The notes beneath the pieces were generated by a model. That model was not told where the DNA came from. It saw only the letters and a list, made by a program, of their open reading frames with translations, and did no database searches. The position numbers were made by a program, and so were the translations under genes. Below are positions 1 through 64,000 of a DNA stretch of 64,000 nucleotides, piece by piece (positions within the stretch are counted from its first letter, which is position 1; every line of letters starts with the position of its first letter). Source of the stretch: Aquimarina acroporae. Its GTDB lineage: Bacteria > Bacteroidota > Bacteroidia > Flavobacteriales > Flavobacteriaceae. Where the stretch lies: NCBI RefSeq assembly GCF_023195925.1, contig NZ_JALPRE010000007.1:124001-188000 (forward strand). Reading direction: 5' to 3'.

Positions 1-129
1 ATGCGCTCCTTTATGCCACAACCATTCATAAACCTGATTGCCTCTAAACGCTTTATCACCTCTTTCCTCAAAAAACAAACGTAACTGTTCTTTGGTAAGC
101 GCTCTTATGTCTTTCTTCATCACATTCAT
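1..129 (-). CDS. rlmN: 23S rRNA (adenine-C2)-methyltransferase RlmN, N-terminal fragment
   Basis: Only the first about 40 codons are in the window; the gene runs off the left edge. The minus-strand reading has the characteristic RlmN opening: MKKDIRALTKEQLR, then FFEERGDKAFRGNQ, then VYEWLWHKGAH. RlmN is a radical-SAM enzyme that methylates A2503 of 23S rRNA and also acts on tRNA. The radical-SAM CxxxCxxC motif lies outside the window. Two in-frame ATGs exist, at 129 and 120; the one at 120 (MKKDIRAL) matches the family start better. The upstream gene ends about 120 bases away behind a strong hairpin, so rlmN probably has its own promoter. Confidence 0.85.
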   Translation of the reverse strand, partial: MNVMKKDIRALTKEQLRLFFEERGDKAFRGNQVYEWLWHKGAH

Positions 130-180
130 ACTTTTGCAAAAGTAAAAAGATATTCTATTTTAAAACCTCAAAAACCAGAA

Positions 181-223
181 TAATCAAAGAACCCTTAACT
201 TAACATTAAGGGTTCTTTGATTA
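181..223 (-). terminator. Strong intrinsic terminator hairpin
   Basis: A perfect 18-bp inverted repeat (181-198 against 206-223) with a 7-base loop lies 24 bases after the stop codon of the CHI/DUF2147 gene. T-rich sequence follows on the minus strand. It separates that gene from rlmN. Confidence 0.75.
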
Positions 224-247
224 TTTCTTTATAGTAGGTAAACCTTA

Positions 248-1183
248 TTATTTCTTAGGTTCCTTTATTCTTCTCCATTCGTGAATACCTCCACCGCCTT
301 TATACTTTACATAAAGCACATCTCTTTTATCTTCCTCGGTCCATATTTCACAATCTGATACTTCCCCATTCCAAACATTTGTATATGTTCCTCCTTCATA
401 AGTATCTCCTCTAAACTGAAGTCCTTTCAAAATAGTCATTCCTTCAATTTTCTTGTTTTTATCTTCTCCAGAACATTTAAAGCAAACGTCATCTCTTTCA
501 GATTCTCTCATCATTTTCTCGATAGTACCAAATACCTTACCATCTATGATATATACTTGAACAATACTAAGTGCTACTCCAGATTCTTTATCTATCATTC
601 TCCACTTACCAAGTACAGGGTTAGGTTTATAGGCGGCAAGTAGATTTTCTTTAAGGTCATAATCTACTGGATTTTCTCCTAACCATATTTTAAACAATGA
701 GGCTTTAAAATCTTTACTAGTCATCGTCCCTAATATGGTTCTATTCTTGTAAATAGAAAGTTTACCTCCCTTACTGTGAAGAATTCTAATAATATCAAAT
801 TTTTTCACTTCATGCGGAAGCAAACCGATAAACTTTCGAATATCTTCCTCATGCTTAAAACTATTACCGTTGGTAGCAACTTCTAATCCTCCCCTAATTA
901 ACTGCTCAAGCTCTTTATGATTCAGTGTTGTAGTGGCTTTAATAGTAATTGCCATTGCCTCATCTTTCTCTGAAACCATTACACCATCTTCTGGTCCACT
1001 TACCTCAAAATCAAGATATAATCCAATCGCGTATAATTTTTCTCTCTCCCCAGCACCGTTTAGCATTAATTCGGTTTCTCCGAACTTGTCTGTGTCGTTA
1101 AAACGAACTGCACCCACTTTGGTTTGGGCAAAAGTGCATACAGTAGTAATAAATGTTAGGTAACACAATACTTTTTTCATCAT
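248..1183 (-). CDS. Exported chalcone isomerase-like / DUF2147 fusion protein
   Basis: 311 residues. Residues 1-19 form a signal peptide ending in CTFAQ. Residues about 21-180 look like the bacterial chalcone-isomerase-like fold: V-G-x-V-R-F near the start, then LNGAGEREKLYAIGLYL, the typical R/Y region. Residues about 190-307 match DUF2147: GKWRMID, SIVQVYIIDGKVFGTIEK, a CFKCSGEDKNK segment, GMTILKGL, YEGGTYTN and a C-terminal EWRR. Bacterial members of both families are periplasmic proteins of unknown role and need not be isomerases. The gene stands alone, closed by a hairpin downstream and separated by 289 bases from queA. The two-domain arrangement is seen directly; its function is not known. 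A second start at 1180 (MKKVL) is equally possible. Confidence 0.75.
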   Translation of the reverse strand: MMKKVLCYLTFITTVCTFAQTKVGAVRFNDTDKFGETELMLNGAGEREKLYAIGLYLDFEVSGPEDGVMVSEKDEAMAITIKATTTLNHKELEQLIRGGLEVATNGNSFKHEEDIRKFIGLLPHEVKKFDIIRILHSKGGKLSIYKNRTILGTMTSKDFKASLFKIWLGENPVDYDLKENLLAAYKPNPVLGKWRMIDKESGVALSIVQVYIIDGKVFGTIEKMMRESERDDVCFKCSGEDKNKKIEGMTILKGLQFRGDTYEGGTYTNVWNGEVSDCEIWTEEDKRDVLYVKYKGGGGIHEWRRIKEPKK

Positions 1184-1410
1184 TATTTGTTTAGGTTTAA
1201 GTTCATGTTTTTTAAACAGGTTACAAAAAACGGTCCAATTCTATGAAAAGTACCCTTATCTTCAGTAATCTCTTTATTATTTTCGACAAAAAACAATATT
1301 CATCGACAAAACACACATTCTCTTACGGTTTAACCGTAAAATTTTCGGATGCGAAAATAATATTTTTTTATCAAAAAAAAGGTTTAAAACGTTAATTTTT
1401 AGGAATATAT

Positions 1411-1450
1411 AAAAAAATCCCGCCTAAACATGGTGTAAACGGGGTTTTTG
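1411..1450 (-). terminator. Intrinsic terminator after queA
   Basis: On the minus strand, about 20 bases after the queA stop, CAAAAACCCCG and CGGGATTTTTTT pair with one wobble around a loop of about 17 bases, followed by a T-run. The rest of the 289-base gap (1184-1472) is AT-rich and shows no gene. Confidence 0.65.
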
Positions 1451-1472
1451 ATAATTTTCTCACGTGTATTAA

Positions 1473-2522
1473 TTAGATAATTAACATGGCATCTCCATAA
1501 GAGTAGAACTTATATTTCTCTTTTACGGCTTGTTCGTATGCTTCTTTAATAAAATCATGACCAGCAAAAGCTGATACCATCATTAACAACGTTGATTTTG
1601 GTGTATGGAAGTTAGTAATCATACAATTCGCAATACTAAAATCATAAGGAGGGAAAATAAATTTATTTGTCCAGCCTCTAAATTCATTTAAAGTTTTTTC
1701 AGAAGACACAGAACTCTCAAGCGCTCTCATCACTGTAGTTCCTACAGCACAAATTTTCTTCTTATTTTGAATACCAGTATTAATAGTATTGGTTGCCTGA
1801 GCAGTGATGTAAGCTTCCTCACTATCCATTTTATGCTTAGATAAATCTTCTACCTCTACAGGGTTAAAAGTACCTAAACCAACGTGAAGTGTAATTTCAG
1901 CAAAATCTACACCCTTTATTTCTAAACGTTTCATAAGGTGCTTAGAAAAGTGAAGCCCTGCAGTTGGTGCTGCTACTGCTCCTTCATTTTTAGCATATAT
2001 AGTTTGATATCTTTCTTCATCTTCTGGCTCAGTATCTCTTTTGATATACTTTGGAAGCGGAGTTTCTCCTAAATCGGTAAGTTTTTGTCTGAACTCATCG
2101 TAAGAACCATCATAAAGAAAACGCAATGTACGTCCTCTAGATGTAGTATTGTCTATTACCTCTGCCACCAAACTCTCATCATCACCAAAATATAATTTGT
2201 TACCGATACGAATCTTTCTTGCTGGATCTACCAAAACATCCCAAAGACGAGTTTCTGAATTCAACTCACGAAGTAGAAATACCTCAATTCTAGCTCCAGT
2301 TTTTTCTTTGTTCCCATAAAGTCTGGCAGGAAAAACTTTAGTATTATTAAGCACCATAACATCGTTTGGCTCAAAATAATCTATAAGATCCTTGAAATGT
2401 TTGTGTTCAATAGTCTGCTCTTTTCTATTGAGAACCATTAGGCGAGATTCATCTCTATTTTCTGCTGGATACTCTGCCAACAAATCTTGTGGAAGGTTAA
2501 AATTGAAATGTGATAACTTCAT
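1473..2522 (-). CDS. queA: S-adenosylmethionine:tRNA ribosyltransferase-isomerase QueA
   Basis: 349 residues, the normal family length. QueA transfers and isomerises the ribosyl group of SAM onto preQ1 at tRNA position 34 to give epoxyqueuosine. Diagnostic segments are visible: [26 protein letters not shown] at the N-terminus, [14 protein letters not shown] at about 55-68, a central [14 protein letters not shown] and [13 protein letters not shown], and [18 protein letters not shown] near the C-terminus. It sits 156 bases downstream of aroA and has its own promoter, so it may be transcribed separately. It uses SAM, whose synthesis genes also lie in this window, but no functional link is implied. 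Confidence 0.97.
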
Positions 2523-2544
2523 TCGTATTTATTTTTTGAAGGTG

Positions 2545-2576
2545 CAAATATACAATCTCGCGACAGGGGTTGTCAA
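2545..2576 (-). promoter_or_regulatory. queA promoter
   Basis: On the minus strand an exact Bacteroidetes -7 box TATATTTG (2552-2545) lies 22 bases before the queA ATG. TTGACA (2576-2571) stands 18 bases upstream, in the -33 region. Predicted transcription start near 2538. Confidence 0.6.
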
Positions 2577-2678
2577 GTAAATCTCAATATATTTTAGTAT
2601 TCCCGTTTAAATATCAATCATTCTTTTTTACCATTGTAGGTAAATTAAATAGATAAAAACAAGTATTTGATAAACAGG

Positions 2679-3896
2679 CTACACCAATTTAAAACCTAAC
2701 TTTTTTAAATCTTCCCAAAAATCTGGATACGATTTTGAAACTACTCCTGCGTCTTCTATAGTTAACGAAGTTTTCAAAGCCAAGGGCGCAAATGCCATTG
2801 CCATTCTATGATCATTATAGGTTGCTATAGAAATATTTTCTTTAATCGTGTGCGCGGGACTCAGCTTTAAAGTATCATCGGTTATTTCTACCTGTCCGCC
2901 TAATTTTTCAATCTCGGCTTTTAAAGCCTCCAACCTATCCGTTTCTTTAATTTTAAGGGTATGCAGCCCAGTTAAGTAACAACCTACCCCTAGTCCAAAA
3001 CAAGTTACTGCAATTGTTTGAGCTATGTCTGGAGAATTTGAAAGATCTAGCCCATTGGGTAGTTGCACTATATTAGATACCTTTTTCAAGGTAATAGAGT
3101 GTTCTGTAAATGTAGTTTCTACCCCAAAGTGCTTATAGATTTCTGCTAGCGCAGAATCCCCTTGGTAGCTATTTTTTTTATAACTTCCTATAGTAATTTC
3201 TGCATTTGCAGACATAGCTACAATACTGTAAAAATATGAAGCGGAGCTCCAATCAGATTCAACGATTAGCGTATTATTTTCTATATCATTTGCTGGATAA
3301 ATTGTAATTAAGTTGTTTTCAAACTTCCCTTTAACCCCAATATCCTTTAATAAACTCAAGGTCATTTTTATATAAGGTACCGAAGTTACCTTTCCTTCAA
3401 GAGAAATTATTAAACCATCTGGCAATGAAGGTGCAATGAGCATTAAAGCCGATATATATTGACTACTTACGTTTGCTTTCAACTCTACTTTATTGATTAT
3501 TGGTTTTTTTCCTACAATTTTAATTGGAGGATATCCAATTTCCTTCTCATAATTTATCTCACAACCCAATTGCCCGAGTGCTTCAACCAGAATTTGAATA
3601 GGCCTTTCTTGCATCCTTTTACTACCAGTTAAAACAGTTTCTCGACCTTCTTTAACAGCAAAGAAAGCAGTTAAAAAGCGCATTGCTGTTCCAGCATGAT
3701 GAATATCTACCAGGGTATCATCACTAGCCAACGCCTTTTGCATAAGGCTTGAATCATCACTATTGGATACATTATTAATTTCAATATTTGGATATAACGC
3801 CTGCAAAATCAACAAACGGTTTGTTTCACTTTTAGAACCGGTTATTTGAAGCGTATTATTTTTTATTTCTAAGGTGTGGTCTAATTTCAAATGCAT
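2679..3896 (-). CDS. aroA: 3-phosphoshikimate 1-carboxyvinyltransferase (EPSP synthase)
   Basis: 405 residues; sixth step of the shikimate pathway, joining PEP and shikimate 3-phosphate. Visible family features are ITGSKSETNRLLILQALYP at 18-36 (the lysine- and serine-containing substrate loop), a HHAGTAMRF-like segment (DIHHAGTAMRFLTAFFA) where the family has NAGTA, the KRMQERP loop, the ETDRLEALKAEIEKLG segment and the C-terminal DHRMAMAFAPLAL. NAG is replaced by HAG, as is common in Bacteroidetes AroA proteins. It lies 2 bases downstream of the small membrane gene, so it is probably the last gene of the dtd/DUF3857/mazG run. It works with the chorismate-using enzymes encoded at 12.8-16.9 kb. 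Confidence 0.95.
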   Translation of the reverse strand: MHLKLDHTLEIKNNTLQITGSKSETNRLLILQALYPNIEINNVSNSDDSSLMQKALASDDTLVDIHHAGTAMRFLTAFFAVKEGRETVLTGSKRMQERPIQILVEALGQLGCEINYEKEIGYPPIKIVGKKPIINKVELKANVSSQYISALMLIAPSLPDGLIISLEGKVTSVPYIKMTLSLLKDIGVKGKFENNLITIYPANDIENNTLIVESDWSSASYFYSIVAMSANAEITIGSYKKNSYQGDSALAEIYKHFGVETTFTEHSITLKKVSNIVQLPNGLDLSNSPDIAQTIAVTCFGLGVGCYLTGLHTLKIKETDRLEALKAEIEKLGGQVEITDDTLKLSPAHTIKENISIATYNDHRMAMAFAPLALKTSLTIEDAGVVSKSYPDFWEDLKKLGFKLV

Positions 3897-3898
3897 TT

Positions 3899-4153
3899 TT
3901 ATCGTTTCGATCTTTGTTTTCTTAATTCAAAATAATATCCCATAATCATTCCGTAAAGCAGCCCACCAATTAATCTGGACAAGATATACCTAACCCATTT
4001 TCCATTATGAATATAATCTTCTAAAAAGGAACTCCAGGAAACTCCACCGTATTGTCTAAGGTGTTCTATCACACTAATGACGACAACAAAGCCCAAACCT
4101 ATAAATGCAACGGTGGACCAATATCGTCTTGAGGTAAGTATTTTAGAGAGCAT
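3899..4153 (-). CDS. Small membrane protein of unknown function
   Basis: 84 residues, with no family I recognise. Two hydrophobic segments are visible, at about 15-28 (VAFIGLGFVVVISVI) and 58-74 (RLIGGLLYGMIMGYYF), with basic ends (RKQRSKR at the C-terminus). Its ATG overlaps the stop of the MazG-like gene (TAATG) and its stop is 2 bases from aroA, which supports a real, translationally coupled gene. Function unknown. Confidence 0.7.
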   Translation of the reverse strand: MLSKILTSRRYWSTVAFIGLGFVVVISVIEHLRQYGGVSWSSFLEDYIHNGKWVRYILSRLIGGLLYGMIMGYYFELRKQRSKR

Positions 4154-4479
4154 TATTTCAATTTTTCATTATTATGGTGACGATCATGATCCCTTTTTGT
4201 CTTGATATCTAACTTTTTATAAAAAGCCTCCTGCAAATCTACGCCCGTTTGATTTGCAAGACAAAGTACAACAAATAGAACATCTGCCAACTCCTCTCCT
4301 AAATCTTTATTTTTATCGCTTTCTTTTTCACTTTGTTCCCCATAACGCCTAGCTATTATTCTAGCCACTTCTCCAACTTCTTCAGTAAGCTGGGCCATAT
4401 TGGTTAACTCATTAAAATATCGCACTCCATGATTTTGTATCCAATCATCTACCGCTTTCTGTGCATTTTGAATATTCAT
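4153..4479 (-). CDS. MazG-like nucleotide pyrophosphohydrolase
   Basis: 108 residues, a single all-alpha NTP-PPase domain. The metal-binding pattern of the superfamily is present: EEVGEVARI (about residues 33-41) and GEELADVLFVVLCL (about 61-74), giving the EExxE and ExxD signatures. Such enzymes hydrolyse (d)NTPs to monophosphate and pyrophosphate, often as house-cleaning enzymes. The C-terminus is His- and Lys-rich (RDHDRHHNNEKLK). In flavobacteria this gene often sits between dtd and aroA; here three DUF3857 genes lie between it and dtd. It overlaps the next gene by one base. Confidence 0.88.
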   Translation of the reverse strand: MNIQNAQKAVDDWIQNHGVRYFNELTNMAQLTEEVGEVARIIARRYGEQSEKESDKNKDLGEELADVLFVVLCLANQTGVDLQEAFYKKLDIKTKRDHDRHHNNEKLK

Positions 4480-4481
4480 TA

Positions 4482-6515
4482 TTATATTTTTTTAAGAACT
4501 ACTTGTTCGTTCTCTTTTTCAACCATTAAACCAAAAAATTGCTTTAATGCCTTGTAATATTTTGAAGCTACTACAGGTGAACTAATAGTTTCATTTACCA
4601 TGATCTGTATAGTATTTCCAGAAACTGTTGAGTTATAAGAAAAAGAACCTAAATTTTCTGGTAAAGAAAAAGCCTTAGGTTTTGGTAATTCACTTACCTG
4701 ATAATTCTCCGGCACTTTGATATTTAGGATATACACATTGGCATAACCGAAGCCAAAATCTACCGGATATTTTCGTTCTTCAGACTTAAGCTTATTTTCT
4801 TTTCTTTTCAAAAATAATAAAGGTGAAAAGAATATTTCGTCTTCTATCACTTCTAATTGATCTTCAAGTGTAAAATTAAATTTTTCGGTTACATTGCTAC
4901 CAACACTTTTTTTCTCAACTACAGCATAGTTTGACATATTTGAGATTCCAAATTTCTTTTTTGAAACTTCCTGCTTGGCGCTATTCTCTTTCCCATTATT
5001 TTTTGAGCTAAAAGCGTGAGCATTGTAATCTGAATAGTTACCACTAAAGCTACCACTAATAGCTCCTTCATCATTAATTTCGCATTGAATCATACATCTA
5101 GTCGCACTAGTTTTTGCAGGTCTCAAGTCTACTTCTTCAGAAGCACCATCTTCCTCAATGGCTCTACCAATACCCAATATCACTCTATTTGGAAGAACAT
5201 TAAAACTTCCCACTTTATCTGTAGCATCAAGGTATATAGATTTACCATCAGGCAACTTTACCTGGGTAATCACATAATCAAAACCTTCTATTGTTGGAAA
5301 CAAAGGAGTCATTTTATCACTAGAACTCACCAATACAGGAAGCGCGTTCAATCCTGCATAATCGAGCATCGCTGTAAGCATAAGATTTATGTCTGCAGAA
5401 TTACCGACACCCTCATTATAGGCTTTCTTAAGACCATCATATGAATAGACCGAAAACTTTTCATTCCATGTCATTTTTCCTTTAACATATTCATAAATAC
5501 TTTTAACCTTTTCGTCTGCTCGAGTAACTCCATTCAAAAGCTCATCGATATCCTGTTTAAAGTATTTAGTCTTTTTTAATTCTTCACCAAAGTTATCACT
5601 TGAGTACACGGTTTTAGCCACATCTTCCCAAGTAGTTGCATAAAATTTAATAGGCTCGTTAGGAAGTTTTACAGATGATAACTCATAACTAATTGATGAA
5701 ATGTAATTTTCTATATTACCTGAAAATGCTTCTACCTTAAACGCAGGAACATCTACCGAAGTAATTGTATTTTTATTAATTGTATAATTCCATGTTGAAG
5801 TACTCGCATTACTATTTCCTAAAGACCTTCTACCATAAGCATCTACCACTTTGCTTCCCGCAGAATTAAATACTATTCTATTATTTCTTTTTGATTGGTT
5901 GAGATTTACCGATAAATACCCTGAAGTAAATTTTTTAAAATTAAAATATTCAGGCGACTCAAAACTTACCTCAATCTTTTTAATCGGAATTTCATATTGC
6001 AAGGCAATTTTATCTACATTGAAAAAGAAAGGAGACAGTATCTTATATTTATACTCTATTACAGAGCCCTCTTTAAGAGCTGGCATTGTAAAAGTAACCT
6101 CATTATAATTCTCAGAATACTCATTTTCAAAAATGCCACTACTTTTTAACTTAGCTTCTTTTACACTTCCCTTTTCAAGATTAAATGTGGCCCCTTTTAG
6201 AGCGCTGATTTTTTCTACACCTCCTCCTTTTTTATATAGAAAAACTTTGTCGGTAGCATACTTAAACCCATTTTTATTATAAAGTTTTATCCTTTTTTGT
6301 ACATCGGTAACCAATCGAAAGCCTTGTGATTTAAAATACTCTATGTAAACCTTCTTATTTTCATAAAGTACGGCTGCTTCTGCAGAACCATCATTAGGAT
6401 ATGATGTTTCTTCAAGTTCCTGCTTAGAGACCTTTCCAAATTTATACTCTTGTGAGAAACTGGTTATAGATCCTAGCAACAATAACCCAATAATAACTTT
6501 TTTTTTGCCCCTCAT
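4482..6515 (-). CDS. DUF3857/transglutaminase-fold exported protein, paralogue 1 (catalytic residues lost)
   Basis: 677 residues with a signal peptide (about 1-21, ending SFSQ). An N-terminal DUF3857 domain (about 50-250) is followed by a transglutaminase-like core (about 290-440) and a C-terminal beta domain. Where active transglutaminase-like proteins have GDC...NH...D, this protein has GNSADINL (Ser373), GFDYVI (Tyr414) and YLDAT (Asp430), so the Cys and His are replaced. Catalysis is therefore unlikely. It is strongly similar to the next gene upstream (shared LYNK-G, TFTMPAL-EGSV, EIPIKKI, KSEERKYP motifs), which implies tandem duplication. Location is probably periplasmic or outer-membrane associated. 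It ends 2 bases before the MazG-like gene. Confidence 0.8.
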   Translation of the reverse strand: MRGKKKVIIGLLLLGSITSFSQEYKFGKVSKQELEETSYPNDGSAEAAVLYENKKVYIEYFKSQGFRLVTDVQKRIKLYNKNGFKYATDKVFLYKKGGGVEKISALKGATFNLEKGSVKEAKLKSSGIFENEYSENYNEVTFTMPALKEGSVIEYKYKILSPFFFNVDKIALQYEIPIKKIEVSFESPEYFNFKKFTSGYLSVNLNQSKRNNRIVFNSAGSKVVDAYGRRSLGNSNASTSTWNYTINKNTITSVDVPAFKVEAFSGNIENYISSISYELSSVKLPNEPIKFYATTWEDVAKTVYSSDNFGEELKKTKYFKQDIDELLNGVTRADEKVKSIYEYVKGKMTWNEKFSVYSYDGLKKAYNEGVGNSADINLMLTAMLDYAGLNALPVLVSSSDKMTPLFPTIEGFDYVITQVKLPDGKSIYLDATDKVGSFNVLPNRVILGIGRAIEEDGASEEVDLRPAKTSATRCMIQCEINDEGAISGSFSGNYSDYNAHAFSSKNNGKENSAKQEVSKKKFGISNMSNYAVVEKKSVGSNVTEKFNFTLEDQLEVIEDEIFFSPLLFLKRKENKLKSEERKYPVDFGFGYANVYILNIKVPENYQVSELPKPKAFSLPENLGSFSYNSTVSGNTIQIMVNETISSPVVASKYYKALKQFFGLMVEKENEQVVLKKI

Positions 6516-6590
6516 GCTTTATAGTTTTTCGGTGAAATGCTATACTTACTTTAAAAATGCACTTTTTTATTCAATTTTAAACCTCAAGTC

Positions 6591-8576
6591 TTATATTTTT
6601 TTCAAAACTATCTGATCACTTTGTTTTTCAACTAGTTTTCCATAAAATGTTTTTAAGGCCATATAATATTGCTCTGTAATTAAAGGCGCACTAAAAGTTT
6701 CATTAACAGAAAGTTGAATCATATTTCCTGAAATATTCGATCTAAAAACAAAACTACCCATGTTTTCTGGAAGCTTAAGCCCTACATCTTCCGGTTTTTC
6801 TGCCACTGTATATCCCTCAGGAATTTTAATGGTAACAGAATAATTATTAGAAAAACCATATCGAAGATCAATGGGATATTTTCGCTCTTCAGATTTAAAA
6901 ATATTTTCTTTACCTCTAAGAAATAACATCGGAGAAAAAAACATTTCATCTTCAATAACTTCAACCTCATCAGAAGTTTCAAAGGCAAAACTTTCTAATA
7001 TTGGTTGTCCCAAATTATCCATGTTATCAACCTTATATTCAGTAATATTCTCTAACCCGTAATGCTCTTTTAATCGATCAATATTCTCTTGCTCTTTTTT
7101 AGTTCCATTTTCCACTCTAAAATCGTGCGCTCCATAGAACGTATATCTAGCTCTTCGGTTTCCTGTTACGTTCCCTTCCTGATCCATTTCGCAAGAAACG
7201 AGATGTTGCATCCGAGATAATTTCTTTGGTCTAAAAAACATCATTTCAGAATCACCGCGTTCAGAAATTAATCTCCCGAGACCATGTACCACTCTATCTG
7301 GCAAAACATTGGGTTGTCCATATTCATCGGTTGCATCCAAAATATATTCATTGTCGTTTATGCGAACCCTGGCCACCACATAATCTAAGCCCTGGACAGT
7401 TGGAAAAAGAGATAATGGTCGTTCTCCAGTGGTTACCAAAATCGGCTTTACATTAACCTTGGCATACTTTAGCATTGCTATTAACATCAAATTAATTTCT
7501 GCCGAATTACCCACTCTTTCTTCATATACCTTTTTCATGTTTTTACCCGGCATAATAACACTTACTTCATTCCATGTCATTTTTTCCTTTACATAATCGT
7601 AAATAAGGGTCATTTTTTCCATGGGATTAGATACTCCTGAAATTAATGCATCTATATCTTTCTTGAAGTATTTATTTGTGGTCATTGCACCACCAAATTT
7701 AGAATTCTTGAATGCACCTCTTGCAATACCTCCCCATGTACTTGCATAATTAGTTATAGTACTGTATGGAAATTGCGTTGACTGTAGTTCAAAACTTACT
7801 GCTGAAATATAATTTTGATAGTTCCCTGAGTAAGGTTCTATTTTAAATGCAGGAACCATATTTGCATTAATGTCATACTTCGTTATTTTATAATCTATTC
7901 TGTTACCATAGATAAAATCGTTTTGCCGATCTGTAGACTCCTTGAGATTAATTGGCAAAAAACCAACTGTTCTTTTTCTAAATGTGTAATACTCTGGAAT
8001 TGCCAAAGCAATCTTTATTTTTTTGATCGGAATTTCATACTGCAGCATAATCCTCTCTATACTTTGAGAGTACGGTGAAGCTATTTTATATCTGTATTCT
8101 ACAACAGAACCTTCAGTTAATGCTGGCATTGTAAACGATGTTTTTTTTACGTAATCTGATATTTCTGTTTTAAAAATTCCATCTTTCTTCAGGCTTGTTG
8201 TTACAATTTCACCCCCCACCAGTGAATATGTACTCCCTTCAAGACCAGATATTTTTTCAACTCTTCCATTGGTTTGAAACAATAATACTTCTTCGGTAGC
8301 CTGCTCAAAGCCCTCTTTATTGTACAACTTTATTCTTTTATGCACCTCAGTTTTAAGAATAAATCCTTTTTCAGGATCATAATCATAATATATTTTTCTT
8401 TTCTCAAATAATACAGCTGCATTAGCAGAACTATCTAACGGGTACGAAGCTTCTAATAGCTCTTCTTTTGAAATTTCTCCATATTCAGCTTCCTGACCAA
8501 AAGAAAAAGTGGCAAATAACAAAGTGATTCCTATGAATAACCTCTTTGTATTTTTCATCATTGCTGTTGTCATCAT
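6591..8576 (-). CDS. DUF3857/transglutaminase-fold exported protein, paralogue 2 (catalytic residues lost)
   Basis: 661 residues. Signal peptide at about 8-27 (LFIGITLLFATFSFGQ). Same layout as its downstream neighbour: DUF3857, transglutaminase-like core, C-terminal domain. The core again shows RVGNSAEINL (Ser358 for Cys), GLDYVVARV (Tyr399 for His) and ILDAT (Asp414), so it too is probably a non-enzymatic scaffold. Several Met codons open the frame; the start could be 8576 or 8558 (MKNTKRLF). It begins 14-32 bases after the third paralogue's stop, and 75 bases separate it from paralogue 1, so one transcript is likely. Confidence 0.8.
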   Translation of the reverse strand: MMTTAMMKNTKRLFIGITLLFATFSFGQEAEYGEISKEELLEASYPLDSSANAAVLFEKRKIYYDYDPEKGFILKTEVHKRIKLYNKEGFEQATEEVLLFQTNGRVEKISGLEGSTYSLVGGEIVTTSLKKDGIFKTEISDYVKKTSFTMPALTEGSVVEYRYKIASPYSQSIERIMLQYEIPIKKIKIALAIPEYYTFRKRTVGFLPINLKESTDRQNDFIYGNRIDYKITKYDINANMVPAFKIEPYSGNYQNYISAVSFELQSTQFPYSTITNYASTWGGIARGAFKNSKFGGAMTTNKYFKKDIDALISGVSNPMEKMTLIYDYVKEKMTWNEVSVIMPGKNMKKVYEERVGNSAEINLMLIAMLKYAKVNVKPILVTTGERPLSLFPTVQGLDYVVARVRINDNEYILDATDEYGQPNVLPDRVVHGLGRLISERGDSEMMFFRPKKLSRMQHLVSCEMDQEGNVTGNRRARYTFYGAHDFRVENGTKKEQENIDRLKEHYGLENITEYKVDNMDNLGQPILESFAFETSDEVEVIEDEMFFSPMLFLRGKENIFKSEERKYPIDLRYGFSNNYSVTIKIPEGYTVAEKPEDVGLKLPENMGSFVFRSNISGNMIQLSVNETFSAPLITEQYYMALKTFYGKLVEKQSDQIVLKKI

Positions 8577-8589
8577 TTATTGTATTGGC

Positions 8590-10503
8590 TTATTGTTTAT
8601 TTAGCACTATTCTTGATTTATCGATTTTTTTTATTGAAGATCTAAAGTTTCGGTATTCTTCATACTTTTCTTTAGGAAACGTACCATCAAGTATTTTTAA
8701 GAAACGTGTGAATTTGATTTGGCTATCGGTTATTTTTTCTAACTGGTATGAGTACGCACCGAACTCTGTTTTCAATTCCTTTTTCTCTGGAATTTTTCCT
8801 AATGTATATCCGTTAGGGATATTGAGAATATATTCATCTTTATTAATGTAGCCTTTAGTAATTACCAATTCGGTCTGTCTATTTTCATACTTTGGGAAAT
8901 TTGACTGATCACAATTGAATACGTTGGGAGTAATCAACAATCGACTCCCAATTTTTTTCCCGTAAGAACTGCATGAAACTTCTAACTTTTCAGTAAAGTT
9001 GATCTTATCCTTATCATTATTCAACTCTATTTTACTCACTTCTAAACCATTAATATAATCCCACACTTCTTTATAATGAAGCTTCTGATCTTTTTGGGAC
9101 ATAAACTGTATCCCATATTTCCAATTGTACTCTAAACCTTCTGAAACTCTCTCTAGAGAGGCATACATAGAGTTATCTGGATGAATATTCACGATAGCTT
9201 TGCTGGTAAGTAAATTCTCCTCTGGAGTATACTTCTTTGTCCTTTTTATTTCTCCTCCATCCGGCTTAACGACTAAGACATTTCTATCATCAGTAAAATC
9301 ACCAATAAAATTAAACGGCAACGTTTGGCTGGTACATTCTAACCAAATATCTTCATCTTCATTTGGAATATTTAGAATAACATGATTCCCCTCCATTGCA
9401 GCAAACTCAGCATCAACATCACGCTTTTCATCGCCATAAACAACGGTATAATATGACGTTATTCCCTGACTATCTAATAGAGCTTTTGTATAATTTGTAA
9501 GAGCTTTACAATCTCCATATCCTAACCTGTCTACATCTTCTGCCAAAAAAGGCATCCAACCTCCTATGCCCAACTGTACACTAATGTATCTTGTTTTTCC
9601 CTGAACATACTCGTAGATTAATTTTGCTTTTTCTTTGTCTGTATTTGCTTTTGATACAAGTGTATTTACTTCTGCAATGGTTTCAGAGGGCAACTTATCT
9701 CTACCTTCGATCAATTTATCATATTGCCATTTGCCAAATGTCTTCCAGTCCATACCGTAACCCTCGACGTTGGCCAATGAAAAGTTATTTAATGCCACTC
9801 TTACTTTGGGTAACAAGTTGTCTTTTGAAGGACTATTCACTTCTGGTAGTTTTGCTTTGATATCTGAAATTTCATATACCGTTTTTTCATTTTCTACCTG
9901 GCCTTCTATATCATAACCTTTAAAATTGAATTCTTTATAGCGTAATTTCGTTCCCGTTTGGTTTACAATGTTATATGAAGACTTCTCAACACTTAACCTA
10001 TATGCACGAATGGGTTCCCAAGGTCTTATAAACGCTGTTGTGGAACTTTCGACTTCGCTTTCAAATACAACGGTGTAGGGATAATTGATCGGGGTATAGT
10101 TATAGAATTGCATACGATTATCATTCATTAATGATATTCCATCATATACACTTCTATCGATAAAATCTTTCTTCTTGTATTTTTTTATTTCTTTACCTGT
10201 TTCATCAAGAATTGTTGCTTCTAACTTTTTAATTTTGGTATAGGGATCGTAAAACTCATATGAATCAGCATATTTTCTACCATCTTTATTAAGAACAGTA
10301 ACAATTCTTTTGGTTCTAACATTTATAGATTTAATCGACCCTATTTGTATTTCTATGGTTTCTGATCTTACTACGGCATTGGCATTATTCAAAAGTGAAG
10401 GATCAATAGAAGAGACCTGAAGGTTGATCTCCTCCTGAGCGACGACTCTGGTAAACATCAAACAAGCTACAGTTACAAAAAGTTGTAATGTTATTCTTTT
10501 CAT
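8590..10503 (-). CDS. DUF3857 plus transglutaminase-like exported protein, paralogue 3 (catalytic residues kept)
   Basis: 637 residues; signal peptide 1-22 (ends RVVAQ). DUF3857 domain at about 40-240, transglutaminase-like core at about 265-400 and a C-terminal beta-rich domain. The core keeps the Cys and His of the catalytic triad: GYGDCKALTNY (Cys332), GNHVIL (His374) and WLECTSQ, where Glu389 takes the place of the usual Asp. It is more distant from the other two paralogues than they are from each other. It is the first DUF3857 gene of the run, 28 bases after dtd. Substrate and role are unknown; similar proteins in Bacteroidetes are cell-envelope proteins. Confidence 0.82.
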   Translation of the reverse strand: MKRITLQLFVTVACLMFTRVVAQEEINLQVSSIDPSLLNNANAVVRSETIEIQIGSIKSINVRTKRIVTVLNKDGRKYADSYEFYDPYTKIKKLEATILDETGKEIKKYKKKDFIDRSVYDGISLMNDNRMQFYNYTPINYPYTVVFESEVESSTTAFIRPWEPIRAYRLSVEKSSYNIVNQTGTKLRYKEFNFKGYDIEGQVENEKTVYEISDIKAKLPEVNSPSKDNLLPKVRVALNNFSLANVEGYGMDWKTFGKWQYDKLIEGRDKLPSETIAEVNTLVSKANTDKEKAKLIYEYVQGKTRYISVQLGIGGWMPFLAEDVDRLGYGDCKALTNYTKALLDSQGITSYYTVVYGDEKRDVDAEFAAMEGNHVILNIPNEDEDIWLECTSQTLPFNFIGDFTDDRNVLVVKPDGGEIKRTKKYTPEENLLTSKAIVNIHPDNSMYASLERVSEGLEYNWKYGIQFMSQKDQKLHYKEVWDYINGLEVSKIELNNDKDKINFTEKLEVSCSSYGKKIGSRLLITPNVFNCDQSNFPKYENRQTELVITKGYINKDEYILNIPNGYTLGKIPEKKELKTEFGAYSYQLEKITDSQIKFTRFLKILDGTFPKEKYEEYRNFRSSIKKIDKSRIVLNKQ

Positions 10504-10531
10504 TTAAAAAATCTTAAATCTAGGGGTTGTA

Positions 10532-10984
10532 TTATTCTTTGTTTTTTGTATCTATCAATATGGTTACAGGTCCGTCATTTAACAACGACACCTTCATATC
10601 TGCTCCAAATATTCCTGTCCCAACTTTTTTACCCAAATCAACTTGTAGTTGTTCTACAAATTGCTCATATATAGGTATCGCTATATCTGGCTTGGCAGCT
10701 TTGATGTAACTTGGTCTATTTCCTTTTTTGGTACTAGCGTGCAGTGTAAACTGACTTACCACTATCGCATCTCCTCCAACATCTAGAATACTTTTATTCA
10801 TGATTCCGTCTTCGTCTCCGAAAATTCTCAATCGAGAAATTTTACCAGACAACCATAAGATATCTTCATTAGTATCTTCATTCTCTATTCCGACTAAGAC
10901 AAGAATTCCTTTTTTAATAGTGGAGATAATTTTCCCATCCACAGTTACAGATGCTTCAGAAACTCTTTGAATCACTGCTTTCAT
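10532..10984 (-). CDS. dtd: D-aminoacyl-tRNA deacylase
   Basis: 150 residues, full length. Dtd removes D-amino acids (and glycine from tRNA-Ala) mischarged on tRNA. Signatures are MKAVIQRVSEASVTVDG at the N-terminus, SQFTLHASTKKGNRPSY (about 77-93, active-site SQFTL) and LLNDGPVTILIDT at the C-terminus carrying the Gly-cisPro selectivity motif. It lies 166 bases downstream of rsgA, and the gap holds a promoter candidate and a palindrome. It probably heads the transcript that continues through the DUF3857 genes. Confidence 0.95.
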   Translation of the reverse strand: MKAVIQRVSEASVTVDGKIISTIKKGILVLVGIENEDTNEDILWLSGKISRLRIFGDEDGIMNKSILDVGGDAIVVSQFTLHASTKKGNRPSYIKAAKPDIAIPIYEQFVEQLQVDLGKKVGTGIFGADMKVSLLNDGPVTILIDTKNKE

Positions 10985-11041
10985 CTATATAAAGTTTTAA
11001 TAGAACTCAAAAACAACCTTTGAATTCATAATTTTAATATG

Positions 11042-11077
11042 CAAGTATACGTTGTTTGAGTATCAAAAAATGATACT
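11042..11077 (-). promoter_or_regulatory. dtd promoter candidate with upstream palindrome
   Basis: On the minus strand TATACTTG (11049-11042) matches the -7 box with one mismatch. Just upstream is a perfect 7-bp inverted repeat, AGTATCA / TGATACT with a 5-base spacer (11059-11077). No T-run follows, so an operator is more likely than a terminator. Confidence 0.35.
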
Positions 11078-11150
11078 GAGAGAAGTTTTTATAGTTATTT
11101 AAAGAATTGCCAAAAAAAAGTATTGTTCATTTTTGATTATTCATTAAAGG

Positions 11151-12101
11151 CTACTCATCACTATAATTGTTTTTTCGGTAATGCTCTTCATCACCTTCAA
11201 GTATTTGCAGATAACTTTTATATCTTGACCAGGCTATCTCCCCTTCCTCCAAGGCTTCTTTAATTGCACATTTGGGTTCATTAATATGCAGGCAATTATT
11301 AAACTTACAATGTTGTTTCAATTCAAAAAACTCTGGAAAATAATCTCCTAATTCTTCCTTATCCATATCAACTACCCCAAACCCTTTTATTCCTGGAGTA
11401 TCAATAATTTTTGCATCGAAACTTAGATCAAACATTTCTGCAAAGGTTGTAGTATGTTGTCCTTGTTGATGTTGATCACTTATTTCTGCGGTTCTCAGGG
11501 ACAGGCCAGATTCAATAGTATTAATTAAGGTAGATTTTCCCACTCCACTATGCCCAGAAAACATACTTACTTTACCTTCCATTTGAGCTTTTACTTTATC
11601 TACATTCTTACCTGTTTTTGCAGAAATACCTATACACTCATACCCTATTTGTCTATATAATGCAGCTAAATATTTTATTTCTACAAGTTCATCTTCATTG
11701 TAAGTATCAATCTTATTAAAAAGTAAAACAGCTTTAATACCATATGCTTCGGCAGTTACAAGAAAACGATCGATAAAAGTCGTAAATGTGGGTGGATTAT
11801 TTAAAGTAACTAAGAGAAAAACTACATCAATATTAGAAGCTATAATATGTGTTTGCTTAGAAAGCTTAACCGATTTTCTAATTATATAGTTCTGACGATC
11901 ATGAATTTTTTCTATCACCCCTGTAACTTGATCATTCTTGGTTTCTAATTTAAAATCTACCAGATCACCTACAGCAACGGGGTTTGTACTTTTGATCCCC
12001 TGTATTCTAAACTTACCTTTTATACGGCACTCATACACCTTACCATCTTCAGCCTTTACGGTATACCAACTCCCGGTAGATTTATATACAGTTCCTGTCA
12101 T
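11151..12101 (-). CDS. rsgA: Ribosome small-subunit-dependent GTPase RsgA
   Basis: 316 residues from the ATG at 12101. RsgA is a circularly permuted GTPase that assists late 30S maturation. An N-terminal OB fold (about 1-65) is followed by the permuted G domain, with LFNKID (G4), GHSGVGKSTLI (P-loop) and DTPGIKGFG (G3). A C-terminal zinc knuckle has CKFNNCLHINEPKC. The reading frame is open upstream to a TTG at 12128, but a -7-like box lies within that stretch and the ATG gives the family's normal MTGTVYKSTG start, so the shorter form is chosen. Confidence 0.96.
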   Translation of the reverse strand: MTGTVYKSTGSWYTVKAEDGKVYECRIKGKFRIQGIKSTNPVAVGDLVDFKLETKNDQVTGVIEKIHDRQNYIIRKSVKLSKQTHIIASNIDVVFLLVTLNNPPTFTTFIDRFLVTAEAYGIKAVLLFNKIDTYNEDELVEIKYLAALYRQIGYECIGISAKTGKNVDKVKAQMEGKVSMFSGHSGVGKSTLINTIESGLSLRTAEISDQHQQGQHTTTFAEMFDLSFDAKIIDTPGIKGFGVVDMDKEELGDYFPEFFELKQHCKFNNCLHINEPKCAIKEALEEGEIAWSRYKSYLQILEGDEEHYRKNNYSDE

Positions 12102-12115
12102 AGTGTGCAAAGATG
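12102..12115 (-). promoter_or_regulatory. rsgA -7 box, possibly leaderless transcript
   Basis: CATCTTTG (12115-12108), one mismatch from TAnnTTTG, ends only 6 bases before the ATG at 12101. If used, transcription would start at or next to the start codon. Confidence 0.4.
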
Positions 12116-12303
12116 CAAAATAATACAATGCTTTCTCATTGAATTATACTTTTTTGAGCATATAGTGTCTCTTAAGAAAGTATTTCTTAACTTCAAAATA
12201 TCGCACCCAGCCCAAATATTTAGAAAAAAAATACTTTTTATTTACGTGCAGTTTGTTTCGTATTCGTCAAACCTATAAACAAAAACAAAAAAGTACGGCA
12301 AAA

Positions 12304-12311
12304 TATTTTTG
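12304..12311 (+). promoter_or_regulatory. -7 box of the 12342 gene
   Basis: An exact TATTTTTG box lies 30 bases before the ATG. No clear TTTG is visible at -33. The rest of 12129-12303 shows no gene. Confidence 0.45.
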
Positions 12312-12341
12312 TACGTTCATCAATTAAATTATTACTAAATT

Positions 12342-12797
12342 ATGAAAAGACTATTCTTAGGAATTTTTATCGGAATCTTAGCCATTCAAAACTCATTTGC
12401 GCAGCAAGAATATGAGTATGAAATTGTAACTGTAGTTGAATCTATTATACCGAGCGGATTAGGTAGATCGAGAATGATTTCTGCAAATGAGACCAGAGAT
12501 TACAAAGATTTTACTTCTACACGATCTGCTACCGATGACAAAAGAAACAAATCTGATCGAGGAAAAATTAGAGTGAAAGATTTTGAAGAAACCAAACTTT
12601 TAAACTTCTTCAATTTAGGAGGTATTCGTTTTCAAAACATAGCAGCAAACGATGCAGTAGTCACATCAAAAATTAACAGCATGGCTCAAGAAGGATGGGA
12701 GCTCGCTTTTATAAACAGTGGAGTAGAGAGTTTTGGAGGTGCCGATGATGGTAACGGGATTTATATCACCAGATATACGTTTAAAAGAAAATTATAA
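12342..12797 (+). CDS. Small exported protein of unknown function
   Basis: 151 residues with a clear signal peptide (about 1-20, ending SFAQQ). The mature part is about 130 residues, with a charged middle and the C-terminal pattern MAQEGWELAFINSG...GIYITRYTFKRKL. That ending resembles small DUF4177-like proteins (W-E-L and a final Y-x-F-K-R strand), but I would not assign a family with confidence. It is a single gene on the plus strand with its own -7 box and a strong terminator, between two minus-strand operons. Confidence 0.7.
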   Translation: MKRLFLGIFIGILAIQNSFAQQEYEYEIVTVVESIIPSGLGRSRMISANETRDYKDFTSTRSATDDKRNKSDRGKIRVKDFEETKLLNFFNLGGIRFQNIAANDAVVTSKINSMAQEGWELAFINSGVESFGGADDGNGIYITRYTFKRKL

Positions 12798-12800
12798 TAC

Positions 12801-12838
12801 AAAAAAGTCACTTGTTGATTATAACAAGTGACTTTTTT
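12801..12838. terminator. Bidirectional intrinsic terminator
   Basis: A perfect 16-bp inverted repeat (12801-12816 against 12823-12838), loop GATTAT, with A6 and T6 at the two ends. It serves both the plus-strand gene ending at 12797 and the phe/tyr operon ending at 12846. Confidence 0.9.
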
Positions 12839-12845
12839 AAATACA

Positions 12846-13928
12846 TTAACTTCTTGCTACCTTTTTTTGGTGATTTATAGATTCCTGGTGAATCGCCTTA
12901 TAAATTCTAAGCATAAACTCTTCGCTCAACCCTTTTTCTTCTCCTTCAAGAATCATTTTACCCAGTATTTCATTCCATCTTTTTGACTGAAGGATAGCCA
13001 CATTTTGCTTTGCTTTTACTTTTCCTATCTCATCAGAAATTTTCATTCTTCTTGATAACACATCTAACAATTGATTATCTACAACATCTATCTTTGCTCT
13101 TAATTCACTTAGCGCTTTTTGGTAAGCTTCATCTACACCAACTTCTTTACGAATTTTTAAATCTTTCATATACTGAATCAATGTTTCTGGAGTAATTTGT
13201 TGTTTGGCGTCGCTCCATGCATTATCTGGATCATAATGTGTTTCGACAATTAATCCATCAAAATTAAGATCTAATGCCGTTTGAGACAGATCAAAAATCA
13301 AATCTCTTCTTCCTGCAATATGAGAAGGATCCAATATTAATGGTAAATCTGGAAAACGGTTTTGCAGATCAATAGGAATTTGCCATTCTGGAATATTACG
13401 ATATTTTGTTTTCTCATAGGTAGAAAAACCTCTATGAATAACTCCAAGGTTTTTAACATCGGCAGTATAGAAACGTTCTACCGCCCCTAACCAAAGAGAA
13501 AGATCTGGGTTTATAGGATTCTTGATCAGCACTGGATTATCGATTCCTTTACATGCATCAGCAATATCTTGCACGATAAATGGAGAAACTGTACTTCTTG
13601 CGCCAATCCAAAGTACATCGACACCATGGTCTAGCGCCAGTTCTACATGATGCGGATTTGCCACCTCTGTAGCTATCTTAAGTCCTGTTTCTTCTTTTGC
13701 TCTTTGTAACCATTTAAGACCTAATGCACCTACCCCTTCAAAATTACCTGGCCGGGTTCTAGGTTTCCATATACCAGCTCTTAAAACTGTGGCATCTGAA
13801 TCTTTAAGCTGATGCGCAATCTTTAATACCTGGTCTTCAGTTTCTGCACTACATGGTCCTCCGATCACCAGCGGGTGATCCAAATTATAATCATCTAACC
13901 ATGTTCTAAGTTCCTTCTTATTTTCCAT
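12846..13928 (-). CDS. Bifunctional DAHP synthase (type Ibeta) / chorismate mutase (AroQ type)
   Basis: 360 residues. The first about 255 form a DAHP synthase of the KDO8PS-like class (VIGGPCSAET at 20-29, LRAGIWKPRTRPGNFEG, ILDPSHIAGRRDL, ETHYDPDNAWSDAKQQI). The last about 90 form an AroQ chorismate mutase helix bundle (LRAKIDVVDNQLLDVLSRRMKISDEIGKVKAKQNVAILQ). The protein thus has the first shikimate-pathway activity and the first step of the Phe/Tyr branch. In family members with this fusion the mutase domain helps feedback control by prephenate or chorismate. Last gene of the pheA operon, 40 bases after tyrA, closed by the terminator at 12801. Confidence 0.95.
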   Translation of the reverse strand: MENKKELRTWLDDYNLDHPLVIGGPCSAETEDQVLKIAHQLKDSDATVLRAGIWKPRTRPGNFEGVGALGLKWLQRAKEETGLKIATEVANPHHVELALDHGVDVLWIGARSTVSPFIVQDIADACKGIDNPVLIKNPINPDLSLWLGAVERFYTADVKNLGVIHRGFSTYEKTKYRNIPEWQIPIDLQNRFPDLPLILDPSHIAGRRDLIFDLSQTALDLNFDGLIVETHYDPDNAWSDAKQQITPETLIQYMKDLKIRKEVGVDEAYQKALSELRAKIDVVDNQLLDVLSRRMKISDEIGKVKAKQNVAILQSKRWNEILGKMILEGEEKGLSEEFMLRIYKAIHQESINHQKKVARS

Positions 13929-13968
13929 ATCGATCTAGCGTTCTTAAGTATTTTTGTTTGTGATTTTT

Positions 13969-14817
13969 TTATGAAATTCCTTTTAAAATTGTTTTTATGT
14001 GATTTGTATTTTCCATCTCTTTATATATTTCGTCAAAATCATCATTTTCCATGAACTCTTTAAATTGATTTAAGTTTGAAATATATTCTTGCAATGTCTC
14101 TATAACATTTTCTTTATTATGTTTGAATATTGGAGCCCACATCGCCGGAGAACTTTTTGCTAGCCGCACTGTCGAAGCAAAACCACTACCAGCCATATCA
14201 AAAATATCTCTCTCGTTTTTTTCTTTTTCTATCACTGTTTTACCCAGCATAAATGAACTAATATGCGACAAATGGGAAACATAAGCGATATGTTTATCAT
14301 GGGATACGGGATCCATATAGCGTATCCTCATACCTAATCGTGAAAAAATCTCCATCCCCTTTTCCTGAAGCTTAAATGCCGTTTTTTCTACTTCACAAAT
14401 GATGTTGGTTTTTCCTCTATACAAATTTGCTATTGCTGCTTGAGGGCCAGAAAATTCTGTTCCAGCAATAGGATGAGCAGCAAGATAATTCCTTCTTTTA
14501 GGATGACTCATAACAGTTTCGCAAAGCTTCTTCTTTGTCGATCCAACATCAAAAACCAAACAATCATCTTTTACTTTGTTTAGAATATCTGATAACACTT
14601 CTACCGTAGCATCTACTGGTATTGCTACGATCACCACATCGGCGAGATCTAATCCCTCAAAATTTGATTTATGATCTATCAAACCTAAGGAAAGAGCATT
14701 ATCTAAATGCTCCTCACTTTGATCTACTCCATAGATTTCTGCCTCGTTAAATGCTGCTTTTATGTCTATGGCAAACGACCCGCCAATTAACCCTATTCCA
14801 ACAATGAAAACTTTCAT
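13969..14817 (-). CDS. tyrA: Prephenate dehydrogenase
   Basis: 282 residues from the ATG at 14817; oxidises prephenate to 4-hydroxyphenylpyruvate for tyrosine. The N-terminal Rossmann motif GIGLIGGSFAIDI (about 6-18) is followed by VFDVGSTKK, AAHPIAGTEFSG (His of the active site) and the helical dimerisation part with HIAYVSHLSHISSFML. No ACT domain is present. The frame stays open to a TTG at 14850, which would overlap the aminotransferase gene; the ATG gives the normal MKVFIVGIGLIGG start and a 7-base gap. Confidence 0.94.
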   Translation of the reverse strand: MKVFIVGIGLIGGSFAIDIKAAFNEAEIYGVDQSEEHLDNALSLGLIDHKSNFEGLDLADVVIVAIPVDATVEVLSDILNKVKDDCLVFDVGSTKKKLCETVMSHPKRRNYLAAHPIAGTEFSGPQAAIANLYRGKTNIICEVEKTAFKLQEKGMEIFSRLGMRIRYMDPVSHDKHIAYVSHLSHISSFMLGKTVIEKEKNERDIFDMAGSGFASTVRLAKSSPAMWAPIFKHNKENVIETLQEYISNLNQFKEFMENDDFDEIYKEMENTNHIKTILKGIS

Positions 14818-14824
14818 CCTATTT

Positions 14825-16039
14825 CTATTTAGCAATACTTTTTTCTGCAATCTTTTGAGTTCCTATTGCACTAAGTAATTTATTAGTTTCCTTATCAAAT
14901 CTCCCAATAGCTTCCTTTATGTTTTCTTTGGTTACACATAATGAAAAACGAATATATCCTTTTCCGTTACTTCCAAAAATATCCCCTGGAGCTATGAATA
15001 TATCTTTTTTATACAAGATATAATCTATAAACGATACTGCATCTATTCCTTTTGGTAGTTTTGCCCAAACAAACATGCCTTTTGCACTCTTATCATAACT
15101 GCAACCTAAAAGGGAAGCTAATTCCCAAATCAATTCTCTTCTTTCTCGATATACAGCATTCATTTTCGTGTACCATTTATCTGAAATTTTTAATGCTGCA
15201 ATAGCTCCTTTTTGAATCCCTTGAAACATTCCGCTATCCATATTACTTTTCACTTTCAAAATGGCTTCAATTTTATCTAAACTTCCACTTACCATTCCTA
15301 CTCTCCAACCTGCCATATTGAAAGTTTTACTTAATGAATTAAGCTCTAGTGCAACTTCTTTTGCACCGGAGACAGACAAGATACTAGTGGGACTATCATT
15401 TAAAATAAAGCTGTAAGGATTATCTTTTACCAATAAAATTTGATGTTCTTTCGCAAAATTGATTAATTTTTCAAACAATGCTTTATTTCCTGAAGCCCCT
15501 GTAGGCATATGAGGATAATTGATCCACATAATTTTGACCTTGCTTAAATCTTTTTTAACGAGGCTTTCAAAATCTGGTTCCCAACCATTCTCATCCTTTA
15601 GATCATAATATACTGGTGTTGCGCCTACCAATTTTGTAACAGAAGTATATGTTGGATAACCTGGGTTTGGCACCAAAACCTCGTCTCCTTCATTAAGATA
15701 TGCCAATGAGATATGCATGATTCCTTCTTTGGAACCCATTAATGGCAAAATTTCATTTTTAGGATCAAGCTCTACATCATATTTGTCTTTGTAGAAATCT
15801 GCAATTGCCTCACGCAATTCTGGTAGTCCTTGATAACTTTGATATTTATGTGCCCCATCTACGACTACAGCATCCTTTATAGCCTGTACAACTTCTTGAG
15901 GAGGATCCAAATCAGGACTTCCGATAGCCATATTTAAAATTGGTTTTCCTGAAGCTGCCAACTCCCTAACCTCTCGTAGTTTCTTTGAGAAATAATACTC
16001 CTCTACCGATTCTAATCTTTTTGCTGTTTGAAAATTCAT
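14825..16039 (-). CDS. Aromatic-pathway class I/II aminotransferase
   Basis: 404 residues, PLP-dependent fold type I. Visible features are NMAIGSPDLDPP near the N-terminus, the NPGYPTY segment, the INYPHMPTGA region, and SLSKTFNMAGWRVGMVSG with the PLP lysine, then a C-terminal FIAPGDIFGSNGKGYIRFSL with the carboxylate-binding Arg. Its place between pheA and tyrA suggests transamination of phenylpyruvate/hydroxyphenylpyruvate (or prephenate). It looks like the LL-DAP/aspartate aminotransferase clade, so specificity is inferred from context. Its ATG overlaps the pheA TGA (ATGA), which indicates translational coupling. Confidence 0.9.
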   Translation of the reverse strand: MNFQTAKRLESVEEYYFSKKLREVRELAASGKPILNMAIGSPDLDPPQEVVQAIKDAVVVDGAHKYQSYQGLPELREAIADFYKDKYDVELDPKNEILPLMGSKEGIMHISLAYLNEGDEVLVPNPGYPTYTSVTKLVGATPVYYDLKDENGWEPDFESLVKKDLSKVKIMWINYPHMPTGASGNKALFEKLINFAKEHQILLVKDNPYSFILNDSPTSILSVSGAKEVALELNSLSKTFNMAGWRVGMVSGSLDKIEAILKVKSNMDSGMFQGIQKGAIAALKISDKWYTKMNAVYRERRELIWELASLLGCSYDKSAKGMFVWAKLPKGIDAVSFIDYILYKKDIFIAPGDIFGSNGKGYIRFSLCVTKENIKEAIGRFDKETNKLLSAIGTQKIAEKSIAK

Positions 16040-16866
16040 CCGTTTTGGTTTTTATATTCTCCTAATACTTTAAGCTCTAATGCCATAATTTTTAAAATTG
16101 ACATTGCCTTTTCATAGTCTGCATATTCATTAAAGGTGACATCTACAAAAAATGAATATTTCCATGGCATATCGATAATAGGTAACGATTGGATTTTGGT
16201 AAGGTTCAAATTACAATCACTCATTACATTTAATACCGTAGCCAAACTTCCTCTTTTATGATCTGTTAAGAACTTAAGCGATGCTTTATTAATATCAGTT
16301 TTACTAACCCCAGAATCTTCTCTTGTATGTAACACAAAAAAGCGTGTACTATTAGATTTAATCGTTTGTATTTCTCTAGCCAAAATTTCGAGCTGATAAA
16401 TATTTGCGGCAGTTTCACCTGCCACTGCCGCAACTCCAGTTAATTTTTTGTCATGAATTCTTTTAGCAACGTCTGCAGTATCTGCATCTTCGACCAATTT
16501 AATATGAGGATGCTCCCTAAAAAACTCCTTACATTGCAGCAACGCCATAGGATGTGAGTACACCTCTTTAATATCTGATATATTCTGACCCGGCAATGCC
16601 ATCAAACAATGATGAATTGGTAAGAAATACTCACCACTTATGGTTAGATCATGCTCATCAATGTAGGCATAATTTGGTATAATAGACCCTGCAATCGAGT
16701 TCTCTATAGCCATTACAGCATCTGTACTTTTTTGATTCTCCAGACTACGTACTAATTCCTGAAATGACATACATTCGTCTACATCTATGTTTTCTCCGAA
16801 ATAGGCTTGTGCAACACCATGATGATATGAACCTTTAATTCCTTGTATGGCTACTTTTTTGCTCAA
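16036..16866 (-). CDS. pheA: Prephenate dehydratase, monofunctional
   Basis: 276 residues. Converts prephenate to phenylpyruvate. The catalytic part (1-180) has VAIQGIKGSYHHGVAQAYFG, the AIENSIAGSI segment and the NSTRFFVL motif (Thr-Arg-Phe). A C-terminal ACT domain (about 190-270) has LTKIQSLPI, the Phe-binding ESRP-like position, here QSLP. No chorismate mutase is attached; that activity is on the DAHP synthase three genes downstream. The gene starts 21 bases after a T-run terminator in a leader that encodes a Phe-rich peptide (see 16887-17019), so transcription of the operon is probably set by charged tRNA-Phe. Confidence 0.96.
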   Translation of the reverse strand: MSKKVAIQGIKGSYHHGVAQAYFGENIDVDECMSFQELVRSLENQKSTDAVMAIENSIAGSIIPNYAYIDEHDLTISGEYFLPIHHCLMALPGQNISDIKEVYSHPMALLQCKEFFREHPHIKLVEDADTADVAKRIHDKKLTGVAAVAGETAANIYQLEILAREIQTIKSNSTRFFVLHTREDSGVSKTDINKASLKFLTDHKRGSLATVLNVMSDCNLNLTKIQSLPIIDMPWKYSFFVDVTFNEYADYEKAMSILKIMALELKVLGEYKNQNG

Positions 16867-16886
16867 TTGTTCTTAATTTTCTTATC

Positions 16887-16916
16887 AAAAAAAAATCCCG
16901 ACTTTTCAGCGGGATT
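16887..16916 (-). terminator. Attenuator terminator before pheA
   Basis: AATCCCG / CGGGATT stem with a 9-base loop, the stem running into a stretch of nine T on the minus strand, 21 bases before the pheA ATG. A strong intrinsic terminator just upstream of a gene indicates conditional read-through. Confidence 0.85.
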
Positions 16917-16941
16917 CTTATGATATGTTATTAACTAATAT

Positions 16942-17019
16942 TTACATAGCAATCCCGATCTTACTTTTAAAATAAAAGAAGAAAAAATAAAATCGGTTCC
17001 AAGTAAATACGTTACTCAT
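16942..17019 (-). CDS. pheL: Leader peptide of the phe/tyr operon (25 residues)
   Basis: ATG at 17019, TAA at 16942. The 25-residue peptide has 7 Phe, 2 Tyr and 1 Trp. Residues 10-17 read FYFFFFYF, an unbroken aromatic run, followed by KSKIGIAM. It sits directly upstream of the pheA terminator, and its codons 21-23 form the antiterminator arm. This composition and position fit a regulatory leader peptide whose translation reports Phe-tRNA (and perhaps Tyr-tRNA) charging. The ribosome-binding site is not a strong Shine-Dalgarno, as is usual in Bacteroidetes. The name is by function, not homology. Confidence 0.85.
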   Translation of the reverse strand: MSNVFTWNRFYFFFFYFKSKIGIAM

Positions 17020-17038
17020 TGTCTATTGTTTTACATTG

Positions 17039-17068
17039 CTAAAGTAGGTAAAAGTATCGCGATTCAAA
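17039..17068 (-). promoter_or_regulatory. Promoter of the pheL-pheA operon
   Basis: TTTG (17068-17065) and TACTTTAG (17046-17039), a -7 box with one mismatch, are separated by 18 bases. Predicted start near 17032, about 13 bases before the leader ATG. The remainder of the 344-base gap (17069-17210) shows no gene. Confidence 0.6.
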
Positions 17069-17210
17069 ATATTTTTTCATTTTTTTCACCGCTGCTAGTA
17101 CATTATCATCAAATTCTAAACAAATACTAACTATTTGTACATTTTTCTAATTAAAAACTTCGTTCTATTACCAACTTTCTATATTTTCAGAAGCTAACAA
17201 ACGTTCGTAA

Positions 17211-18398
17211 TCAAATCACTCCCAGCTCTTTACCCACTTTGGTAAATGCTTTTACTGCTTTTTCTAAATGATGTTGTTCATGTCCAGCCGATAATTGTAC
17301 TCTAATTCTTGCCTTACCCTTGGGAACGACTGGATAGAAAAACCCAATCACATAAATTCCTTCATCCAATAACTTTGCTGCAAAATCTTGTGCCAAAGTA
17401 GCCTCATATAACATCACGGGAACGATGGGATGGTCTCCTGGGATAATATCAAAACCTGCTTTACTCATTTCCGATCTAAAATACTTCGTATTTCTTTCGA
17501 GTTTATCTCTCAATTCTGTTGAAGAACTTAAAAGGTCCAACACCTTTATAGATGCTCCTACTATTGAAGGGGCAACGGTATTAGAAAACAAATACGGTCG
17601 GGAACGTTGGCGTAACATATCTACAATCTCTTTTCTTGCTGCCGTAAAACCTCCAGATGCTCCTCCTAGGGCTTTTCCATAGGTACCAGTAATGATATCT
17701 ATACGTCCCATTACATTTCTATATTCATGGGTACCTCTACCTGTTTTACCCAAAAACCCAGTAGAGTGACATTCGTCTATCATCACCATAGCACCGTACT
17801 TATCTGCCAGATCACAAATTTTATCTAACTGTGCTATAGTTCCATCCATAGAAAAAGAGCCGTCTGTAACGATTAATTTTCTTCGGCTTCCTTCTGCATC
17901 CTTTAATTGTTTTTCAAGGTCTACCATATTATTATGCTCATATCTTAGACGTTTTGCTTTACATAATCGGATTCCGTCTATGATAGATGCATGATTTAAT
18001 GCATCAGAAATAATCGCATCTTCGGGTCCCAAAATAGGCTCAAAAACCCCTCCATTTGCATCAAAAGCCGCAGCATATAAAATACAATCTTCCATCCCTA
18101 AAAACTCTGCAGTTTTTCTCTCTAGTTCTTTATGAATATCTTGGGTACCACAAATAAATCTCACAGATGATAATCCATACCCATGGGAATCAATAGCTTC
18201 TTTTCCTGCCTTTATCACATCTGGATGAGATGAAAGTCCTAAGTAGTTATTTGCACAAAAGTTTAAAACATGGGTGGTTTTGGTAGTATCGATCTCTGCT
18301 CCCTGCGGAGTAGTAATTATACGCTCAGACTTATATAGCCCAGCAGCTTTAATTTCATCAAGTTCTTTTTGTAAATCTTCTTTAATATTGGAAAACAT
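17211..18398 (-). CDS. kbl: Glycine C-acetyltransferase (2-amino-3-ketobutyrate CoA ligase)
   Basis: 395 residues, alpha-oxoamine synthase family, PLP-dependent. Cleaves 2-amino-3-ketobutyrate with CoA to glycine and acetyl-CoA. Visible motifs are [14 protein letters not shown] near residue 46, [34 protein letters not shown] (PLP-ring Asp/His region) and [14 protein letters not shown] with the PLP lysine. Together with the threonine dehydrogenase 47 bases upstream it forms the two-step threonine-to-glycine pathway. Confidence 0.95.
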
Positions 18399-18445
18399 TC
18401 TTCTATATTTTAATGCTTGGTAATTATTTTATGGATAGGCAAAGA

Positions 18446-19426
18446 TCAGAGTAACAACGTCTCTAGATTTTTTGACCCATTTTTATATTTTTCCTTTAAT
18501 TTCGCCATCATGATTTCGGCTATACCTTTAAGGTCAAAATTAGCTTTCCATCCCCAATCGTTTCTAGCTACCGTATCATCTATAGATTTTGGCCAACTAG
18601 CCGCTATTTCTTGTCTAAAATCTGGAGCATAGTTTACTTTAAATTCTGGATATAATTTACGAATTTCTTCTACTACTTGAGCAGGAGAAAAACTAATACC
18701 TGCTATATTATATGATGTTCTTAATGAAATATCTTCTTTAGGTGCTTCCATCAGCTCAATAGTTGCTCGTATAGCATCTTCCATAAATATCATTGGAAGC
18801 ATGGTATCTTCTTTTAGGAAACAATTAAACTCTTCTTTAAGTACTGCTTTATGAAATATATCTACTGCATAATCTGTAGTACCTCCTCCAGGCATAGATT
18901 GATAACCTATTACTCCTGGATATCGAATTGATCTTACATCTAAACCATATTTTGTATAATAATACTGCGCCCAATTTTCACCAGCTGCTTTACTAATACC
19001 ATATACTGTTGACGGATCTAAATATGAATTGTTAGGCGTATTGTCTAAGTTTGCTCCTTCCCCGAAAACTGCAATCGAACTTGGGAAAAATACTTTTTCA
19101 ATTTCATGTAGTCTGGACACTTCCAAAACATTAAACAATGTTTTCATGTTAATATCCCAAGTTTGCAATGGGTTTTCTTCTCCTTTAGCTGAAAGAATTG
19201 CTGCCAAATGATATATCTGTGTAACTTTATATTGAGTTACTACTTCATGTATTCTATTAATATCTGTTGCATCAACTACTTCAAAAACCCCATTAAACCC
19301 TTCTCTCTTTCTTAAATCTGAAGCTATTACTTGATCAACACCATATTTTTCTTGTAAAGATGTGGTTAACACAGACCCTAGCTGCCCATTAGCACCGATA
19401 ACTAAAATAACCGTATTTGTATTCAT
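18446..19426 (-). CDS. tdh: NAD-dependent L-threonine 3-dehydrogenase, SDR/epimerase type
   Basis: 326 residues, extended short-chain dehydrogenase fold. VIGANGQLGSVL (about 9-20) is the NAD-binding glycine motif, and YGISKAAGENW carries the catalytic Tyr-x3-Lys. The sequence resembles the epimerase-like threonine dehydrogenases rather than the zinc-dependent Tdh, and the adjacent kbl supports that role: it makes 2-amino-3-ketobutyrate for Kbl. It is read divergently from an Lrp-type regulator, and a palindrome lies in its promoter region. Confidence 0.9.
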   Translation of the reverse strand: MNTNTVILVIGANGQLGSVLTTSLQEKYGVDQVIASDLRKREGFNGVFEVVDATDINRIHEVVTQYKVTQIYHLAAILSAKGEENPLQTWDINMKTLFNVLEVSRLHEIEKVFFPSSIAVFGEGANLDNTPNNSYLDPSTVYGISKAAGENWAQYYYTKYGLDVRSIRYPGVIGYQSMPGGGTTDYAVDIFHKAVLKEEFNCFLKEDTMLPMIFMEDAIRATIELMEAPKEDISLRTSYNIAGISFSPAQVVEEIRKLYPEFKVNYAPDFRQEIAASWPKSIDDTVARNDWGWKANFDLKGIAEIMMAKLKEKYKNGSKNLETLLL

Positions 19427-19441
19427 AATTACTTAAAATTT

Positions 19442-19476
19442 TAACACTTAAAAAGTGTTATTTACTTACTAAAGTA
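19442..19476 (-). promoter_or_regulatory. tdh promoter with overlapping palindromic operator candidate
   Basis: TACTTTAG (19476-19469) is a -7-like box, the same variant as in front of the phe leader. Just downstream is a perfect 8-bp inverted repeat TAACACTT / AAGTGTTA with a 3-base spacer (19442-19460), which would cover the transcription start. The divergent Lrp-type regulator is the obvious candidate to bind it. Confidence 0.45.
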
Positions 19477-19607
19477 ACAAATAGAGCTTTTATAGCCGAA
19501 TAATTAAAAGAATTAAGTAATAATTCCTGTTTATATTTTATTTTATAGCTATATTTACTTTAAACATATATTAAAATCGAATTTTGAAGTAATTTTTTTG
19601 ATCACTT

Positions 19608-20069
19608 ATGGAACAATTAGACCAAACAGACATAACTATACTGAGAATTCTTCAGGAAGATGCTAAAAAAACAGCAAAAGAAATTGCGCAAATTTTAAAC
19701 ATAACCCCATCTCCGGTTTATGAAAGAATACGAAGATTAGAACATCAAGGTTTCATAAAAAAATATGTTGCTATTTTGGACAAAAAACTAATAGATAGAT
19801 CGATCACAACAATCTGTCAAGTTTCTATGCGATATCACAACGAAGCATTTATAGAAAAGTTTGAAGAACAAATACAGAATTTGAAAGAAGTACAAGAATG
19901 TTATCACATGGCAGGTCAGGTTGACTTCATCTTAAAAATACACACCCGAAGTTTAGAAGAATATCATGATTTTGTTAAATCCAAGCTTTCTAAAATTGAA
20001 AATATTGGTGTTTTAAATAGTACGTTTGTATTGAAGGATATTAAGCATACTTCAGAGTTTTATATTTGA
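19608..20069 (+). CDS. Lrp/AsnC family transcriptional regulator
   Basis: 153 residues. N-terminal winged helix-turn-helix (LDQTDITILRILQEDAKKTAKEIAQILNI, with the recognition part TPSPVYERIRRLEHQGFI), then the RAM effector domain (about 70-150; VQECYHMAGQVDFILKI). Such proteins bind amino acids and form octamers. It is divergent from tdh-kbl, 181 bases away, so control of threonine breakdown is likely but inferred. Its 3' end overlaps the convergent GH1 gene by 18 bases. Confidence 0.92.
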   Translation: MEQLDQTDITILRILQEDAKKTAKEIAQILNITPSPVYERIRRLEHQGFIKKYVAILDKKLIDRSITTICQVSMRYHNEAFIEKFEEQIQNLKEVQECYHMAGQVDFILKIHTRSLEEYHDFVKSKLSKIENIGVLNSTFVLKDIKHTSEFYI

Positions 20070-21365
20070 CAAATATTCCTTGAGCCAATATGCAGTTTTT
20101 TTCCAGGTTCGATTTAAAGTTTTAGGATCGAAACTTACAATACCAAATTTTGGGATATACCCTTCTGCCCATTCAAAATTATCGACGAGAGTCCAAAGTA
20201 ATATTCCTTTCAAATTAATTCCTTCATTCAATACCGAGTCCATTCCTGATATCACTTCTCTATAATATGCTATTCTTTTAATATCATCTTCTTGTTCTGA
20301 TAAAGCCACTCCACACTCAGTTAACCACAAAGGTTTCTTTGGGTCGTACTTTGAGAATCGATTCAAAAAATAAGGAATTCCTTTTGGATACGTCTCCCAA
20401 CCCATAATTGAAGTTTCAGCATTTCTATATTTTGGTTTTACCAATAACGCTCCTAAATAGGGTATATACCAAGTACTTTTCACAACTTCTCTGGTATATG
20501 TTTGAATACCCCAAAAGTCAAAATCAACCTTTAATTTATCTTCATCTCCATCGATACAGTATTTTGACATTCGTCTCAATATTGGCAAATCCTGAAATGG
20601 ATACCCTTTTCCTAAATGAGGTTCTATAAATAGCCTATTCATTAAGGCATCAATTCGCTTAGCAGTTTTTATATCTCTTGATGTATTTCTATAAGGTTCT
20701 ATTTTTGTACAACTTATAGCTGTCCCCACCTTGAGGTTTTTCTTTTTCTTTAAGACTTCAAATCCTTTTGCCTGTGCTAATAGAAGATGATGAGTACTCA
20801 CCAAAAAGTTCTGAATCCCAATTTTTCCGGGCGCATGTACTCCCAAAAAGTAGCCACCTCCCATGCAAACAATACCTTCGTTAATCAAAATCCAATACTT
20901 CACCCGATCCCCAAAATGGTCTCGTAGAATAGTCACATAATCTGCATACCAGTTGATTACTTCTCTGTTGGTCCAACCGCCTTTTTCTTGAAGTTTTTGA
21001 GGTAAATCCCAATGATAGGTAGTTATCCAAGGTGTTATTCCCTTCTCATGACAGTAATTAATAACATTGTTATAAAAGGCAATACCTTTAGGGTTAATCT
21101 TTCCTACCCCTTCTGGAAGAATTCTTGACCATGAAATTGAGAACCGAAAAACCTTGAGACCTATACTTACAGCTATATCTATGTCTTCTTTATACCTTTC
21201 GTAAAAATTTATTGCAACTTTCGCATTAGACTTATCCTTGATTTTATGTGTTTTTCTTGTAAACACATCCCAAATTGAAAGCCCTTTTCCATCTGTACGA
21301 TAAGCACCTTCTGTTTGAGCAGCAGCAGTTGCAACTCCCCAAATAAGACTTTTTATTTTACTCAT
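20052..21365 (-). CDS. Glycoside hydrolase family 1 protein (beta-glucosidase-like)
   Basis: 437 residues with no signal peptide, so cytoplasmic. GH1 features are IWGVATAAAQTEGAY at 8-22, FRFSISWSRILPEG, YHWDLPQKLQEKGGW and LVDNFEWAEGY near the C-terminus. The two catalytic glutamates appear kept, but in altered motifs: the acid/base motif NEP is NEG (Glu163), and the nucleophile motif TENG is TECG (Glu350). The protein may therefore be a divergent GH1 with unusual specificity. It stands alone between the lrp gene (3' overlap) and gldA (divergent). Confidence 0.88.
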   Translation of the reverse strand: MSKIKSLIWGVATAAAQTEGAYRTDGKGLSIWDVFTRKTHKIKDKSNAKVAINFYERYKEDIDIAVSIGLKVFRFSISWSRILPEGVGKINPKGIAFYNNVINYCHEKGITPWITTYHWDLPQKLQEKGGWTNREVINWYADYVTILRDHFGDRVKYWILINEGIVCMGGGYFLGVHAPGKIGIQNFLVSTHHLLLAQAKGFEVLKKKKNLKVGTAISCTKIEPYRNTSRDIKTAKRIDALMNRLFIEPHLGKGYPFQDLPILRRMSKYCIDGDEDKLKVDFDFWGIQTYTREVVKSTWYIPYLGALLVKPKYRNAETSIMGWETYPKGIPYFLNRFSKYDPKKPLWLTECGVALSEQEDDIKRIAYYREVISGMDSVLNEGINLKGILLWTLVDNFEWAEGYIPKFGIVSFDPKTLNRTWKKTAYWLKEYLSNIKL

Positions 21366-21667
21366 TCATTATCAAAAACCAAGATACTAATGCCTAAATA
21401 GTTCCTTTTTAAAAAAAGGATATAACACTATAAAGAAGAATTTCTGTGCCGAATACAGTAGTTTATTGATGAGTTTTTCTGATACTTTTTTTAGTATAGT
21501 AAGCATAACGACAACTTTATATGATTAAATGTACCTTGTTATTTTGAGTTATACATTACCTCAGCATTACGGTTATGTTAATCTCTTTTATGTTTTTTAT
21601 GGTTGTGTTTATACAATATCTCTGGAATTATTACATTTGATAACTATAAAAATTTTAGTATTCATCA
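21366..21667 (+). other. 302-base divergent intergenic region with gldA promoter candidate
   Basis: No gene is visible. An exact -7 box TACATTTG lies at 21632-21639, 28 bases before the gldA ATG; no clean TTTG stands at -33. The rest is AT-rich, without strong inverted repeats. Confidence 0.5.
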
Positions 21668-22576
21668 ATGTCTATATCTGTTTCTAATATCTCTAAGTCA
21701 TACAACGAACAAAAAGCATTACATAATGTTTCTTTTAAAATAAAAAAAGGTGAAGTCGTTGGTTTTCTTGGTCCTAATGGTGCCGGAAAATCTACTATGA
21801 TGAGAATCCTTACCACATTCTTAGACCCTAATGACGGATCTGCTACTGTAAATGGTTTTGATATTAGAAAGCAACCTATTGATGTTCAGAAAAGTGTTGG
21901 GTATTTACCAGAGCATAATCCATTATATTTAGATATGTATGTGCGTGAATACTTAGCATTTAATGCTAAAGTTTACAAAGTACAGAAGGGAAGAATAGAA
22001 GAAGTAATACAACGCACTGGTTTAACTCCGGAAGCCAATAAAAAAATCGGCCAACTGTCTAAAGGATATCGTCAAAGAGTAGGCCTAGCAAGTGCCTTAT
22101 TGCATGATCCAAGTGTGCTCATTTTGGATGAACCAACGACGGGCTTAGACCCGAATCAATTGGTTGAAATAAGAGAGCTTATACGAGCTATAGGCAAAGA
22201 AAAAACTGTCTTTCTTTCTACTCACATAATGCAAGAAGTTGAAGCCATGTGCGATAGAGTGATCATTATCAATAATGGACAAATTGTAAGCGATAAACTT
22301 CTCAAAGACTTAATGAATGAAGATGAGCAAATCATCGAAGTAGAATTCGATTATCGTATTGAAGAAGCTTTTATATCGAAATTACCTCATGTTTCTAAAG
22401 TTGAAAACATTTATGGTTTTGTCTATCAAATTACTTTTGGTTCCAATATAGATATGCGCCCAAAGGTCTTTGATTTTGCTCATGATAATCAATTAAAAAT
22501 CCTTCAACTATCACGCAAAAACAAAAACCTTGAGAGTTTATTTAGAGAGCTTACAAATCCGCAGGAGAACAATTAA
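21668..22576 (+). CDS. gldA: Gliding-motility ABC transporter ATP-binding protein GldA
   Basis: 302 residues. ABC ATPase with Walker A GPNGAGKST (about 36-44), LSKGYRQRVGLA signature, Walker B VLILDEPTTGLD and the switch histidine in LSTHIMQE. The whole sequence reads like GldA of flavobacteria (the PIDVQKSVGYLPEHNPLYLDMYVREYL segment is typical), whose partners are GldF and GldG. Those permease genes are not adjacent here; in flavobacteria gldA is often unlinked from gldFG. GldA supports gliding in some species. The gene ends one base short of the convergent response-regulator gene. Confidence 0.9.
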   Translation: MSISVSNISKSYNEQKALHNVSFKIKKGEVVGFLGPNGAGKSTMMRILTTFLDPNDGSATVNGFDIRKQPIDVQKSVGYLPEHNPLYLDMYVREYLAFNAKVYKVQKGRIEEVIQRTGLTPEANKKIGQLSKGYRQRVGLASALLHDPSVLILDEPTTGLDPNQLVEIRELIRAIGKEKTVFLSTHIMQEVEAMCDRVIIINNGQIVSDKLLKDLMNEDEQIIEVEFDYRIEEAFISKLPHVSKVENIYGFVYQITFGSNIDMRPKVFDFAHDNQLKILQLSRKNKNLESLFRELTNPQENN

Positions 22577-22577
22577 A

Positions 22578-22982
22578 CTATCCTACTTGTTCTAGATCTC
22601 TCAGTACTTCTTTTAGTTTTTCGACGGTAACTGGTTTGACTATATAATCGCTTACCAATTCATAAGTCTTGGCTTTTAAAATATCTTGAGGATCTACCGA
22701 AGAAGACACGATGTAGATAATTATCTTTTTCTCACAAGGTATTTTAATAAATTCATCTAAAAACTGCCATCCATCTAGAATGGGCATATTCAGATCTAAT
22801 AAAATTACGTCAGGTAATTTCTCATTATTAGAAATAATAGCTTTTAAATTATTTAATGCTTCTTCTCCGTTCTGAAAAACCATTAAATTCTTACAAAACC
22901 CTATAATTTCCATAATTTTCTTTACCCCAAACACAAAGATTGGGTCATCATCGATAATGCAGGCAATATCAATTTTTTTCAT
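22578..22982 (-). CDS. Single-domain response regulator
   Basis: 134 residues, a receiver domain only. Acidic pocket IIDDDPIF (Asp11-13), phosphoacceptor Asp63 in VILLDLNMPILDG, the VSSS position for Thr/Ser, and the conserved Lys in YIVKPVT. It has no DNA-binding output domain, so it probably acts by protein contact, like CheY or Spo0F. Its start overlaps the end of the triple-PAS kinase gene by 14 bases, so the two are translationally coupled and form a phosphotransfer pair. Confidence 0.92.
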   Translation of the reverse strand: MKKIDIACIIDDDPIFVFGVKKIMEIIGFCKNLMVFQNGEEALNNLKAIISNNEKLPDVILLDLNMPILDGWQFLDEFIKIPCEKKIIIYIVSSSVDPQDILKAKTYELVSDYIVKPVTVEKLKEVLRDLEQVG

Positions 22983-24891
22983 ATTTTAAATAGATTTTAA
23001 AGGCACTTCCTCTATCAACTTCGCTTTCCACTTCAATTTTACCTCCCATAGCTTCAATTTGGTTTTTAGTAATAAAGAGGCCAATCCCCCGGGCATCTTT
23101 ATTATGATGAAAAGTTTTATACATCCCAAATAACTTTGCTCTATGTTTTTTTAAGTTTATGCCCAAACCATTATCCTCTACTATAAGTACAACAAAATCT
23201 TCTTCAATAGCTGTAGTTAAAGACACATAACTATCTCGTTTTTTTGAACTGTACTTTATTCCATTAGTGATTAGATTTAGAAATATACTATCTAGATACG
23301 CAGAGATTCCTAAAACGGTAACCTCTGGTTGTATTTTATTTATAATAGTAACCTCAGTCTCGGTGGCTATGGCCGAAACACTTTCTATGGTTTTATTTGC
23401 TATTTCACAAAGCTTCAGATTGACCAAATTTTGGTCTACCGAGGTATTCATCAATACTACTTCATTTAAATGCGAAATAGTTTCGGTAAGATTTTCTGAA
23501 GCCGTTTTAAAAAGTCTGATAATTTCATTGTCCTTGACTTCTGGCGTTTCTTGGACTAGTAAATCTAATAACATCTCAAAATTACCAGAATGAGATTTTA
23601 AATTATGAGAAACGATATGTGCAAAGTTTCTTAATCTCTTATTTTGATCTTCGGCCACCACCAATAGAGATTGTAACTCTTCTTCTCTTTTAATTTTGGT
23701 AATATCAGACATATGAATGATTATCCCTCCAACAACATCATCATCAGTTAACCAGGGACGAAATTCCCAAGATAACCATTGCGTAGCACCATCACTCTTT
23801 TTAAATCTTTCTTCTTCATTTTTAATTACCGTGCCTCCCAGGCATTTTCTATGACTTACTTTCCATTTATTAGCGTAAGTGGGTAACACTTTATAGTGCG
23901 ATTCACCAACGATCTCTTGGTTTTCTATATCAAATACCTTACACCATTCTTGGGAAGCAGCCAAATAATTCATATCTCTATCAAACATAGCGATAGCAGT
24001 GGGAGCCTGTTCTATGAACGTTCGATTGCGCTCATAAGCTTTTTTACTTTCGGTGATTTCTTGACGTGATCCTACCATCCATTCTGGGTTACCATCTTCA
24101 TCCCAACTCACTACTTTCCCCTTATCCAATATCCAAACAACACTTCCATTTTTATGTAACATTCTGGCTTCACATTCATAAACAACGGTCTTACCGGTGA
24201 AGTGATTCTGCAATAATTTATTAGAGTGTTCAAGATCTTTTTTATAGGCATAATTCTTCATGGTATCAATAGAAACTGGTTCTAACTCCTCCAATCGGCA
24301 CCCTATAATTTCTGCCCAACGTTCATTAAAAATTGTTTCACCTGTTTGCACATTCCATTGCCAGGTTCCCAGATCGGTTCCTTCGATTACTTGTTCAAAA
24401 AATGCAGTTTGTAATCTAAGTTCTTCCTCTTTTTCTTTAATATGGGTAATATCGGTGTGAGCACCTAACATTTTAACAGGCCTACCCGTATCGTCTCTAA
24501 GCATAAAACCTCTACACCTTATCCAAACCACATGCCCTAATTTGTGCCTAAATCTAACTATTTGATCATATGGACATGTAGGATCTTTGGCATGATCGAC
24601 AAAATTGGCATATATATTTTTGAGATCTTCCTCAAATACAATATTCTGCCAGGCTTCGGCTTTATGAGGCATTTCCTTTGGATCGTATCCAAAGGTGGTC
24701 CAATATTCTGGACTCATCCACACATTATCAGGTATATCTAAATCTGAAAACCATATCCCGTCAAGCACAGATTCCTGCAAAAATTCAAATAATACGTCAT
24801 CCTTTTTGATTAAATCATATAACTCTTCTTTTAGGTAATTTTCTTCTTTACCCAATAAGGAACCTCTTACTATCTTTTGTTCTTCTTTCAT
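22969..24891 (-). CDS. Soluble PAS-PAS-PAS hybrid sensor histidine kinase
   Basis: 640 residues from the ATG at 24891. The frame is open to a TTG at 24969, but MKEEQKIVRG is a better start. No transmembrane segment is seen. Three PAS/PAC units follow one another (about 30-150, 160-275, 285-400), each with a typical PAC ending such as MLGAHTDIT, MVGSRQEIT and IIIHMSDIT. The phosphoacceptor is His429 in HIVSHNLKSH. The HATPase domain has NLITNGIKYSS and DNGLGI, then GIGLFITKNQIEAMGG. The signal is unknown. It probably phosphorylates the coupled receiver protein. Confidence 0.9.
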   Translation of the reverse strand: MKEEQKIVRGSLLGKEENYLKEELYDLIKKDDVLFEFLQESVLDGIWFSDLDIPDNVWMSPEYWTTFGYDPKEMPHKAEAWQNIVFEEDLKNIYANFVDHAKDPTCPYDQIVRFRHKLGHVVWIRCRGFMLRDDTGRPVKMLGAHTDITHIKEKEEELRLQTAFFEQVIEGTDLGTWQWNVQTGETIFNERWAEIIGCRLEELEPVSIDTMKNYAYKKDLEHSNKLLQNHFTGKTVVYECEARMLHKNGSVVWILDKGKVVSWDEDGNPEWMVGSRQEITESKKAYERNRTFIEQAPTAIAMFDRDMNYLAASQEWCKVFDIENQEIVGESHYKVLPTYANKWKVSHRKCLGGTVIKNEEERFKKSDGATQWLSWEFRPWLTDDDVVGGIIIHMSDITKIKREEELQSLLVVAEDQNKRLRNFAHIVSHNLKSHSGNFEMLLDLLVQETPEVKDNEIIRLFKTASENLTETISHLNEVVLMNTSVDQNLVNLKLCEIANKTIESVSAIATETEVTIINKIQPEVTVLGISAYLDSIFLNLITNGIKYSSKKRDSYVSLTTAIEEDFVVLIVEDNGLGINLKKHRAKLFGMYKTFHHNKDARGIGLFITKNQIEAMGGKIEVESEVDRGSAFKIYLKYEKN

Positions 24892-25027
24892 CTTGTTTGT
24901 CCTTAATGAGATGTGTTTACAAGGGATAATCATAAAATTAGGAATAATCTCATAGAATTTACTAGACAAAGACCATAGTATTTTTACGGAATAACCACGC
25001 TTAAAAACAACTATATAGTAGCATATC

Positions 25028-25777
25028 TTAAGGAAAAATTAAGCGCCCAGTAAAAAAAGCTTCGACCTCTACAACAGGAGGTTCATTTACTGAAATAACA
25101 TCCCCTGTACTTCGTATTGATCCTCGTAAAGATTGTTGAGGATTTATAATAATTTTGTTGGTTCCTCTATGAAAAATTTCAACATTTTGGGCGATAAGAT
25201 TTTCTCCCTCGAATCTTCCTGTTCCAGAGGCAAAATTAATATTCAATAACTCTGTATTTCCCGATATAAAAAACGAAGCAATATTATTTCCAACTACTCT
25301 TAAACTTTCATTACTAATTTCCAGATGAAAAGTACCTGTTGTATTTCCAGTATCTTCAAAAAATGTCTCAGAAAACAGAGTTAAGTCTGGGTAACTTAGT
25401 AAACCCTTCGAAGAGATATCGAATTGTGTTGCACTTCTGATTTCTGTAAGATTGGGAGCGGTTACAAAAATCTTAGTTTGATTAAAATCACGAAAAAAAG
25501 CACAATCATTATCATCATTTAGAATTAAACGACCTTCTTCAACTACAGCCGAAACGTCATTCAACAAATTATCTCCAGTCTCGATAATTACAGATGTCTC
25601 TTCTCCTTCTTCTATAATCAACTCAATATTTGGATTCACCAATATTCTATTAAAATCTGGTACATCGACAACTTTACGAACAATATTACCTGTTCTTTGG
25701 AAACAATCGGGCGCATTTTCGGTATCACATGCCCAAATCACGATTAATATACTAATGAAGTAACCTATTTTTTTCAT
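25028..25777 (-). CDS. DUF2807 (head GIN domain) lipoprotein
   Basis: 249 residues. A lipoprotein signal ends in VIWAC, so Cys16 or nearby is acylated. The body is the right-handed beta-helix-like DUF2807 found in many Bacteroidetes: DFNRILVNPNIELIIEEGEETSVIIETGDNLL near the start, then repeated short beta turns around LTEIRSATQFDIS and FHLEISNESLRV. Often called putative auto-transporter adhesin, but that role is not shown. Its ATG overlaps the stop of the PagL-like gene, so the two are co-translated. Confidence 0.85.
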   Translation of the reverse strand: MKKIGYFISILIVIWACDTENAPDCFQRTGNIVRKVVDVPDFNRILVNPNIELIIEEGEETSVIIETGDNLLNDVSAVVEEGRLILNDDNDCAFFRDFNQTKIFVTAPNLTEIRSATQFDISSKGLLSYPDLTLFSETFFEDTGNTTGTFHLEISNESLRVVGNNIASFFISGNTELLNINFASGTGRFEGENLIAQNVEIFHRGTNKIIINPQQSLRGSIRSTGDVISVNEPPVVEVEAFFTGRLIFP

Positions 25778-26871
25778 AATCTATACCCTATTGTGAATTC
25801 CATTGCTTCTGCTTTGGCTCCATGAGACCTAACCGTAAATTCTCCCAATACATTTTTGGTAAAGTAATACCTTAGACCTGCTCTAAGATATGTTTGCCCC
25901 TCAAAATCAAAAGGATAATATACATAATATCCATATTGCGTTAACAGAGAGACTTTACTCACTTTTAATTCGTGACCTAAATACATCCCAACTCTTTTCG
26001 AATCTTCATCTCCAGTCACTCCATCATTAAAGGCTCCTGTAGATCGAAAATCTATGAATCGCTCTAGGGCTTTAGAAAAAAACACTTCTGTTCCAAATTG
26101 AAAGGCGCTCTTTTTATTAATTCTTTTATCTATAAAAGCTCCAATTGTGTAAAACGGAAATTGACCTGATCCAACGACATCACTTTCATTAATTCCGCTT
26201 CTAAATAAAAAACCATATCCAAAAGGTTCGCTTCCTTTTACCATTCCTTTTTCTTTTTCACTATAAGCTGGTGTATCAGTATCTAGCATATAAGTGAGTC
26301 CTGCATTCAAAAATAAAGTATTGGTACTCTTATTTGGTGCTTTGGCATTACCATTAGAATAATGAACCACACCTAACCCAGCTTGAAGCCCTAAACCTTT
26401 TAATAAATTCTCTTTTTTAAAATTCAATAATAAGTACGTTGCACTTGTAAAATGAGAACCGTGGGCTACATTTCTGAAATTATCATCTTCATCATAAGGG
26501 TTGGTACTGTAGGCAAAACCTTGACCTAATCTTAACATTAAATATCTTTTTAAGAAATAGAAATTATAATGTGCATACAAACTAAAATGTTCACCTAGAT
26601 AACTATTATCCAAATCATTATACATAAAAGACACACCATATTCAGGGTTATTATATAACCTTTGCCATTCTTCTTCTCCAAAGGTTTTTTTCTGAAAAGA
26701 AAGTATTACCCCTGAAGGGTGACCCGTAATTAAGTGTGAAATATCGGGGTTGTGTTTTAAAATGGTGCCATAAAAATTGGTAACATCTAACGTATACCAT
26801 GACTTAGCTTTTTCCTGAGAATTCCCCAAAAAGCATACTAAGAAAAAAACTAAAACTATCCGATTTGTCAT
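25774..26871 (-). CDS. PagL-like lipid A deacylase / acyloxyacyl hydrolase family outer-membrane protein
   Basis: 365 residues from the ATG at 26871; signal peptide 1-19 (ends LGNSQ). The mature protein alternates short amphipathic strands, ends with an aromatic-rich strand (EFTIGYRL) and carries GVVHYSNGNAKAPN (about 193-206), the His-x-Ser-Asn motif of PagL-type deacylases. The family removes acyl chains from lipid A in the outer membrane. It is longer than classic PagL (about 170 residues), as in other Bacteroidetes members. A longer frame from GTG 26919 exists, but the promoter box at 26876-26883 lies inside it. Confidence 0.72.
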   Translation of the reverse strand: MTNRIVLVFFLVCFLGNSQEKAKSWYTLDVTNFYGTILKHNPDISHLITGHPSGVILSFQKKTFGEEEWQRLYNNPEYGVSFMYNDLDNSYLGEHFSLYAHYNFYFLKRYLMLRLGQGFAYSTNPYDEDDNFRNVAHGSHFTSATYLLLNFKKENLLKGLGLQAGLGVVHYSNGNAKAPNKSTNTLFLNAGLTYMLDTDTPAYSEKEKGMVKGSEPFGYGFLFRSGINESDVVGSGQFPFYTIGAFIDKRINKKSAFQFGTEVFFSKALERFIDFRSTGAFNDGVTGDEDSKRVGMYLGHELKVSKVSLLTQYGYYVYYPFDFEGQTYLRAGLRYYFTKNVLGEFTVRSHGAKAEAMEFTIGYRL

Positions 26872-26875
26872 CCGG

Positions 26876-26905
26876 CAAAAGTAGCAATAATGGTAAAATA
26901 ACCAA
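26876..26905 (-). promoter_or_regulatory. Promoter of the PagL-like gene, near-leaderless
   Basis: An exact -7 box TACTTTTG (26883-26876) ends four bases before the ATG at 26871. TTGG (26905-26902) lies 18 bases upstream, in the -33 position. This fixes the start at 26871 and predicts almost no 5' UTR. Confidence 0.55.
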
Positions 26906-26944
26906 TTTGATATCCTCACTTAGTGTGAAGAACGTGCAGATTAG

Positions 26945-27898
26945 TTAAAAAATTGCTGAGGCAATCTTTTTAATATTATCAGATTTACCCATAGAATAAT
27001 AATGTAATACCGGCACACCATATTCCATTAATTCCTTTGATTGTTGTATTGCAAACTCTATTCCCACTTCTCTTACTTCTTTATTGGTTTTACACTGCTC
27101 AACAGCTCTAACCAACTCATCTGGAATATCCAGCTTAAACACCTGAGGAAGTAATTGAAGATGTCTTTTTACCGCCACAGGTTTTATACCAGGTATGATA
27201 GGCACATTTATTCCTGACTCTTTGGCTTTTTCTACAAATTCAAAGTACTTTTTATTATCAAAGAACATTTGAGTTACTACATAGTCTGCCCCAGCATCAA
27301 CTTTATGTTTTAATCTTCTTAAATCAGAATCAATAGAAGGGGCTTCCATATGTTTTTCAGGATAACCAGCGACTCCTACACAAAAATCAGACTGATTATC
27401 GGTTTCTATCACTTCATGCAAAAACTGACCCCTATTCATATTTACAATCTGCTCTACCAATTCATTTGCAAAGTTATGTCCTCCACGAGTAGGTGTAAAG
27501 TATTTTTCTTCTTTCATGGCATCCCCTCGTAAAGCCATTACATTATCTATTCCCAGATAATGACAGTCTACCAGCAAATATTCTGTTTCTTCTTTGGTAA
27601 AACCACCACACAATACATGCGGAATAGTATCTACATTGTACTTATGTTTAATTGAAGCACAGATTCCCACGGTACCAGGACGCATTCTTGTTAGTTTTTT
27701 ATCTAACAATCCATCACGGTCGATATAAATAAATTCTTCTCTAGAAGTAGTTACATCAATAAAAGGAGGATTAAACTCCATTAATGGATCAATGTTATCA
27801 TACAATTCCTGTATACTTCTTCCTTTTTGTGGAGGTATCAATTCAAATGAAAATAAGGTTTTCCCTTTTGCATTTTTAATATGATCTGTAACTTTCAT
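26945..27898 (-). CDS. metF: 5,10-methylenetetrahydrofolate reductase
   Basis: 317 residues, TIM barrel with FAD. FSFELIPPQKG (about 16-26) carries the catalytic Glu; DVTTSREEF, the VMALRGDAM FAD-binding segment, CVGVAGYPEKH and VTQMFFDNKKYFEFV follow. It makes 5-methyl-THF, the methyl donor for MetH encoded just upstream in the same transcript. Last gene of the metH operon (18 bases after the DinB-like gene), under the SAM-I riboswitch at 32227. Confidence 0.96.
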   Translation of the reverse strand: MKVTDHIKNAKGKTLFSFELIPPQKGRSIQELYDNIDPLMEFNPPFIDVTTSREEFIYIDRDGLLDKKLTRMRPGTVGICASIKHKYNVDTIPHVLCGGFTKEETEYLLVDCHYLGIDNVMALRGDAMKEEKYFTPTRGGHNFANELVEQIVNMNRGQFLHEVIETDNQSDFCVGVAGYPEKHMEAPSIDSDLRRLKHKVDAGADYVVTQMFFDNKKYFEFVEKAKESGINVPIIPGIKPVAVKRHLQLLPQVFKLDIPDELVRAVEQCKTNKEVREVGIEFAIQQSKELMEYGVPVLHYYSMGKSDNIKKIASAIF

Positions 27899-27916
27899 TT
27901 TCTACAATTATCGTTT

Positions 27917-28405
27917 CTAGTGTTTTTTAAGTTTCGTTTTTATTTGACTGTATAACATATTTACTTGTCCCAAATGATAAATATCATGCTGAACAGCACC
28001 CCTTATCATGTACGCATTACTATAATCTTTTCCCATAGTAAACTCGTTTACCCACGAATCTGGTTTGGCCTCAAGCAATTCACAAAGAGATTCATGAGTA
28101 GATTTTAATTCTTTTAGAATTTTATCTTTTTGCCCCTGATCCACTTTCAATATGTTTGGCCTCCAATCTTTTTCCGAATTCATTTCTATGCTATAAGTGT
28201 CATTGTCTTTCAATTTCTCTAAGACAAACACTTTCCAATCTATGATATGGTAAACAAGTTCTGTAATAGAATGACTAGCTCCTTCTGGTGTCTGGTTCCA
28301 AAATATGACAGGAATCTCTTCTAAGGTTTTAAATAGTGAAGGACCATACCACGGTTGGCCGTTAAAAGCCTCGTCTATTTGTTGTATACAATCTTCGACA
28401 TCCAT
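27917..28405 (-). CDS. DinB-like four-helix protein
   Basis: 162 residues. The metal-binding histidines of DinB/YfiT-like proteins are visible: one in ELVYHIIDWK (about 48) and two in AVQHDIYHLGQVN (about 139 and 143). The family fold is a four-helix bundle, some members being thiol-dependent transferases; many are of unknown role. Its place between metH and metF, with gaps of 2 and 18 bases, ties it to methionine synthesis or to the SAM-controlled transcript, but its reaction is not known. Confidence 0.8.
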   Translation of the reverse strand: MDVEDCIQQIDEAFNGQPWYGPSLFKTLEEIPVIFWNQTPEGASHSITELVYHIIDWKVFVLEKLKDNDTYSIEMNSEKDWRPNILKVDQGQKDKILKELKSTHESLCELLEAKPDSWVNEFTMGKDYSNAYMIRGAVQHDIYHLGQVNMLYSQIKTKLKKH

Positions 28406-28407
28406 AA

Positions 28408-31080
28408 TTATTCAATAACATTTGGGCTCAACCATTTTTGAGCATACTCGGGAGAAACATTTTTACGTTTAGCAAAATCCTGAACTTGATCATCTTTTAT
28501 TTTTCCAAGACCAAAATAACGAGCTTCCTGATTTCCAAAATAGTATCCAGAAACAGAAGCTGCCGGCCACATGGCTAAGCTTTCGGTTAACTCAACTCCT
28601 ATATTTTCTTTTACTTTTAACAACTCCCAAATAGTGAGTTTTTCGAGATGATCCGGACAGGCAGGATATCCAGGAGCAGGACGAATGCCTTTATATTCTT
28701 CTTTAATAAGCTCTTCATTGGTAAGATTTTCTTGGTTTGCATACCCCCAATGCTCCTTACGTATGTTCTCATGCAAATACTCGGCAAAAGCTTCTGCCAA
28801 CCTATCGGCTAAAGCCTTAATCATTATAGAGTTATAATCATCATGATCTGCTTCGAATTGCTTTGCAAGTTTTTCAGTTCCAAAACCAGCAGTCACACAA
28901 AAACATCCTATATAATCCTGAATTTCGCTTTCCTTAGGTGCAATAAAATCGGCTAATGCAAAATTAGGTTTCCCGGCATGTTTTTTAAGTTGTTGCCTTA
29001 GAGTTCTAAAACTAAAAACACCTTTCCCATTAAGCACTTCTATATCATCATCGTTTAATGTGTTGGCTTCAAACAATCCAAAAACTGCTTTTCCTTTAAG
29101 AAGCCTCTCATTTAAAACCTTGTTTAATAGTATTTTGGCATCATTAAATAAAACCTCTGCCTGCTCCCCTACTATTTCATCAGTTAATATCGCAGGATAT
29201 TTTCCATGAAGATCCCATGATCTAAAAAATGGGGTCCAATCGATATAAGGGAGTAACTTTTCTAAATCGAAATCCTCAATTACTTGAATTCCTAATTGAT
29301 TGGGTTTACTAATTTCTGAAGTTGTCCAATCAATTTTATATTTATTCTTTCGAGCTTCTTCTATGGACAAATATTCTTTTTGTTTGGTTCTCTTGAGAAA
29401 TCCATCTCTAAACTTTTCATAATTTTCCTTTAGATCTCCAATATATTTTTGATTACTTCTTTTGTTCAGTAAGTCTCCAACTACAGTTACAGCTCTGGAA
29501 GCATCATTTACATGAACAACAGCATTTTTATATTGCGGATCAATTTTCACTGCAGTATGCGCCTTAGAAGTTGTAGCTCCGCCAATTAACAATGGAATAT
29601 TGAAGTTTTTACGATCCATTTCTTTTGCCAAATACACCATTTCATCTAAAGACGGAGTTATAAGACCACTTAACCCTATAATATCAACTTGTTCGTCTAT
29701 GGCGGTTTGAATTATTTTTTCGGGAGGAACCATGACACCAAGATCAACGATCTCATAATTGTTACATCCTAATACCACTGAAACAATGTTTTTTCCAATA
29801 TCATGAACATCTCCCTTGACAGTAGCCATCAGTATTTTTCCATTTGACTCTGTAACAGTTCCTTTATCTTCTTCAATAAAGGGCAATAAATAAGCTACGG
29901 CTTTTTTCATCACTCTAGCCGATTTTACCACCTGAGGTAAAAACATTTTCCCTGAACCAAAAAGATCACCAACAACATTCATCCCAGTCATTAAATGCCC
30001 CTCTATAACTTCGATAGGCTTATCAACATTTTGTCTCGCTTCTTCTACGTCTTCTTCTATAAATTGATCTATTCCTTTTACCAGAGCCCTTGTAATTCTA
30101 TTCTGCAAGGGTTCCTCTCTCCAAGAAAGGTCAACTGTTTTTTCTTTTTTAGACCCTTTTACTGTTTCTGCAACATCTAATAACCTTTCTGTAGCATCGG
30201 CTCTTCTATCAAGAATTACATCTTCTACATATTCCAATAAATCTTTAGGGATATCATCATACACTTCCAGCATAGCAGGGTTAACAATACCTATATTCAT
30301 GCCGGCTTTAATAGCATGATACAGAAATACCGAATGCATAGCTTCTCTTACAACGTTATTCCCTCTAAAGGAAAATGACACATTACTCACCCCTCCACTG
30401 ACACTACAATGCGGCAGATTTTGTCTTACCCAACGAGTAGCTTCAATAAAATCAACTGCATTTTTGCGATGCTCCTCCATACCTGTAGCTACAGGAAAAA
30501 TATTTAAATCAAAAATGATATCTTCTGGTGGAAATTTGACCTTATTTACCAACACCTCATAGGATCTTTTGGCGATTTCGATTCTACGCTCATAATTATC
30601 GGCCTGTCCAACTTCATCAAATGCCATTACAATTACAGCAGCTCCATAGCGTTTTATAGCTTTTGCATGTTTAACGAATTCTTCCTCTCCTTCTTTTAAA
30701 CTGATGGAGTTGACTACGCATTTTCCTTGCACCACTTGTAGACCTGCTTCTATGATTTCCCATTTGGAGCTATCGATCATGATGGGTACCCGAGCAATAT
30801 CAGGCTCTGCTACAATCAAATTCAAGAATTTGACCATTGCTTCTTTACCGTCTATTAATCCATCATCCATATTGATATCGATGATCTGTGCCCCTCCTTC
30901 TACTTGATGCCTGGCAATAGAAAGTGCTTCTTCATAATTCTCTTCTTTAATTAATCGAAGAAATTTACGAGATCCTGCTACGTTTGTTCGTTCCCCAACA
31001 TTTACGAAGTTAGATTCGGGAGTGATTACCAGAGGTTCCAATCCTGACAGTTTCATGTATCGTACTGACTCTTTATTCAT
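28408..31080 (-). CDS. metH: Cobalamin-dependent methionine synthase, folate/B12/activation part
   Basis: 890 residues from the ATG at 31080 ([13 protein letters not shown]). Pterin-binding domain (about 15-300; [16 protein letters not shown]), B12 cap (about 310-410), B12-binding Rossmann domain with [10 protein letters not shown] (His ligand of cobalt, about 450) and [13 protein letters not shown], then the SAM-binding reactivation domain (about 590-890; [12 protein letters not shown]). The homocysteine domain is encoded by the separate upstream gene, 2 bases away. A longer frame to 31170 would overlap that gene and lacks homology. It is the B12-dependent final step of methionine synthesis, so MetE-independent. 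Confidence 0.95.
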
Positions 31081-31082
31081 AA

Positions 31083-32084
31083 TTATACTGCTACACTTAC
31101 TAAACGTGGTTTGTAATCTTTTACTAAATCTGCTATTGCTTCTATATGCTCTGGTGTGGTTCCACAACATCCTCCTACTATATTGACCAAACTCTTATCT
31201 AAATATTCTTTTATTTGAGTCGCCATTTGTTCAGGCGTTTCATCATACTCCCCAAAGGCATTAGGTAAACCAGCATTAGGGTGAGCAGACACCGCAAAAG
31301 GTGCTTTTTGAGATAACACCTCCAAGTGAGGTGTTAGTTGATTTGCCCCCAAGGCACAGTTAAACCCTATAGATAACATAGGAATATGTGAAACTGAAAT
31401 CAAAAAAGCCTCTGCCGTTTGACCAGACAACGTTCTACCACTAGCATCGGTAATCGTTCCACTGACCATAATTGGGATGTCAATTTCTCGTTCGTCTTTA
31501 ACCTCTTCTATGGCAAAAAGAGCAGCTTTAGCATTTAAAGTATCAAAAACTGTTTCAACCAGCAATATATCCGCGCCTCCATCGATTAAAGCTTCTACCT
31601 GTTGCTTATATGCTATTTTTAGTTCATCAAAACTCACAGCCCTGTATCCCGGATCATTAACATCTGGAGACATACTTGCTGTTTTGTTTGTTGGGCCAAT
31701 AGAGCCAGCAACAAAACGTGGTTTGTAAGGTTCTTTTGCTGTAAACTCATCTGCGACTTCTTTTGCAATTTTTGCAGACTGGTAATTTAATTCATACACC
31801 AAATCCTCCATTTCATAATCTGCCATTGCTATAGTAGTTCCAGAAAAAGTATTAGTCTCAACGATATCTGCCCCAGCTTCAAAATATAATTTATGCACCT
31901 CTTTTATAGCTTCGGGCTGTGTAATACTTAATAAGTCATTGTTCCCTTGAAGAGGTGTAGGCCAGTCTTTAAATCGTTCACCTCTAAAATCTTCTTCAGT
32001 AAACTTATGACGTTGTAGCATTGTTCCCATTGCTCCATCAAGTACAAGGATTTTTTCTTCTAGTATTTGTCTTATATCTTTCAT
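31083..32084 (-). CDS. metH: Methionine synthase, homocysteine-binding part
   Basis: 333 residues from the ATG at 32084 (the frame also opens at a TTG at 32093). Zn/homocysteine S-methyltransferase barrel: [13 protein letters not shown] at 10-22, then the zinc cysteines in [10 protein letters not shown] and [11 protein letters not shown]. It supplies the homocysteine-activating half of MetH, the rest being the next gene. The split falls exactly between the homocysteine and folate domains and both halves have normal starts and stops, so it is a stable two-gene form known from other Bacteroidetes, not a frameshift. Confidence 0.94.
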
Positions 32085-32197
32085 ATCAATCAAACTACAT
32101 TATGCTTTATAAACTCTATTTCTCAGTAAACATCATATACCAAAAACCTGGTTGTTACCTACAACTTACAGCAATAAATACAAATCAAGAAAAATGG

Positions 32198-32220
32198 GAA
32201 AAATATAACTTTGGTTATAT
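32198..32220 (-). terminator. Candidate expression-platform hairpin of the metH riboswitch
   Basis: ATATAAC / GTTATAT stem (32220-32214 with 32209-32203), loop CAAA, followed by a TTTTT stretch on the minus strand, 7 bases after the aptamer P1. It could be the SAM-induced terminator, but it is AT-rich and weak. Confidence 0.45.
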
Positions 32221-32226
32221 ATCTTC

Positions 32227-32332
32227 GTTATCTATTCCTACAAAACAATCGGATAGAATGTAGCACCTTCTTTAACAGATAAAGGGTTGCTAAGGCTTCA
32301 CGGGGTCTATTCCCTCCACCTTTCTTGATAAC
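32227..32332 (-). ncRNA. SAM-I (S-box) riboswitch upstream of metH
   Basis: Minus-strand RNA with the S-box core in order: P1 GTTATC (32332-32327), AAGAAAGGTGGAGGGA, the GACCCCGTGAAGCC segment, TTAGCAACC, a small P3 hairpin, AAGGTGCTA, and the P1 partner GATAAC (32232-32227). These are the conserved SAM-I positions. It lies 142 bases before the metH homocysteine gene and would lower metH-DinB-metF expression when SAM is high. Nearly the same core occurs at 48182-48287. Confidence 0.92.
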
Positions 32333-32351
32333 ATTTAATACTTTAATGAAC

Positions 32352-32370
32352 ATAACGGATATACCGTTAT
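32352..32370. promoter_or_regulatory. Palindrome upstream of the metH riboswitch
   Basis: Perfect 7-bp arms ATAACGG / CCGTTAT with a 5-base spacer, 20 bases upstream of the aptamer. It is either an operator near the metH transcription start or a hairpin ending the ferredoxin transcript. No T-run is present, which favours an operator. The rest of 32371-32493 is AT-rich, apart from a small CCAGAA/TTCTGG hairpin at 32478-32493 right after the ferredoxin stop. Confidence 0.4.
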
Positions 32371-32493
32371 TTTGACTACAAATTAAACTTATAACCTTTT
32401 GTTATGCAAGTTTATTTGTAATTTTTATGATTCCTCAATAAAATTATCAGTTTTCGAGGTAATCATTTTGTAATAATCCAGAAATTCTTCTGG

Positions 32494-32814
32494 TTAAGAT
32501 TCAGGAGCCAATTCTACCTCTAATCCATCTAATTCTGGAGTTATTGGTATTTGACACCCAAGTCGACTATTATCTTCTACATAAAAAGCTTCGGCTAACA
32601 TTAAATCTTCATCGTCACTCATTTCCGGCAAATTATGATTTGATAACACATAACATTGACATGATGCACACATGGCCATTCCTCCACAAGTTCCTTCTAC
32701 GGGAAGCTCATAAGCTTTACAAACTTCCATCAGGTTCATATTCATATCGGTAGGCGCCTGCACCTCATGAACTACACCTTCTCGATCTTTTATTTTTATG
32801 GTAACGTCGGACAT
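32494..32814 (-). CDS. [2Fe-2S] ferredoxin, adrenodoxin type
   Basis: 106 residues. Cluster cysteines lie in GTCGGMAMCASCQC (Cys43, Cys49, Cys52) and LGCQI (about Cys87), the C-x5-C-x2-C...C pattern of vertebrate/ISC-type ferredoxins. Acidic C-terminus. Beside a ferredoxin reductase and the siroheme sulfite reductase it is the natural electron carrier to sulfite, though ISC-type roles cannot be excluded. It has its own -7 box and follows a hairpin terminator. Confidence 0.92.
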   Translation of the reverse strand: MSDVTIKIKDREGVVHEVQAPTDMNMNLMEVCKAYELPVEGTCGGMAMCASCQCYVLSNHNLPEMSDDEDLMLAEAFYVEDNSRLGCQIPITPELDGLEVELAPES

Positions 32815-32833
32815 ATTAATATTTTTCTACGTA

Positions 32834-32841
32834 CAAATATA
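32834..32841 (-). promoter_or_regulatory. Ferredoxin gene -7 box
   Basis: Exact TATATTTG (32841-32834), 19 bases before the ATG at 32814, just after the hairpin at 32848-32878. Confidence 0.55.
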
Positions 32842-32847
32842 AGTAAA

Positions 32848-32878
32848 GACCTCACAGATTTTTGCAACCTGTGAGGTC
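32848..32878 (-). terminator. Hairpin after the ferredoxin reductase gene
   Basis: Perfect 10-bp stem GACCTCACAG / CTGTGAGGTC with an 11-base loop, 20 bases after the reductase stop. The following T-run is short (TTT), so termination may be partial. Confidence 0.6.
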
Positions 32879-32898
32879 AAAAACCTAAATATTGTCTT

Positions 32899-33954
32899 TT
32901 AAACGATTGCTTTTACAACCTCTTTCTTTGCTTCTTTTTTGGTACCATCGAATCCTTCAACTCCTCCAACTGTAGTATATTTCATAACATATTTTTTGTC
33001 TGGATGAATTCTTTGATAAGCACTCTGACACATGATCGCTGCCTCATGAAAACCCGAAAGTATCAATTTCAATTTCCCTTTGTAGGTATTCACATCTCCA
33101 ATGGCATATATACCTGGAATATTAGTTTGATAATCATAAGAATTATCAACTTTTATAGCATTTTTTTCGATCTCTAATCCCCAATTGGCAATAGGACCAA
33201 GTTTTGGAGATAATCCAAATAATGGAATAAAGTAATCGGTATCTAAATGGATGTCGCCTTTGGTTTTGTGCTTAATCCCAACTGCAGTTATGTGATCATC
33301 ACCTTTCAGTTCTTTTACCTCAGCTTCTGTAATCAGGTTCACTTTTCCTAGTTTAGAAAGTTCTGCTACTCGCTCTACTGAATCGAGTGCACCTCTAAAT
33401 TCGTTTCTTCTATGTACTAAGGTTACTTCGCTAGCGACATCTGCCAAGAAGATGGTCCAATCTAATGCAGAATCTCCACCTCCAGCGATCACTACTCTTT
33501 TATCTCTATATACTTCTGGATCTCTAATAATATAAGCAACTCCTTTATCCTCAAAATCTGTAATATTTGGGATTGGTGGTTTACGAGGTTCAAAAGAACC
33601 TAATCCACCTGCAATAGCTACTACCGGAGCATTATGTTTTGTCCCCTTATTAGTAGTTACCAAAAACGTGTCATCTTCTAACTTCTCTATAGTTTCTGCT
33701 CTTTCACCTAAGGTAAATCCTGGACTAAAAGGTTTTATTTGTTCCATTAAATTATCTACCAGCTGTCCGGCCATAATTTCTGGAAAACCAGGAATATCAT
33801 ATATTGGTTTTTTCGGATATATTTCTGCGCATTGTCCTCCTGGTTGTGGTAATGCATCGATTAGATGTGTTTTCAACTTCAATAATCCTGCTTCAAAAAC
33901 GGTAAACAACCCTGTTGGTCCCGCTCCTATGATTAAAATATCAGTCTTGATCAT
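32899..33954 (-). CDS. Ferredoxin-NADP+ reductase, thioredoxin-reductase-like type
   Basis: 351 residues from the ATG at 33954. FAD motif IIGAGPTGLFTVFEAG (about 7-22), the PGGQCAEIYPKKPIYDIPGFP segment typical of this FNR class, NADP motif VVIAGGGDSALDWTIFLAD, and a C-terminal YAIGDVNTYKGKLKLILSGFHEAAIM. The CxxC redox pair of true thioredoxin reductases is absent, as expected for FNR. It probably reduces the neighbouring ferredoxin for sulfite reduction. Its start overlaps the siroheme gene by 14 bases, so the two are translationally coupled. Confidence 0.93.
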   Translation of the reverse strand: MIKTDILIIGAGPTGLFTVFEAGLLKLKTHLIDALPQPGGQCAEIYPKKPIYDIPGFPEIMAGQLVDNLMEQIKPFSPGFTLGERAETIEKLEDDTFLVTTNKGTKHNAPVVAIAGGLGSFEPRKPPIPNITDFEDKGVAYIIRDPEVYRDKRVVIAGGGDSALDWTIFLADVASEVTLVHRRNEFRGALDSVERVAELSKLGKVNLITEAEVKELKGDDHITAVGIKHKTKGDIHLDTDYFIPLFGLSPKLGPIANWGLEIEKNAIKVDNSYDYQTNIPGIYAIGDVNTYKGKLKLILSGFHEAAIMCQSAYQRIHPDKKYVMKYTTVGGVEGFDGTKKEAKKEVVKAIV

Positions 33955-34543
33955 GTTCAACTTCTTTTTTTCCTATTAATCCTTTGGTGAATTCATTGAG
34001 TGTTTCAACTTTTTCCTCGAAATCACCTTTTATTGTTTTTCTATATTCATTCAAATTTTTAACTAAATCATCAATATTTTCAGGAATTACTTCCTCAAAA
34101 AACTGACGTAATCTTTTGGCTGTGGTTGGCGATTTCCCATTGGTGGAAATAGCTACCTTCACGTTACCCTTTGTTACAATACCTCCCATATAAAAATCAC
34201 AATACGGTGGATTATCTGCAACATTCACCAACTTACTTCTTTTCCTGCAATCCTTGTACACTTTTATATTAACCTCAGGAATATCTGTAGTGGCAATTAC
34301 TATGTGTTTACCTTTTAAGTAACGTCTGTGATACTTTTTGGTAATCATTTCTACTCCAAATTTATTTGCCAATGCGACTGTATCTTCTCTGAACATTGGT
34401 GACACCATGGTGACTTTAGCATCTGGACTAGACTTTGTTAAGAACGTTAGTTTTTCTTCGGCAACATTACCTCCTCCTACAATTAGGATTTCTAGGTTCT
34501 TTACCTTTAAAAAAACCGGATATAAATTATTTCTTTCCTCCAT
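33941..34543 (-). CDS. Precorrin-2 dehydrogenase (siroheme synthase N-terminal domain)
   Basis: 200 residues. Rossmann start NLEILIVGGGNVAEEKLTFL (about 14-33), then CysG/Met8-like features: TTDIPEVN, VNVADNPPYCDFYMGGIVTKGNVKVAISTNGKSPTTAKRLR split over about 105-145, where the Asp of NVADNP is the key catalytic position in Met8p. It makes sirohydrochlorin from precorrin-2, and perhaps also inserts iron. It follows cobA by 21 bases; together they supply siroheme for the sulfite reductase upstream. It is shorter than yeast Met8p, so the chelatase role is uncertain. Confidence 0.9.
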   Translation of the reverse strand: MEERNNLYPVFLKVKNLEILIVGGGNVAEEKLTFLTKSSPDAKVTMVSPMFREDTVALANKFGVEMITKKYHRRYLKGKHIVIATTDIPEVNIKVYKDCRKRSKLVNVADNPPYCDFYMGGIVTKGNVKVAISTNGKSPTTAKRLRQFFEEVIPENIDDLVKNLNEYRKTIKGDFEEKVETLNEFTKGLIGKKEVEHDQD

Positions 34544-34564
34544 TATTTCAGCATTCCCATTTTA

Positions 34565-35335
34565 TTAAGATACAATTTCTTTCTGTACTTCTTGATAAAT
34601 GGATGCCAGTTTTACTCTTTGTTCAACTACTTCACCAATAACTATTATTGCTGGTGAAGACAATTTTTTCTCCAGAACCACTTGCTCTATTGTATCAATT
34701 GTACCAAATCCAAATTGTTCATTTCTAGTAGTTCCATTTTGAATAATAGCCACCGGAACGTTGCTTTTGTTTTCGGCTGCAAAGATACTAACTATTTCAC
34801 TCAACTTACTCATTCCCATTAAAATTACCACAGTTGCATTTGATTTAGCTGCCAGGCAAACATCCTGTGATAATTTATGAGATTTTGTGGTACCGGTAAT
34901 GACCCAAAAACTTTCAGAAGCTCCTCTTTTGGTTAAAGGAATCCCTTGATAAGCCGGCACAGCCAGGGCCGATGATATTCCCGGAACCATTTGTGTTTCT
35001 ATAGCTTGCTCCCTAGCATAATCTATTTCTTCGGCTCCTCTTCCAAAAATAAAAGGATCTCCTCCTTTTAGTCGAACTACATGACCATGGCTCTTGGCTC
35101 TAGCAACGATTAAATCATTAATCTGTTCTTGCCTGTACGCATAGCATCCTTTTCGTTTACCAACAAAAATTTTCTCAGCTTCGGGAGCATAGGCCAACAG
35201 ATCTTCATTGATAAGTGCATCATACAACACCACATCTGCAGACTCTAAAGCTTTGATCGCTTTAAGCGTTATTAAATCTGGATCTCCAGGTCCCGCTCCT
35301 ACGACGGTCAATTTCGGTGTTTTACTTCTCATCAT
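34565..35335 (-). CDS. cobA: Uroporphyrinogen-III C-methyltransferase
   Basis: 256 residues. Tetrapyrrole methylase fold with VVGAGPGDPDLITLKA (about 11-26), VRLKGGDPFIFGRG (SAM-binding loop), VPGISSALAVPAYQGIPLTKRG and VILMGMSKL. It uses two SAM to convert uroporphyrinogen III to precorrin-2. It is a single-domain SUMT; the dehydrogenase is the separate next gene. Part of the siroheme unit of the sulfate-reduction operon. MM at the start gives two possible ATGs, 35335 and 35332. Confidence 0.95.
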   Translation of the reverse strand: MMRSKTPKLTVVGAGPGDPDLITLKAIKALESADVVLYDALINEDLLAYAPEAEKIFVGKRKGCYAYRQEQINDLIVARAKSHGHVVRLKGGDPFIFGRGAEEIDYAREQAIETQMVPGISSALAVPAYQGIPLTKRGASESFWVITGTTKSHKLSQDVCLAAKSNATVVILMGMSKLSEIVSIFAAENKSNVPVAIIQNGTTRNEQFGFGTIDTIEQVVLEKKLSSPAIIVIGEVVEQRVKLASIYQEVQKEIVS

Positions 35336-35397
35336 TAATGATTTTTATCATTTCACTTCAACTAAATTTTCTTTAGAACTTAATCAAAGTTATAGCA

Positions 35398-37488
35398 TTA
35401 TACGCTCTCAACCTCAGCCATTCTATACTTTTGAACTTTTAACAAAAACTCCTCTGCAATTTTAATATAATCTAAAGCAAAGTCCTTTGTTGGTGCATTT
35501 TTTTGAATTTGATATACAAGGTCTGCGAAGCTTCCATCAAGCTGAACTTTATTTGTTTCTACAAAAAGTTCATCAAACTGACGAATAATACCTGCATGAG
35601 TATTGGTTTTTTTATTCTCTGCGATAAGCAAAGCTTTTGCAGAATTAACTAAGGAACTATACGTATGATATACAGCATCTGAGTACACTTCATTATCGAA
35701 TGAAGCCTTAGCGTTTTGAATCTTTTCTTCGCTCTCTAAAAACAATGTAGCTACCAAATCGATTACCACTCCTGCACACTCACCAACTCCTATAGCTTTT
35801 ACATACTTTTCTTCATTTCCCCAATCTACAAAATCTTCGGCCTTTAGGTTTTCTACATCAGATAAGTCTGTTAATAATTCGTAGAAATATTTCTCTCCTT
35901 TTTCGGAATAATAATCTACAAACTGTTGATTTGGACTATTAGTCTCAAAATCATTCAAGATACGTCTAAGTGCCTCAGGCCCTCTTCTACTTGGTATTTT
36001 CACCACTTTATCAGCAAAACGACCATTTCCATCACCTAAATTTCCTCCTCCTAGCAACACCTGAAGTGCTGGAGCTACTAATTTATCTTTTGTACGAATT
36101 GACATCCCTTGGAAACCAATATTAGCCATGTTATGTTGCCCACAAGCATTCATACACCCACTAATTTTAATTACCAAATCTTCTTTCTCCAAATACTGAG
36201 GATACTCTGCCTTAAGCACTCTTTCCAATTCATCTGCAATACCAGTACTGCTTGCTATTCCCAAATTACAAGTATCTGTTCCAGGACAAGCTGTAATGTC
36301 TACTGCTTTGTTATATCCAGCTTCTGTAAAACCAAGCTTCCCTAATTCCTGATAAAAGAAGGGTACTAAATCTTCTCTCACAAATGGAATCAAAATATTC
36401 TGACGTAGTGATAAACGAAGCTCTCCAGCAGCATACTGCTCTACTAAATCTGCCAATAACCGAGCCTTATCTGTATAAAAATCCCCCAATAATACTTTAA
36501 TTCCTATTGCTACATAACCTTGCTGTTTTTGAGGAATTACATTTGTAGATTTCCAAAGGTTATAAGCTTTTTGATCCTTAATTTCAACAACTGGTGTTTG
36601 AACTTCAACAGGAACTGAAACTTCATATGAATCTGCATCTATCGGCACAGACTTATTCACAATTGCCTTTTGCTCAGCTTCAACCAAATCTTTGAATGCT
36701 TCTAAACCTATATCCTTAATTAAGAATTTCATTCTGGCTTTTGCTCTACTCTTTCGCTCTCCATGGCGATCAAAAATTCGAAGAACTCCTTCCATTAAAG
36801 GAATTATTTTATCTGCAGGCAAAAAACTGTAGAGTTCGTCTGCATGTCTTGGTTGAGAACCAAGACCTCCTCCTAACATTACTTTAAAACCTCGTACTCC
36901 GTCTTCAATTTTGGCTATAAAACCAAGATCATGCATATAAGATAGTCCTGTATCTTCATCTGTTCCTGAAAAAGAAACCTTGAACTTCCTTCCCATCTCC
37001 TGACAAATCGGATTTCTTAAAAAGTTTTGGAACACCGCATGCGCATATGGAGAAACATCAAAAGGTTCATTGATATCTATCCCTGCAGTTTCAGAAGCAG
37101 TTACATTGCGTACAGTGTTTCCACAAGCTTCTCTAAGCGTAACATCATCTTTTTCAAGCTCTGCCCACAGCTCTGGAGTCCTGTTTAAATCTACATAGTG
37201 TATTTGGATATCCTGGCGTGTCGTGATATGCAATCGACCTCTTGAATATTCATCAGATACTTCGCATATACGTTTTAATTGATTTGATTTCACTTTACCA
37301 TATGGCAACTTGATACGAATCATTTGCACGCCTTCTTGACGCTGACCATAAACTCCACGAGCCAAACGAAGACTTCGAAACTTTTCCTCATCAATCTTCC
37401 CTTTATGAAAAAGCTCTATTTTGTTTGCTAATTCAATAATGTCTTTCTCGACAATTGGGTTTTCTATTTCTGTTCTAAAACTTTGCAT
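35398..37488 (-). CDS. Ferredoxin-type sulfite (nitrite/sulfite) reductase with C-terminal HEPN domain
   Basis: 696 residues. Residues about 1-540 are a siroheme/[4Fe-4S] reductase: RGVYGQRQEGVQMIRIKLPYG, RLHITTRQDIQIHYVDL, ACGNTVRNVTASETAGID, and the cluster cysteines in CPGTDTCNLG and SGCMNACGQHNMANIG (C-x5-C...C-x3-C). A linker leads to about 140 C-terminal residues (from about 555) that look like a HEPN domain: helices with YSDAVYHTYSSLVNSAKALLIAENKKTNTHAGIIRQF. The HEPN Rx4-6H RNase motif is not evident, so it may be structural or a sensor. Next to cysN and the siroheme genes, sulfite is the likely substrate. Confidence 0.9.
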   Translation of the reverse strand: MQSFRTEIENPIVEKDIIELANKIELFHKGKIDEEKFRSLRLARGVYGQRQEGVQMIRIKLPYGKVKSNQLKRICEVSDEYSRGRLHITTRQDIQIHYVDLNRTPELWAELEKDDVTLREACGNTVRNVTASETAGIDINEPFDVSPYAHAVFQNFLRNPICQEMGRKFKVSFSGTDEDTGLSYMHDLGFIAKIEDGVRGFKVMLGGGLGSQPRHADELYSFLPADKIIPLMEGVLRIFDRHGERKSRAKARMKFLIKDIGLEAFKDLVEAEQKAIVNKSVPIDADSYEVSVPVEVQTPVVEIKDQKAYNLWKSTNVIPQKQQGYVAIGIKVLLGDFYTDKARLLADLVEQYAAGELRLSLRQNILIPFVREDLVPFFYQELGKLGFTEAGYNKAVDITACPGTDTCNLGIASSTGIADELERVLKAEYPQYLEKEDLVIKISGCMNACGQHNMANIGFQGMSIRTKDKLVAPALQVLLGGGNLGDGNGRFADKVVKIPSRRGPEALRRILNDFETNSPNQQFVDYYSEKGEKYFYELLTDLSDVENLKAEDFVDWGNEEKYVKAIGVGECAGVVIDLVATLFLESEEKIQNAKASFDNEVYSDAVYHTYSSLVNSAKALLIAENKKTNTHAGIIRQFDELFVETNKVQLDGSFADLVYQIQKNAPTKDFALDYIKIAEEFLLKVQKYRMAEVESV

Positions 37489-37606
37489 CTTTTTTTATGT
37501 TTGGCTTTTTTAATCCTTCAAAAAAGGACATAATTATGACTTTTGTATGCTCTATTTTTTACCTTTAAAACTTATGGTTTTTTATCTAGGATTAGGCTTT
37601 ATTTTT

Positions 37607-38854
37607 TTACTCTATAAATCCTACTCCAGATGTATTATTGGTTTGCGAATCTATTAACACAAATGACCCCGAAGCTCTATTATTACTGTAAGAGTCAAAC
37701 GCTAAAGGTTTACTTAACTGTATCTGAACTTTTCCAATCTCATTCAACTCAAGTGAATTTTTGGAAGTATCCTCTCCTGAAAAATCGGTAGCGATGGTAC
37801 CACTAATAGTTTTAACCTTAGCCAATATTCTATTGCTCCCACTTTGTATAAAATAATTAGTTCCCGGGGTTAAGGTCTTACTATCCATCCAACATACTGT
37901 GGCTACCAATTGTTTTTCAACTCTTGGTTTTTCTTCAGATTTCACGATCATGTCACCACGACTTATGTTTACATCATCTTCAAGAGTGATTGTACAGGAA
38001 CTACCTCTTCCAGCCGTATCAAATTTTTGATCGAAAAAATAAATTTCTTTTATTTTAGAAGTGGTCAGTGATGGTAAAATTGTTACTTCATCTCCAACGG
38101 AAACATCTCCTCCATACAATTTACCTGCATACCCTCTAAAATCATGAAATTCGTCCTTTTTAGGTCTTATCACAGTTTGCACTGGAAAACGAGCTTGTGA
38201 TTTTTCATAAACATCTTGCGCATTTAATTCTTCTAAATGTTCAAGCAACGTTTGCCCATCATACCATGGAGTATTTGCTGATTTATCAACTACGTTATCA
38301 CCTTGCAAAGCACTTACCGGAATAAAAGTAATATTCTGTTCTTTGTATTCACTTTTATCGATCAACGCTTGAAAATCAGTTTTCACTTCTTCATATTTCT
38401 CCTTAGAGAAATCTACCAAATCCATTTTGTTTATGGCTACTATTACATCCTTAACCCTTAACAAGTTATTGATAAAAAAGTGACGGTATGTTTGTTCGAC
38501 CACACCTTTTCTAGCATCTACCAAAATAATTGAAGCTTGAGACGTTGAAGCCCCGGTAACCATGTTTCTGGTATATTCTATATGGCCAGGTGTATCTGCG
38601 ATGATATAACTCTTTTTCTTTGTAGAAAAATATATATGCGCTACATCTATTGTGATTCCTTGTTCACGTTCTGCAACTAACCCATCTGTTGCTAAAGAAA
38701 AATCTAAATAATCGAAACCATTAGCTTTACTCTTAGTCTCTATAGCTTCTAATTTATCTGTAGTAAGTGATTTGGTATCATATAAAATTCTACCGATAAG
38801 GGTACTTTTCCCATCATCTACACTTCCTGCTGTTGCTATTTTTAGTACTTCCAT
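37607..38854 (-). CDS. cysN: Sulfate adenylyltransferase subunit 1 (GTPase)
   Basis: 415 residues, EF-Tu-like GTPase. G1 TAGSVDDGKSTLIGR (about 8-22), G3 DTPGHIEYTRNM, G4 NKMD. It couples GTP hydrolysis to APS formation by CysD. There is no fused APS kinase (CysC) domain; the protein ends after the beta domains, at GVGFIE. It is separated from cysD by 77 bases that hold a long imperfect hairpin, and from the sulfite reductase by 118 bases. Confidence 0.96.
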   Translation of the reverse strand: MEVLKIATAGSVDDGKSTLIGRILYDTKSLTTDKLEAIETKSKANGFDYLDFSLATDGLVAEREQGITIDVAHIYFSTKKKSYIIADTPGHIEYTRNMVTGASTSQASIILVDARKGVVEQTYRHFFINNLLRVKDVIVAINKMDLVDFSKEKYEEVKTDFQALIDKSEYKEQNITFIPVSALQGDNVVDKSANTPWYDGQTLLEHLEELNAQDVYEKSQARFPVQTVIRPKKDEFHDFRGYAGKLYGGDVSVGDEVTILPSLTTSKIKEIYFFDQKFDTAGRGSSCTITLEDDVNISRGDMIVKSEEKPRVEKQLVATVCWMDSKTLTPGTNYFIQSGSNRILAKVKTISGTIATDFSGEDTSKNSLELNEIGKVQIQLSKPLAFDSYSNNRASGSFVLIDSQTNNTSGVGFIE

Positions 38855-38866
38855 CTTATTTTATTT

Positions 38867-38928
38867 AGTTGATGGTTGACTGTCGTTTGTTGCAGGTTTA
38901 TTCACCTAAACAACTGACAACTATCAAC
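38867..38928. repeat. Long imperfect palindrome between cysD and cysN
   Basis: AGTTGAT (38867-38873) pairs with ATCAACT (38922-38928). Pairing continues inward with several mismatches (GTTG with CAAC, GTTT with AAAC) to an inner AGGT / ACCT stem around TTATTC. The arms consist of near-repeats of GTTGA and CAACT, which looks like a dispersed intergenic palindromic repeat (REP/MITE-like) rather than a terminator, since no T-run follows and cysN must be read through it. Confidence 0.55.
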
Positions 38929-38931
38929 TCT

Positions 38932-39891
38932 TTAAAAATATCCTTGTTGTTTTCTTTTTTCCATTGCTGCTTCAGATCGTTTGTCATCTATTCGAGCCCC
39001 ACGTTCTGAAATTTTAGAATCTCTAATCTCTGCTACTACTTTGTCTATAGTTACTGCATCAGATAATACCGCTGCCGTACATGACATATCTCCTACAGTA
39101 CGAAAACGCACCATTCTCTCTTCTACGATTTCATCATCTTCTCGATATACCACATTGTCTTCTGCAGACCAGATCATACCGTCTCTGAGGAAGGTTTTAC
39201 GTTTGTGTGCAAAATAAATTGAAGGAATTTCGATACCTTCTTTCTCGATATAGCTCCACACATCTAGCTCTGTCCAATTACTAATCGGAAAAACTCTTAC
39301 ATTCTGACCTAAATCTATCTTCCCATTAAGGTGATCAAACAACTCTGGACGTTGATTTTTCTCATCCCATTGCCCAAAATCGTCTCTAACCGAAAAAATA
39401 CGTTCTTTAGCTCTTGCTTTTTCTTCATCTCTTCTTGCTCCACCAATAGCTGCATCAAACTTAAACTCTTCTAAAGCATCAAGAAGCGTGGTTGTTTGCA
39501 AACTATTTCTACTCGCATATTTTCCTTTTTCTTCAATTACTTTCCCTTGATCAATAGAATCCTGAACATTTCGTACAATAAGTTCTACTCCAAGTTCTTC
39601 TACCAATTTATCTCTAAATTCTATAGTTTCAGGAAAGTTATGACCAGTATCGATATGTAATAATGGAAAGGGTATTTTTGAAGGATAGAATGCTTTTTGC
39701 GCCAACCTAACCAAGGTAATAGAATCTTTTCCTCCAGAAAATAAAAGAACAGGTCTTTCAAATTGAGCTGCTACTTCTCTCATAATATAAATGGCTTCGC
39801 TCTCTAAGGCATTTACCTGTAAAAATGATGTCACCGCAGAATCTCCTGTTAATTCATTTAGTTGCTCTACTTTCTTCTCTAGTATTTCCAT
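38932..39891 (-). CDS. cysD: Sulfate adenylyltransferase subunit 2
   Basis: 319 residues, PP-loop ATP pyrophosphatase family. LLFSGGKDSITLVRLAQKAF (about 48-67) is the PP-loop; HIDTGHNFPETIEFRD, RDEEKARAKERIFS and QGYF at the C-terminus are typical. With CysN it makes adenosine 5'-phosphosulfate from sulfate and ATP. It lies 21 bases downstream of cysH. Confidence 0.96.
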   Translation of the reverse strand: MEILEKKVEQLNELTGDSAVTSFLQVNALESEAIYIMREVAAQFERPVLLFSGGKDSITLVRLAQKAFYPSKIPFPLLHIDTGHNFPETIEFRDKLVEELGVELIVRNVQDSIDQGKVIEEKGKYASRNSLQTTTLLDALEEFKFDAAIGGARRDEEKARAKERIFSVRDDFGQWDEKNQRPELFDHLNGKIDLGQNVRVFPISNWTELDVWSYIEKEGIEIPSIYFAHKRKTFLRDGMIWSAEDNVVYREDDEIVEERMVRFRTVGDMSCTAAVLSDAVTIDKVVAEIRDSKISERGARIDDKRSEAAMEKRKQQGYF

Positions 39892-39912
39892 GCTTCGTTC
39901 GTCGTAATTTAT

Positions 39913-40539
39913 TTAGTTAGTATGCAACCCACACTCTCTGTTCTCTAATACTTTTGTTGGGTCAAAATATTTAAACTCATTAGGTAAATTATTCTCTTCC
40001 AGATATACGTCTAATTCTGCATCACTGTAATAGTAAAACGGACTCACTTTTAAAATCCCATCTTTACCCATACTTATGATATCTAGCGAATCTCTAAGTG
40101 CAGTTTGTCCTTTTCTAAGATTTGTAAACCACACATCTGGTGTAAAATCTGCCATGGCTCTTTTAAATGGCTCTAACTTTACCTGCTCGGTAAATTCTTT
40201 GTGTTTTGGATCGTCTATATCTGGAATACCCATGATAACATCTCTATGAGCAGAAGTTTGTCTTGGCACATATAATTTGATATTTAATCCTAGTTGCGCT
40301 ATTACTTCTTCTGCATGGCGATATGTATTTGGTGTATTATACCCAGAATCACACCAAATTACAGGAATATCTTCTTGAGCCTCTACACAAGCCTTTAAAA
40401 TAGCAGCTTCATAAGGCCTGAAATTTGTTGTAACTACAGGCTTTTTCGCCTGTTGAACGGCCCATTGTGCTATTTCTAACGGAGTCTTTTCTTTTAATTC
40501 TTTGTTTAAATTTTCTATTTCTTTTTCTGTAAAACTCAT
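39913..40539 (-). CDS. cysH: Phosphoadenylyl-/adenylyl-sulfate reductase
   Basis: 208 residues, PAPS reductase family. VVTTNFRPYEAAIL replaces the usual SxGxxS loop, VIWCDSGYNTPNTYRHAEEVI follows, and the C-terminus ECGLHTN carries the catalytic Cys of the ECG(I/L)H motif. The CC...CxxC cysteines that hold the [4Fe-4S] cluster of APS reductases are not seen, so a PAPS-type enzyme is suggested, although no APS kinase gene is nearby. Second gene of the sulfur-assimilation operon. Confidence 0.88.
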   Translation of the reverse strand: MSFTEKEIENLNKELKEKTPLEIAQWAVQQAKKPVVTTNFRPYEAAILKACVEAQEDIPVIWCDSGYNTPNTYRHAEEVIAQLGLNIKLYVPRQTSAHRDVIMGIPDIDDPKHKEFTEQVKLEPFKRAMADFTPDVWFTNLRKGQTALRDSLDIISMGKDGILKVSPFYYYSDAELDVYLEENNLPNEFKYFDPTKVLENRECGLHTN

Positions 40540-40583
40540 GCTCTAAATTAGATTCAGGATGTTACCTCTTTTTCAAAATGCAA

Positions 40584-40850
40584 TTATTTTCCCCACTTTA
40601 TTCGATTCCATATTCTTTCATGAAAGAAATACAAAATCATTTTCGTCACAAAATCGACCGATGCAATAGATGTAGCCAGCACTATTTCTCCAGTAAGAAT
40701 GTACGATACTACCAAAGTATCTAGGGTTCCTATCACCCTCCAACTTACCGCCTTAGCAATACTGCGAATAGGTTTCTCTGACGACTTATCGCTTTCATAA
40801 GTCGTTTTTTTTGAAGCTACTTTGTCTATTATCATTTGATCTAAAATCAT
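40584..40850 (-). CDS. DUF2061 small membrane protein
   Basis: 88 residues. The C-terminal 60 match DUF2061: SIAKAVSWRVIGTLDTLVVSYILTGE, then ASIASVDFVTKMILYFFHERIWNRI, with two membrane segments. It is the first gene of the cysH-D-N-sulfite reductase operon, 44 bases before cysH. DUF2061 genes commonly accompany sulfate-assimilation genes in this phylum, so a role in sulfate or sulfite handling is suspected but unproven. The first about 28 residues are polar and probably cytoplasmic. Confidence 0.85.
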   Translation of the reverse strand: MILDQMIIDKVASKKTTYESDKSSEKPIRSIAKAVSWRVIGTLDTLVVSYILTGEIVLATSIASVDFVTKMILYFFHERIWNRIKWGK

Positions 40851-40871
40851 GCTCTTTTCTAAAAATCTATT

Positions 40872-40906
40872 ATCCTATCGGATTAGTAGGATTTAAAACA
40901 AATGTA
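40872..40906 (-). promoter_or_regulatory. Promoter and palindromic operator candidate of the sulfur operon
   Basis: Exact -7 box TACATTTG (40906-40899). Immediately downstream, over the predicted start, lies an inverted repeat with arms ATCCTA / TAGGAT (40892-40887 and 40877-40872) and a 9-base spacer. A repressor bound here would block initiation. The regulator is not in the window as far as I can tell. Confidence 0.5.
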
Positions 40907-41116
40907 TATATAAAATTTCACATAGAACATACCCTTAGTCGATTTTTATGATATTACTAACAAAGTCTATTCAATTTAGAGAATATTACAGCTTCAAGTC
41001 TTAAATATGTTAAATATGATAGGAAACAATTAACAGATTCTAAGTATATTGAAAAGCAATATTGCCTAGATGATAAGCGTTTATCTAGTATTATAAAACT
41101 CAAAATCCAAATTAAG

Positions 41117-41668
41117 ATGAAAAAGTTAAGCCTGCTGTTATGTTTAATTACTGCATCATTATTTGTGGGATGTAGCAGTGATGATGACACCCCAGTAATT
41201 GACCAATCTTCGATTCCAGGAACATGGAATCTTACTGACGTTAGGTCTGAAAACGGAAAAGTTTCTGCCACTATTCAAGGAGTCCCGGTAAGCGGTGACT
41301 ACAGTGTAGATGGAAAAGACTATGACGCTAGTATAACTTTTACCGAAGGCACAAGTGAAAATGACGCCAATACGGTAGCTGCAACAGGTGGTTTTACCTT
41401 GGTAGCTACAGTAACTATTCCTACTCAAGACCCTGTAGAAGTTGAAGAAACTATCCCGAGTGTTATTGGCTCCGGCGAATGGACCGTAGACGGCAATACA
41501 CTTACTACGACCGTACAAGGAGAGACTCAGAACTATGAGATTGTTGAATTAACAGGTACAAGTATGACCCTGAAAATTGAAATAGACGAAACTCGAACTA
41601 TAGAGCAGTTAGGTAATATTGAAGCTGCCATAACTGGGGAACAATTTTTTGTACTTACCAAACAGTAA
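41117..41668 (+). CDS. Lipocalin-like lipoprotein of unknown function
   Basis: 183 residues. Lipoprotein signal ending LFVGCSSDDD (Cys19; the acidic residues after Cys are common in flavobacterial surface lipoproteins). The mature domain begins with IPGTWNLTDVRSENG, the GxW start of lipocalin-like DUF domains, and is beta-rich: repeated Thr/Val-rich strands, then GEWTVDGNTLTTTVQG. Single gene, with a strong shared terminator downstream. The opposite-strand frame over its first half is a shadow. Confidence 0.78.
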   Translation: MKKLSLLLCLITASLFVGCSSDDDTPVIDQSSIPGTWNLTDVRSENGKVSATIQGVPVSGDYSVDGKDYDASITFTEGTSENDANTVAATGGFTLVATVTIPTQDPVEVEETIPSVIGSGEWTVDGNTLTTTVQGETQNYEIVELTGTSMTLKIEIDETRTIEQLGNIEAAITGEQFFVLTKQ

Positions 41669-41686
41669 CAGTATTTTATTTATAAG

Positions 41687-41725
41687 AAAAAAAAAAGCAG
41701 TGAAAATTTCACTGCTTTTTTTTTC
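41687..41725. terminator. Bidirectional terminator between the lipoprotein gene and metZ
   Basis: GCAGTGAAA / TTTCACTGC stem with A10 on one side and T9 on the other. It starts one base after the metZ stop and serves both converging genes. Confidence 0.9.
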
Positions 41726-42904
41726 TTATAATTCTCTCAATGCCTGATCCAAATCAGCTATAATATCATCGATATGTTCAAGTCCAACGGAGCATCGAAC
41801 CATTCCATTGGTTATACCCACTGCTTGTTTATCTTGATCATTCAATTTGCTATGTGTTGTTGAGGCAGGATGCGTTACAATAGTCCTTGTATCTCCCAAA
41901 TTAGCAGAAAGTGAACACATTTTTATACTATTAAAAAAAGTTTCCCCCCCAGACACTCCTCCTTTTACCTCGAACGCAACAATATTACCTCCCAATCTCA
42001 TTTGCTTTTTTGCAACCCTATATTGCGGGTGTGATGCCAAAAATGGATATTTCACCCAATTTACTTTTGGATGTTCCTCTAAAAACTGAGCCAGTTTCAA
42101 AGCGTTTTCACAATGCTTTTCTACTCTAACCGCCAAAGTTTCTAAACTTTTTGATAGCACCCAAGCGTTGAAAGGAGATAATGCAGGTCCCGTATTACGT
42201 GAAAACAAATATATTTCCCTTATTAATTCTTTTTTACCAACAGTCACACCACCTAAAACTCTACCTTGTCCATCAATAAGTTTGGTCGCAGAATGTATAA
42301 CTAAATCAGCACCAAATTGTATAGGGTTTTGCAAGTAAGGAGTTGCAAAACAATTGTCGATGACTAGTAACAAATTGTGTTTTTTTGCTATCTCCCCTAA
42401 CAGTTCCAGATCTAATATATCTACTCCTGGATTTGTAGGAGACTCGGCGTAAATAATTTTAGTATTAGGCTGAATCAGGCTTTCTACTTTATCTATTTCA
42501 TTTACATGAAAATAACTAGTTTCAATATTCCACTTTGGAAAATACTTTGTAAACAACGAATGCGTCGAGCCAAATACAGATCTTGCTGAAACAATATGAT
42601 CACCAGCATCAAGTAATGCGGCAAATGTCGAAAAAACTGCAGCCATACCTGTAGCAAATGCGTATCCAGCTTCTGCACCTTCAAGCTTACATACTTTATC
42701 TACAAACTCTGAGGTGTTAGGATTACTAAACCTGCTGTACAAATTTCTTTCTTTTTCCTCGGCAAAAGAGGCTCTCATTTCTTCTGCATCTTCAAAGACA
42801 AAACCCGATGTGAGATACATAGGGGTAGCATGCTCTAAAAATTGAGTTTTTTCGGTTTGTGTTCTTACCGCTAAGGTTTCAAAATGTTGTTTTTCTTTGC
42901 TCAT
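41726..42904 (-). CDS. metZ: O-succinylhomoserine sulfhydrylase-like trans-sulfuration enzyme
   Basis: 392 residues, Cys/Met-metabolism PLP enzyme. YSRFSNPNTSEFVDKVCKLEG, then AESPTNPGVDILDLE and the PLP lysine in IHSATKLIDGQGRVLGG; the DGQGR form of the loop is typical of MetZ. It would replace the succinyl or acetyl group of activated homoserine with sulfide to give homocysteine. Last gene of the SAM-riboswitch operon metY-metX-thrA-osmC-metZ. A cystathionine gamma-synthase or lyase activity cannot be excluded by reading alone. Its start overlaps osmC by 4 bases. Confidence 0.88.
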   Translation of the reverse strand: MSKEKQHFETLAVRTQTEKTQFLEHATPMYLTSGFVFEDAEEMRASFAEEKERNLYSRFSNPNTSEFVDKVCKLEGAEAGYAFATGMAAVFSTFAALLDAGDHIVSARSVFGSTHSLFTKYFPKWNIETSYFHVNEIDKVESLIQPNTKIIYAESPTNPGVDILDLELLGEIAKKHNLLLVIDNCFATPYLQNPIQFGADLVIHSATKLIDGQGRVLGGVTVGKKELIREIYLFSRNTGPALSPFNAWVLSKSLETLAVRVEKHCENALKLAQFLEEHPKVNWVKYPFLASHPQYRVAKKQMRLGGNIVAFEVKGGVSGGETFFNSIKMCSLSANLGDTRTIVTHPASTTHSKLNDQDKQAVGITNGMVRCSVGLEHIDDIIADLDQALREL

Positions 42905-43326
42905 ACTTCTTGGTCATTAACCACTACTTTGTATTTTATCTCGGCAGTTGGCTCTAAAGTTTTAGACACCGAACAATATTTTTCGAATGAAAGCTGAGCG
43001 GCTCTTTTAGCTTTCTCTGGTACGATATCACCTTCTAGATAAACTGTGACATGAATCTCTTTAAAAGGCTTAGCTCCATCGATCTCTACTCGTGTCCCAT
43101 CTACCTCTGCACGATAATCTGTGATCTCTTGTCTTTGTTTTTTCAAAATTGAAATAACATCAATCGCACTACATCCTGCGACTCCCATAAGCACATATTC
43201 CATAGGACTAGGTGCCAGGTCATGCCCCCCAACCTCTGCCTTACTATCTATATGGGTAATATGTCCTCTTTCATTTTTAAGTTCAAAATGATAGTCGTTA
43301 TCGATTCTTTTAAGTTGTACTTTCAT
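42901..43326 (-). CDS. OsmC/Ohr-family protein
   Basis: 141 residues. The two peroxidatic-type cysteines are in MGVAGCSAIDVISIL (Cys53) and SFEKYCSVSKTLEPTAEI (Cys115 or nearby), the usual OsmC spacing. Such proteins reduce organic hydroperoxides or handle persulfide/sulfane sulfur. The place inside the methionine operon, between thrA and metZ with tight gaps (16 bases and a 4-base overlap), suggests a link to sulfide or thiol chemistry, which is inference. Confidence 0.9.
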   Translation of the reverse strand: MKVQLKRIDNDYHFELKNERGHITHIDSKAEVGGHDLAPSPMEYVLMGVAGCSAIDVISILKKQRQEITDYRAEVDGTRVEIDGAKPFKEIHVTVYLEGDIVPEKAKRAAQLSFEKYCSVSKTLEPTAEIKYKVVVNDQEV

Positions 43327-43342
43327 GTTTTGTATTATTATA

Positions 43343-45757
43343 TTATTCGCGATCTGCTAGTCTTAAAATATCTCCAAAAACTCCTCTGGCAGTAACTTCA
43401 GCCCCTGCTCCTGCTCCTTGAATTACAATAGGCTGATCTCTGTAGGATTCTGTATATATTTCGAATATAGAGTCGGAACCTTTTACTTGTCCTAACGCAC
43501 TGCCTTCTGGAACAGAAACTAATTTAACATCCAAATTTCCTTTTTCCTGAGATAAGTCTCCCCAAAGATCTCCAATATATCGTAAAACACAACCTGGTTT
43601 TTGCTCTTCTTTAACTTTTTTATAAATAGGATCCAACTCAGATAACTTCTCTAAAAAAGATTTGGCATCACCGTCTCGTAAATTTTCGGGGATTAAGTTA
43701 TGAATCGTTATATCTTCAAACTCGTTTGCCAAATCGAGCTCTCTGGCAAGAATCAACAATTTTCTTCCTACATCGTTTCCACAAAGATCCTCCCTTGGGT
43801 CGGGTTCGGTATATCCGTTGTTAATTGCTTCTTGTAAAACCTCACTAAATGGCCTGTCTTTTACAGAAAAGGTATTGAACAAATAACTTAGAGAACCAGA
43901 AAAAACACCTTTAATTCTGGTAATATTTTCTCCAGAAAGATGCAACAACTTGATGGTATCTATTAATGGAAGTCCTGCTCCAACATTAGTCTCATACAAA
44001 TATTGCTTTTGATTTTCTTTGAGTACCGTTCGTAGCTTTTTATAAAAATCAAAACTCAAAGTATTAGCCACCTTATTTGAAGAAACAAGATCGAAACCAT
44101 GGGCTACTAAATAATTATAATTTTTTGTAAAATCTTCACTAGCGGTATTATCTACAGCGATTAAATTTTCCAAATGATGTTCATTGGCATACTTCACCAC
44201 ATCTTCAACACTATATCCACTTTCCTGTTTCTGAATTTCTTCGATCCAATTTTCTTTAACACCGTTTTTATCTAAAAGCACCTTTTTAGAATTTGCAATA
44301 GCAAATACATTAAGTAGAATATGTTTTCTTTTTTCTATTTGTTTTGCCGATTTCAATATTTGATTTATCAAAGTACCACCTACCAATCCATGACCAAAAA
44401 CGGCAATGTTAATTTTTTTAGAAATTTCAAAAATCTCACCGTGAATCACATTCAATGCTCTATGCATTTGGTTTTTTCGTACTACCAGACTTACATTTTT
44501 ACCTGAGACCGTATTATTAAATAACAGTGGTACTACGTGGTTTTTTATAAGAGCATTATATGGTTTGTGAAAAGTACTTAAGTCTTGCCCAATAATTGAA
44601 ATGACCGAAACTTCGTTTTCGATAGAAATTGCACTAACATCTCTTCTATGGAAATCTGACTCAAATTCTTGTTCCAGAATATGTTTAGCTTCTACTGCTT
44701 TATCTGCATCAACAACAAAACCAATTCCTCTTTCTGAAGACCCTTGAGAAATAATACTTACACTTATATTTTCGTGTGCTAGAGCCCTGAAAATTCTTGC
44801 ATCTACACCCACTTTACCAAGTAGCCCTCGTCCTTGAAGGTTGATCAATGCAACATTTTCTAAAACCGATAATGAGGTAATTCCCTTTTTCCTTTTTTCT
44901 GAAGTGATTAAAGTACCATGACTTTCACGATCAAAAGTATTTAAAATTCTAAGGGGAATATCTTTCTCTATTAACGGAATTATGGTTTTGGCATGTAATA
45001 TATTTGCTCCAAAAAAAGCGAGCTCGTTCGCTTCAGCAAAAGTTAGTTTTTCTATTTTTTTTGCATCTGGAACAAGATCTGGATTTGCGGTATAAATTCC
45101 ATCTACATGAGTGAAATTTTGCAGCTCATCAGCTTCAAGGTAATTTGCAAGCAAAGAAGCCGTATAATTACTTCCATTTCTTCCTAAAGTAGTCGTTTCA
45201 TTTTGACTATTTGACGCTATAAATCCTGTAACTACATTTACCGTAGATCCATTATACTTCGTAAAATGGGAGATTATATTGTCTTTTGACAACTTGTCTA
45301 ATGGCTGAGCATCTCCAAATTGTCCATCTGTTATAATAAGCTCCCTACTATCTGTAAATTGGGCCTTTATCTTTTGATCCACAAGCAACTGTGTCATCAA
45401 TTTCGCTGAAATAACTTCTCCCTGAGACAATACCTGATCCTTGATACGTTTACTATAATCTCCCAACAACGAAACTCCTTCAAAAAGTTTATCCAAAATT
45501 TCAAATTCTTCTGTAAAACTTACGTTTTCAAAATCTGATATCTGGTACTTTTTAAAGGCCTCTAATTGTTCCTTGTACTTCTTATTATTCTTTGCTTTTT
45601 CAAGAATACTTTCTAACTCATTGGTTGTATTCCCACGTGCAGATAGAACCACGGTAATTCTTTCACCGCTTTCTACCTTATCTTTGATAATATCGACAAC
45701 GGTAGAAATACCCTTACCGTTTGCCAACGATTTACCTCCAAATTTTAATACTTTCAT
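43343..45757 (-). CDS. thrA: Bifunctional aspartokinase / homoserine dehydrogenase
   Basis: 804 residues. Aspartokinase part (about 1-290; MKVLKFGGKSLANG, VVTGFIASN, TTLGRNGSNYTASLLA), two ACT units (about 305-450; LINLQGRGLLGKVG), then homoserine dehydrogenase (about 460-804; NIAVFGHGLVGGTLINQIL, YETNVGAGLPLIDTI, FSGSLSYLFNTF, EPDPREDLCGNDVGRKLLILAR). It supplies homoserine to MetX next door. The SAM-I riboswitch of the operon implies control by SAM. FGGKS replaces the more usual FGGTS. Confidence 0.96.
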   Translation of the reverse strand: MKVLKFGGKSLANGKGISTVVDIIKDKVESGERITVVLSARGNTTNELESILEKAKNNKKYKEQLEAFKKYQISDFENVSFTEEFEILDKLFEGVSLLGDYSKRIKDQVLSQGEVISAKLMTQLLVDQKIKAQFTDSRELIITDGQFGDAQPLDKLSKDNIISHFTKYNGSTVNVVTGFIASNSQNETTTLGRNGSNYTASLLANYLEADELQNFTHVDGIYTANPDLVPDAKKIEKLTFAEANELAFFGANILHAKTIIPLIEKDIPLRILNTFDRESHGTLITSEKRKKGITSLSVLENVALINLQGRGLLGKVGVDARIFRALAHENISVSIISQGSSERGIGFVVDADKAVEAKHILEQEFESDFHRRDVSAISIENEVSVISIIGQDLSTFHKPYNALIKNHVVPLLFNNTVSGKNVSLVVRKNQMHRALNVIHGEIFEISKKINIAVFGHGLVGGTLINQILKSAKQIEKRKHILLNVFAIANSKKVLLDKNGVKENWIEEIQKQESGYSVEDVVKYANEHHLENLIAVDNTASEDFTKNYNYLVAHGFDLVSSNKVANTLSFDFYKKLRTVLKENQKQYLYETNVGAGLPLIDTIKLLHLSGENITRIKGVFSGSLSYLFNTFSVKDRPFSEVLQEAINNGYTEPDPREDLCGNDVGRKLLILARELDLANEFEDITIHNLIPENLRDGDAKSFLEKLSELDPIYKKVKEEQKPGCVLRYIGDLWGDLSQEKGNLDVKLVSVPEGSALGQVKGSDSIFEIYTESYRDQPIVIQGAGAGAEVTARGVFGDILRLADRE

Positions 45758-45776
45758 CGCTTATTTTTTCTTTCCT

Positions 45777-46739
45777 TCAAAAAACATCTTCTAATAACTC
45801 ACTTAACTGTTCAAATTCTATTAAAAATGCATCGTGACCATGAACCGAGTTAATAACTCCGTGAGTTACGTTATTTTTAACCTGTTTTAAATGACTGTAG
45901 GTTTGCGTATCTTCGGCTGCGGTAAAAAACATATCAGAATTGACACTTATCAAATGTATGTCTGAGCTAATAGTCTTTGCAACCTCCAAAAAATCGCCTC
46001 TACCCCTTGTGACATCAATATGAGCCAAAACATGATTAAGTTGTTTATAAGCAGATAGCGTAAAGCGCTTCTGTAATTTTTCTCCATGATGTAACAACCA
46101 ACTTTCTACATTGAACATGTTTCTATCTTCATTAAAAGTTCTATTGAATTTTTGTTTAAACGACTCTGGAGATCTATATATAAGCATTGCATGTAACCTT
46201 GCATCATAAACCGGATTGTTTGAATTGAGCAAAATCTGCTCTTGAACCAAACAATTAGCTTTTAGCCAGTCTGTAGACTTCCAATCTGTTGCTACTGGAA
46301 TAAGATGCCTTATTAAATCAGGCTTAAGAGCAGCTAATTCCCAGGCAATACCTCCACCCACAGATCCTCCAATAGCTGCAAACAACTCTTTTATATTTAA
46401 CCTTTCCAATCCTTCTAAAAAAATTGAAGCTATATCTCGAGCATTAAACAATGTATAATCCTCATATAAATGCTTTTCGACACCATCATAACCATTCCCC
46501 GGAATATTAAAGGATAATACGGTGTATTGAGTCGTATCAATACACTTATTTTCCCCAATAAGTCCGTTCCACCAACCTTTCTCTCCACATACATTCGAAT
46601 TACCTGTTAACGCATGATTTACTAAGACTATTGGCGCCTCAAATAAAGGTTTACCAAAAACCTCATAGGTCAATGAAATATTTGACAAACGTCTCCCTTT
46701 TTCTGTGATAAAATTGGATATATTTATGTTTTGTAACAT
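45777..46739 (-). CDS. metX: Homoserine O-acyltransferase, MetX family
   Basis: 320 residues, alpha/beta-hydrolase fold. The nucleophile elbow is AAIGGSVGGG (Ser126), where MetX usually has GGSMGG; the acid is in VNSDMFFTA and the histidine is His302 in VHGHDAFLIEF. NHALTGN near residue 42 is the oxyanion-side motif of the family. It activates homoserine, probably with acetyl-CoA. It is shorter than typical MetX (about 350-380), the lid being reduced, as in related Bacteroidetes. It lies between metY (24-base gap) and thrA (19-base gap). Confidence 0.88.
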   Translation of the reverse strand: MLQNINISNFITEKGRRLSNISLTYEVFGKPLFEAPIVLVNHALTGNSNVCGEKGWWNGLIGENKCIDTTQYTVLSFNIPGNGYDGVEKHLYEDYTLFNARDIASIFLEGLERLNIKELFAAIGGSVGGGIAWELAALKPDLIRHLIPVATDWKSTDWLKANCLVQEQILLNSNNPVYDARLHAMLIYRSPESFKQKFNRTFNEDRNMFNVESWLLHHGEKLQKRFTLSAYKQLNHVLAHIDVTRGRGDFLEVAKTISSDIHLISVNSDMFFTAAEDTQTYSHLKQVKNNVTHGVINSVHGHDAFLIEFEQLSELLEDVF

Positions 46740-46763
46740 GAAGGAAAAATTCTCTAAAAAAAA

Positions 46764-48053
46764 TTACTTAACTGCCGCATTCACTTTTTCAAAAGCAGCC
46801 TGTAAATCATCTTTTAAATCTTCTATATCCTCAAGACCAACAGACAATCTTATCAAATCCTGAGTTACTCCTGTAGATTCTTGTTGTTCTTCAGTTAACT
46901 GTTGATGTGTTGTACTTGCCGGATGAATAATGAGCGACTTAGAATCTCCAATATTTGCCAACAGTGAAAATATTTTAGTCTCATCGGCTATTGTTTTGGC
47001 AGAATCAAACCCTCCCTTAACACCGAAAGTGACAATACCGCTTTGTCCTTTGGGCAAATATTCTTGAGATAAAGAATAATAAGTATCATTCTCTAATCCC
47101 GGATATTTAACCCAAGCAACTTCTTTTTGCTTTTCCAGCCACTTGGCTAATGCCAAAGCGTTCTCACTATGTTTCTTAATTCTGATTTCTAAAGTTTCTA
47201 ATCCCTGTAAAATTTGAAATGCATTGAATGGGCTTAGTGCTGCTCCGTGATCCCTTAATCCTTCTACTCTTACTTTAGCAATAAATGCTGCTGGACCTAA
47301 GGCTTCATGATATACTAAACCATGATATCCCTGAGAAGGTTCTGTAAATTCAGGAAATTTGCCACTCGACCAATCGAATGTACCTGCATCTATTATCGCT
47401 CCTCCTAACGAAGTTCCATTCCCGCTTATATACTTAGTTAATGAATGAATAACGATATTCGCGCCATGTTCGATAGGGTTAAGCAAAGCAGGTGTAGCCA
47501 CTGTATTGTCTACAATTAGCGGCACTTTATATGATTTTGCTTCTTTTGCTATTGCTTTTAAATCCAAAACATCCAGTTTAGGATTTCCCAAAGATTCTAC
47601 AAAAAACACTCTGGTGTTTTCTTGTACAGCATTTTTAAAATTTTCTGGTTTAGATGCATCTACAAAGGTTGTCGTAATACCAAATCTAGGCAAAGTAACA
47701 TTAAGAAGATTATAGGTTCCCCCATACAGACTACTTGAAGCCACTATATGATCTCCTGATTTCAACAATGTTAACAAAGCTGTATTAATAGCAGCTGTAC
47801 CCGATGCAGTAACAACTGCACCAATCCCTCCTTCTAGAGATGCCAAACGTTGTTCTAAGATGTCATTGGTTGGGTTATTTAATCTTGTATAAATAAACCC
47901 TGGTTCAGAGAGACTAAACAAATTGGCCGCATGATCGGCGTTATTAAACACATAAGAAGTTGTTTGATAAATAGGAATTGCTCGTGTTCCTCCATTTGCT
48001 GAGACATCATGTCCTGCGTGTAAAGCTCCTGTAGCAAATTTTTGCGTACTCAT
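46764..48053 (-). CDS. metY: O-acetylhomoserine sulfhydrylase
   Basis: 429 residues, PLP-dependent. FATGALHAGHDVSANGGTRAIPIYQTTSYVF at the N-terminus, YTRLNNPTNDILEQRLASLEGG, VESLGNPKLDVLDL and the PLP lysine in IHSLTKYISGNGTSLGG, the form typical of MetY. It makes homocysteine from O-acetylhomoserine and sulfide. It is the first gene after the SAM-I riboswitch. Both MetY and MetZ are in this operon with only one acyltransferase. Confidence 0.95.
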   Translation of the reverse strand: MSTQKFATGALHAGHDVSANGGTRAIPIYQTTSYVFNNADHAANLFSLSEPGFIYTRLNNPTNDILEQRLASLEGGIGAVVTASGTAAINTALLTLLKSGDHIVASSSLYGGTYNLLNVTLPRFGITTTFVDASKPENFKNAVQENTRVFFVESLGNPKLDVLDLKAIAKEAKSYKVPLIVDNTVATPALLNPIEHGANIVIHSLTKYISGNGTSLGGAIIDAGTFDWSSGKFPEFTEPSQGYHGLVYHEALGPAAFIAKVRVEGLRDHGAALSPFNAFQILQGLETLEIRIKKHSENALALAKWLEKQKEVAWVKYPGLENDTYYSLSQEYLPKGQSGIVTFGVKGGFDSAKTIADETKIFSLLANIGDSKSLIIHPASTTHQQLTEEQQESTGVTQDLIRLSVGLEDIEDLKDDLQAAFEKVNAAVK

Positions 48054-48181
48054 AATTTTCTAATTTAAATTTTAATATTGATTTTAAAATTCAAATACAT
48101 CAAACATTCAAAACCTCTGAATGGATTATAGAAAATTAAAAAGAAAGGAAATGACAAATTACCGGATGAGTAATTATGTCG

Positions 48182-48287
48182 AGTTATCTTTTCCTGAATA
48201 ATCAGGATAGAATTTAGCACCTTCTTTAACGATTAAAGGGTTGCTAAGGTTTCACAGGGTCTATTCCCTCCACCTTTCTTAATAACT
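48182..48287 (-). ncRNA. SAM-I (S-box) riboswitch upstream of metY
   Basis: Minus-strand core: P1 AGTTAT (48287-48282), AAGAAAGGTGGAGGGA, a GACCCTGTGAAACC segment, TTAGCAACC, P3 hairpin, AAGGTGCTA, and the P1 partner ATAACT (48187-48182). It is nearly identical to the element before metH. It lies 128 bases before the metY ATG; in between, AATTAC / GTAATT could form a small hairpin after the aptamer, without a clear T-run, so the control mode is unclear. Confidence 0.92.
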
Positions 48288-48433
48288 TACTAAAAATGTA
48301 TAAGAAACTTTGGAACAAAGCTAGTAATATTTTTTAAACTGTAACAAACTACACACAAAAAATATATACTTTGGAAAAATACTCTTGAAAAAGCTCATAA
48401 ATTTATTGATGAATTAATGATACGTTAAATACT

Positions 48434-48462
48434 TTTGGATATTATCATTTTTTTTACCTTTG
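48434..48462 (+). promoter_or_regulatory. metK promoter
   Basis: TTTG (48434-48437), 17 bases, then an exact -7 box TACCTTTG (48455-48462). Predicted start near 48469, directly before the leader element at 48475. Between the divergent SAM-I element and this promoter (48288-48433) nothing else is evident. Confidence 0.65.
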
Positions 48463-48474
48463 CCGAAATATTTT

Positions 48475-48545
48475 CAGGGAGAGATTTGGCTGATTGCAAC
48501 CCATAATACAATACATGACGTATTAAAAATGCTAAAGCAGTTCGG
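48475..48545 (+). ncRNA. SAM-II-like leader element of metK
   Basis: The start of the metK 5' UTR has, in order, a GGG / CCC stem (48477-48479 and 48500-48502), GAGATTTG (48481-48488), TTGCA (48494-48498), an extra AATAC / GTATT hairpin (48510-48514 and 48520-48524), and AAAAATGCTAAAGCAG (48525-48540). SAM-II riboswitches have GATTTG, a short loop, TTGCA, then AAA-x-GCTAAA, with a pseudoknot between the loop and the 3' end. Here GGCTG (48488-48492) can pair with CAGTT (48538-48542). The match is by motif and context; a hairpin TTCGGT / ACCGAA (48541-48565) overlaps the pseudoknot arm and could be the switch. P1 is short, so the class is not certain. Confidence 0.6.
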
Positions 48546-48616
48546 TAATATTTAGTTTGACCGAAAGGTTCGTATCGCAATTTCGTCTTATCCCACTGAC
48601 AAAACAACAAAAAAGA

Positions 48617-49873
48617 ATGGCATATTTATTTACTTCGGAAAGTGTATCTGAAGGACATCCAGATAAAGTAGCAGATCAAATAAGTGACGCTTTATTAGAT
48701 AATTTTTTAGCTTTTGATCCAGATTCAAAAGTTGCTTGTGAAACACTAGTTACTACAGGTCAGGTTGTTCTTGCTGGAGAAGTGAAATCTAAAACATATT
48801 TAGACGTTCAGCACATCGCCAGAGATGTAATTAATAAAATTGGGTACACCAAAGGTGCCTATCAGTTTAGTGGTGATTCATGTGGTGTTATCTCGCTAAT
48901 ACATGAACAATCCCAGGATATCAATCAAGGTGTAGATCGCGAAACTAAGGAAGAGCAAGGTGCTGGTGACCAAGGGATGATGTTTGGTTATGCTTCTAAA
49001 GAAACATCAAACTACATGCCTCTAGCTCTAGATATATCCCATAAAATATTAATAGAGCTTGCGAAACTAAGACGAGAAGGAAAAGAAATTCCATATCTTC
49101 GTCCAGATTCTAAAAGCCAGGTTACTATAGAATATAGCGACGATAATATACCGCAACGCATTGTTGCTATTGTGGTTTCTACCCAACATGATGATTTTGA
49201 TGCAAATGACGATACCATGTTGGCCAAAATCAAGAGTGATATTATTTCTATCTTGATGCCAAGAGTTATTGCTCAATTACCAGATTATGTTCAGAAATTG
49301 TTTAATGATAAAATCACTTATCATATCAATCCAACCGGTAAATTTGTAATTGGTGGACCGCATGGAGATACTGGACTTACTGGAAGAAAAATTATCGTTG
49401 ACACCTATGGTGGAAAAGGAGCTCATGGAGGTGGTGCTTTTTCTGGAAAAGATCCAAGTAAAGTAGATCGATCTGCGGCGTACGCTTCTAGACATATTGC
49501 CAAAAACCTTGTTGCCGCAGGAATTGCAAACGAAGTACTAGTACAGGTGTCATATGCTATTGGAGTGGTGGAACCTACATCTATTTTTGTAGATACCTAC
49601 GGAAGTAGCAAATTAGGGTTAACTGATGGTGAAATCGCTGAAAAAGTTGGGCAAATTTTTGATATGCGCCCTGCCGCTATTGAGGACCGCCTTAAATTAA
49701 GAAATCCTATTTATCAAGAAACTGCTGCTTACGGCCACATGGGTAAAGAACCTAAGATCGTTAAAAAGGTCTTTAACAGCCCTTATTCTGGCAATATCGA
49801 AAAAGAAGTTGAGTTATTCACATGGGAAAAACTAGACTATGTAGATGCCGTAAAAGCAGCTTTCAATATATAG
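48617..49873 (+). CDS. metK: S-adenosylmethionine synthetase
   Basis: 418 residues from the ATG at 48617. [23 protein letters not shown] at 5-27 (split here over the methionine- and ATP-binding loop), [23 protein letters not shown], and [17 protein letters not shown] with [22 protein letters not shown], the P-loop-like lysine region. It makes SAM from methionine and ATP. The frame extends upstream to 48557, but that part overlaps leader structure and [10 protein letters not shown] is the family start. Divergent from the metY operon. Confidence 0.97.
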
Positions 49874-49906
49874 TTTCATCTATAATAATAGCCCTTTATC
49901 GAATTT

Positions 49907-49936
49907 AACCTTTTTCCTAGAAAAAATGAGGTTTTT
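49907..49936 (+). terminator. Probable terminator after metK
   Basis: AACCT / AGGTT arms extended by TTTTT / AAAAA, ending in a T5 run, 34 bases after the metK stop. Confidence 0.5.
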
Positions 49937-49963
49937 CCGTATTCAGAACTCAAGGAATATACC

Positions 49964-49971
49964 TATTTTTG
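49964..49971 (+). promoter_or_regulatory. -7 box candidate upstream of the 50118 gene
   Basis: An exact TATTTTTG box, about 146 bases before the next ATG; no TTTG is at -33. It would give a long 5' UTR. Nothing else is evident in 49972-50117. Confidence 0.35.
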
Positions 49972-50117
49972 CGTAGTGATATTAAAGTATCATTTCTGGG
50001 GAAAATTTTTGAATTGGTTATTATAATTTTTGTGTCGTAGCATTCACTACATAAGACAAAAATTAATATATACAACACACTAATTTGATTTGATACTAAA
50101 ATTTAAAATTTAGGGAA

Positions 50118-50495
50118 ATGAAATTAAAGCTTATTATAGCAATTATTGCGTTAGGTGCGTTTGGAACCTCATATGGACAAACATACAAAACCAACTTATC
50201 TTCTGTAGAAACCATAGATAATCAAATTCAAGATGAATCTTATAGTTCAGAAGTACCTGTAGCAGACAGGTTATTGATAACTGCTCCTATTGAGAATATT
50301 TCAAAAAGTGATAAACAATTCTTTAGTAGAAAGGAATGGAGAAAAATTAAGAAACAACTTCAAAAAAATAAGAAAAGAATTTTAAGTGAAGCTAACAGTA
50401 TCCATTCTTATAAAGTAGTTGACACTATTTATTTAGATGTTCCTACTAATACAAAAGAATCAAAACAATCGAGACTATCAGGATCTGATTGGTAA
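50118..50495 (+). CDS. Small exported protein of unknown function
   Basis: 125 residues, no family recognised. Signal peptide 1-20 (ends TSYGQ). The mature part has a polar start, a basic central helix (WRKIKKQLQKNKKRIL, about 75-90), and a C-terminal part with VVDTIYLDVPTN. Single gene with a strong terminator 21 bases after the stop. Confidence 0.65.
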   Translation: MKLKLIIAIIALGAFGTSYGQTYKTNLSSVETIDNQIQDESYSSEVPVADRLLITAPIENISKSDKQFFSRKEWRKIKKQLQKNKKRILSEANSIHSYKVVDTIYLDVPTNTKESKQSRLSGSDW

Positions 50496-50515
50496 TAGAT
50501 AAAAGACTAATACTT

Positions 50516-50554
50516 ACAAAAACCCCATTTATTCCAAATAAATGGGGTTTTTGT
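50516..50554. terminator. Bidirectional terminator
   Basis: Perfect 18-bp inverted repeat (50516-50533 against 50537-50554), GC-rich CCCC/GGGG core, loop CCA, A-run and T-run at the two ends. Lies between the small exported protein and the converging DoxX gene. Confidence 0.9.
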
Positions 50555-50576
50555 ATTTAAAACAATACGCGATACA

Positions 50577-50999
50577 CTACTGTTGCATTTTTAGATAGTA
50601 ATCTGTTGAGTGTTTTCCCGAACCATAAAACAAAAAGAAAATACAAATTAACAGTATTACACTAGCGGTAATTAGGTTTGCAACATTCATCTCACCTATA
50701 AAATTAATTGCTACAGCTCCTATTAATAAAGGCAACTGAGCCATAATCGACCATCTAGTTAATAATCCAAATGCTATTAGCACTCCTCCTATAAGATGAG
50801 CTGGAGCTACATAATGTACTACAACCATGGCTCCGGCAAGATTTTGCACGGGCTTGATTAAGTCTACTAGAATCTGAGTATTACTTATAAAATTTATGCC
50901 TTTTATAAACAAAAATACTCCCAGAGCGATTCTTATAAGGTCTATTGGATAATACGAATGCGCATTTGCCCATTTGTTTAAAGATTTTATGGTTATCAT
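50577..50999 (-). CDS. DoxX-like membrane protein
   Basis: 140 residues, four predicted membrane helices: about 18-36 (YPIDLIRIALGVFLFIKG), 55-73, 79-97 and 103-133. The start YPIDLIRIALGVFLFIKGINF and the middle HLIGGVLIAFGLLTRW are typical of DoxX/DoxD-like proteins. Function unknown here; relatives are linked to redox stress complexes. It stands 100 bases downstream of the polytopic protein. Confidence 0.82.
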   Translation of the reverse strand: MITIKSLNKWANAHSYYPIDLIRIALGVFLFIKGINFISNTQILVDLIKPVQNLAGAMVVVHYVAPAHLIGGVLIAFGLLTRWSIMAQLPLLIGAVAINFIGEMNVANLITASVILLICIFFLFYGSGKHSTDYYLKMQQ

Positions 51000-51099
51000 G
51001 ACAAAAAATATATTGATTAGACCAATATAAGATACTGATTTTTAGATCAATAAAAAAGAAAAAAGCATATTAAGCCATGTAATTAATAAGTCTTTACAA

Positions 51100-52284
51100 T
51101 TACCGTTTTATAAATTTAATAAGCCTATATTTTTGAACAATGCTATTTTTAAGAGCCGAAAAAAGTTCCTGAAAATTAATATTAATTGCTTTACTACTGT
51201 TCTCGAACATAACATTTAACCTCAGTTTTAGGTAATCTTCATGTTTGAAATAGTTCAAAACCAAAGCGCAAATACCGATCACAAATAATACTGCGCCAAT
51301 AATTACTTCGATGGGTGATAAATCATGATAAAAAAACCTGGAGAGACCTAAACCAAACCAGCTTCCATAAAGAATAAAGAAATGAATAATATATATAGAA
51401 AGTGTTTTTCCTCCGATCTTTGTAATCATAGAATGATTGAGGTAATTTTTAAGTAAGATAAAAATCGAGAACAGTACAAATACATTACCTAATCTTATAA
51501 ATAAAAAGTTATTGTACGCTACAGATTTAAAAACTTCAATTCCTGTAGACCCATATAGAAACATCAAAAAACTAGAAGAATAGAATATTAGAAGTAATCC
51601 AATACTTAAGAAAGCTATTATAGCAAAATCATAAAACGATTTATATTTCCCATATTTTAGGAAAACAGTAGCCATAAAACTTCCAAAACAAACATATCCA
51701 AACCAAGGAAACAATGTAAAAATTGATCCATTTCGATTGGTAAAATAATTTGATATAGTTTGGGGTAAAAATTCTAACGCAAGATCATTGTAAATAGGTT
51801 GTAGAAGAAAAATAACTACACCAAAAGACAAAGTAAGGTATTGAAACAGTTTTTTACTATAGCTATATGAAATCAAATACAAACCTATAAGCAACAACAA
51901 AGAAGTTCCTATGCATTGCAATACATCTACGTAGAAAAAAGATGTATTCAAAGTACCTCTAAAAACAGCAAAAAAGCTAATTCGCAGAAGGTAACCCCAA
52001 AAAATTACTTTAACCGCTCTTTTAATCCCCTTTAAAACTCTTGGGTTTTCTATACCACTAACTTTTTGTTTCAGTAACAAAAAGGTAAAAATGAAACCGG
52101 TAATTGTAAAGAAAGTAGGAGCAGTCATTCCTCTGAAATACTCCCAGCAGCTAAAAGCTAAATTACTTCGATCTCTGAATTCGTCTCCTAAAAGAGCATG
52201 TACAAAATGCCCTTGTAGCATCATAATAATAGCAAATGCACGAATAGCATCGAGAAAATGCAATCGATTTGTCGATTTAGTCAT
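51100..52284 (-). CDS. Polytopic acyltransferase-like membrane protein (DUF1624/acyltransferase-3 type)
   Basis: 394 residues with about ten hydrophobic helices. N-terminus RLHFLDAIRAFAIIMMLQGHFVHALL has the xDxxRxxAI...H pattern of membrane acyltransferases (Arg15, His26). FRGMTAPTFFTITGFIFTFLL resembles the DUF1624/heparan-glucosaminide acetyltransferase-like group. The C-terminal 45 residues are soluble. Substrate unknown; transfer of an acetyl group to a surface sugar is a reasonable guess only. Confidence 0.7.
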   Translation of the reverse strand: MTKSTNRLHFLDAIRAFAIIMMLQGHFVHALLGDEFRDRSNLAFSCWEYFRGMTAPTFFTITGFIFTFLLLKQKVSGIENPRVLKGIKRAVKVIFWGYLLRISFFAVFRGTLNTSFFYVDVLQCIGTSLLLLIGLYLISYSYSKKLFQYLTLSFGVVIFLLQPIYNDLALEFLPQTISNYFTNRNGSIFTLFPWFGYVCFGSFMATVFLKYGKYKSFYDFAIIAFLSIGLLLIFYSSSFLMFLYGSTGIEVFKSVAYNNFLFIRLGNVFVLFSIFILLKNYLNHSMITKIGGKTLSIYIIHFFILYGSWFGLGLSRFFYHDLSPIEVIIGAVLFVIGICALVLNYFKHEDYLKLRLNVMFENSSKAININFQELFSALKNSIVQKYRLIKFIKR

Positions 52285-52418
52285 GGTTGAGGTCTTTGGT
52301 TAGTTTGTTTTGCCTCAAAACGAGTTTTAAGGCGTAATATTGCTTAAAAAAAGCGCAAATCTAGTCATTTTTATTGGTTTTAATACTGATTACTAAGCAT
52401 TTAATAATTCACAAGTTT

Positions 52419-52443
52419 AAAGCCGAAAGAATTTTCTGGCTTT
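52419..52443 (-). terminator. Hairpin after the TonB-receptor-like gene
   Basis: AAAGCC / GGCTTT stem extended by GAAA / TTTC with one bulge, 23 bases after the stop at 52466. Short T-run. Confidence 0.45.
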
Positions 52444-52465
52444 AATATGCATGAAACCAAAGCAG

Positions 52466-55210
52466 TTACAAATTGTATTTTATACTCAATATCCAGTATC
52501 GTGGTTGTACCATATAACTCGAAGTACTACTAGACAACTCATTAAAACTATCTCTATTTATACTTTTGGTATCTAAAAGATTTGTTACCGAAATTTTATA
52601 TTCCCACTTGCTATCTGGCTTCTGGTAAAACAAATCAGCATCCCAAAAACTATATTCATTCAAGGTAGTTTCTGTATCTCGATAGTTGTAATAACTATAT
52701 GATGATTTAAGCAGAAAACCTTTGGCAAAAGACCAATCTAATCGTGCAAATGGCCTACTAGTATAAAAAGTAGTTTCTGCCCCATTATTGTCATAATCAT
52801 TGATGGTAATACTATACCCTAAATCAAAATTAGGTCCTTTCTTAAAATTTGTTGACCACTCGGTACTATATATCTGAGAAAAACTTACACTTTCACTTGG
52901 CAACGTATTTACAATATTATTAAAACTAGACCAGCTAATGTTAGCATTTAAACTTGCTTTAATTTTTCCAAAACTTCTGCTAAAACTACCAAAACCACTA
53001 AAAATTTGATCTGCAAGATCAGAATTAACAGGAGTCTCTACTCTATTAATACCTGAGAACACACTATTATTTTTTATTGGATTACGCCTATTACTATAAC
53101 TTACATTGGCAAAAATATTGGTGTAATTAAACATATTAAAACTAAAATAGTTTAAGGAATAATTATCATACAGGGCATTGTCGAGGTTTCTATTTCCTCT
53201 GAAAAGTGAATTGTAATTATTAAACACATATCCTTGTGCTAACCTATTTACATCTGTATATTCTGCAGAAATAGAATAATTAAAACGTAGACTTTCGCTC
53301 TTTTTAAATTGAAGCAAGGCAAAAAAGTCTGGCAATACTTGCCACTCATTCTGTGTTAATGTAGTTCCTAATTGCTCATCTCTTAGATCGTAATTATGGA
53401 TACTTACTCCGGGATTAAAAGTAAAAATCCCGGTAATAAATTTATAATGAACACTTGCAAAAACATCTCTAAAATTGTAAGTCACATCATTATTAAAGTC
53501 TTCATCATCAAAACTTACAGTATCATCATTCTCTAAAACTTGAAATATTTCTGAATCAAAATTTTGAGTACTCAATATAGAACCTACCGTAAAATTGAGA
53601 TTACTTTTTTTATTCAGCACATAGTAATAATCTAGTTTAGCATCTATTTTATTTGTCTTTACCTGCTTATCTTGATTAATACTGTAACGGTCTGCTTCTT
53701 GTAAGGGTTCAAAAGTATCTGAAGCAGCATCATTAGGGTCATTAATTTGCGTAAACACCCCTCTAAAAGGAATTTCATCCCTAATTGCATTATAAAAAGG
53801 ATCCTCATTTTGATACAAGTGCTGCACTTCTAATGAAAATATATTTTTTGTATTCAAGGTATAATATGCATTCACATTCTGTTGCACAGAAAAAGGAGTG
53901 TTTTCTAATCGTTCTTCAATATTTTCTGAGACATCTGGTCTTACTGATAAAAAATTGCCTGCTTCACGCTGATCTGACAATTTCCCAAATACGTCATAAT
54001 CTATTCTGAAGTTGCTATTGGGCTTGTAGGTACCGCTTAATTTTAATAATCCCAATGTACTTTTCTGCTCTGTAACATCCGATGTTTCTTCAACCACATT
54101 ATCTGTAGGATCAGGCGTATCATCTATGTACGTCCTTCTGGTATTGGTAACAAAATCAGTTTTGGTATCACTTATAATACCGTAGCCACTTATATCCAAA
54201 GTTTTGCTTGCGGTAAGATTAAAGTTTACCGCACCAAACTTAGTATTAATCTCATTTGCTCTATTATTCTGTAAAGTAGCAAAAGCTAGATCATCAGAAG
54301 AAACATTAAAGGTAGTGCCTCCTCTTCCTAAATTTCTGAAACCTCCTGTAAAGTTGAAATAATCTCTTCTGGTAAAAGGCACTTCTCCTATATCATTAAA
54401 ATCTGTAATTATATTTAGACTATATTTTGGGCTATAATAGAACAACTTCGGTTTTACAATGTAGCGTTCTGTTTCTCCTACTCCTGCGCCCGCAAGAACA
54501 TCTCCAAACCAAAAATCCTTTTTCCCTTCTTTCAACTTAATATTAATCGCAACCTGATCATCTGAATTTCTCAATCCTCTCATTTGGTCAACATCGTCGT
54601 AGTTCCTCAATACTTCAACCTTATCGAGAGCATCGGCAGGTATATTTTTGGTTGCAAGCTTAGAGTCTCCATCAAAAAAATCCTTACCCTCTACCATGAC
54701 TTTAGAAACCGTTTTACCCTCTACTTCAATCTCTCCGTCTTCATTCACTTCTACTCCTGGAAGTTTCTCAAGTACATCTCCTAACTTCTTCTCTGTACCT
54801 GAAGTAAAAGAATCTGTATTATACACCAAGGTATCCCCTTTTACAACTACTGGCATTTCATATACCAACTCTACTTCATCTAAGCTATTTTCATCAGGTT
54901 TCATTTCAAAATCAACAGTCACATCTTGTGTCTCGATTTCAATAGATTTTGCCTTAGAGGAAAAACCAATAAAACTAACACGTAAAACATATGTATCATT
55001 TTGAGGTATATTAATTTTATATCTACCTTGATTATTGGTAATCCCATAAGCAATCATCGCATCTGTATTTTTTTTATACGCAATAACATTTGCCATTTCT
55101 AAAGGACTTCCAATTGAATCTTTTACTACCCCTGAGATTTGTACTTTTTGAGCATTAGCTTCCAGTGCTACTCCAATTAAGAATAGCATAATAACTATAT
55201 TTTTAAACAT
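52466..55210 (-). CDS. TonB-dependent receptor-like outer-membrane beta-barrel protein
   Basis: 914 residues. Signal peptide 1-20 (ends ANA), then a carboxypeptidase-regulatory-like beta sandwich (about 22-108; ISGVVKDSIGSPLEMANV), a plug domain (about 120-235; LGDVLEKLPGVEVNEDGEIEVEGKTV without a recognisable TonB box) and a large barrel ending WILSIKYNL with a terminal hydrophobic residue. It looks like the outer-membrane beta-barrel group that accompanies GLPGLI proteins. Last gene of the four-gene operon divergent from the two-component system. The cargo is unknown. Confidence 0.88.
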   Translation of the reverse strand: MFKNIVIMLFLIGVALEANAQKVQISGVVKDSIGSPLEMANVIAYKKNTDAMIAYGITNNQGRYKINIPQNDTYVLRVSFIGFSSKAKSIEIETQDVTVDFEMKPDENSLDEVELVYEMPVVVKGDTLVYNTDSFTSGTEKKLGDVLEKLPGVEVNEDGEIEVEGKTVSKVMVEGKDFFDGDSKLATKNIPADALDKVEVLRNYDDVDQMRGLRNSDDQVAINIKLKEGKKDFWFGDVLAGAGVGETERYIVKPKLFYYSPKYSLNIITDFNDIGEVPFTRRDYFNFTGGFRNLGRGGTTFNVSSDDLAFATLQNNRANEINTKFGAVNFNLTASKTLDISGYGIISDTKTDFVTNTRRTYIDDTPDPTDNVVEETSDVTEQKSTLGLLKLSGTYKPNSNFRIDYDVFGKLSDQREAGNFLSVRPDVSENIEERLENTPFSVQQNVNAYYTLNTKNIFSLEVQHLYQNEDPFYNAIRDEIPFRGVFTQINDPNDAASDTFEPLQEADRYSINQDKQVKTNKIDAKLDYYYVLNKKSNLNFTVGSILSTQNFDSEIFQVLENDDTVSFDDEDFNNDVTYNFRDVFASVHYKFITGIFTFNPGVSIHNYDLRDEQLGTTLTQNEWQVLPDFFALLQFKKSESLRFNYSISAEYTDVNRLAQGYVFNNYNSLFRGNRNLDNALYDNYSLNYFSFNMFNYTNIFANVSYSNRRNPIKNNSVFSGINRVETPVNSDLADQIFSGFGSFSRSFGKIKASLNANISWSSFNNIVNTLPSESVSFSQIYSTEWSTNFKKGPNFDLGYSITINDYDNNGAETTFYTSRPFARLDWSFAKGFLLKSSYSYYNYRDTETTLNEYSFWDADLFYQKPDSKWEYKISVTNLLDTKSINRDSFNELSSSTSSYMVQPRYWILSIKYNL

Positions 55211-55243
55211 GTTAGATTTTCTTTTTTTTAAGAAATAAATACT

Positions 55244-56119
55244 TTAGTTTCTTCCTCTTCTTCCAAAACCGCCTCCTCTTTGAGAACTGAATTGGTTTAT
55301 CATTTCCGCAATTTTCTTTTGAGTAATAGCGTTGTATTCTGCTTGAGAAAGTTCCTTTCCTTTTTTAGGTTTCCTTATAGATTGAGAATCATTATTATTT
55401 AGAGTAATTTTATTGCACAAAATAACGGTTCTTCCCTCCTGCACCTCTAATATTAATCCTGGCAAACCCCAATAACGACTTGGACCTGTACTCACAGGTA
55501 TTTCTGGAGTATACCAAGCTACCACTTGAATTTCTTTAGGCAGTTCATCTAAAGGTTTTTGTATGGTTTCTACCTCTTGACCAGAAGCATTTTTTTCTCG
55601 CATTTGCCTAGCTTTTCTTCTCATGCTCCGTAAATCCATAACCTCATCAACTTTCATTGTAGTTACCGCTTTAAAACAAGTGTAATTACCTATTTTCTTA
55701 GTTTCATTTTGGAGTTCCCAATTTATTTCTGGCAGAGCATCTACAATCAGAAAATTTTTACCATAGAATTCTCGTTGATCATAATACACTTTCTCGACAT
55801 TATCTTTATAGTAATTATTAGAATTAAACCCAGATATCATCGCACGCCATCGACCACCTCTCGGATCTGAGTTGGTTTCTAACTTAGCTTCCTCTGTATA
55901 AAGGGAAACATTTTTACTAAAAGTAAGTGTAAATGAACGTTCTGAAGCTGATTTCATCCTTTCTGTAATCATTCTCTTTTGATCTTCAGACAACTCCCGA
56001 TTACCAAAATTTGCATCTATCTGAGTTTTACTGAAATAATTGGCCTTTCCTTGAAATTGCTGTGCTGTAGTGACAAAACCAGTTAACAACACACATAAAT
56101 AAACGATACGTTTTTTCAT
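55244..56119 (-). CDS. GLPGLI family protein A
   Basis: 291 residues; signal peptide 1-19 (ends VTTAQ). The naming motif is at 218-223 within RYWGLPGLILEV. Other shared features are the ETKKIGNYTCFKA segment (about 139-151) with a conserved Cys148, AWYTPEIPVSTGP (about 201-213) and a later ILCNKI. The C-terminus is RGG-rich (RGGGFGRRGRN). Family function is unknown; members are periplasmic or outer-membrane associated and often precede TonB-receptor-like genes, as here (33-base gap). Confidence 0.93.
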   Translation of the reverse strand: MKKRIVYLCVLLTGFVTTAQQFQGKANYFSKTQIDANFGNRELSEDQKRMITERMKSASERSFTLTFSKNVSLYTEEAKLETNSDPRGGRWRAMISGFNSNNYYKDNVEKVYYDQREFYGKNFLIVDALPEINWELQNETKKIGNYTCFKAVTTMKVDEVMDLRSMRRKARQMREKNASGQEVETIQKPLDELPKEIQVVAWYTPEIPVSTGPSRYWGLPGLILEVQEGRTVILCNKITLNNNDSQSIRKPKKGKELSQAEYNAITQKKIAEMINQFSSQRGGGFGRRGRN

Positions 56120-56203
56120 TGTGAGTAGATTTTAAATCACTAGGACTTTCAAAATCTATCTAGGTTTAACCAAAAAAGGTTAATTAATTCATAAAACTTA
56201 GGA

Positions 56204-57370
56204 TTACAACAAACGCTTCAAGAGAATCACGATTTCTTTCTCCTTTTCTGTAGCTTTCTTTTTTATTTTCAAGGATACTTTTTGCTGATCTTTTCTAAGG
56301 TGGTTCCTCCAAACATTGAGTTCTTTTCCGTCATAATTATTAACAGATAGCAACTCATCTCCTTCTCTTATCCCTTTTTCAAACGCTTCACTATTTTCTA
56401 TCACATGGCTAACCATTACTCTTTGCCCAACTAGCTTTATACTTAACCCGCTCATTGGAAAATCGAAAGAATCCTTAAAAGTAGCATTGGGTTTGAAATA
56501 CCAGATCTTGTTCTGATAATCTAATACCATATCAAAACGATTGATAATTTTTGCACCTAAAATTCCATCATATGCACTTGATCCAGAAACTCCTGTTTTC
56601 GTTTCAGAAATATCGATAGGTAAATCAAAAAAGTTGAAATTCTTTACGCTCAATTTTTGAGCCGATCCTTTGGTAAAAGATGATGTTTTGGTAAGCCCTC
56701 TGGCTTTGGCTGTAATAGTTTTACCTGTCCTACTTTTCAACTTTTTATGTTTTGCAAATGGCGTATTAAAAGCTATAGTAAGGTTTGCCCCACTATCAAA
56801 TAAAAAACTCCCTTTTTCTTTGGAACCATCATTAAGAACAAAACTCACATCTACCTGAGGAATTGGCCCTCCTTTGAATTGTAATGGTAATTGAGAATAC
56901 GTGTTAAGATCTTCTATTCCCTGATTTGTTTGATGCAAAGAAATGGTCTTTGTCTTAAAATTAAATTGTGTGATAAATTTCCTTAGAACATCATACCCAA
57001 TAATTCCATCAAGTCTTGTGCCTGATCTTTGCGAAAGCTCTTTCAAGTCTACTAAAACCAAGTTTATATTTTGAAACTTGATATTTTCGATACTCAACGT
57101 TTGATTGGTTGCTATTTCATATACTTCAGATCCATTTGCTCCCCTTGTACTCTGGCTATAGTTTGATTGTATCCCTAACTTTTTTGCAATATTACTATCC
57201 AAAACTGCTGTTGATGCACCGGTATCGAAAACAAAATGTAGCGATTCTTTTACATCATTTACCTTAACTTTGATAAAAACCAGCTCGTTTTCTTCAAAAG
57301 GTATTGTAGCCACTTGAGCATGCAGATAAGTACTAAGACTTATCATTATCAAAACTAATAACTTGTTCAT
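56204..57370 (-). CDS. Retropepsin-like aspartic protease with PDZ domain
   Basis: 388 residues; signal peptide about 1-19 (ends LHAQ). Two retropepsin-like repeats, each with a catalytic-type motif: FVFDTGAST (Asp49) and FLFDSGANL (Asp192), so one chain could form its own two-lobed active site. A PDZ domain follows (about 300-375; ENSEAFEKGIREGDELLSVNNYDG). Exported, probably periplasmic. It lies between the two GLPGLI genes (gaps of 84 and 20 bases); a TTAACC/GGTTAA hairpin at about 56167-56183 lies in the larger gap. A role in processing envelope proteins is inferred. Confidence 0.88.
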   Translation of the reverse strand: MNKLLVLIMISLSTYLHAQVATIPFEENELVFIKVKVNDVKESLHFVFDTGASTAVLDSNIAKKLGIQSNYSQSTRGANGSEVYEIATNQTLSIENIKFQNINLVLVDLKELSQRSGTRLDGIIGYDVLRKFITQFNFKTKTISLHQTNQGIEDLNTYSQLPLQFKGGPIPQVDVSFVLNDGSKEKGSFLFDSGANLTIAFNTPFAKHKKLKSRTGKTITAKARGLTKTSSFTKGSAQKLSVKNFNFFDLPIDISETKTGVSGSSAYDGILGAKIINRFDMVLDYQNKIWYFKPNATFKDSFDFPMSGLSIKLVGQRVMVSHVIENSEAFEKGIREGDELLSVNNYDGKELNVWRNHLRKDQQKVSLKIKKKATEKEKEIVILLKRLL

Positions 57371-57390
57371 TTTTTGATTGATTTTGATGA

Positions 57391-58197
57391 TTATCCTCGA
57401 ACTCTTATCTGAAAGCTATTCTCATCTCTTCTAGGCATTCTATCTCTCATCTCTTTTACTTTCTTTTGCATAATTTCTTCATATTTTTCCTCATTTACAA
57501 TTTTACCCTTTACAGGTTCTGTAATTTCTATTTTTTTCTTTGGGTTAAGCACTATCTTACTGCAAAGTATACGCTGCGAGCCGTCGTTTGTTTCTAATAT
57601 TAGTCCAGGTAAACCCCAATAATTTTCTGGTCCATTACCAATAGGTATCTCCAGAGTGTACCATGCAGTAATCGTAATCTCTCGTTCTTCAGGTTCTTCT
57701 TCTGTCGTTTCTTCGTTTAAAGGGGCGAAATCTCTTACTGTTCTTTTCGCTTCGGCTTTAAAGCAGACATAATTTCCGATTTTCTTAGTTTCATTTATCA
57801 ATTCCCAATCAAACTTATTTAATTGATCTTTTACCAAAAAAGTTTTTCCCATCATATCTCTCTTACTAGAAAATCTTTCCTCTTTAATATTTTTATACAA
57901 TTCATCAGCTTCACCACCTCCCAACATGATCACCTGCATTCCAGCAGGTTGTGGAGCTTTTAAACTAGCTTCTTCCTTATAGATAGATTCTGAGGTATTA
58001 AAACGCAAGGTAAATTCTTTCTGAAATTGTTTTCGCATCATTTCATGCAACTGTTTTTGCATTTCAGAACTCACTTTGGTACTATCCATTCTAAAATCCA
58101 TTTTTCTATCAGTTTTATAGGTTACAACCCCATTGAAATTCTGAGCTGATAGTAGTTGAGCTGCTAGCAACATGATTAGTACTATAATTCGTGTCAT
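57391..58197 (-). CDS. GLPGLI family protein B
   Basis: 268 residues; signal peptide 1-19 (ends LLSAQ). GLPGLI motif at 195-200 in YWGLPGLILETNDG. It shares the ETKKIGNYVCFKA segment (Cys145) and TAWYTLEIPIGNGP with protein A, so the two are paralogues. An acidic stretch TTEEEPEERE (about 164-173) replaces the basic insert of protein A. First gene of the operon; its start lies 77 bases from the GTTAAC repeats. Confidence 0.93.
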   Translation of the reverse strand: MTRIIVLIMLLAAQLLSAQNFNGVVTYKTDRKMDFRMDSTKVSSEMQKQLHEMMRKQFQKEFTLRFNTSESIYKEEASLKAPQPAGMQVIMLGGGEADELYKNIKEERFSSKRDMMGKTFLVKDQLNKFDWELINETKKIGNYVCFKAEAKRTVRDFAPLNEETTEEEPEEREITITAWYTLEIPIGNGPENYWGLPGLILETNDGSQRILCSKIVLNPKKKIEITEPVKGKIVNEEKYEEIMQKKVKEMRDRMPRRDENSFQIRVRG

Positions 58198-58274
58198 GAT
58201 TAATTTATTTTATAAGATTACGGTATTTGTTTTTTGTACATCACAAAGATGCCAACCTAAAACCAACATTACCG

Positions 58275-58300
58275 TTAACCAGTGTTAACGAGTGTTAACC
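58275..58300. repeat. Three GTTAAC boxes at 10-bp spacing (response-regulator site candidate)
   Basis: GTTAAC occurs at 58275-58280, 58285-58290 and 58295-58300, exactly one helical turn apart; the second and third copies share the longer unit AGTGTTAAC. They sit in the 142-base region between the divergent GLPGLI operon and the kinase/regulator operon, 40 bases before the kinase ATG. OmpR-type regulators bind direct repeats at 10-11 bp spacing, so this is the likely binding site of the regulator at 59862. Confidence 0.65.
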
Positions 58301-58339
58301 GGTTGTTTTTATATCATTTACATATAGTACATTTGATAT

Positions 58340-59869
58340 ATGCAAAAGAACCGCTATAAAAATATATTGTACTTTATTACTGCTGTAATCGCAATTACAC
58401 TGATGATTCAGGTATATTGGAATTTCAAAAACTATCAGACGGGCAAACAACAACTTATAAATGAAGTGCAAATAAGTCTGGATAACGCCATAGACCAATA
58501 CTACGAGGAGCTAGCAAAAAACCAAACTATTAGGTTTGCTTCTCGAACTAAGGATATTAAGTTTGTCCCCGGCAGTTCTGTATTTAAAGAGTTTTTTACT
58601 CAGATTGATACTAGTGATACCCCCATAGATATTAGGCTACTAACCAAAAAGAACAAAGATTCTTTTCTTGCATATTCAGAATTTATAAAAACTTCGGACT
58701 CTACTAATACACAAATACATGTATTAAACAGAGACTCCTTACAAATTCGCATAAACAGAACTCCGTTTGAGCAACTTACTTCCAAAGTGATTGTTTCGAT
58801 TAATCAAAATCAATTAAACTTAGAAAAAATAGACAGTTTATTACATCAAGAACTTACCCGAAAAAACGTAGCTATTCGTTATGGTATAAAATTCAAAGAA
58901 TGTACAACACATTTTCAATGTTTAAACGAAGAGAGACATCATCATATTCATGATTCTATCACTTCTCGAATCAAAACATTAAATACTTCTTTGATTAACA
59001 CCTCGTCATTAAGCACTATTTCAAAATCATCTTATCTGCCTCCAGGAAGTCAAATAGAGTTGTTTTTTTCGAATACTACCCTTACGATTTTAAAAAAGAA
59101 CTTATTAGGTATTGTATTGTCATTTCTTCTGGTTGGCGCGGTAATTGGGTGTCTTCTATTTTTATTGAACATCATTAATCAACAAAAACAACTTGCCGAA
59201 CTCAAAAATGACCTAATAAGCAACATCACACACGAGTTTAAAACCCCCATCGCTACTATTAGTGCCGCATTGGAAGGAATACAAAGTTTTAATGCTAATA
59301 ACGACCCAGAAAAAACTCAAAAATATATTGAGATGTCATCCCATCAACTCAATAGGCTAAATACGATGGTTGAAAAAATATTGGAAACTGCAACGTTAGA
59401 TGGAGAAGAACTACAGCTAAAAAAAGAGAAAATAGATGTGGTACAAATTCTTAAAACTTCTTTAGAAAAGTGTATGACTACGATTCCTGACAAAAAAAAC
59501 ATTACTCTCGAGACCAGCATTCAAAATATTTACAAGGAGTTGGATCTTTTTCATTTCGAAAATGCTATTAATAACATACTAGACAATGCTATTAAATATG
59601 GTGGAGATAATATACAGATTTCATTACATCAAAACAAAGCTGAGATTTCGATAGAGATCAAAGACGATGGCACTTCACTTACCAAAACACATAAAGAGAA
59701 GATTTTCGATAAATTTTATCGAGTTCCCAAAGGAAACACGCACGATATAAAAGGTTTTGGAATAGGATTATTTTATACTAAAACCATCATTGAAAAACAT
59801 GGAGGTACTATTGCACTAATACTAGATAATAGTTCTACCAATTTTAAAGTAAACTTACCAAATGACTGA
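58340..59869 (+). CDS. Membrane sensor histidine kinase
   Basis: 509 residues. Helix 1 at about 9-27, a periplasmic sensor of about 220 residues, helix 2 at about 253-276 (LGIVLSFLLVGAVIGCLLFLLNII). The kinase core starts right after helix 2, without a HAMP domain. Phosphoacceptor His298 in NITHEFKTPIATI, N box NAINNILDNAIKYGG, G boxes DDGTSL and GFGIGLFYTKTIIEKHGG. The sensor carries Cys188 and Cys194 followed by a His cluster, HHHIH at 200-204. Overlaps the regulator gene by 8 bases. Confidence 0.93.
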   Translation: MQKNRYKNILYFITAVIAITLMIQVYWNFKNYQTGKQQLINEVQISLDNAIDQYYEELAKNQTIRFASRTKDIKFVPGSSVFKEFFTQIDTSDTPIDIRLLTKKNKDSFLAYSEFIKTSDSTNTQIHVLNRDSLQIRINRTPFEQLTSKVIVSINQNQLNLEKIDSLLHQELTRKNVAIRYGIKFKECTTHFQCLNEERHHHIHDSITSRIKTLNTSLINTSSLSTISKSSYLPPGSQIELFFSNTTLTILKKNLLGIVLSFLLVGAVIGCLLFLLNIINQQKQLAELKNDLISNITHEFKTPIATISAALEGIQSFNANNDPEKTQKYIEMSSHQLNRLNTMVEKILETATLDGEELQLKKEKIDVVQILKTSLEKCMTTIPDKKNITLETSIQNIYKELDLFHFENAINNILDNAIKYGGDNIQISLHQNKAEISIEIKDDGTSLTKTHKEKIFDKFYRVPKGNTHDIKGFGIGLFYTKTIIEKHGGTIALILDNSSTNFKVNLPND

Positions 59870-60545
59870 AACAATAGACATTATATTGGCTGAAGATGAG
59901 CCTGCTCTAGGTGTAATTATTAAGGAGAGTTTAGAAACCAGAAACTTCAGGGTTCATTTGGCAAAGGATGGAGAAGAAGCTTTTAAACTATATCAAAGTA
60001 TCACTCCTAAACTTTTGGTTCTGGATGTTATGATGCCTAAAAAAGATGGATTTACATTAGCCAAAGAAATAAGATTAGAAGATGACACAGTTCCTATCAT
60101 ATTTTTAACAGCAAAATCACAAACTCAAGATGTCGTAGAAGGTTTTTCGATTGGCGGTAACGACTACCTAAAAAAACCTTTTAGCATGGAAGAACTAATT
60201 GTAAGAATTAATAATCTACTTGATAGAACCCAAATTCAGAAAAAGGCTGAAATAATTCCAATTGGAGCTTATACTTTTAATTTCCCTAAACAATTACTAC
60301 AATTTAAAGAAGAAGAGTCTACCCTGCTAACACACAGAGAAGCTCATCTTCTTTTTCATCTTGTTAAAAATAAAAATCAGGTATTAGATCGATCCTTAAT
60401 CCTTAAAAAGCTATGGGGTGATGATGATTTTTTTAACGGAAGGAGCATGGATGTTTTTATTACCAAACTCCGTAAAAAACTAAAGAAAGATGAATCTATC
60501 CAGATTATTAATGTGCGAGGGTACGGATACAAACTAGTCGTTTAA
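59862..60545 (+). CDS. OmpR-family response regulator
   Basis: 227 residues. Receiver domain with Asp11-12 pocket (AEDEP), phosphoacceptor Asp55 (LVLDVMMPKKDG), Thr in FLTAKS and Lys in YLKKPFS. The winged-helix output domain (about 130-227) has LTHREAHLLFHLVKNKNQVLDRSLI and the C-terminal FITKLRKKLKKDESIQIINVRGYGYKL. It should regulate the divergent GLPGLI operon through the GTTAAC repeats. Its 3' end overlaps the convergent DUF302 gene by 12 bases. Confidence 0.95.
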   Translation: MTETIDIILAEDEPALGVIIKESLETRNFRVHLAKDGEEAFKLYQSITPKLLVLDVMMPKKDGFTLAKEIRLEDDTVPIIFLTAKSQTQDVVEGFSIGGNDYLKKPFSMEELIVRINNLLDRTQIQKKAEIIPIGAYTFNFPKQLLQFKEEESTLLTHREAHLLFHLVKNKNQVLDRSLILKKLWGDDDFFNGRSMDVFITKLRKKLKKDESIQIINVRGYGYKLVV

Positions 60546-61058
60546 CCCAGCCGCTGCATTGGTAATTTTATGCAAGGCACCCGTAATCTTTTGTAGCACT
60601 TCATCATTAGCCGTAATACCATGTCGTTGCTTTAAATACTCGGGATCATTATAAGAAACATTTACTGCTTTATCTTCTCCTTGCCATACCAAAATTTTCT
60701 GAGGAAGATCTAATCCTGTAGTTTGCGCATTTTGCATCAATGGAGTACCTAATTTGGGATTTCCAAACAATACAATACGTGTAGGGTGTAGTTTTAAATC
60801 TACCGAAGATGCATTATTCTGATGATCCAATTCTGCAATAATCTTTAAATTCGGGTTATTAGTAATGATTTCAATTAAAGAGGCATAAGTTTCATCGAAG
60901 CTTTTGTTACTTTTTTTGGTAATAATCCCTTCTAATGTTTTTAGTTCCATGTTTTTTTCTATTGTTGTTTGTTGCTCTTTAGACGTTTGATCAATCGCTT
61001 GATTACATGCAACACATATAAAAAGTAACAATAGATAATGGGTGAATTGATATCTCAT
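60534..61058 (-). CDS. DUF302 lipoprotein
   Basis: 174 residues. Lipoprotein signal ending LLFICVACNQ (Cys18 or nearby). The DUF302 domain covers about 45-160: SFDETYASLIEIITNNPNLKIIAELDHQNNA, then PTRIVLFGNPKLGTPLMQ and LDLPQKILVWQ. DUF302 is a small alpha/beta fold of unknown function, usually cytoplasmic or envelope-attached. Single gene, convergent with the regulator. Confidence 0.9.
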   Translation of the reverse strand: MRYQFTHYLLLLFICVACNQAIDQTSKEQQTTIEKNMELKTLEGIITKKSNKSFDETYASLIEIITNNPNLKIIAELDHQNNASSVDLKLHPTRIVLFGNPKLGTPLMQNAQTTGLDLPQKILVWQGEDKAVNVSYNDPEYLKQRHGITANDEVLQKITGALHKITNAAAGLND

Positions 61059-61300
61059 AACAAAATGTCTTTTATCTAAAGATAACAGAAATCGAATAAC
61101 AGATTGTTAATCCTTTGATAAAGGTGATAAGAGATTTTGTTTTCAAAGGTTCATATTTTAAATAAAATGCAACCAGATTATTTTTAAAAAACCGTCTTCA
61201 CAATAAATTCTTTATTACATCGCTTTTATCTTACTTATAAAATCTATTATATTTACGCCATAACAAAGATTAACCGTTTCCCCAACAAAAATCATCTAAC

Positions 61301-61915
61301 ATGCATGTAGCAATAGCTGGAAACATTGGTGCCGGAAAAACAACATTAACTCGATTACTTGCTAAACATTACAAATGGGAAGCTCATTTTGAAGATGTAT
61401 TAGAAAACCCATATTTGGAGGACTTTTACAACAAAATGGAACGTTGGTCTTTTAACCTTCAGATTTACTTTCTTAACAGTAGATTTAGGCAGATAGTAGA
61501 TATTCGTGAAAGTGGTAAAGATATTATTCAGGATAGAACTATCTATGAAGATGCGTATATCTTTGCTCCTAACTTACATGCCATGGGATTAATGACCAAC
61601 CGTGATTTTGAAAATTACAAATCATTATTTGATCTCATGGAAGGTGTTGTAGAGGGTCCTGATTTATTAATTTATCTGCGCAGCAGTATTCCTAATCTAG
61701 TAGCTCAAATACACAAACGTGGTCGAGAATATGAAAATACAATTAGTATTGATTATTTAAGTAGACTTAACGAACGTTATGAAGCTTGGGCGCATGATTA
61801 TGACAAAGGAAACCTATTAATTGTCGACGTAGATCACCTTAATTTCGTTGACAATCCGGAAGATCTAGGTAATATTATAAATCGAATTGATGCAGAGCTT
61901 AACGGTTTGTTTTAA
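61301..61915 (+). CDS. Deoxynucleoside kinase
   Basis: 204 residues. P-loop VAIAGNIGAGKTTLTRLLA (about 3-21), the RSGKDIIQDRTIYEDAYIFA region (DR-type substrate motif), and the lid KRGREYENTISIDYL. Phosphorylates deoxynucleosides for salvage. It heads a two-gene plus-strand unit with the DUF2461 gene 20 bases downstream. The 242-base gap before it (61059-61300) shows no gene. Confidence 0.95.
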   Translation: MHVAIAGNIGAGKTTLTRLLAKHYKWEAHFEDVLENPYLEDFYNKMERWSFNLQIYFLNSRFRQIVDIRESGKDIIQDRTIYEDAYIFAPNLHAMGLMTNRDFENYKSLFDLMEGVVEGPDLLIYLRSSIPNLVAQIHKRGREYENTISIDYLSRLNERYEAWAHDYDKGNLLIVDVDHLNFVDNPEDLGNIINRIDAELNGLF

Positions 61916-61935
61916 TACAAATCTCTTACTACACT

Positions 61936-62592
61936 ATGGATTTTCGGGTTTTATTTAAATTTCTGGAAGAATTACAAAGTAATAATCATAAGGAGTGGAT
62001 GGATGCAAACAGAAAGCACTATCAAACCTTAAGAAATGATTTTATTACCTGGCTAGATGGTCTCGATAACAGATTAGCCAAAATTGATCCAGAGTATTAT
62101 TCGACTCCTGGTAAAAAAGGCATAAATCGTATCAACAACAATCTCCTTTTTCATCCTAACAAACCCGTGTATAAAGATCATTTTGGAGCGGGGTTAGACC
62201 AAAAAACAAAGCAAGGAGATTTTTATATTGAAATAGGTATCTCAAAAGGTGTACTTGCAGGAGGATATTGGAGACCTGATAATAAGGTATTACATAGTAT
62301 TCGAGATGCTATCGATTATGATGGAGAAAAGCTTGTTAAGATCATCAACAAAAAAAGTTTCAAAAACACATTTGGGAGTTTATACGCAGATGGCAATAAA
62401 CTCAAGTCGGCTCCTAAAGGTTTTAGTGCCGATCATGAACATATAGATTTACTAAAACACAAGACTTTTGCTGTTATACATGAGTTAACTCAGGAAGAAA
62501 TTCTTGAAAACGACTTTACCGATAAAATTATTGAAGTATATAAGGAAATGCTCCCTTTTAGAAGGTATTTGCGACAAGCCGTAACCGTCTAA
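61936..62592 (+). CDS. DUF2461 (TIGR02453-like) protein
   Basis: 218 residues, cytoplasmic. The N-terminal FLEELQSNNHKEWMDANRKHYQTLRNDF and the central INRINNNLLFHPNKPVYKDHFGAGL with GDFYIEIGISKGVLAGGYWRPD are the hallmarks of the DUF2461 family. Function unknown. Follows the deoxynucleoside kinase closely, so probably co-transcribed, and converges with waaA. Confidence 0.9.
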   Translation: MDFRVLFKFLEELQSNNHKEWMDANRKHYQTLRNDFITWLDGLDNRLAKIDPEYYSTPGKKGINRINNNLLFHPNKPVYKDHFGAGLDQKTKQGDFYIEIGISKGVLAGGYWRPDNKVLHSIRDAIDYDGEKLVKIINKKSFKNTFGSLYADGNKLKSAPKGFSADHEHIDLLKHKTFAVIHELTQEEILENDFTDKIIEVYKEMLPFRRYLRQAVTV

Positions 62593-62620
62593 AAACACTA
62601 CTAAAGAAGGAGAACGAGGT

Positions 62621-63868
62621 TTATTTTTTTGCCATTTTGGTTTCTAAATACGCCACAATCATATTGGTAGCTCCAGTATTGCTATTTATAAAATGTCCTG
62701 CTATCATTCCTGTCTTCTCTCTAAACCTTTTATCATTCACAAGCTTTTTCATAATTATAGAAAACTCATCTTTGGAAGAAATAGCATATAACCCAGCTAA
62801 TTTTTGAAGTTGCTTCGCTTCTCTAAACTTATCAAAATTCTTACCGATCACAATGGGAATACCAAAGGTTGCCGGCTCAAGAATATTATGCAATCCTGTA
62901 GATCCCATTGCTCCTCCAACATAAGCAATATCTGCATAACTATATACTCTGGACAAATACCCAATAGTATTCATAACAAAAACTTGTTGTTCTTTGAGCT
63001 TTACTCCTTTCTTTTTTGAATAAAGTACTGTGTTTTTATTGATTTTATTTTTTAAAGTATTTACACGATTATCTTTAATTTCGTGAGGAGCCACAATAAA
63101 ACAAACCTCTTCGGGAGCATTATTAATGTAATCTATAAATACCTCTTCGTCTTCTGGCCAAGAACTTCCTATAACAATACACAATCTATTATTTATAAAT
63201 TCGGAAATAAAATCTACATGATTATCCATCTCGATCTGATGACTAACCCTATCAAACCTAGTATCTCCACTTAAAGATACATTGGTAAAACCTCGTTTTT
63301 CGATCAAAGTCTTAGACACATTATCCTGCACAAAAAAGTGATCAATATTTTTTAAAGCTCTTCTCATAAAACCTCCATACCATTTAAAAAAAGCCTGATC
63401 TTCTCTAAAAGTTGTTGAGATAAACACAATAGGAATTTTATTCGATTTTAAGACCTTTAAAAAGTTCGGCCAAAATTCATACTTTACAAATACTGCTAAT
63501 TTGGGTTGTACATGTTGAATAAATCTTTTTGCATTGGCAGGTGTATCTATTGGCAAGTACACGATAACATCTGCCAGTGTACTGTTTTTTTTAATCTCAT
63601 ATCCAGATGGCGAGAAGAAAGTGACTAACAACTTATATTCTGGATATTTTTTCTTTAACTCCTCCATAACGGGAACTCCCTGCTCGTATTCTCCCAACGA
63701 AGCACAATGAAACCATATAACCTGTTCATTTTCAGATACCTTACTTTTCAATTTTGAAAACGTCTCTTTTCTTCCACGAGCAAATAATTTGAGCTTATTA
63801 CTAAATAAACCTACTACCGGAAGTAACCCATTGAACACTGATATCAAGAAATTATATACTATTCCCAA
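62621..63868 (-). CDS. waaA: 3-deoxy-D-manno-octulosonic acid transferase
   Basis: 415 residues. GT30 enzyme adding Kdo to lipid A. An N-terminal membrane anchor (about 1-23) is followed by IWFHCASLGEYEQGVPVM (the SxGE acceptor site), KYEFWPNFL, and the C-terminal GGAMGSTGLHNILEPATFGIPIVIGKNFDKFREA nucleotide-sugar site. The only start that fits is TTG at 63868, because an in-frame TAA lies two codons upstream; a downstream GTG or ATG would cut the anchor. Upstream (63869-64000) is AT-rich, with a TATTTTAG -7-like box and no gene. Confidence 0.93.
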   Translation of the reverse strand: MGIVYNFLISVFNGLLPVVGLFSNKLKLFARGRKETFSKLKSKVSENEQVIWFHCASLGEYEQGVPVMEELKKKYPEYKLLVTFFSPSGYEIKKNSTLADVIVYLPIDTPANAKRFIQHVQPKLAVFVKYEFWPNFLKVLKSNKIPIVFISTTFREDQAFFKWYGGFMRRALKNIDHFFVQDNVSKTLIEKRGFTNVSLSGDTRFDRVSHQIEMDNHVDFISEFINNRLCIVIGSSWPEDEEVFIDYINNAPEEVCFIVAPHEIKDNRVNTLKNKINKNTVLYSKKKGVKLKEQQVFVMNTIGYLSRVYSYADIAYVGGAMGSTGLHNILEPATFGIPIVIGKNFDKFREAKQLQKLAGLYAISSKDEFSIIMKKLVNDKRFREKTGMIAGHFINSNTGATNMIVAYLETKMAKK

Positions 63869-64000
63869 GAATTATGTTTTTAAAGAAGTGCTAAAATACA
63901 GCTCTTTCCCATAAAACACTACTTAAAATAACAAAACTGCCCTGTACGACAAAAATGACAATTATCTAATATTTTAATTTATTATTTATACTATTTACAC

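Follow-up and report, generated by a model that had tools for sequence, protein, structure and literature searches.

In the proteobacterial pheA/pheL attenuator, represented in Rfam by RF01859 (Phe_leader), a leader with Phe codons precedes competing antiterminator and terminator structures upstream of pheA. Attenuators from the Bacteroidota may, reportedly, have been listed by Lopatovskaya et al. in 2010. According to the portion of PMC2965389 available to us, no leader-peptide system was known in 2010 outside the Proteobacteria and Actinobacteria before the authors' own case from the Firmicutes. Within the Bacteroidota, the Rfam element Bacteroid-trp is tabulated in the extract of PMC2864571 (Table 1), and for Bacteroides thetaiotaomicron the extract of PMC7366714 mentions long 5' UTRs whose short ORFs are reminiscent of leader peptides, with pheA unmentioned there. 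For Flavobacterium psychrophilum, the accessible sections of a 2021 paper (PMC9723704) report a conserved structured 5' element before pheA, without an Rfam match, which is also present in other Flavobacteriaceae genera, and strong clues for leader-peptide attenuation of amino acid operons.

Anatomy and distribution of the pheA leader

The locus described here lies in a 64,000-nucleotide stretch of Aquimarina acroporae DNA, referred to throughout as the window. On its minus strand, a promoter-like site, a leader ORF, an intrinsic terminator and pheA follow one another (Table 1). This is the order given by the original prediction, with the promoter being a candidate. The 25-codon ORF with the run FYFFFFYF that had been claimed is present as well; its peptide contains 7 Phe, 2 Tyr and 1 Trp, the control codons are F5, W7 and F10-F17, and it is the sole ORF of 12-45 codons with at least seven Phe/Tyr in nine codons on either strand of the 64-kb window. 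When the 500 nt before pheA were dinucleotide-shuffled, an ORF with seven of nine arose in 1 of 2,000 shuffles, and one with eight of nine in none of the 2,000. The terminator and T-run, also claimed beforehand, were found at 16916-16887 as AATCCCG/CGGGATT with nine T, and every segment listed in that prediction could be located. Both the terminator helix and the 1:2 helix appear in the minimum-energy RNA fold of this region (z = -3.1; equally good shuffles, 1/200).

Table 1. Features of the pheA locus in the window, and leader peptides elsewhere in the same genome
Feature	Position	Strand	Remarks
Upstream gene	17211-18398	-	Pfam Aminotran_1_2; ends ~290 nt before hairpin
Candidate promoter TTG-N18-TACTTTAG	17067-17039	-	one mismatch to TAnnTTTG
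Leader peptide ORF MSNVFTWNRFYFFFFYFKSKIGIAM	17019-16942	-	25 aa; stop TAA at 16944-16942
Segment 1 CCGATTTTATTTT	16996-16984	-	within control codons; can pair with AAAAGTAAGATCGG (16968-16955) in untranslated RNA
Segment 2 ATCGGGATT	16959-16951	-	antiterminator 5' arm; last leader codons
Intrinsic terminator	16919-16887	-	hairpin and T-run; 20 nt before pheA
Segment 3 AATCCCG	16916-16910	-	common to antiterminator and terminator
Segment 4 CGGGATT	16900-16894	-	terminator 3' arm
T-run of terminator	16895-16887	-	nine T; overlaps end of segment 4
pheA, prephenate dehydratase	16036-16866	-	PF00800
Class I/II aminotransferase	14825-16039	-	PF00155; overlaps pheA end
tyrA, prephenate dehydrogenase	13969-14850	-	PF02153, PF20463
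DAHP synthase-chorismate mutase fusion	12846-13928	-	PF00793, PF01817
His leader MKNLFVHHHHSYIFAQAW			before hisG (L165)
Trp leader MRTILANNWWWSSRNENVVN			before trpE (L166); RF01692 Bacteroid-trp match, 67.4 bits
Ile/Val leader MSIVKNNSINVIIIVVIRSP			before ilvD (L167)

Judged by its Pfam content, the operon downstream of the leader produces Phe and Tyr. The gene upstream of the candidate promoter is one that we take to be a 2-amino-3-ketobutyrate CoA ligase.

Relatives were collected by a GTDB scan with PheA, from which the best 80 of 297 confirmed loci were used. Loci L001-L053 are Aquimarina or, in two cases, Flavobacteriaceae lacking a genus name, and the remaining loci are mostly other Flavobacteriaceae. 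All 80 loci listed had an aromatic ORF before pheA under a loose rule (at least four aromatics in eight codons), a terminator by automated scan and an aminotransferase match after pheA, and 79 of them had a tyrA match somewhere in the locus. Under the strict rule (seven Phe/Tyr in nine codons), an ORF was found on the sense strand within 500 nt of pheA at 77 of the 80 loci listed, versus one such ORF per 571,514 strand-nt in the remainder of the same loci. The terminator lies no more than 270 nt from pheA at 79 of the 80; at L038 it is further upstream and was recovered by a wider scan. Between the terminator stem and the beginning of the PheA match there are 7 to 162 nt (79 of the 80). At L054-L062 and L064 (Flavobacteriaceae, some of them labeled Formosa), the stem ends 7 nt before the PheA match, which is unusually close.

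A sample of the phylum comprised 158 genomes including that of A. acroporae, of which 138 had a PheA match, and the upstream region was taken from 40. The automated scan was positive at 15/15 loci from the family, 0/2 from the order, 14/17 from the class and 4/6 from the outer phylum. Taken together, the window, the 80 loci and these 40 yielded a leader and terminator in 114 of 121 upstream regions. At L100 and L101, two of the negative loci, there is no space for a leader, since pheA directly follows another gene, presumably aroA. A further class sample of 80 genomes contained 23 PheA matches, 15 of them new; seven of the new loci (L146, L149, L150, L152, L153, L155 and L156) were positive by the automated scan, L147, L148 and L154 were positive upon reading the sequence, and the element was absent from L143, L144, L145, L151 and L157. 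For the class as a whole, the element was present at 25 of 32 loci, 21 of them automated calls; the 57 of the 80 class-sample genomes without a PheA match at threshold are uninformative.

Two class-level loci carry tandem aromatic leader ORFs. At L114, which failed the automated scan, a terminator-like hairpin follows only the second ORF, and at L116 one follows each.

The six outer-phylum loci had the highest scores among 103 matches from the outer phylum. The PheA proteins of the four positives are 44-46% identical to the query, and those of the two negatives 40%. Twenty further outer-phylum loci, chosen down the list rather than at random and with PheA at 33-40% identity, gave an aromatic ORF with a terminator in 0/20, one of them, L126, having an aromatic ORF alone. 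Together with the two negatives, the element was found at 0/22 outer-phylum loci whose PheA is distant, and it thus tends to accompany the Bacteroidia-type PheA. Searches of phage collections (near mode) and plasmid collections (distant mode) gave no match.

Upstream of the leader, TACTTTAG agrees at five of the six specified bases with TAnnTTTG, the flavobacterial sigma-A -7 box, which the accessible part of PMC9723704 places at -12 to -5; from that placement, transcription is predicted to start at ~17034. A relaxed version of the site (TTG-N16..21-TAnnTT[TAC][GCA], no more than 110 nt before the leader) was found at 79 of the 114 loci versus 7.7% of mononucleotide shuffles, and 54 of the 114 had the relaxed site with an 18-nt spacer. 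Generic sigma-70 and terminator scans of the window reported neither the candidate promoter nor the pheA terminator, and therefore provide no support for either.

Within the Aquimarina group, the leaders with an intact FYFFFFYF (37 of 54) are nearly invariant at third codon positions too. Block codons 4 and 5 are TTC in 37/37 and 36/37 of these leaders, respectively. The fixed TTC codons may act as breaks in an otherwise poly-U stretch, or they may contribute to the 1:2 stem.

Covariation of the stems and predicted dependence on ribosome position

Segments 2, 3 and 4 change in concert between lineages, e.g., GGGATT/AATCCC/GGGATT, GGGACT/AGTCCC/GGGACT, GAGACT/AGTCTC/GAGGCT and AGGATT/AATCCT/AGGATT. 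Scored over 37 groups, the 2:3 pairing had a mean of 19.5 for a lineage's own segments versus 13.9 (sd 0.5) when they were swapped between lineages, with no overlap in 200 derangements. A lineage's own pairing was the better one in 34 of the 37 groups and was no better than the swapped pairing for L089, L119 and L120. At 94 of the 114 loci, the 2:3 score was above the 95th percentile of shuffled versions of region 2; at L059 there are mismatches and the fold fails.

Alignment-based measures depended upon how the rows were aligned. On the first free MAFFT alignment (A1; 51 rows), in which the spacer between the ORF end and the hairpin is poorly conserved, the 2:3 stem did not rise above shuffles by any measure (72.8% versus 74.9% paired, 8 versus 13.0 double-change cells, and a covariation score of 0.180 versus 0.229), because segment 3 is misaligned between lineages. 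On the same alignment, 3:4 passed on cells paired and double-change cells, and failed on pair counts and types. A further alignment (A3) came from a covariance model that knew the 3:4 stem only, and consists of 90 matches in 89 sources, a count that includes three off-target rows (L040 minus strand, L034 minus strand and L052:904). On A3, 2:3 was 85.3% paired versus 81.7% in shuffles, with 29 versus 9.9 +/- 2.4 double-change cells and a covariation score of 0.201 versus 0.143 (each 0/500); the numbers of both-sides-changed pairs and of pair types did not exceed those in shuffles (46/500 and 227/500, respectively). Such shuffles ignore the relatedness of rows, which slid controls preserve, and 2:3 was above all six slid versions for percentage paired, double-change cells and covariation (three of five measures). 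For 3:4, A3 gave 41 double-change cells versus 6.6 in shuffles, in an alignment fitted to 3:4 itself. The 1:2 stem on A1 was 77.7% paired versus 75.2% (0/500), with 22 versus 13.5 double-change cells (1/500), which lends it a degree of support, but by folding it is not general, segment 2 being held upstream at just 35 of 114 loci.

The alignment of related Flavobacteriaceae pheA loci that had been proposed as a check thus bears out a conserved aromatic leader ORF and stems with compensatory changes. As for the full 1:2/2:3/3:4 switch of the original prediction, the 2:3 and 3:4 pairings are conserved with compensatory changes, and 1:2 is found in the window and is not a general feature.

We then predicted folds of the RNA truncated after segment 3, with a ribosome mask extending 12 nt beyond the A-site codon, the downstream footprint of the ribosome being given as ~12 nt in the accessible text of PMC4833913. 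In the window, placing the A site on codons 5-16 gives a predicted 2:3 probability of 0.98; at F17 the value is 0.85, and from K18 to the stop it is no more than 0.01. A ribosome at the first four codons also gives 0.77-0.86, and the model by itself therefore does not pick out the aromatic codons. Across the loci, the maximum over the aromatic codons exceeded 0.5 at 113 of 114, the failing locus being L059, and the value at the stop codon was below 0.1 at 114 of 114; these results follow in part from the search itself, which took as segment 2 the best complement located after the aromatic run. The last aromatic codon and segment 2 are separated by 10.8 nt with an sd of 2.2 (negative distances were excluded by the search), and the corresponding distance measured from the stop codon has an sd of 7.9, with the stop preceding segment 2 at 16 of the 114 loci. 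So little variance in the former distance is expected if a ribosome covering ~12 nt downstream sets the switch.

Without a ribosome, segment 2 of the window is held upstream with a probability of 0.43 and 2:3 has one of 0.08. Segment 2 is held upstream with a probability above 0.5 at just 35 of 114 loci (28/54 in the Aquimarina group and 7/60 of the others), and termination without translation may therefore be lineage-specific. In full-length equilibrium folds of the window, the terminator is always favored (probability of 3:4 at least 0.95), which implies that, in this model, antitermination would depend on kinetics.

Proposed mechanism and alternative explanations

The element is real and functional-looking, and its mechanism is well supported by sequence, which provides a control-codon ORF, an intrinsic terminator and an antiterminator that is mutually exclusive with the terminator; dependence on ribosome position appears in the computations, where it is partly built in. 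We consider it very probable, from the sequences and folding models, that the element belongs to the trp/phe/his type of ribosome-mediated transcription attenuators. RNA synthesis would begin at ~17034, and a ribosome would translate the 25-codon leader behind RNA polymerase. With ample charged tRNA-Phe, and probably tRNA-Tyr, the ribosome would clear the aromatic run and, at the stop codon, cover segment 2, so that the 3:4 terminator forms and transcription halts before pheA. A ribosome stalled on an aromatic codon would leave segment 2 free; its pairing with segment 3 would precede the synthesis of segment 4, and polymerase would continue into the genes for PheA, the aminotransferase, TyrA and the DAHP synthase-chorismate mutase.

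All 114 leaders contain both Phe and Tyr, and 67 of them a Trp codon. On average, Tyr accounts for 0.32 of Phe plus Tyr in all leaders; for the class sample the figure is 0.47, and for the four leaders from the outer phylum it is 0.45. As the run was selected for its aromatic content, its composition is no independent evidence. Sensing of Phe is very likely. Tyr is likely to be sensed too, joint Phe/Tyr sensing being favored by the Tyr in every leader and the tyrA gene in the operon, and sensing of Trp is possible.

Another explanation would be that the hairpin merely terminates transcription of the upstream gene, which is on the same strand and ends ~290 nt before it, and that the aromatic ORF is a chance product of U-rich intergenic DNA. 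We regard this as very unlikely, given the rarity of such ORFs away from pheA compared with their presence at 77 of the 80 upstream regions listed, the covariation of the terminator arm with a segment 2 that lies in or just after the ORF, the nearly constant distance between the control codons and segment 2, and the promoter-like site between the upstream gene and the ORF. Nor does it seem at all probable that the hairpin acts on translation by hiding the pheA start. The start in the window, only 20 nt past the T-run, would suit such a role, but the wide range of distances from stem to PheA match (79 of the 80 loci listed) and the hairpin further up at L038 would not, and neither would the plain run of nine T in the window. 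The search rule demanded a T-run, so its presence in the relatives is no independent evidence.

A structured leader ahead of an amino acid operon could also be a ligand- or tRNA-binding riboswitch, similar to a T-box, with the ORF being incidental. This is exceedingly improbable in our judgment, since no Rfam family reached its gathering score on the window segment or on the pheA loci of 12 relatives that were scanned, and since the spacer from the ORF end to the hairpin is so poorly conserved.

Other leaders in the genome and comparison with known systems

In the same genome, cognate leaders with terminators precede hisG (HHHH), trpE (WWW) and ilvD (an Ile/Val run). For thrA there was no terminator, and for pheS there was a terminator without a Phe-rich ORF, so that a cognate leader was found at three of the five genes tried. 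The 2:3 pairing is clear at ilvD (equally good shuffles, 1/500) and moderate at hisG (22/500). At trpE, where the search for 2:3 covered just the 5' half of the hairpin, pairing was no better than in shuffles (494/500 as good). The ilvD leader is itself preceded by another ORF rich in Ile and Val, MKAKNINISTVSIVEVIISS.

Elsewhere in the window, two classes of SAM riboswitch are arranged back to back. An S-box at 48181-48288 (-) faces the gene at 46764-48053, presumably an O-acetylhomoserine sulfhydrylase, and a SAM-II element at 48470-48545 (+), whose 44.1 bits are barely above the cut-off of 44, faces the gene at 48557-49873, which we assume to be metK. Another S-box is located at 32225-32334 (-), before genes 31083-32093 and 28408-31170, which look to us like a two-gene metH.

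A broader interpretation, for which we see the arguments as evenly balanced, is that the attenuator is ancient and has been inherited class-wide with the Bacteroidia-type pheA-aminotransferase operon, where it would sense in one leader how far tRNA-Phe and tRNA-Tyr, and tRNA-Trp in many lineages, are charged. One sensor would then set the flux to all the aromatics by way of an operon containing DAHP synthase, and, taking the His, Trp and Ile/Val leaders of this genome into account, these bacteria would by default control amino acid synthesis through leader-peptide attenuation.

Two Rfam models matched the window weakly, well below their gathering scores: RF01859 (Phe_leader) reached 17.1 bits against 55 (E 2.7), and RF00513 (Trp_leader) 20.1 bits against 41 (E 0.11). 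RF01692 (Bacteroid-trp) had no match to the window segment. Like the present element, Bacteroid-trp has a leader peptide and belongs to an aromatic amino acid operon of this phylum, but its control codons are for Trp, unlike the Phe/Tyr run described here. The F. psychrophilum element concerns the same gene and the same family, and the available text of PMC9723704 on it gives no leader peptide, switch or distribution beyond the family. Since Flavobacterium cellulosilyticum (L071) has our element, that of F. psychrophilum, as far as the accessible account goes, is probably identical to it.

The mechanism is therefore a textbook one, and its use in the Bacteroidota is partly known. A complete Phe attenuator in a flavobacterium, which the original prediction had singled out, is supported, but it has precedents in the phylum, namely Bacteroid-trp, with its match in the same genome, and the accessible account in PMC9723704. 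We found no paper recognizable as describing this Phe/Tyr leader peptide in the literature searched, in which the Phe/Tyr element with its class-wide spread appears to be undescribed. It represents a well-supported RNA element outside Rfam, from a phylum in which amino acid control has received little attention, and the sequences suffice for an Rfam family. It also offers a predicted amino-acid-responsive leader for laboratory flavobacteria and, if the mechanism is true, would mean that, in these Bacteroidota, the coupling between transcription and translation is tight enough to permit attenuation.

In its proposed working principle, the element is the same as the proteobacterial pheA/pheL attenuator. 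It differs in that the 1:2 stem is not general among its relatives, in its mixed Phe and Tyr codons, and in an operon that also includes tyrA and the DAHP synthase-chorismate mutase.
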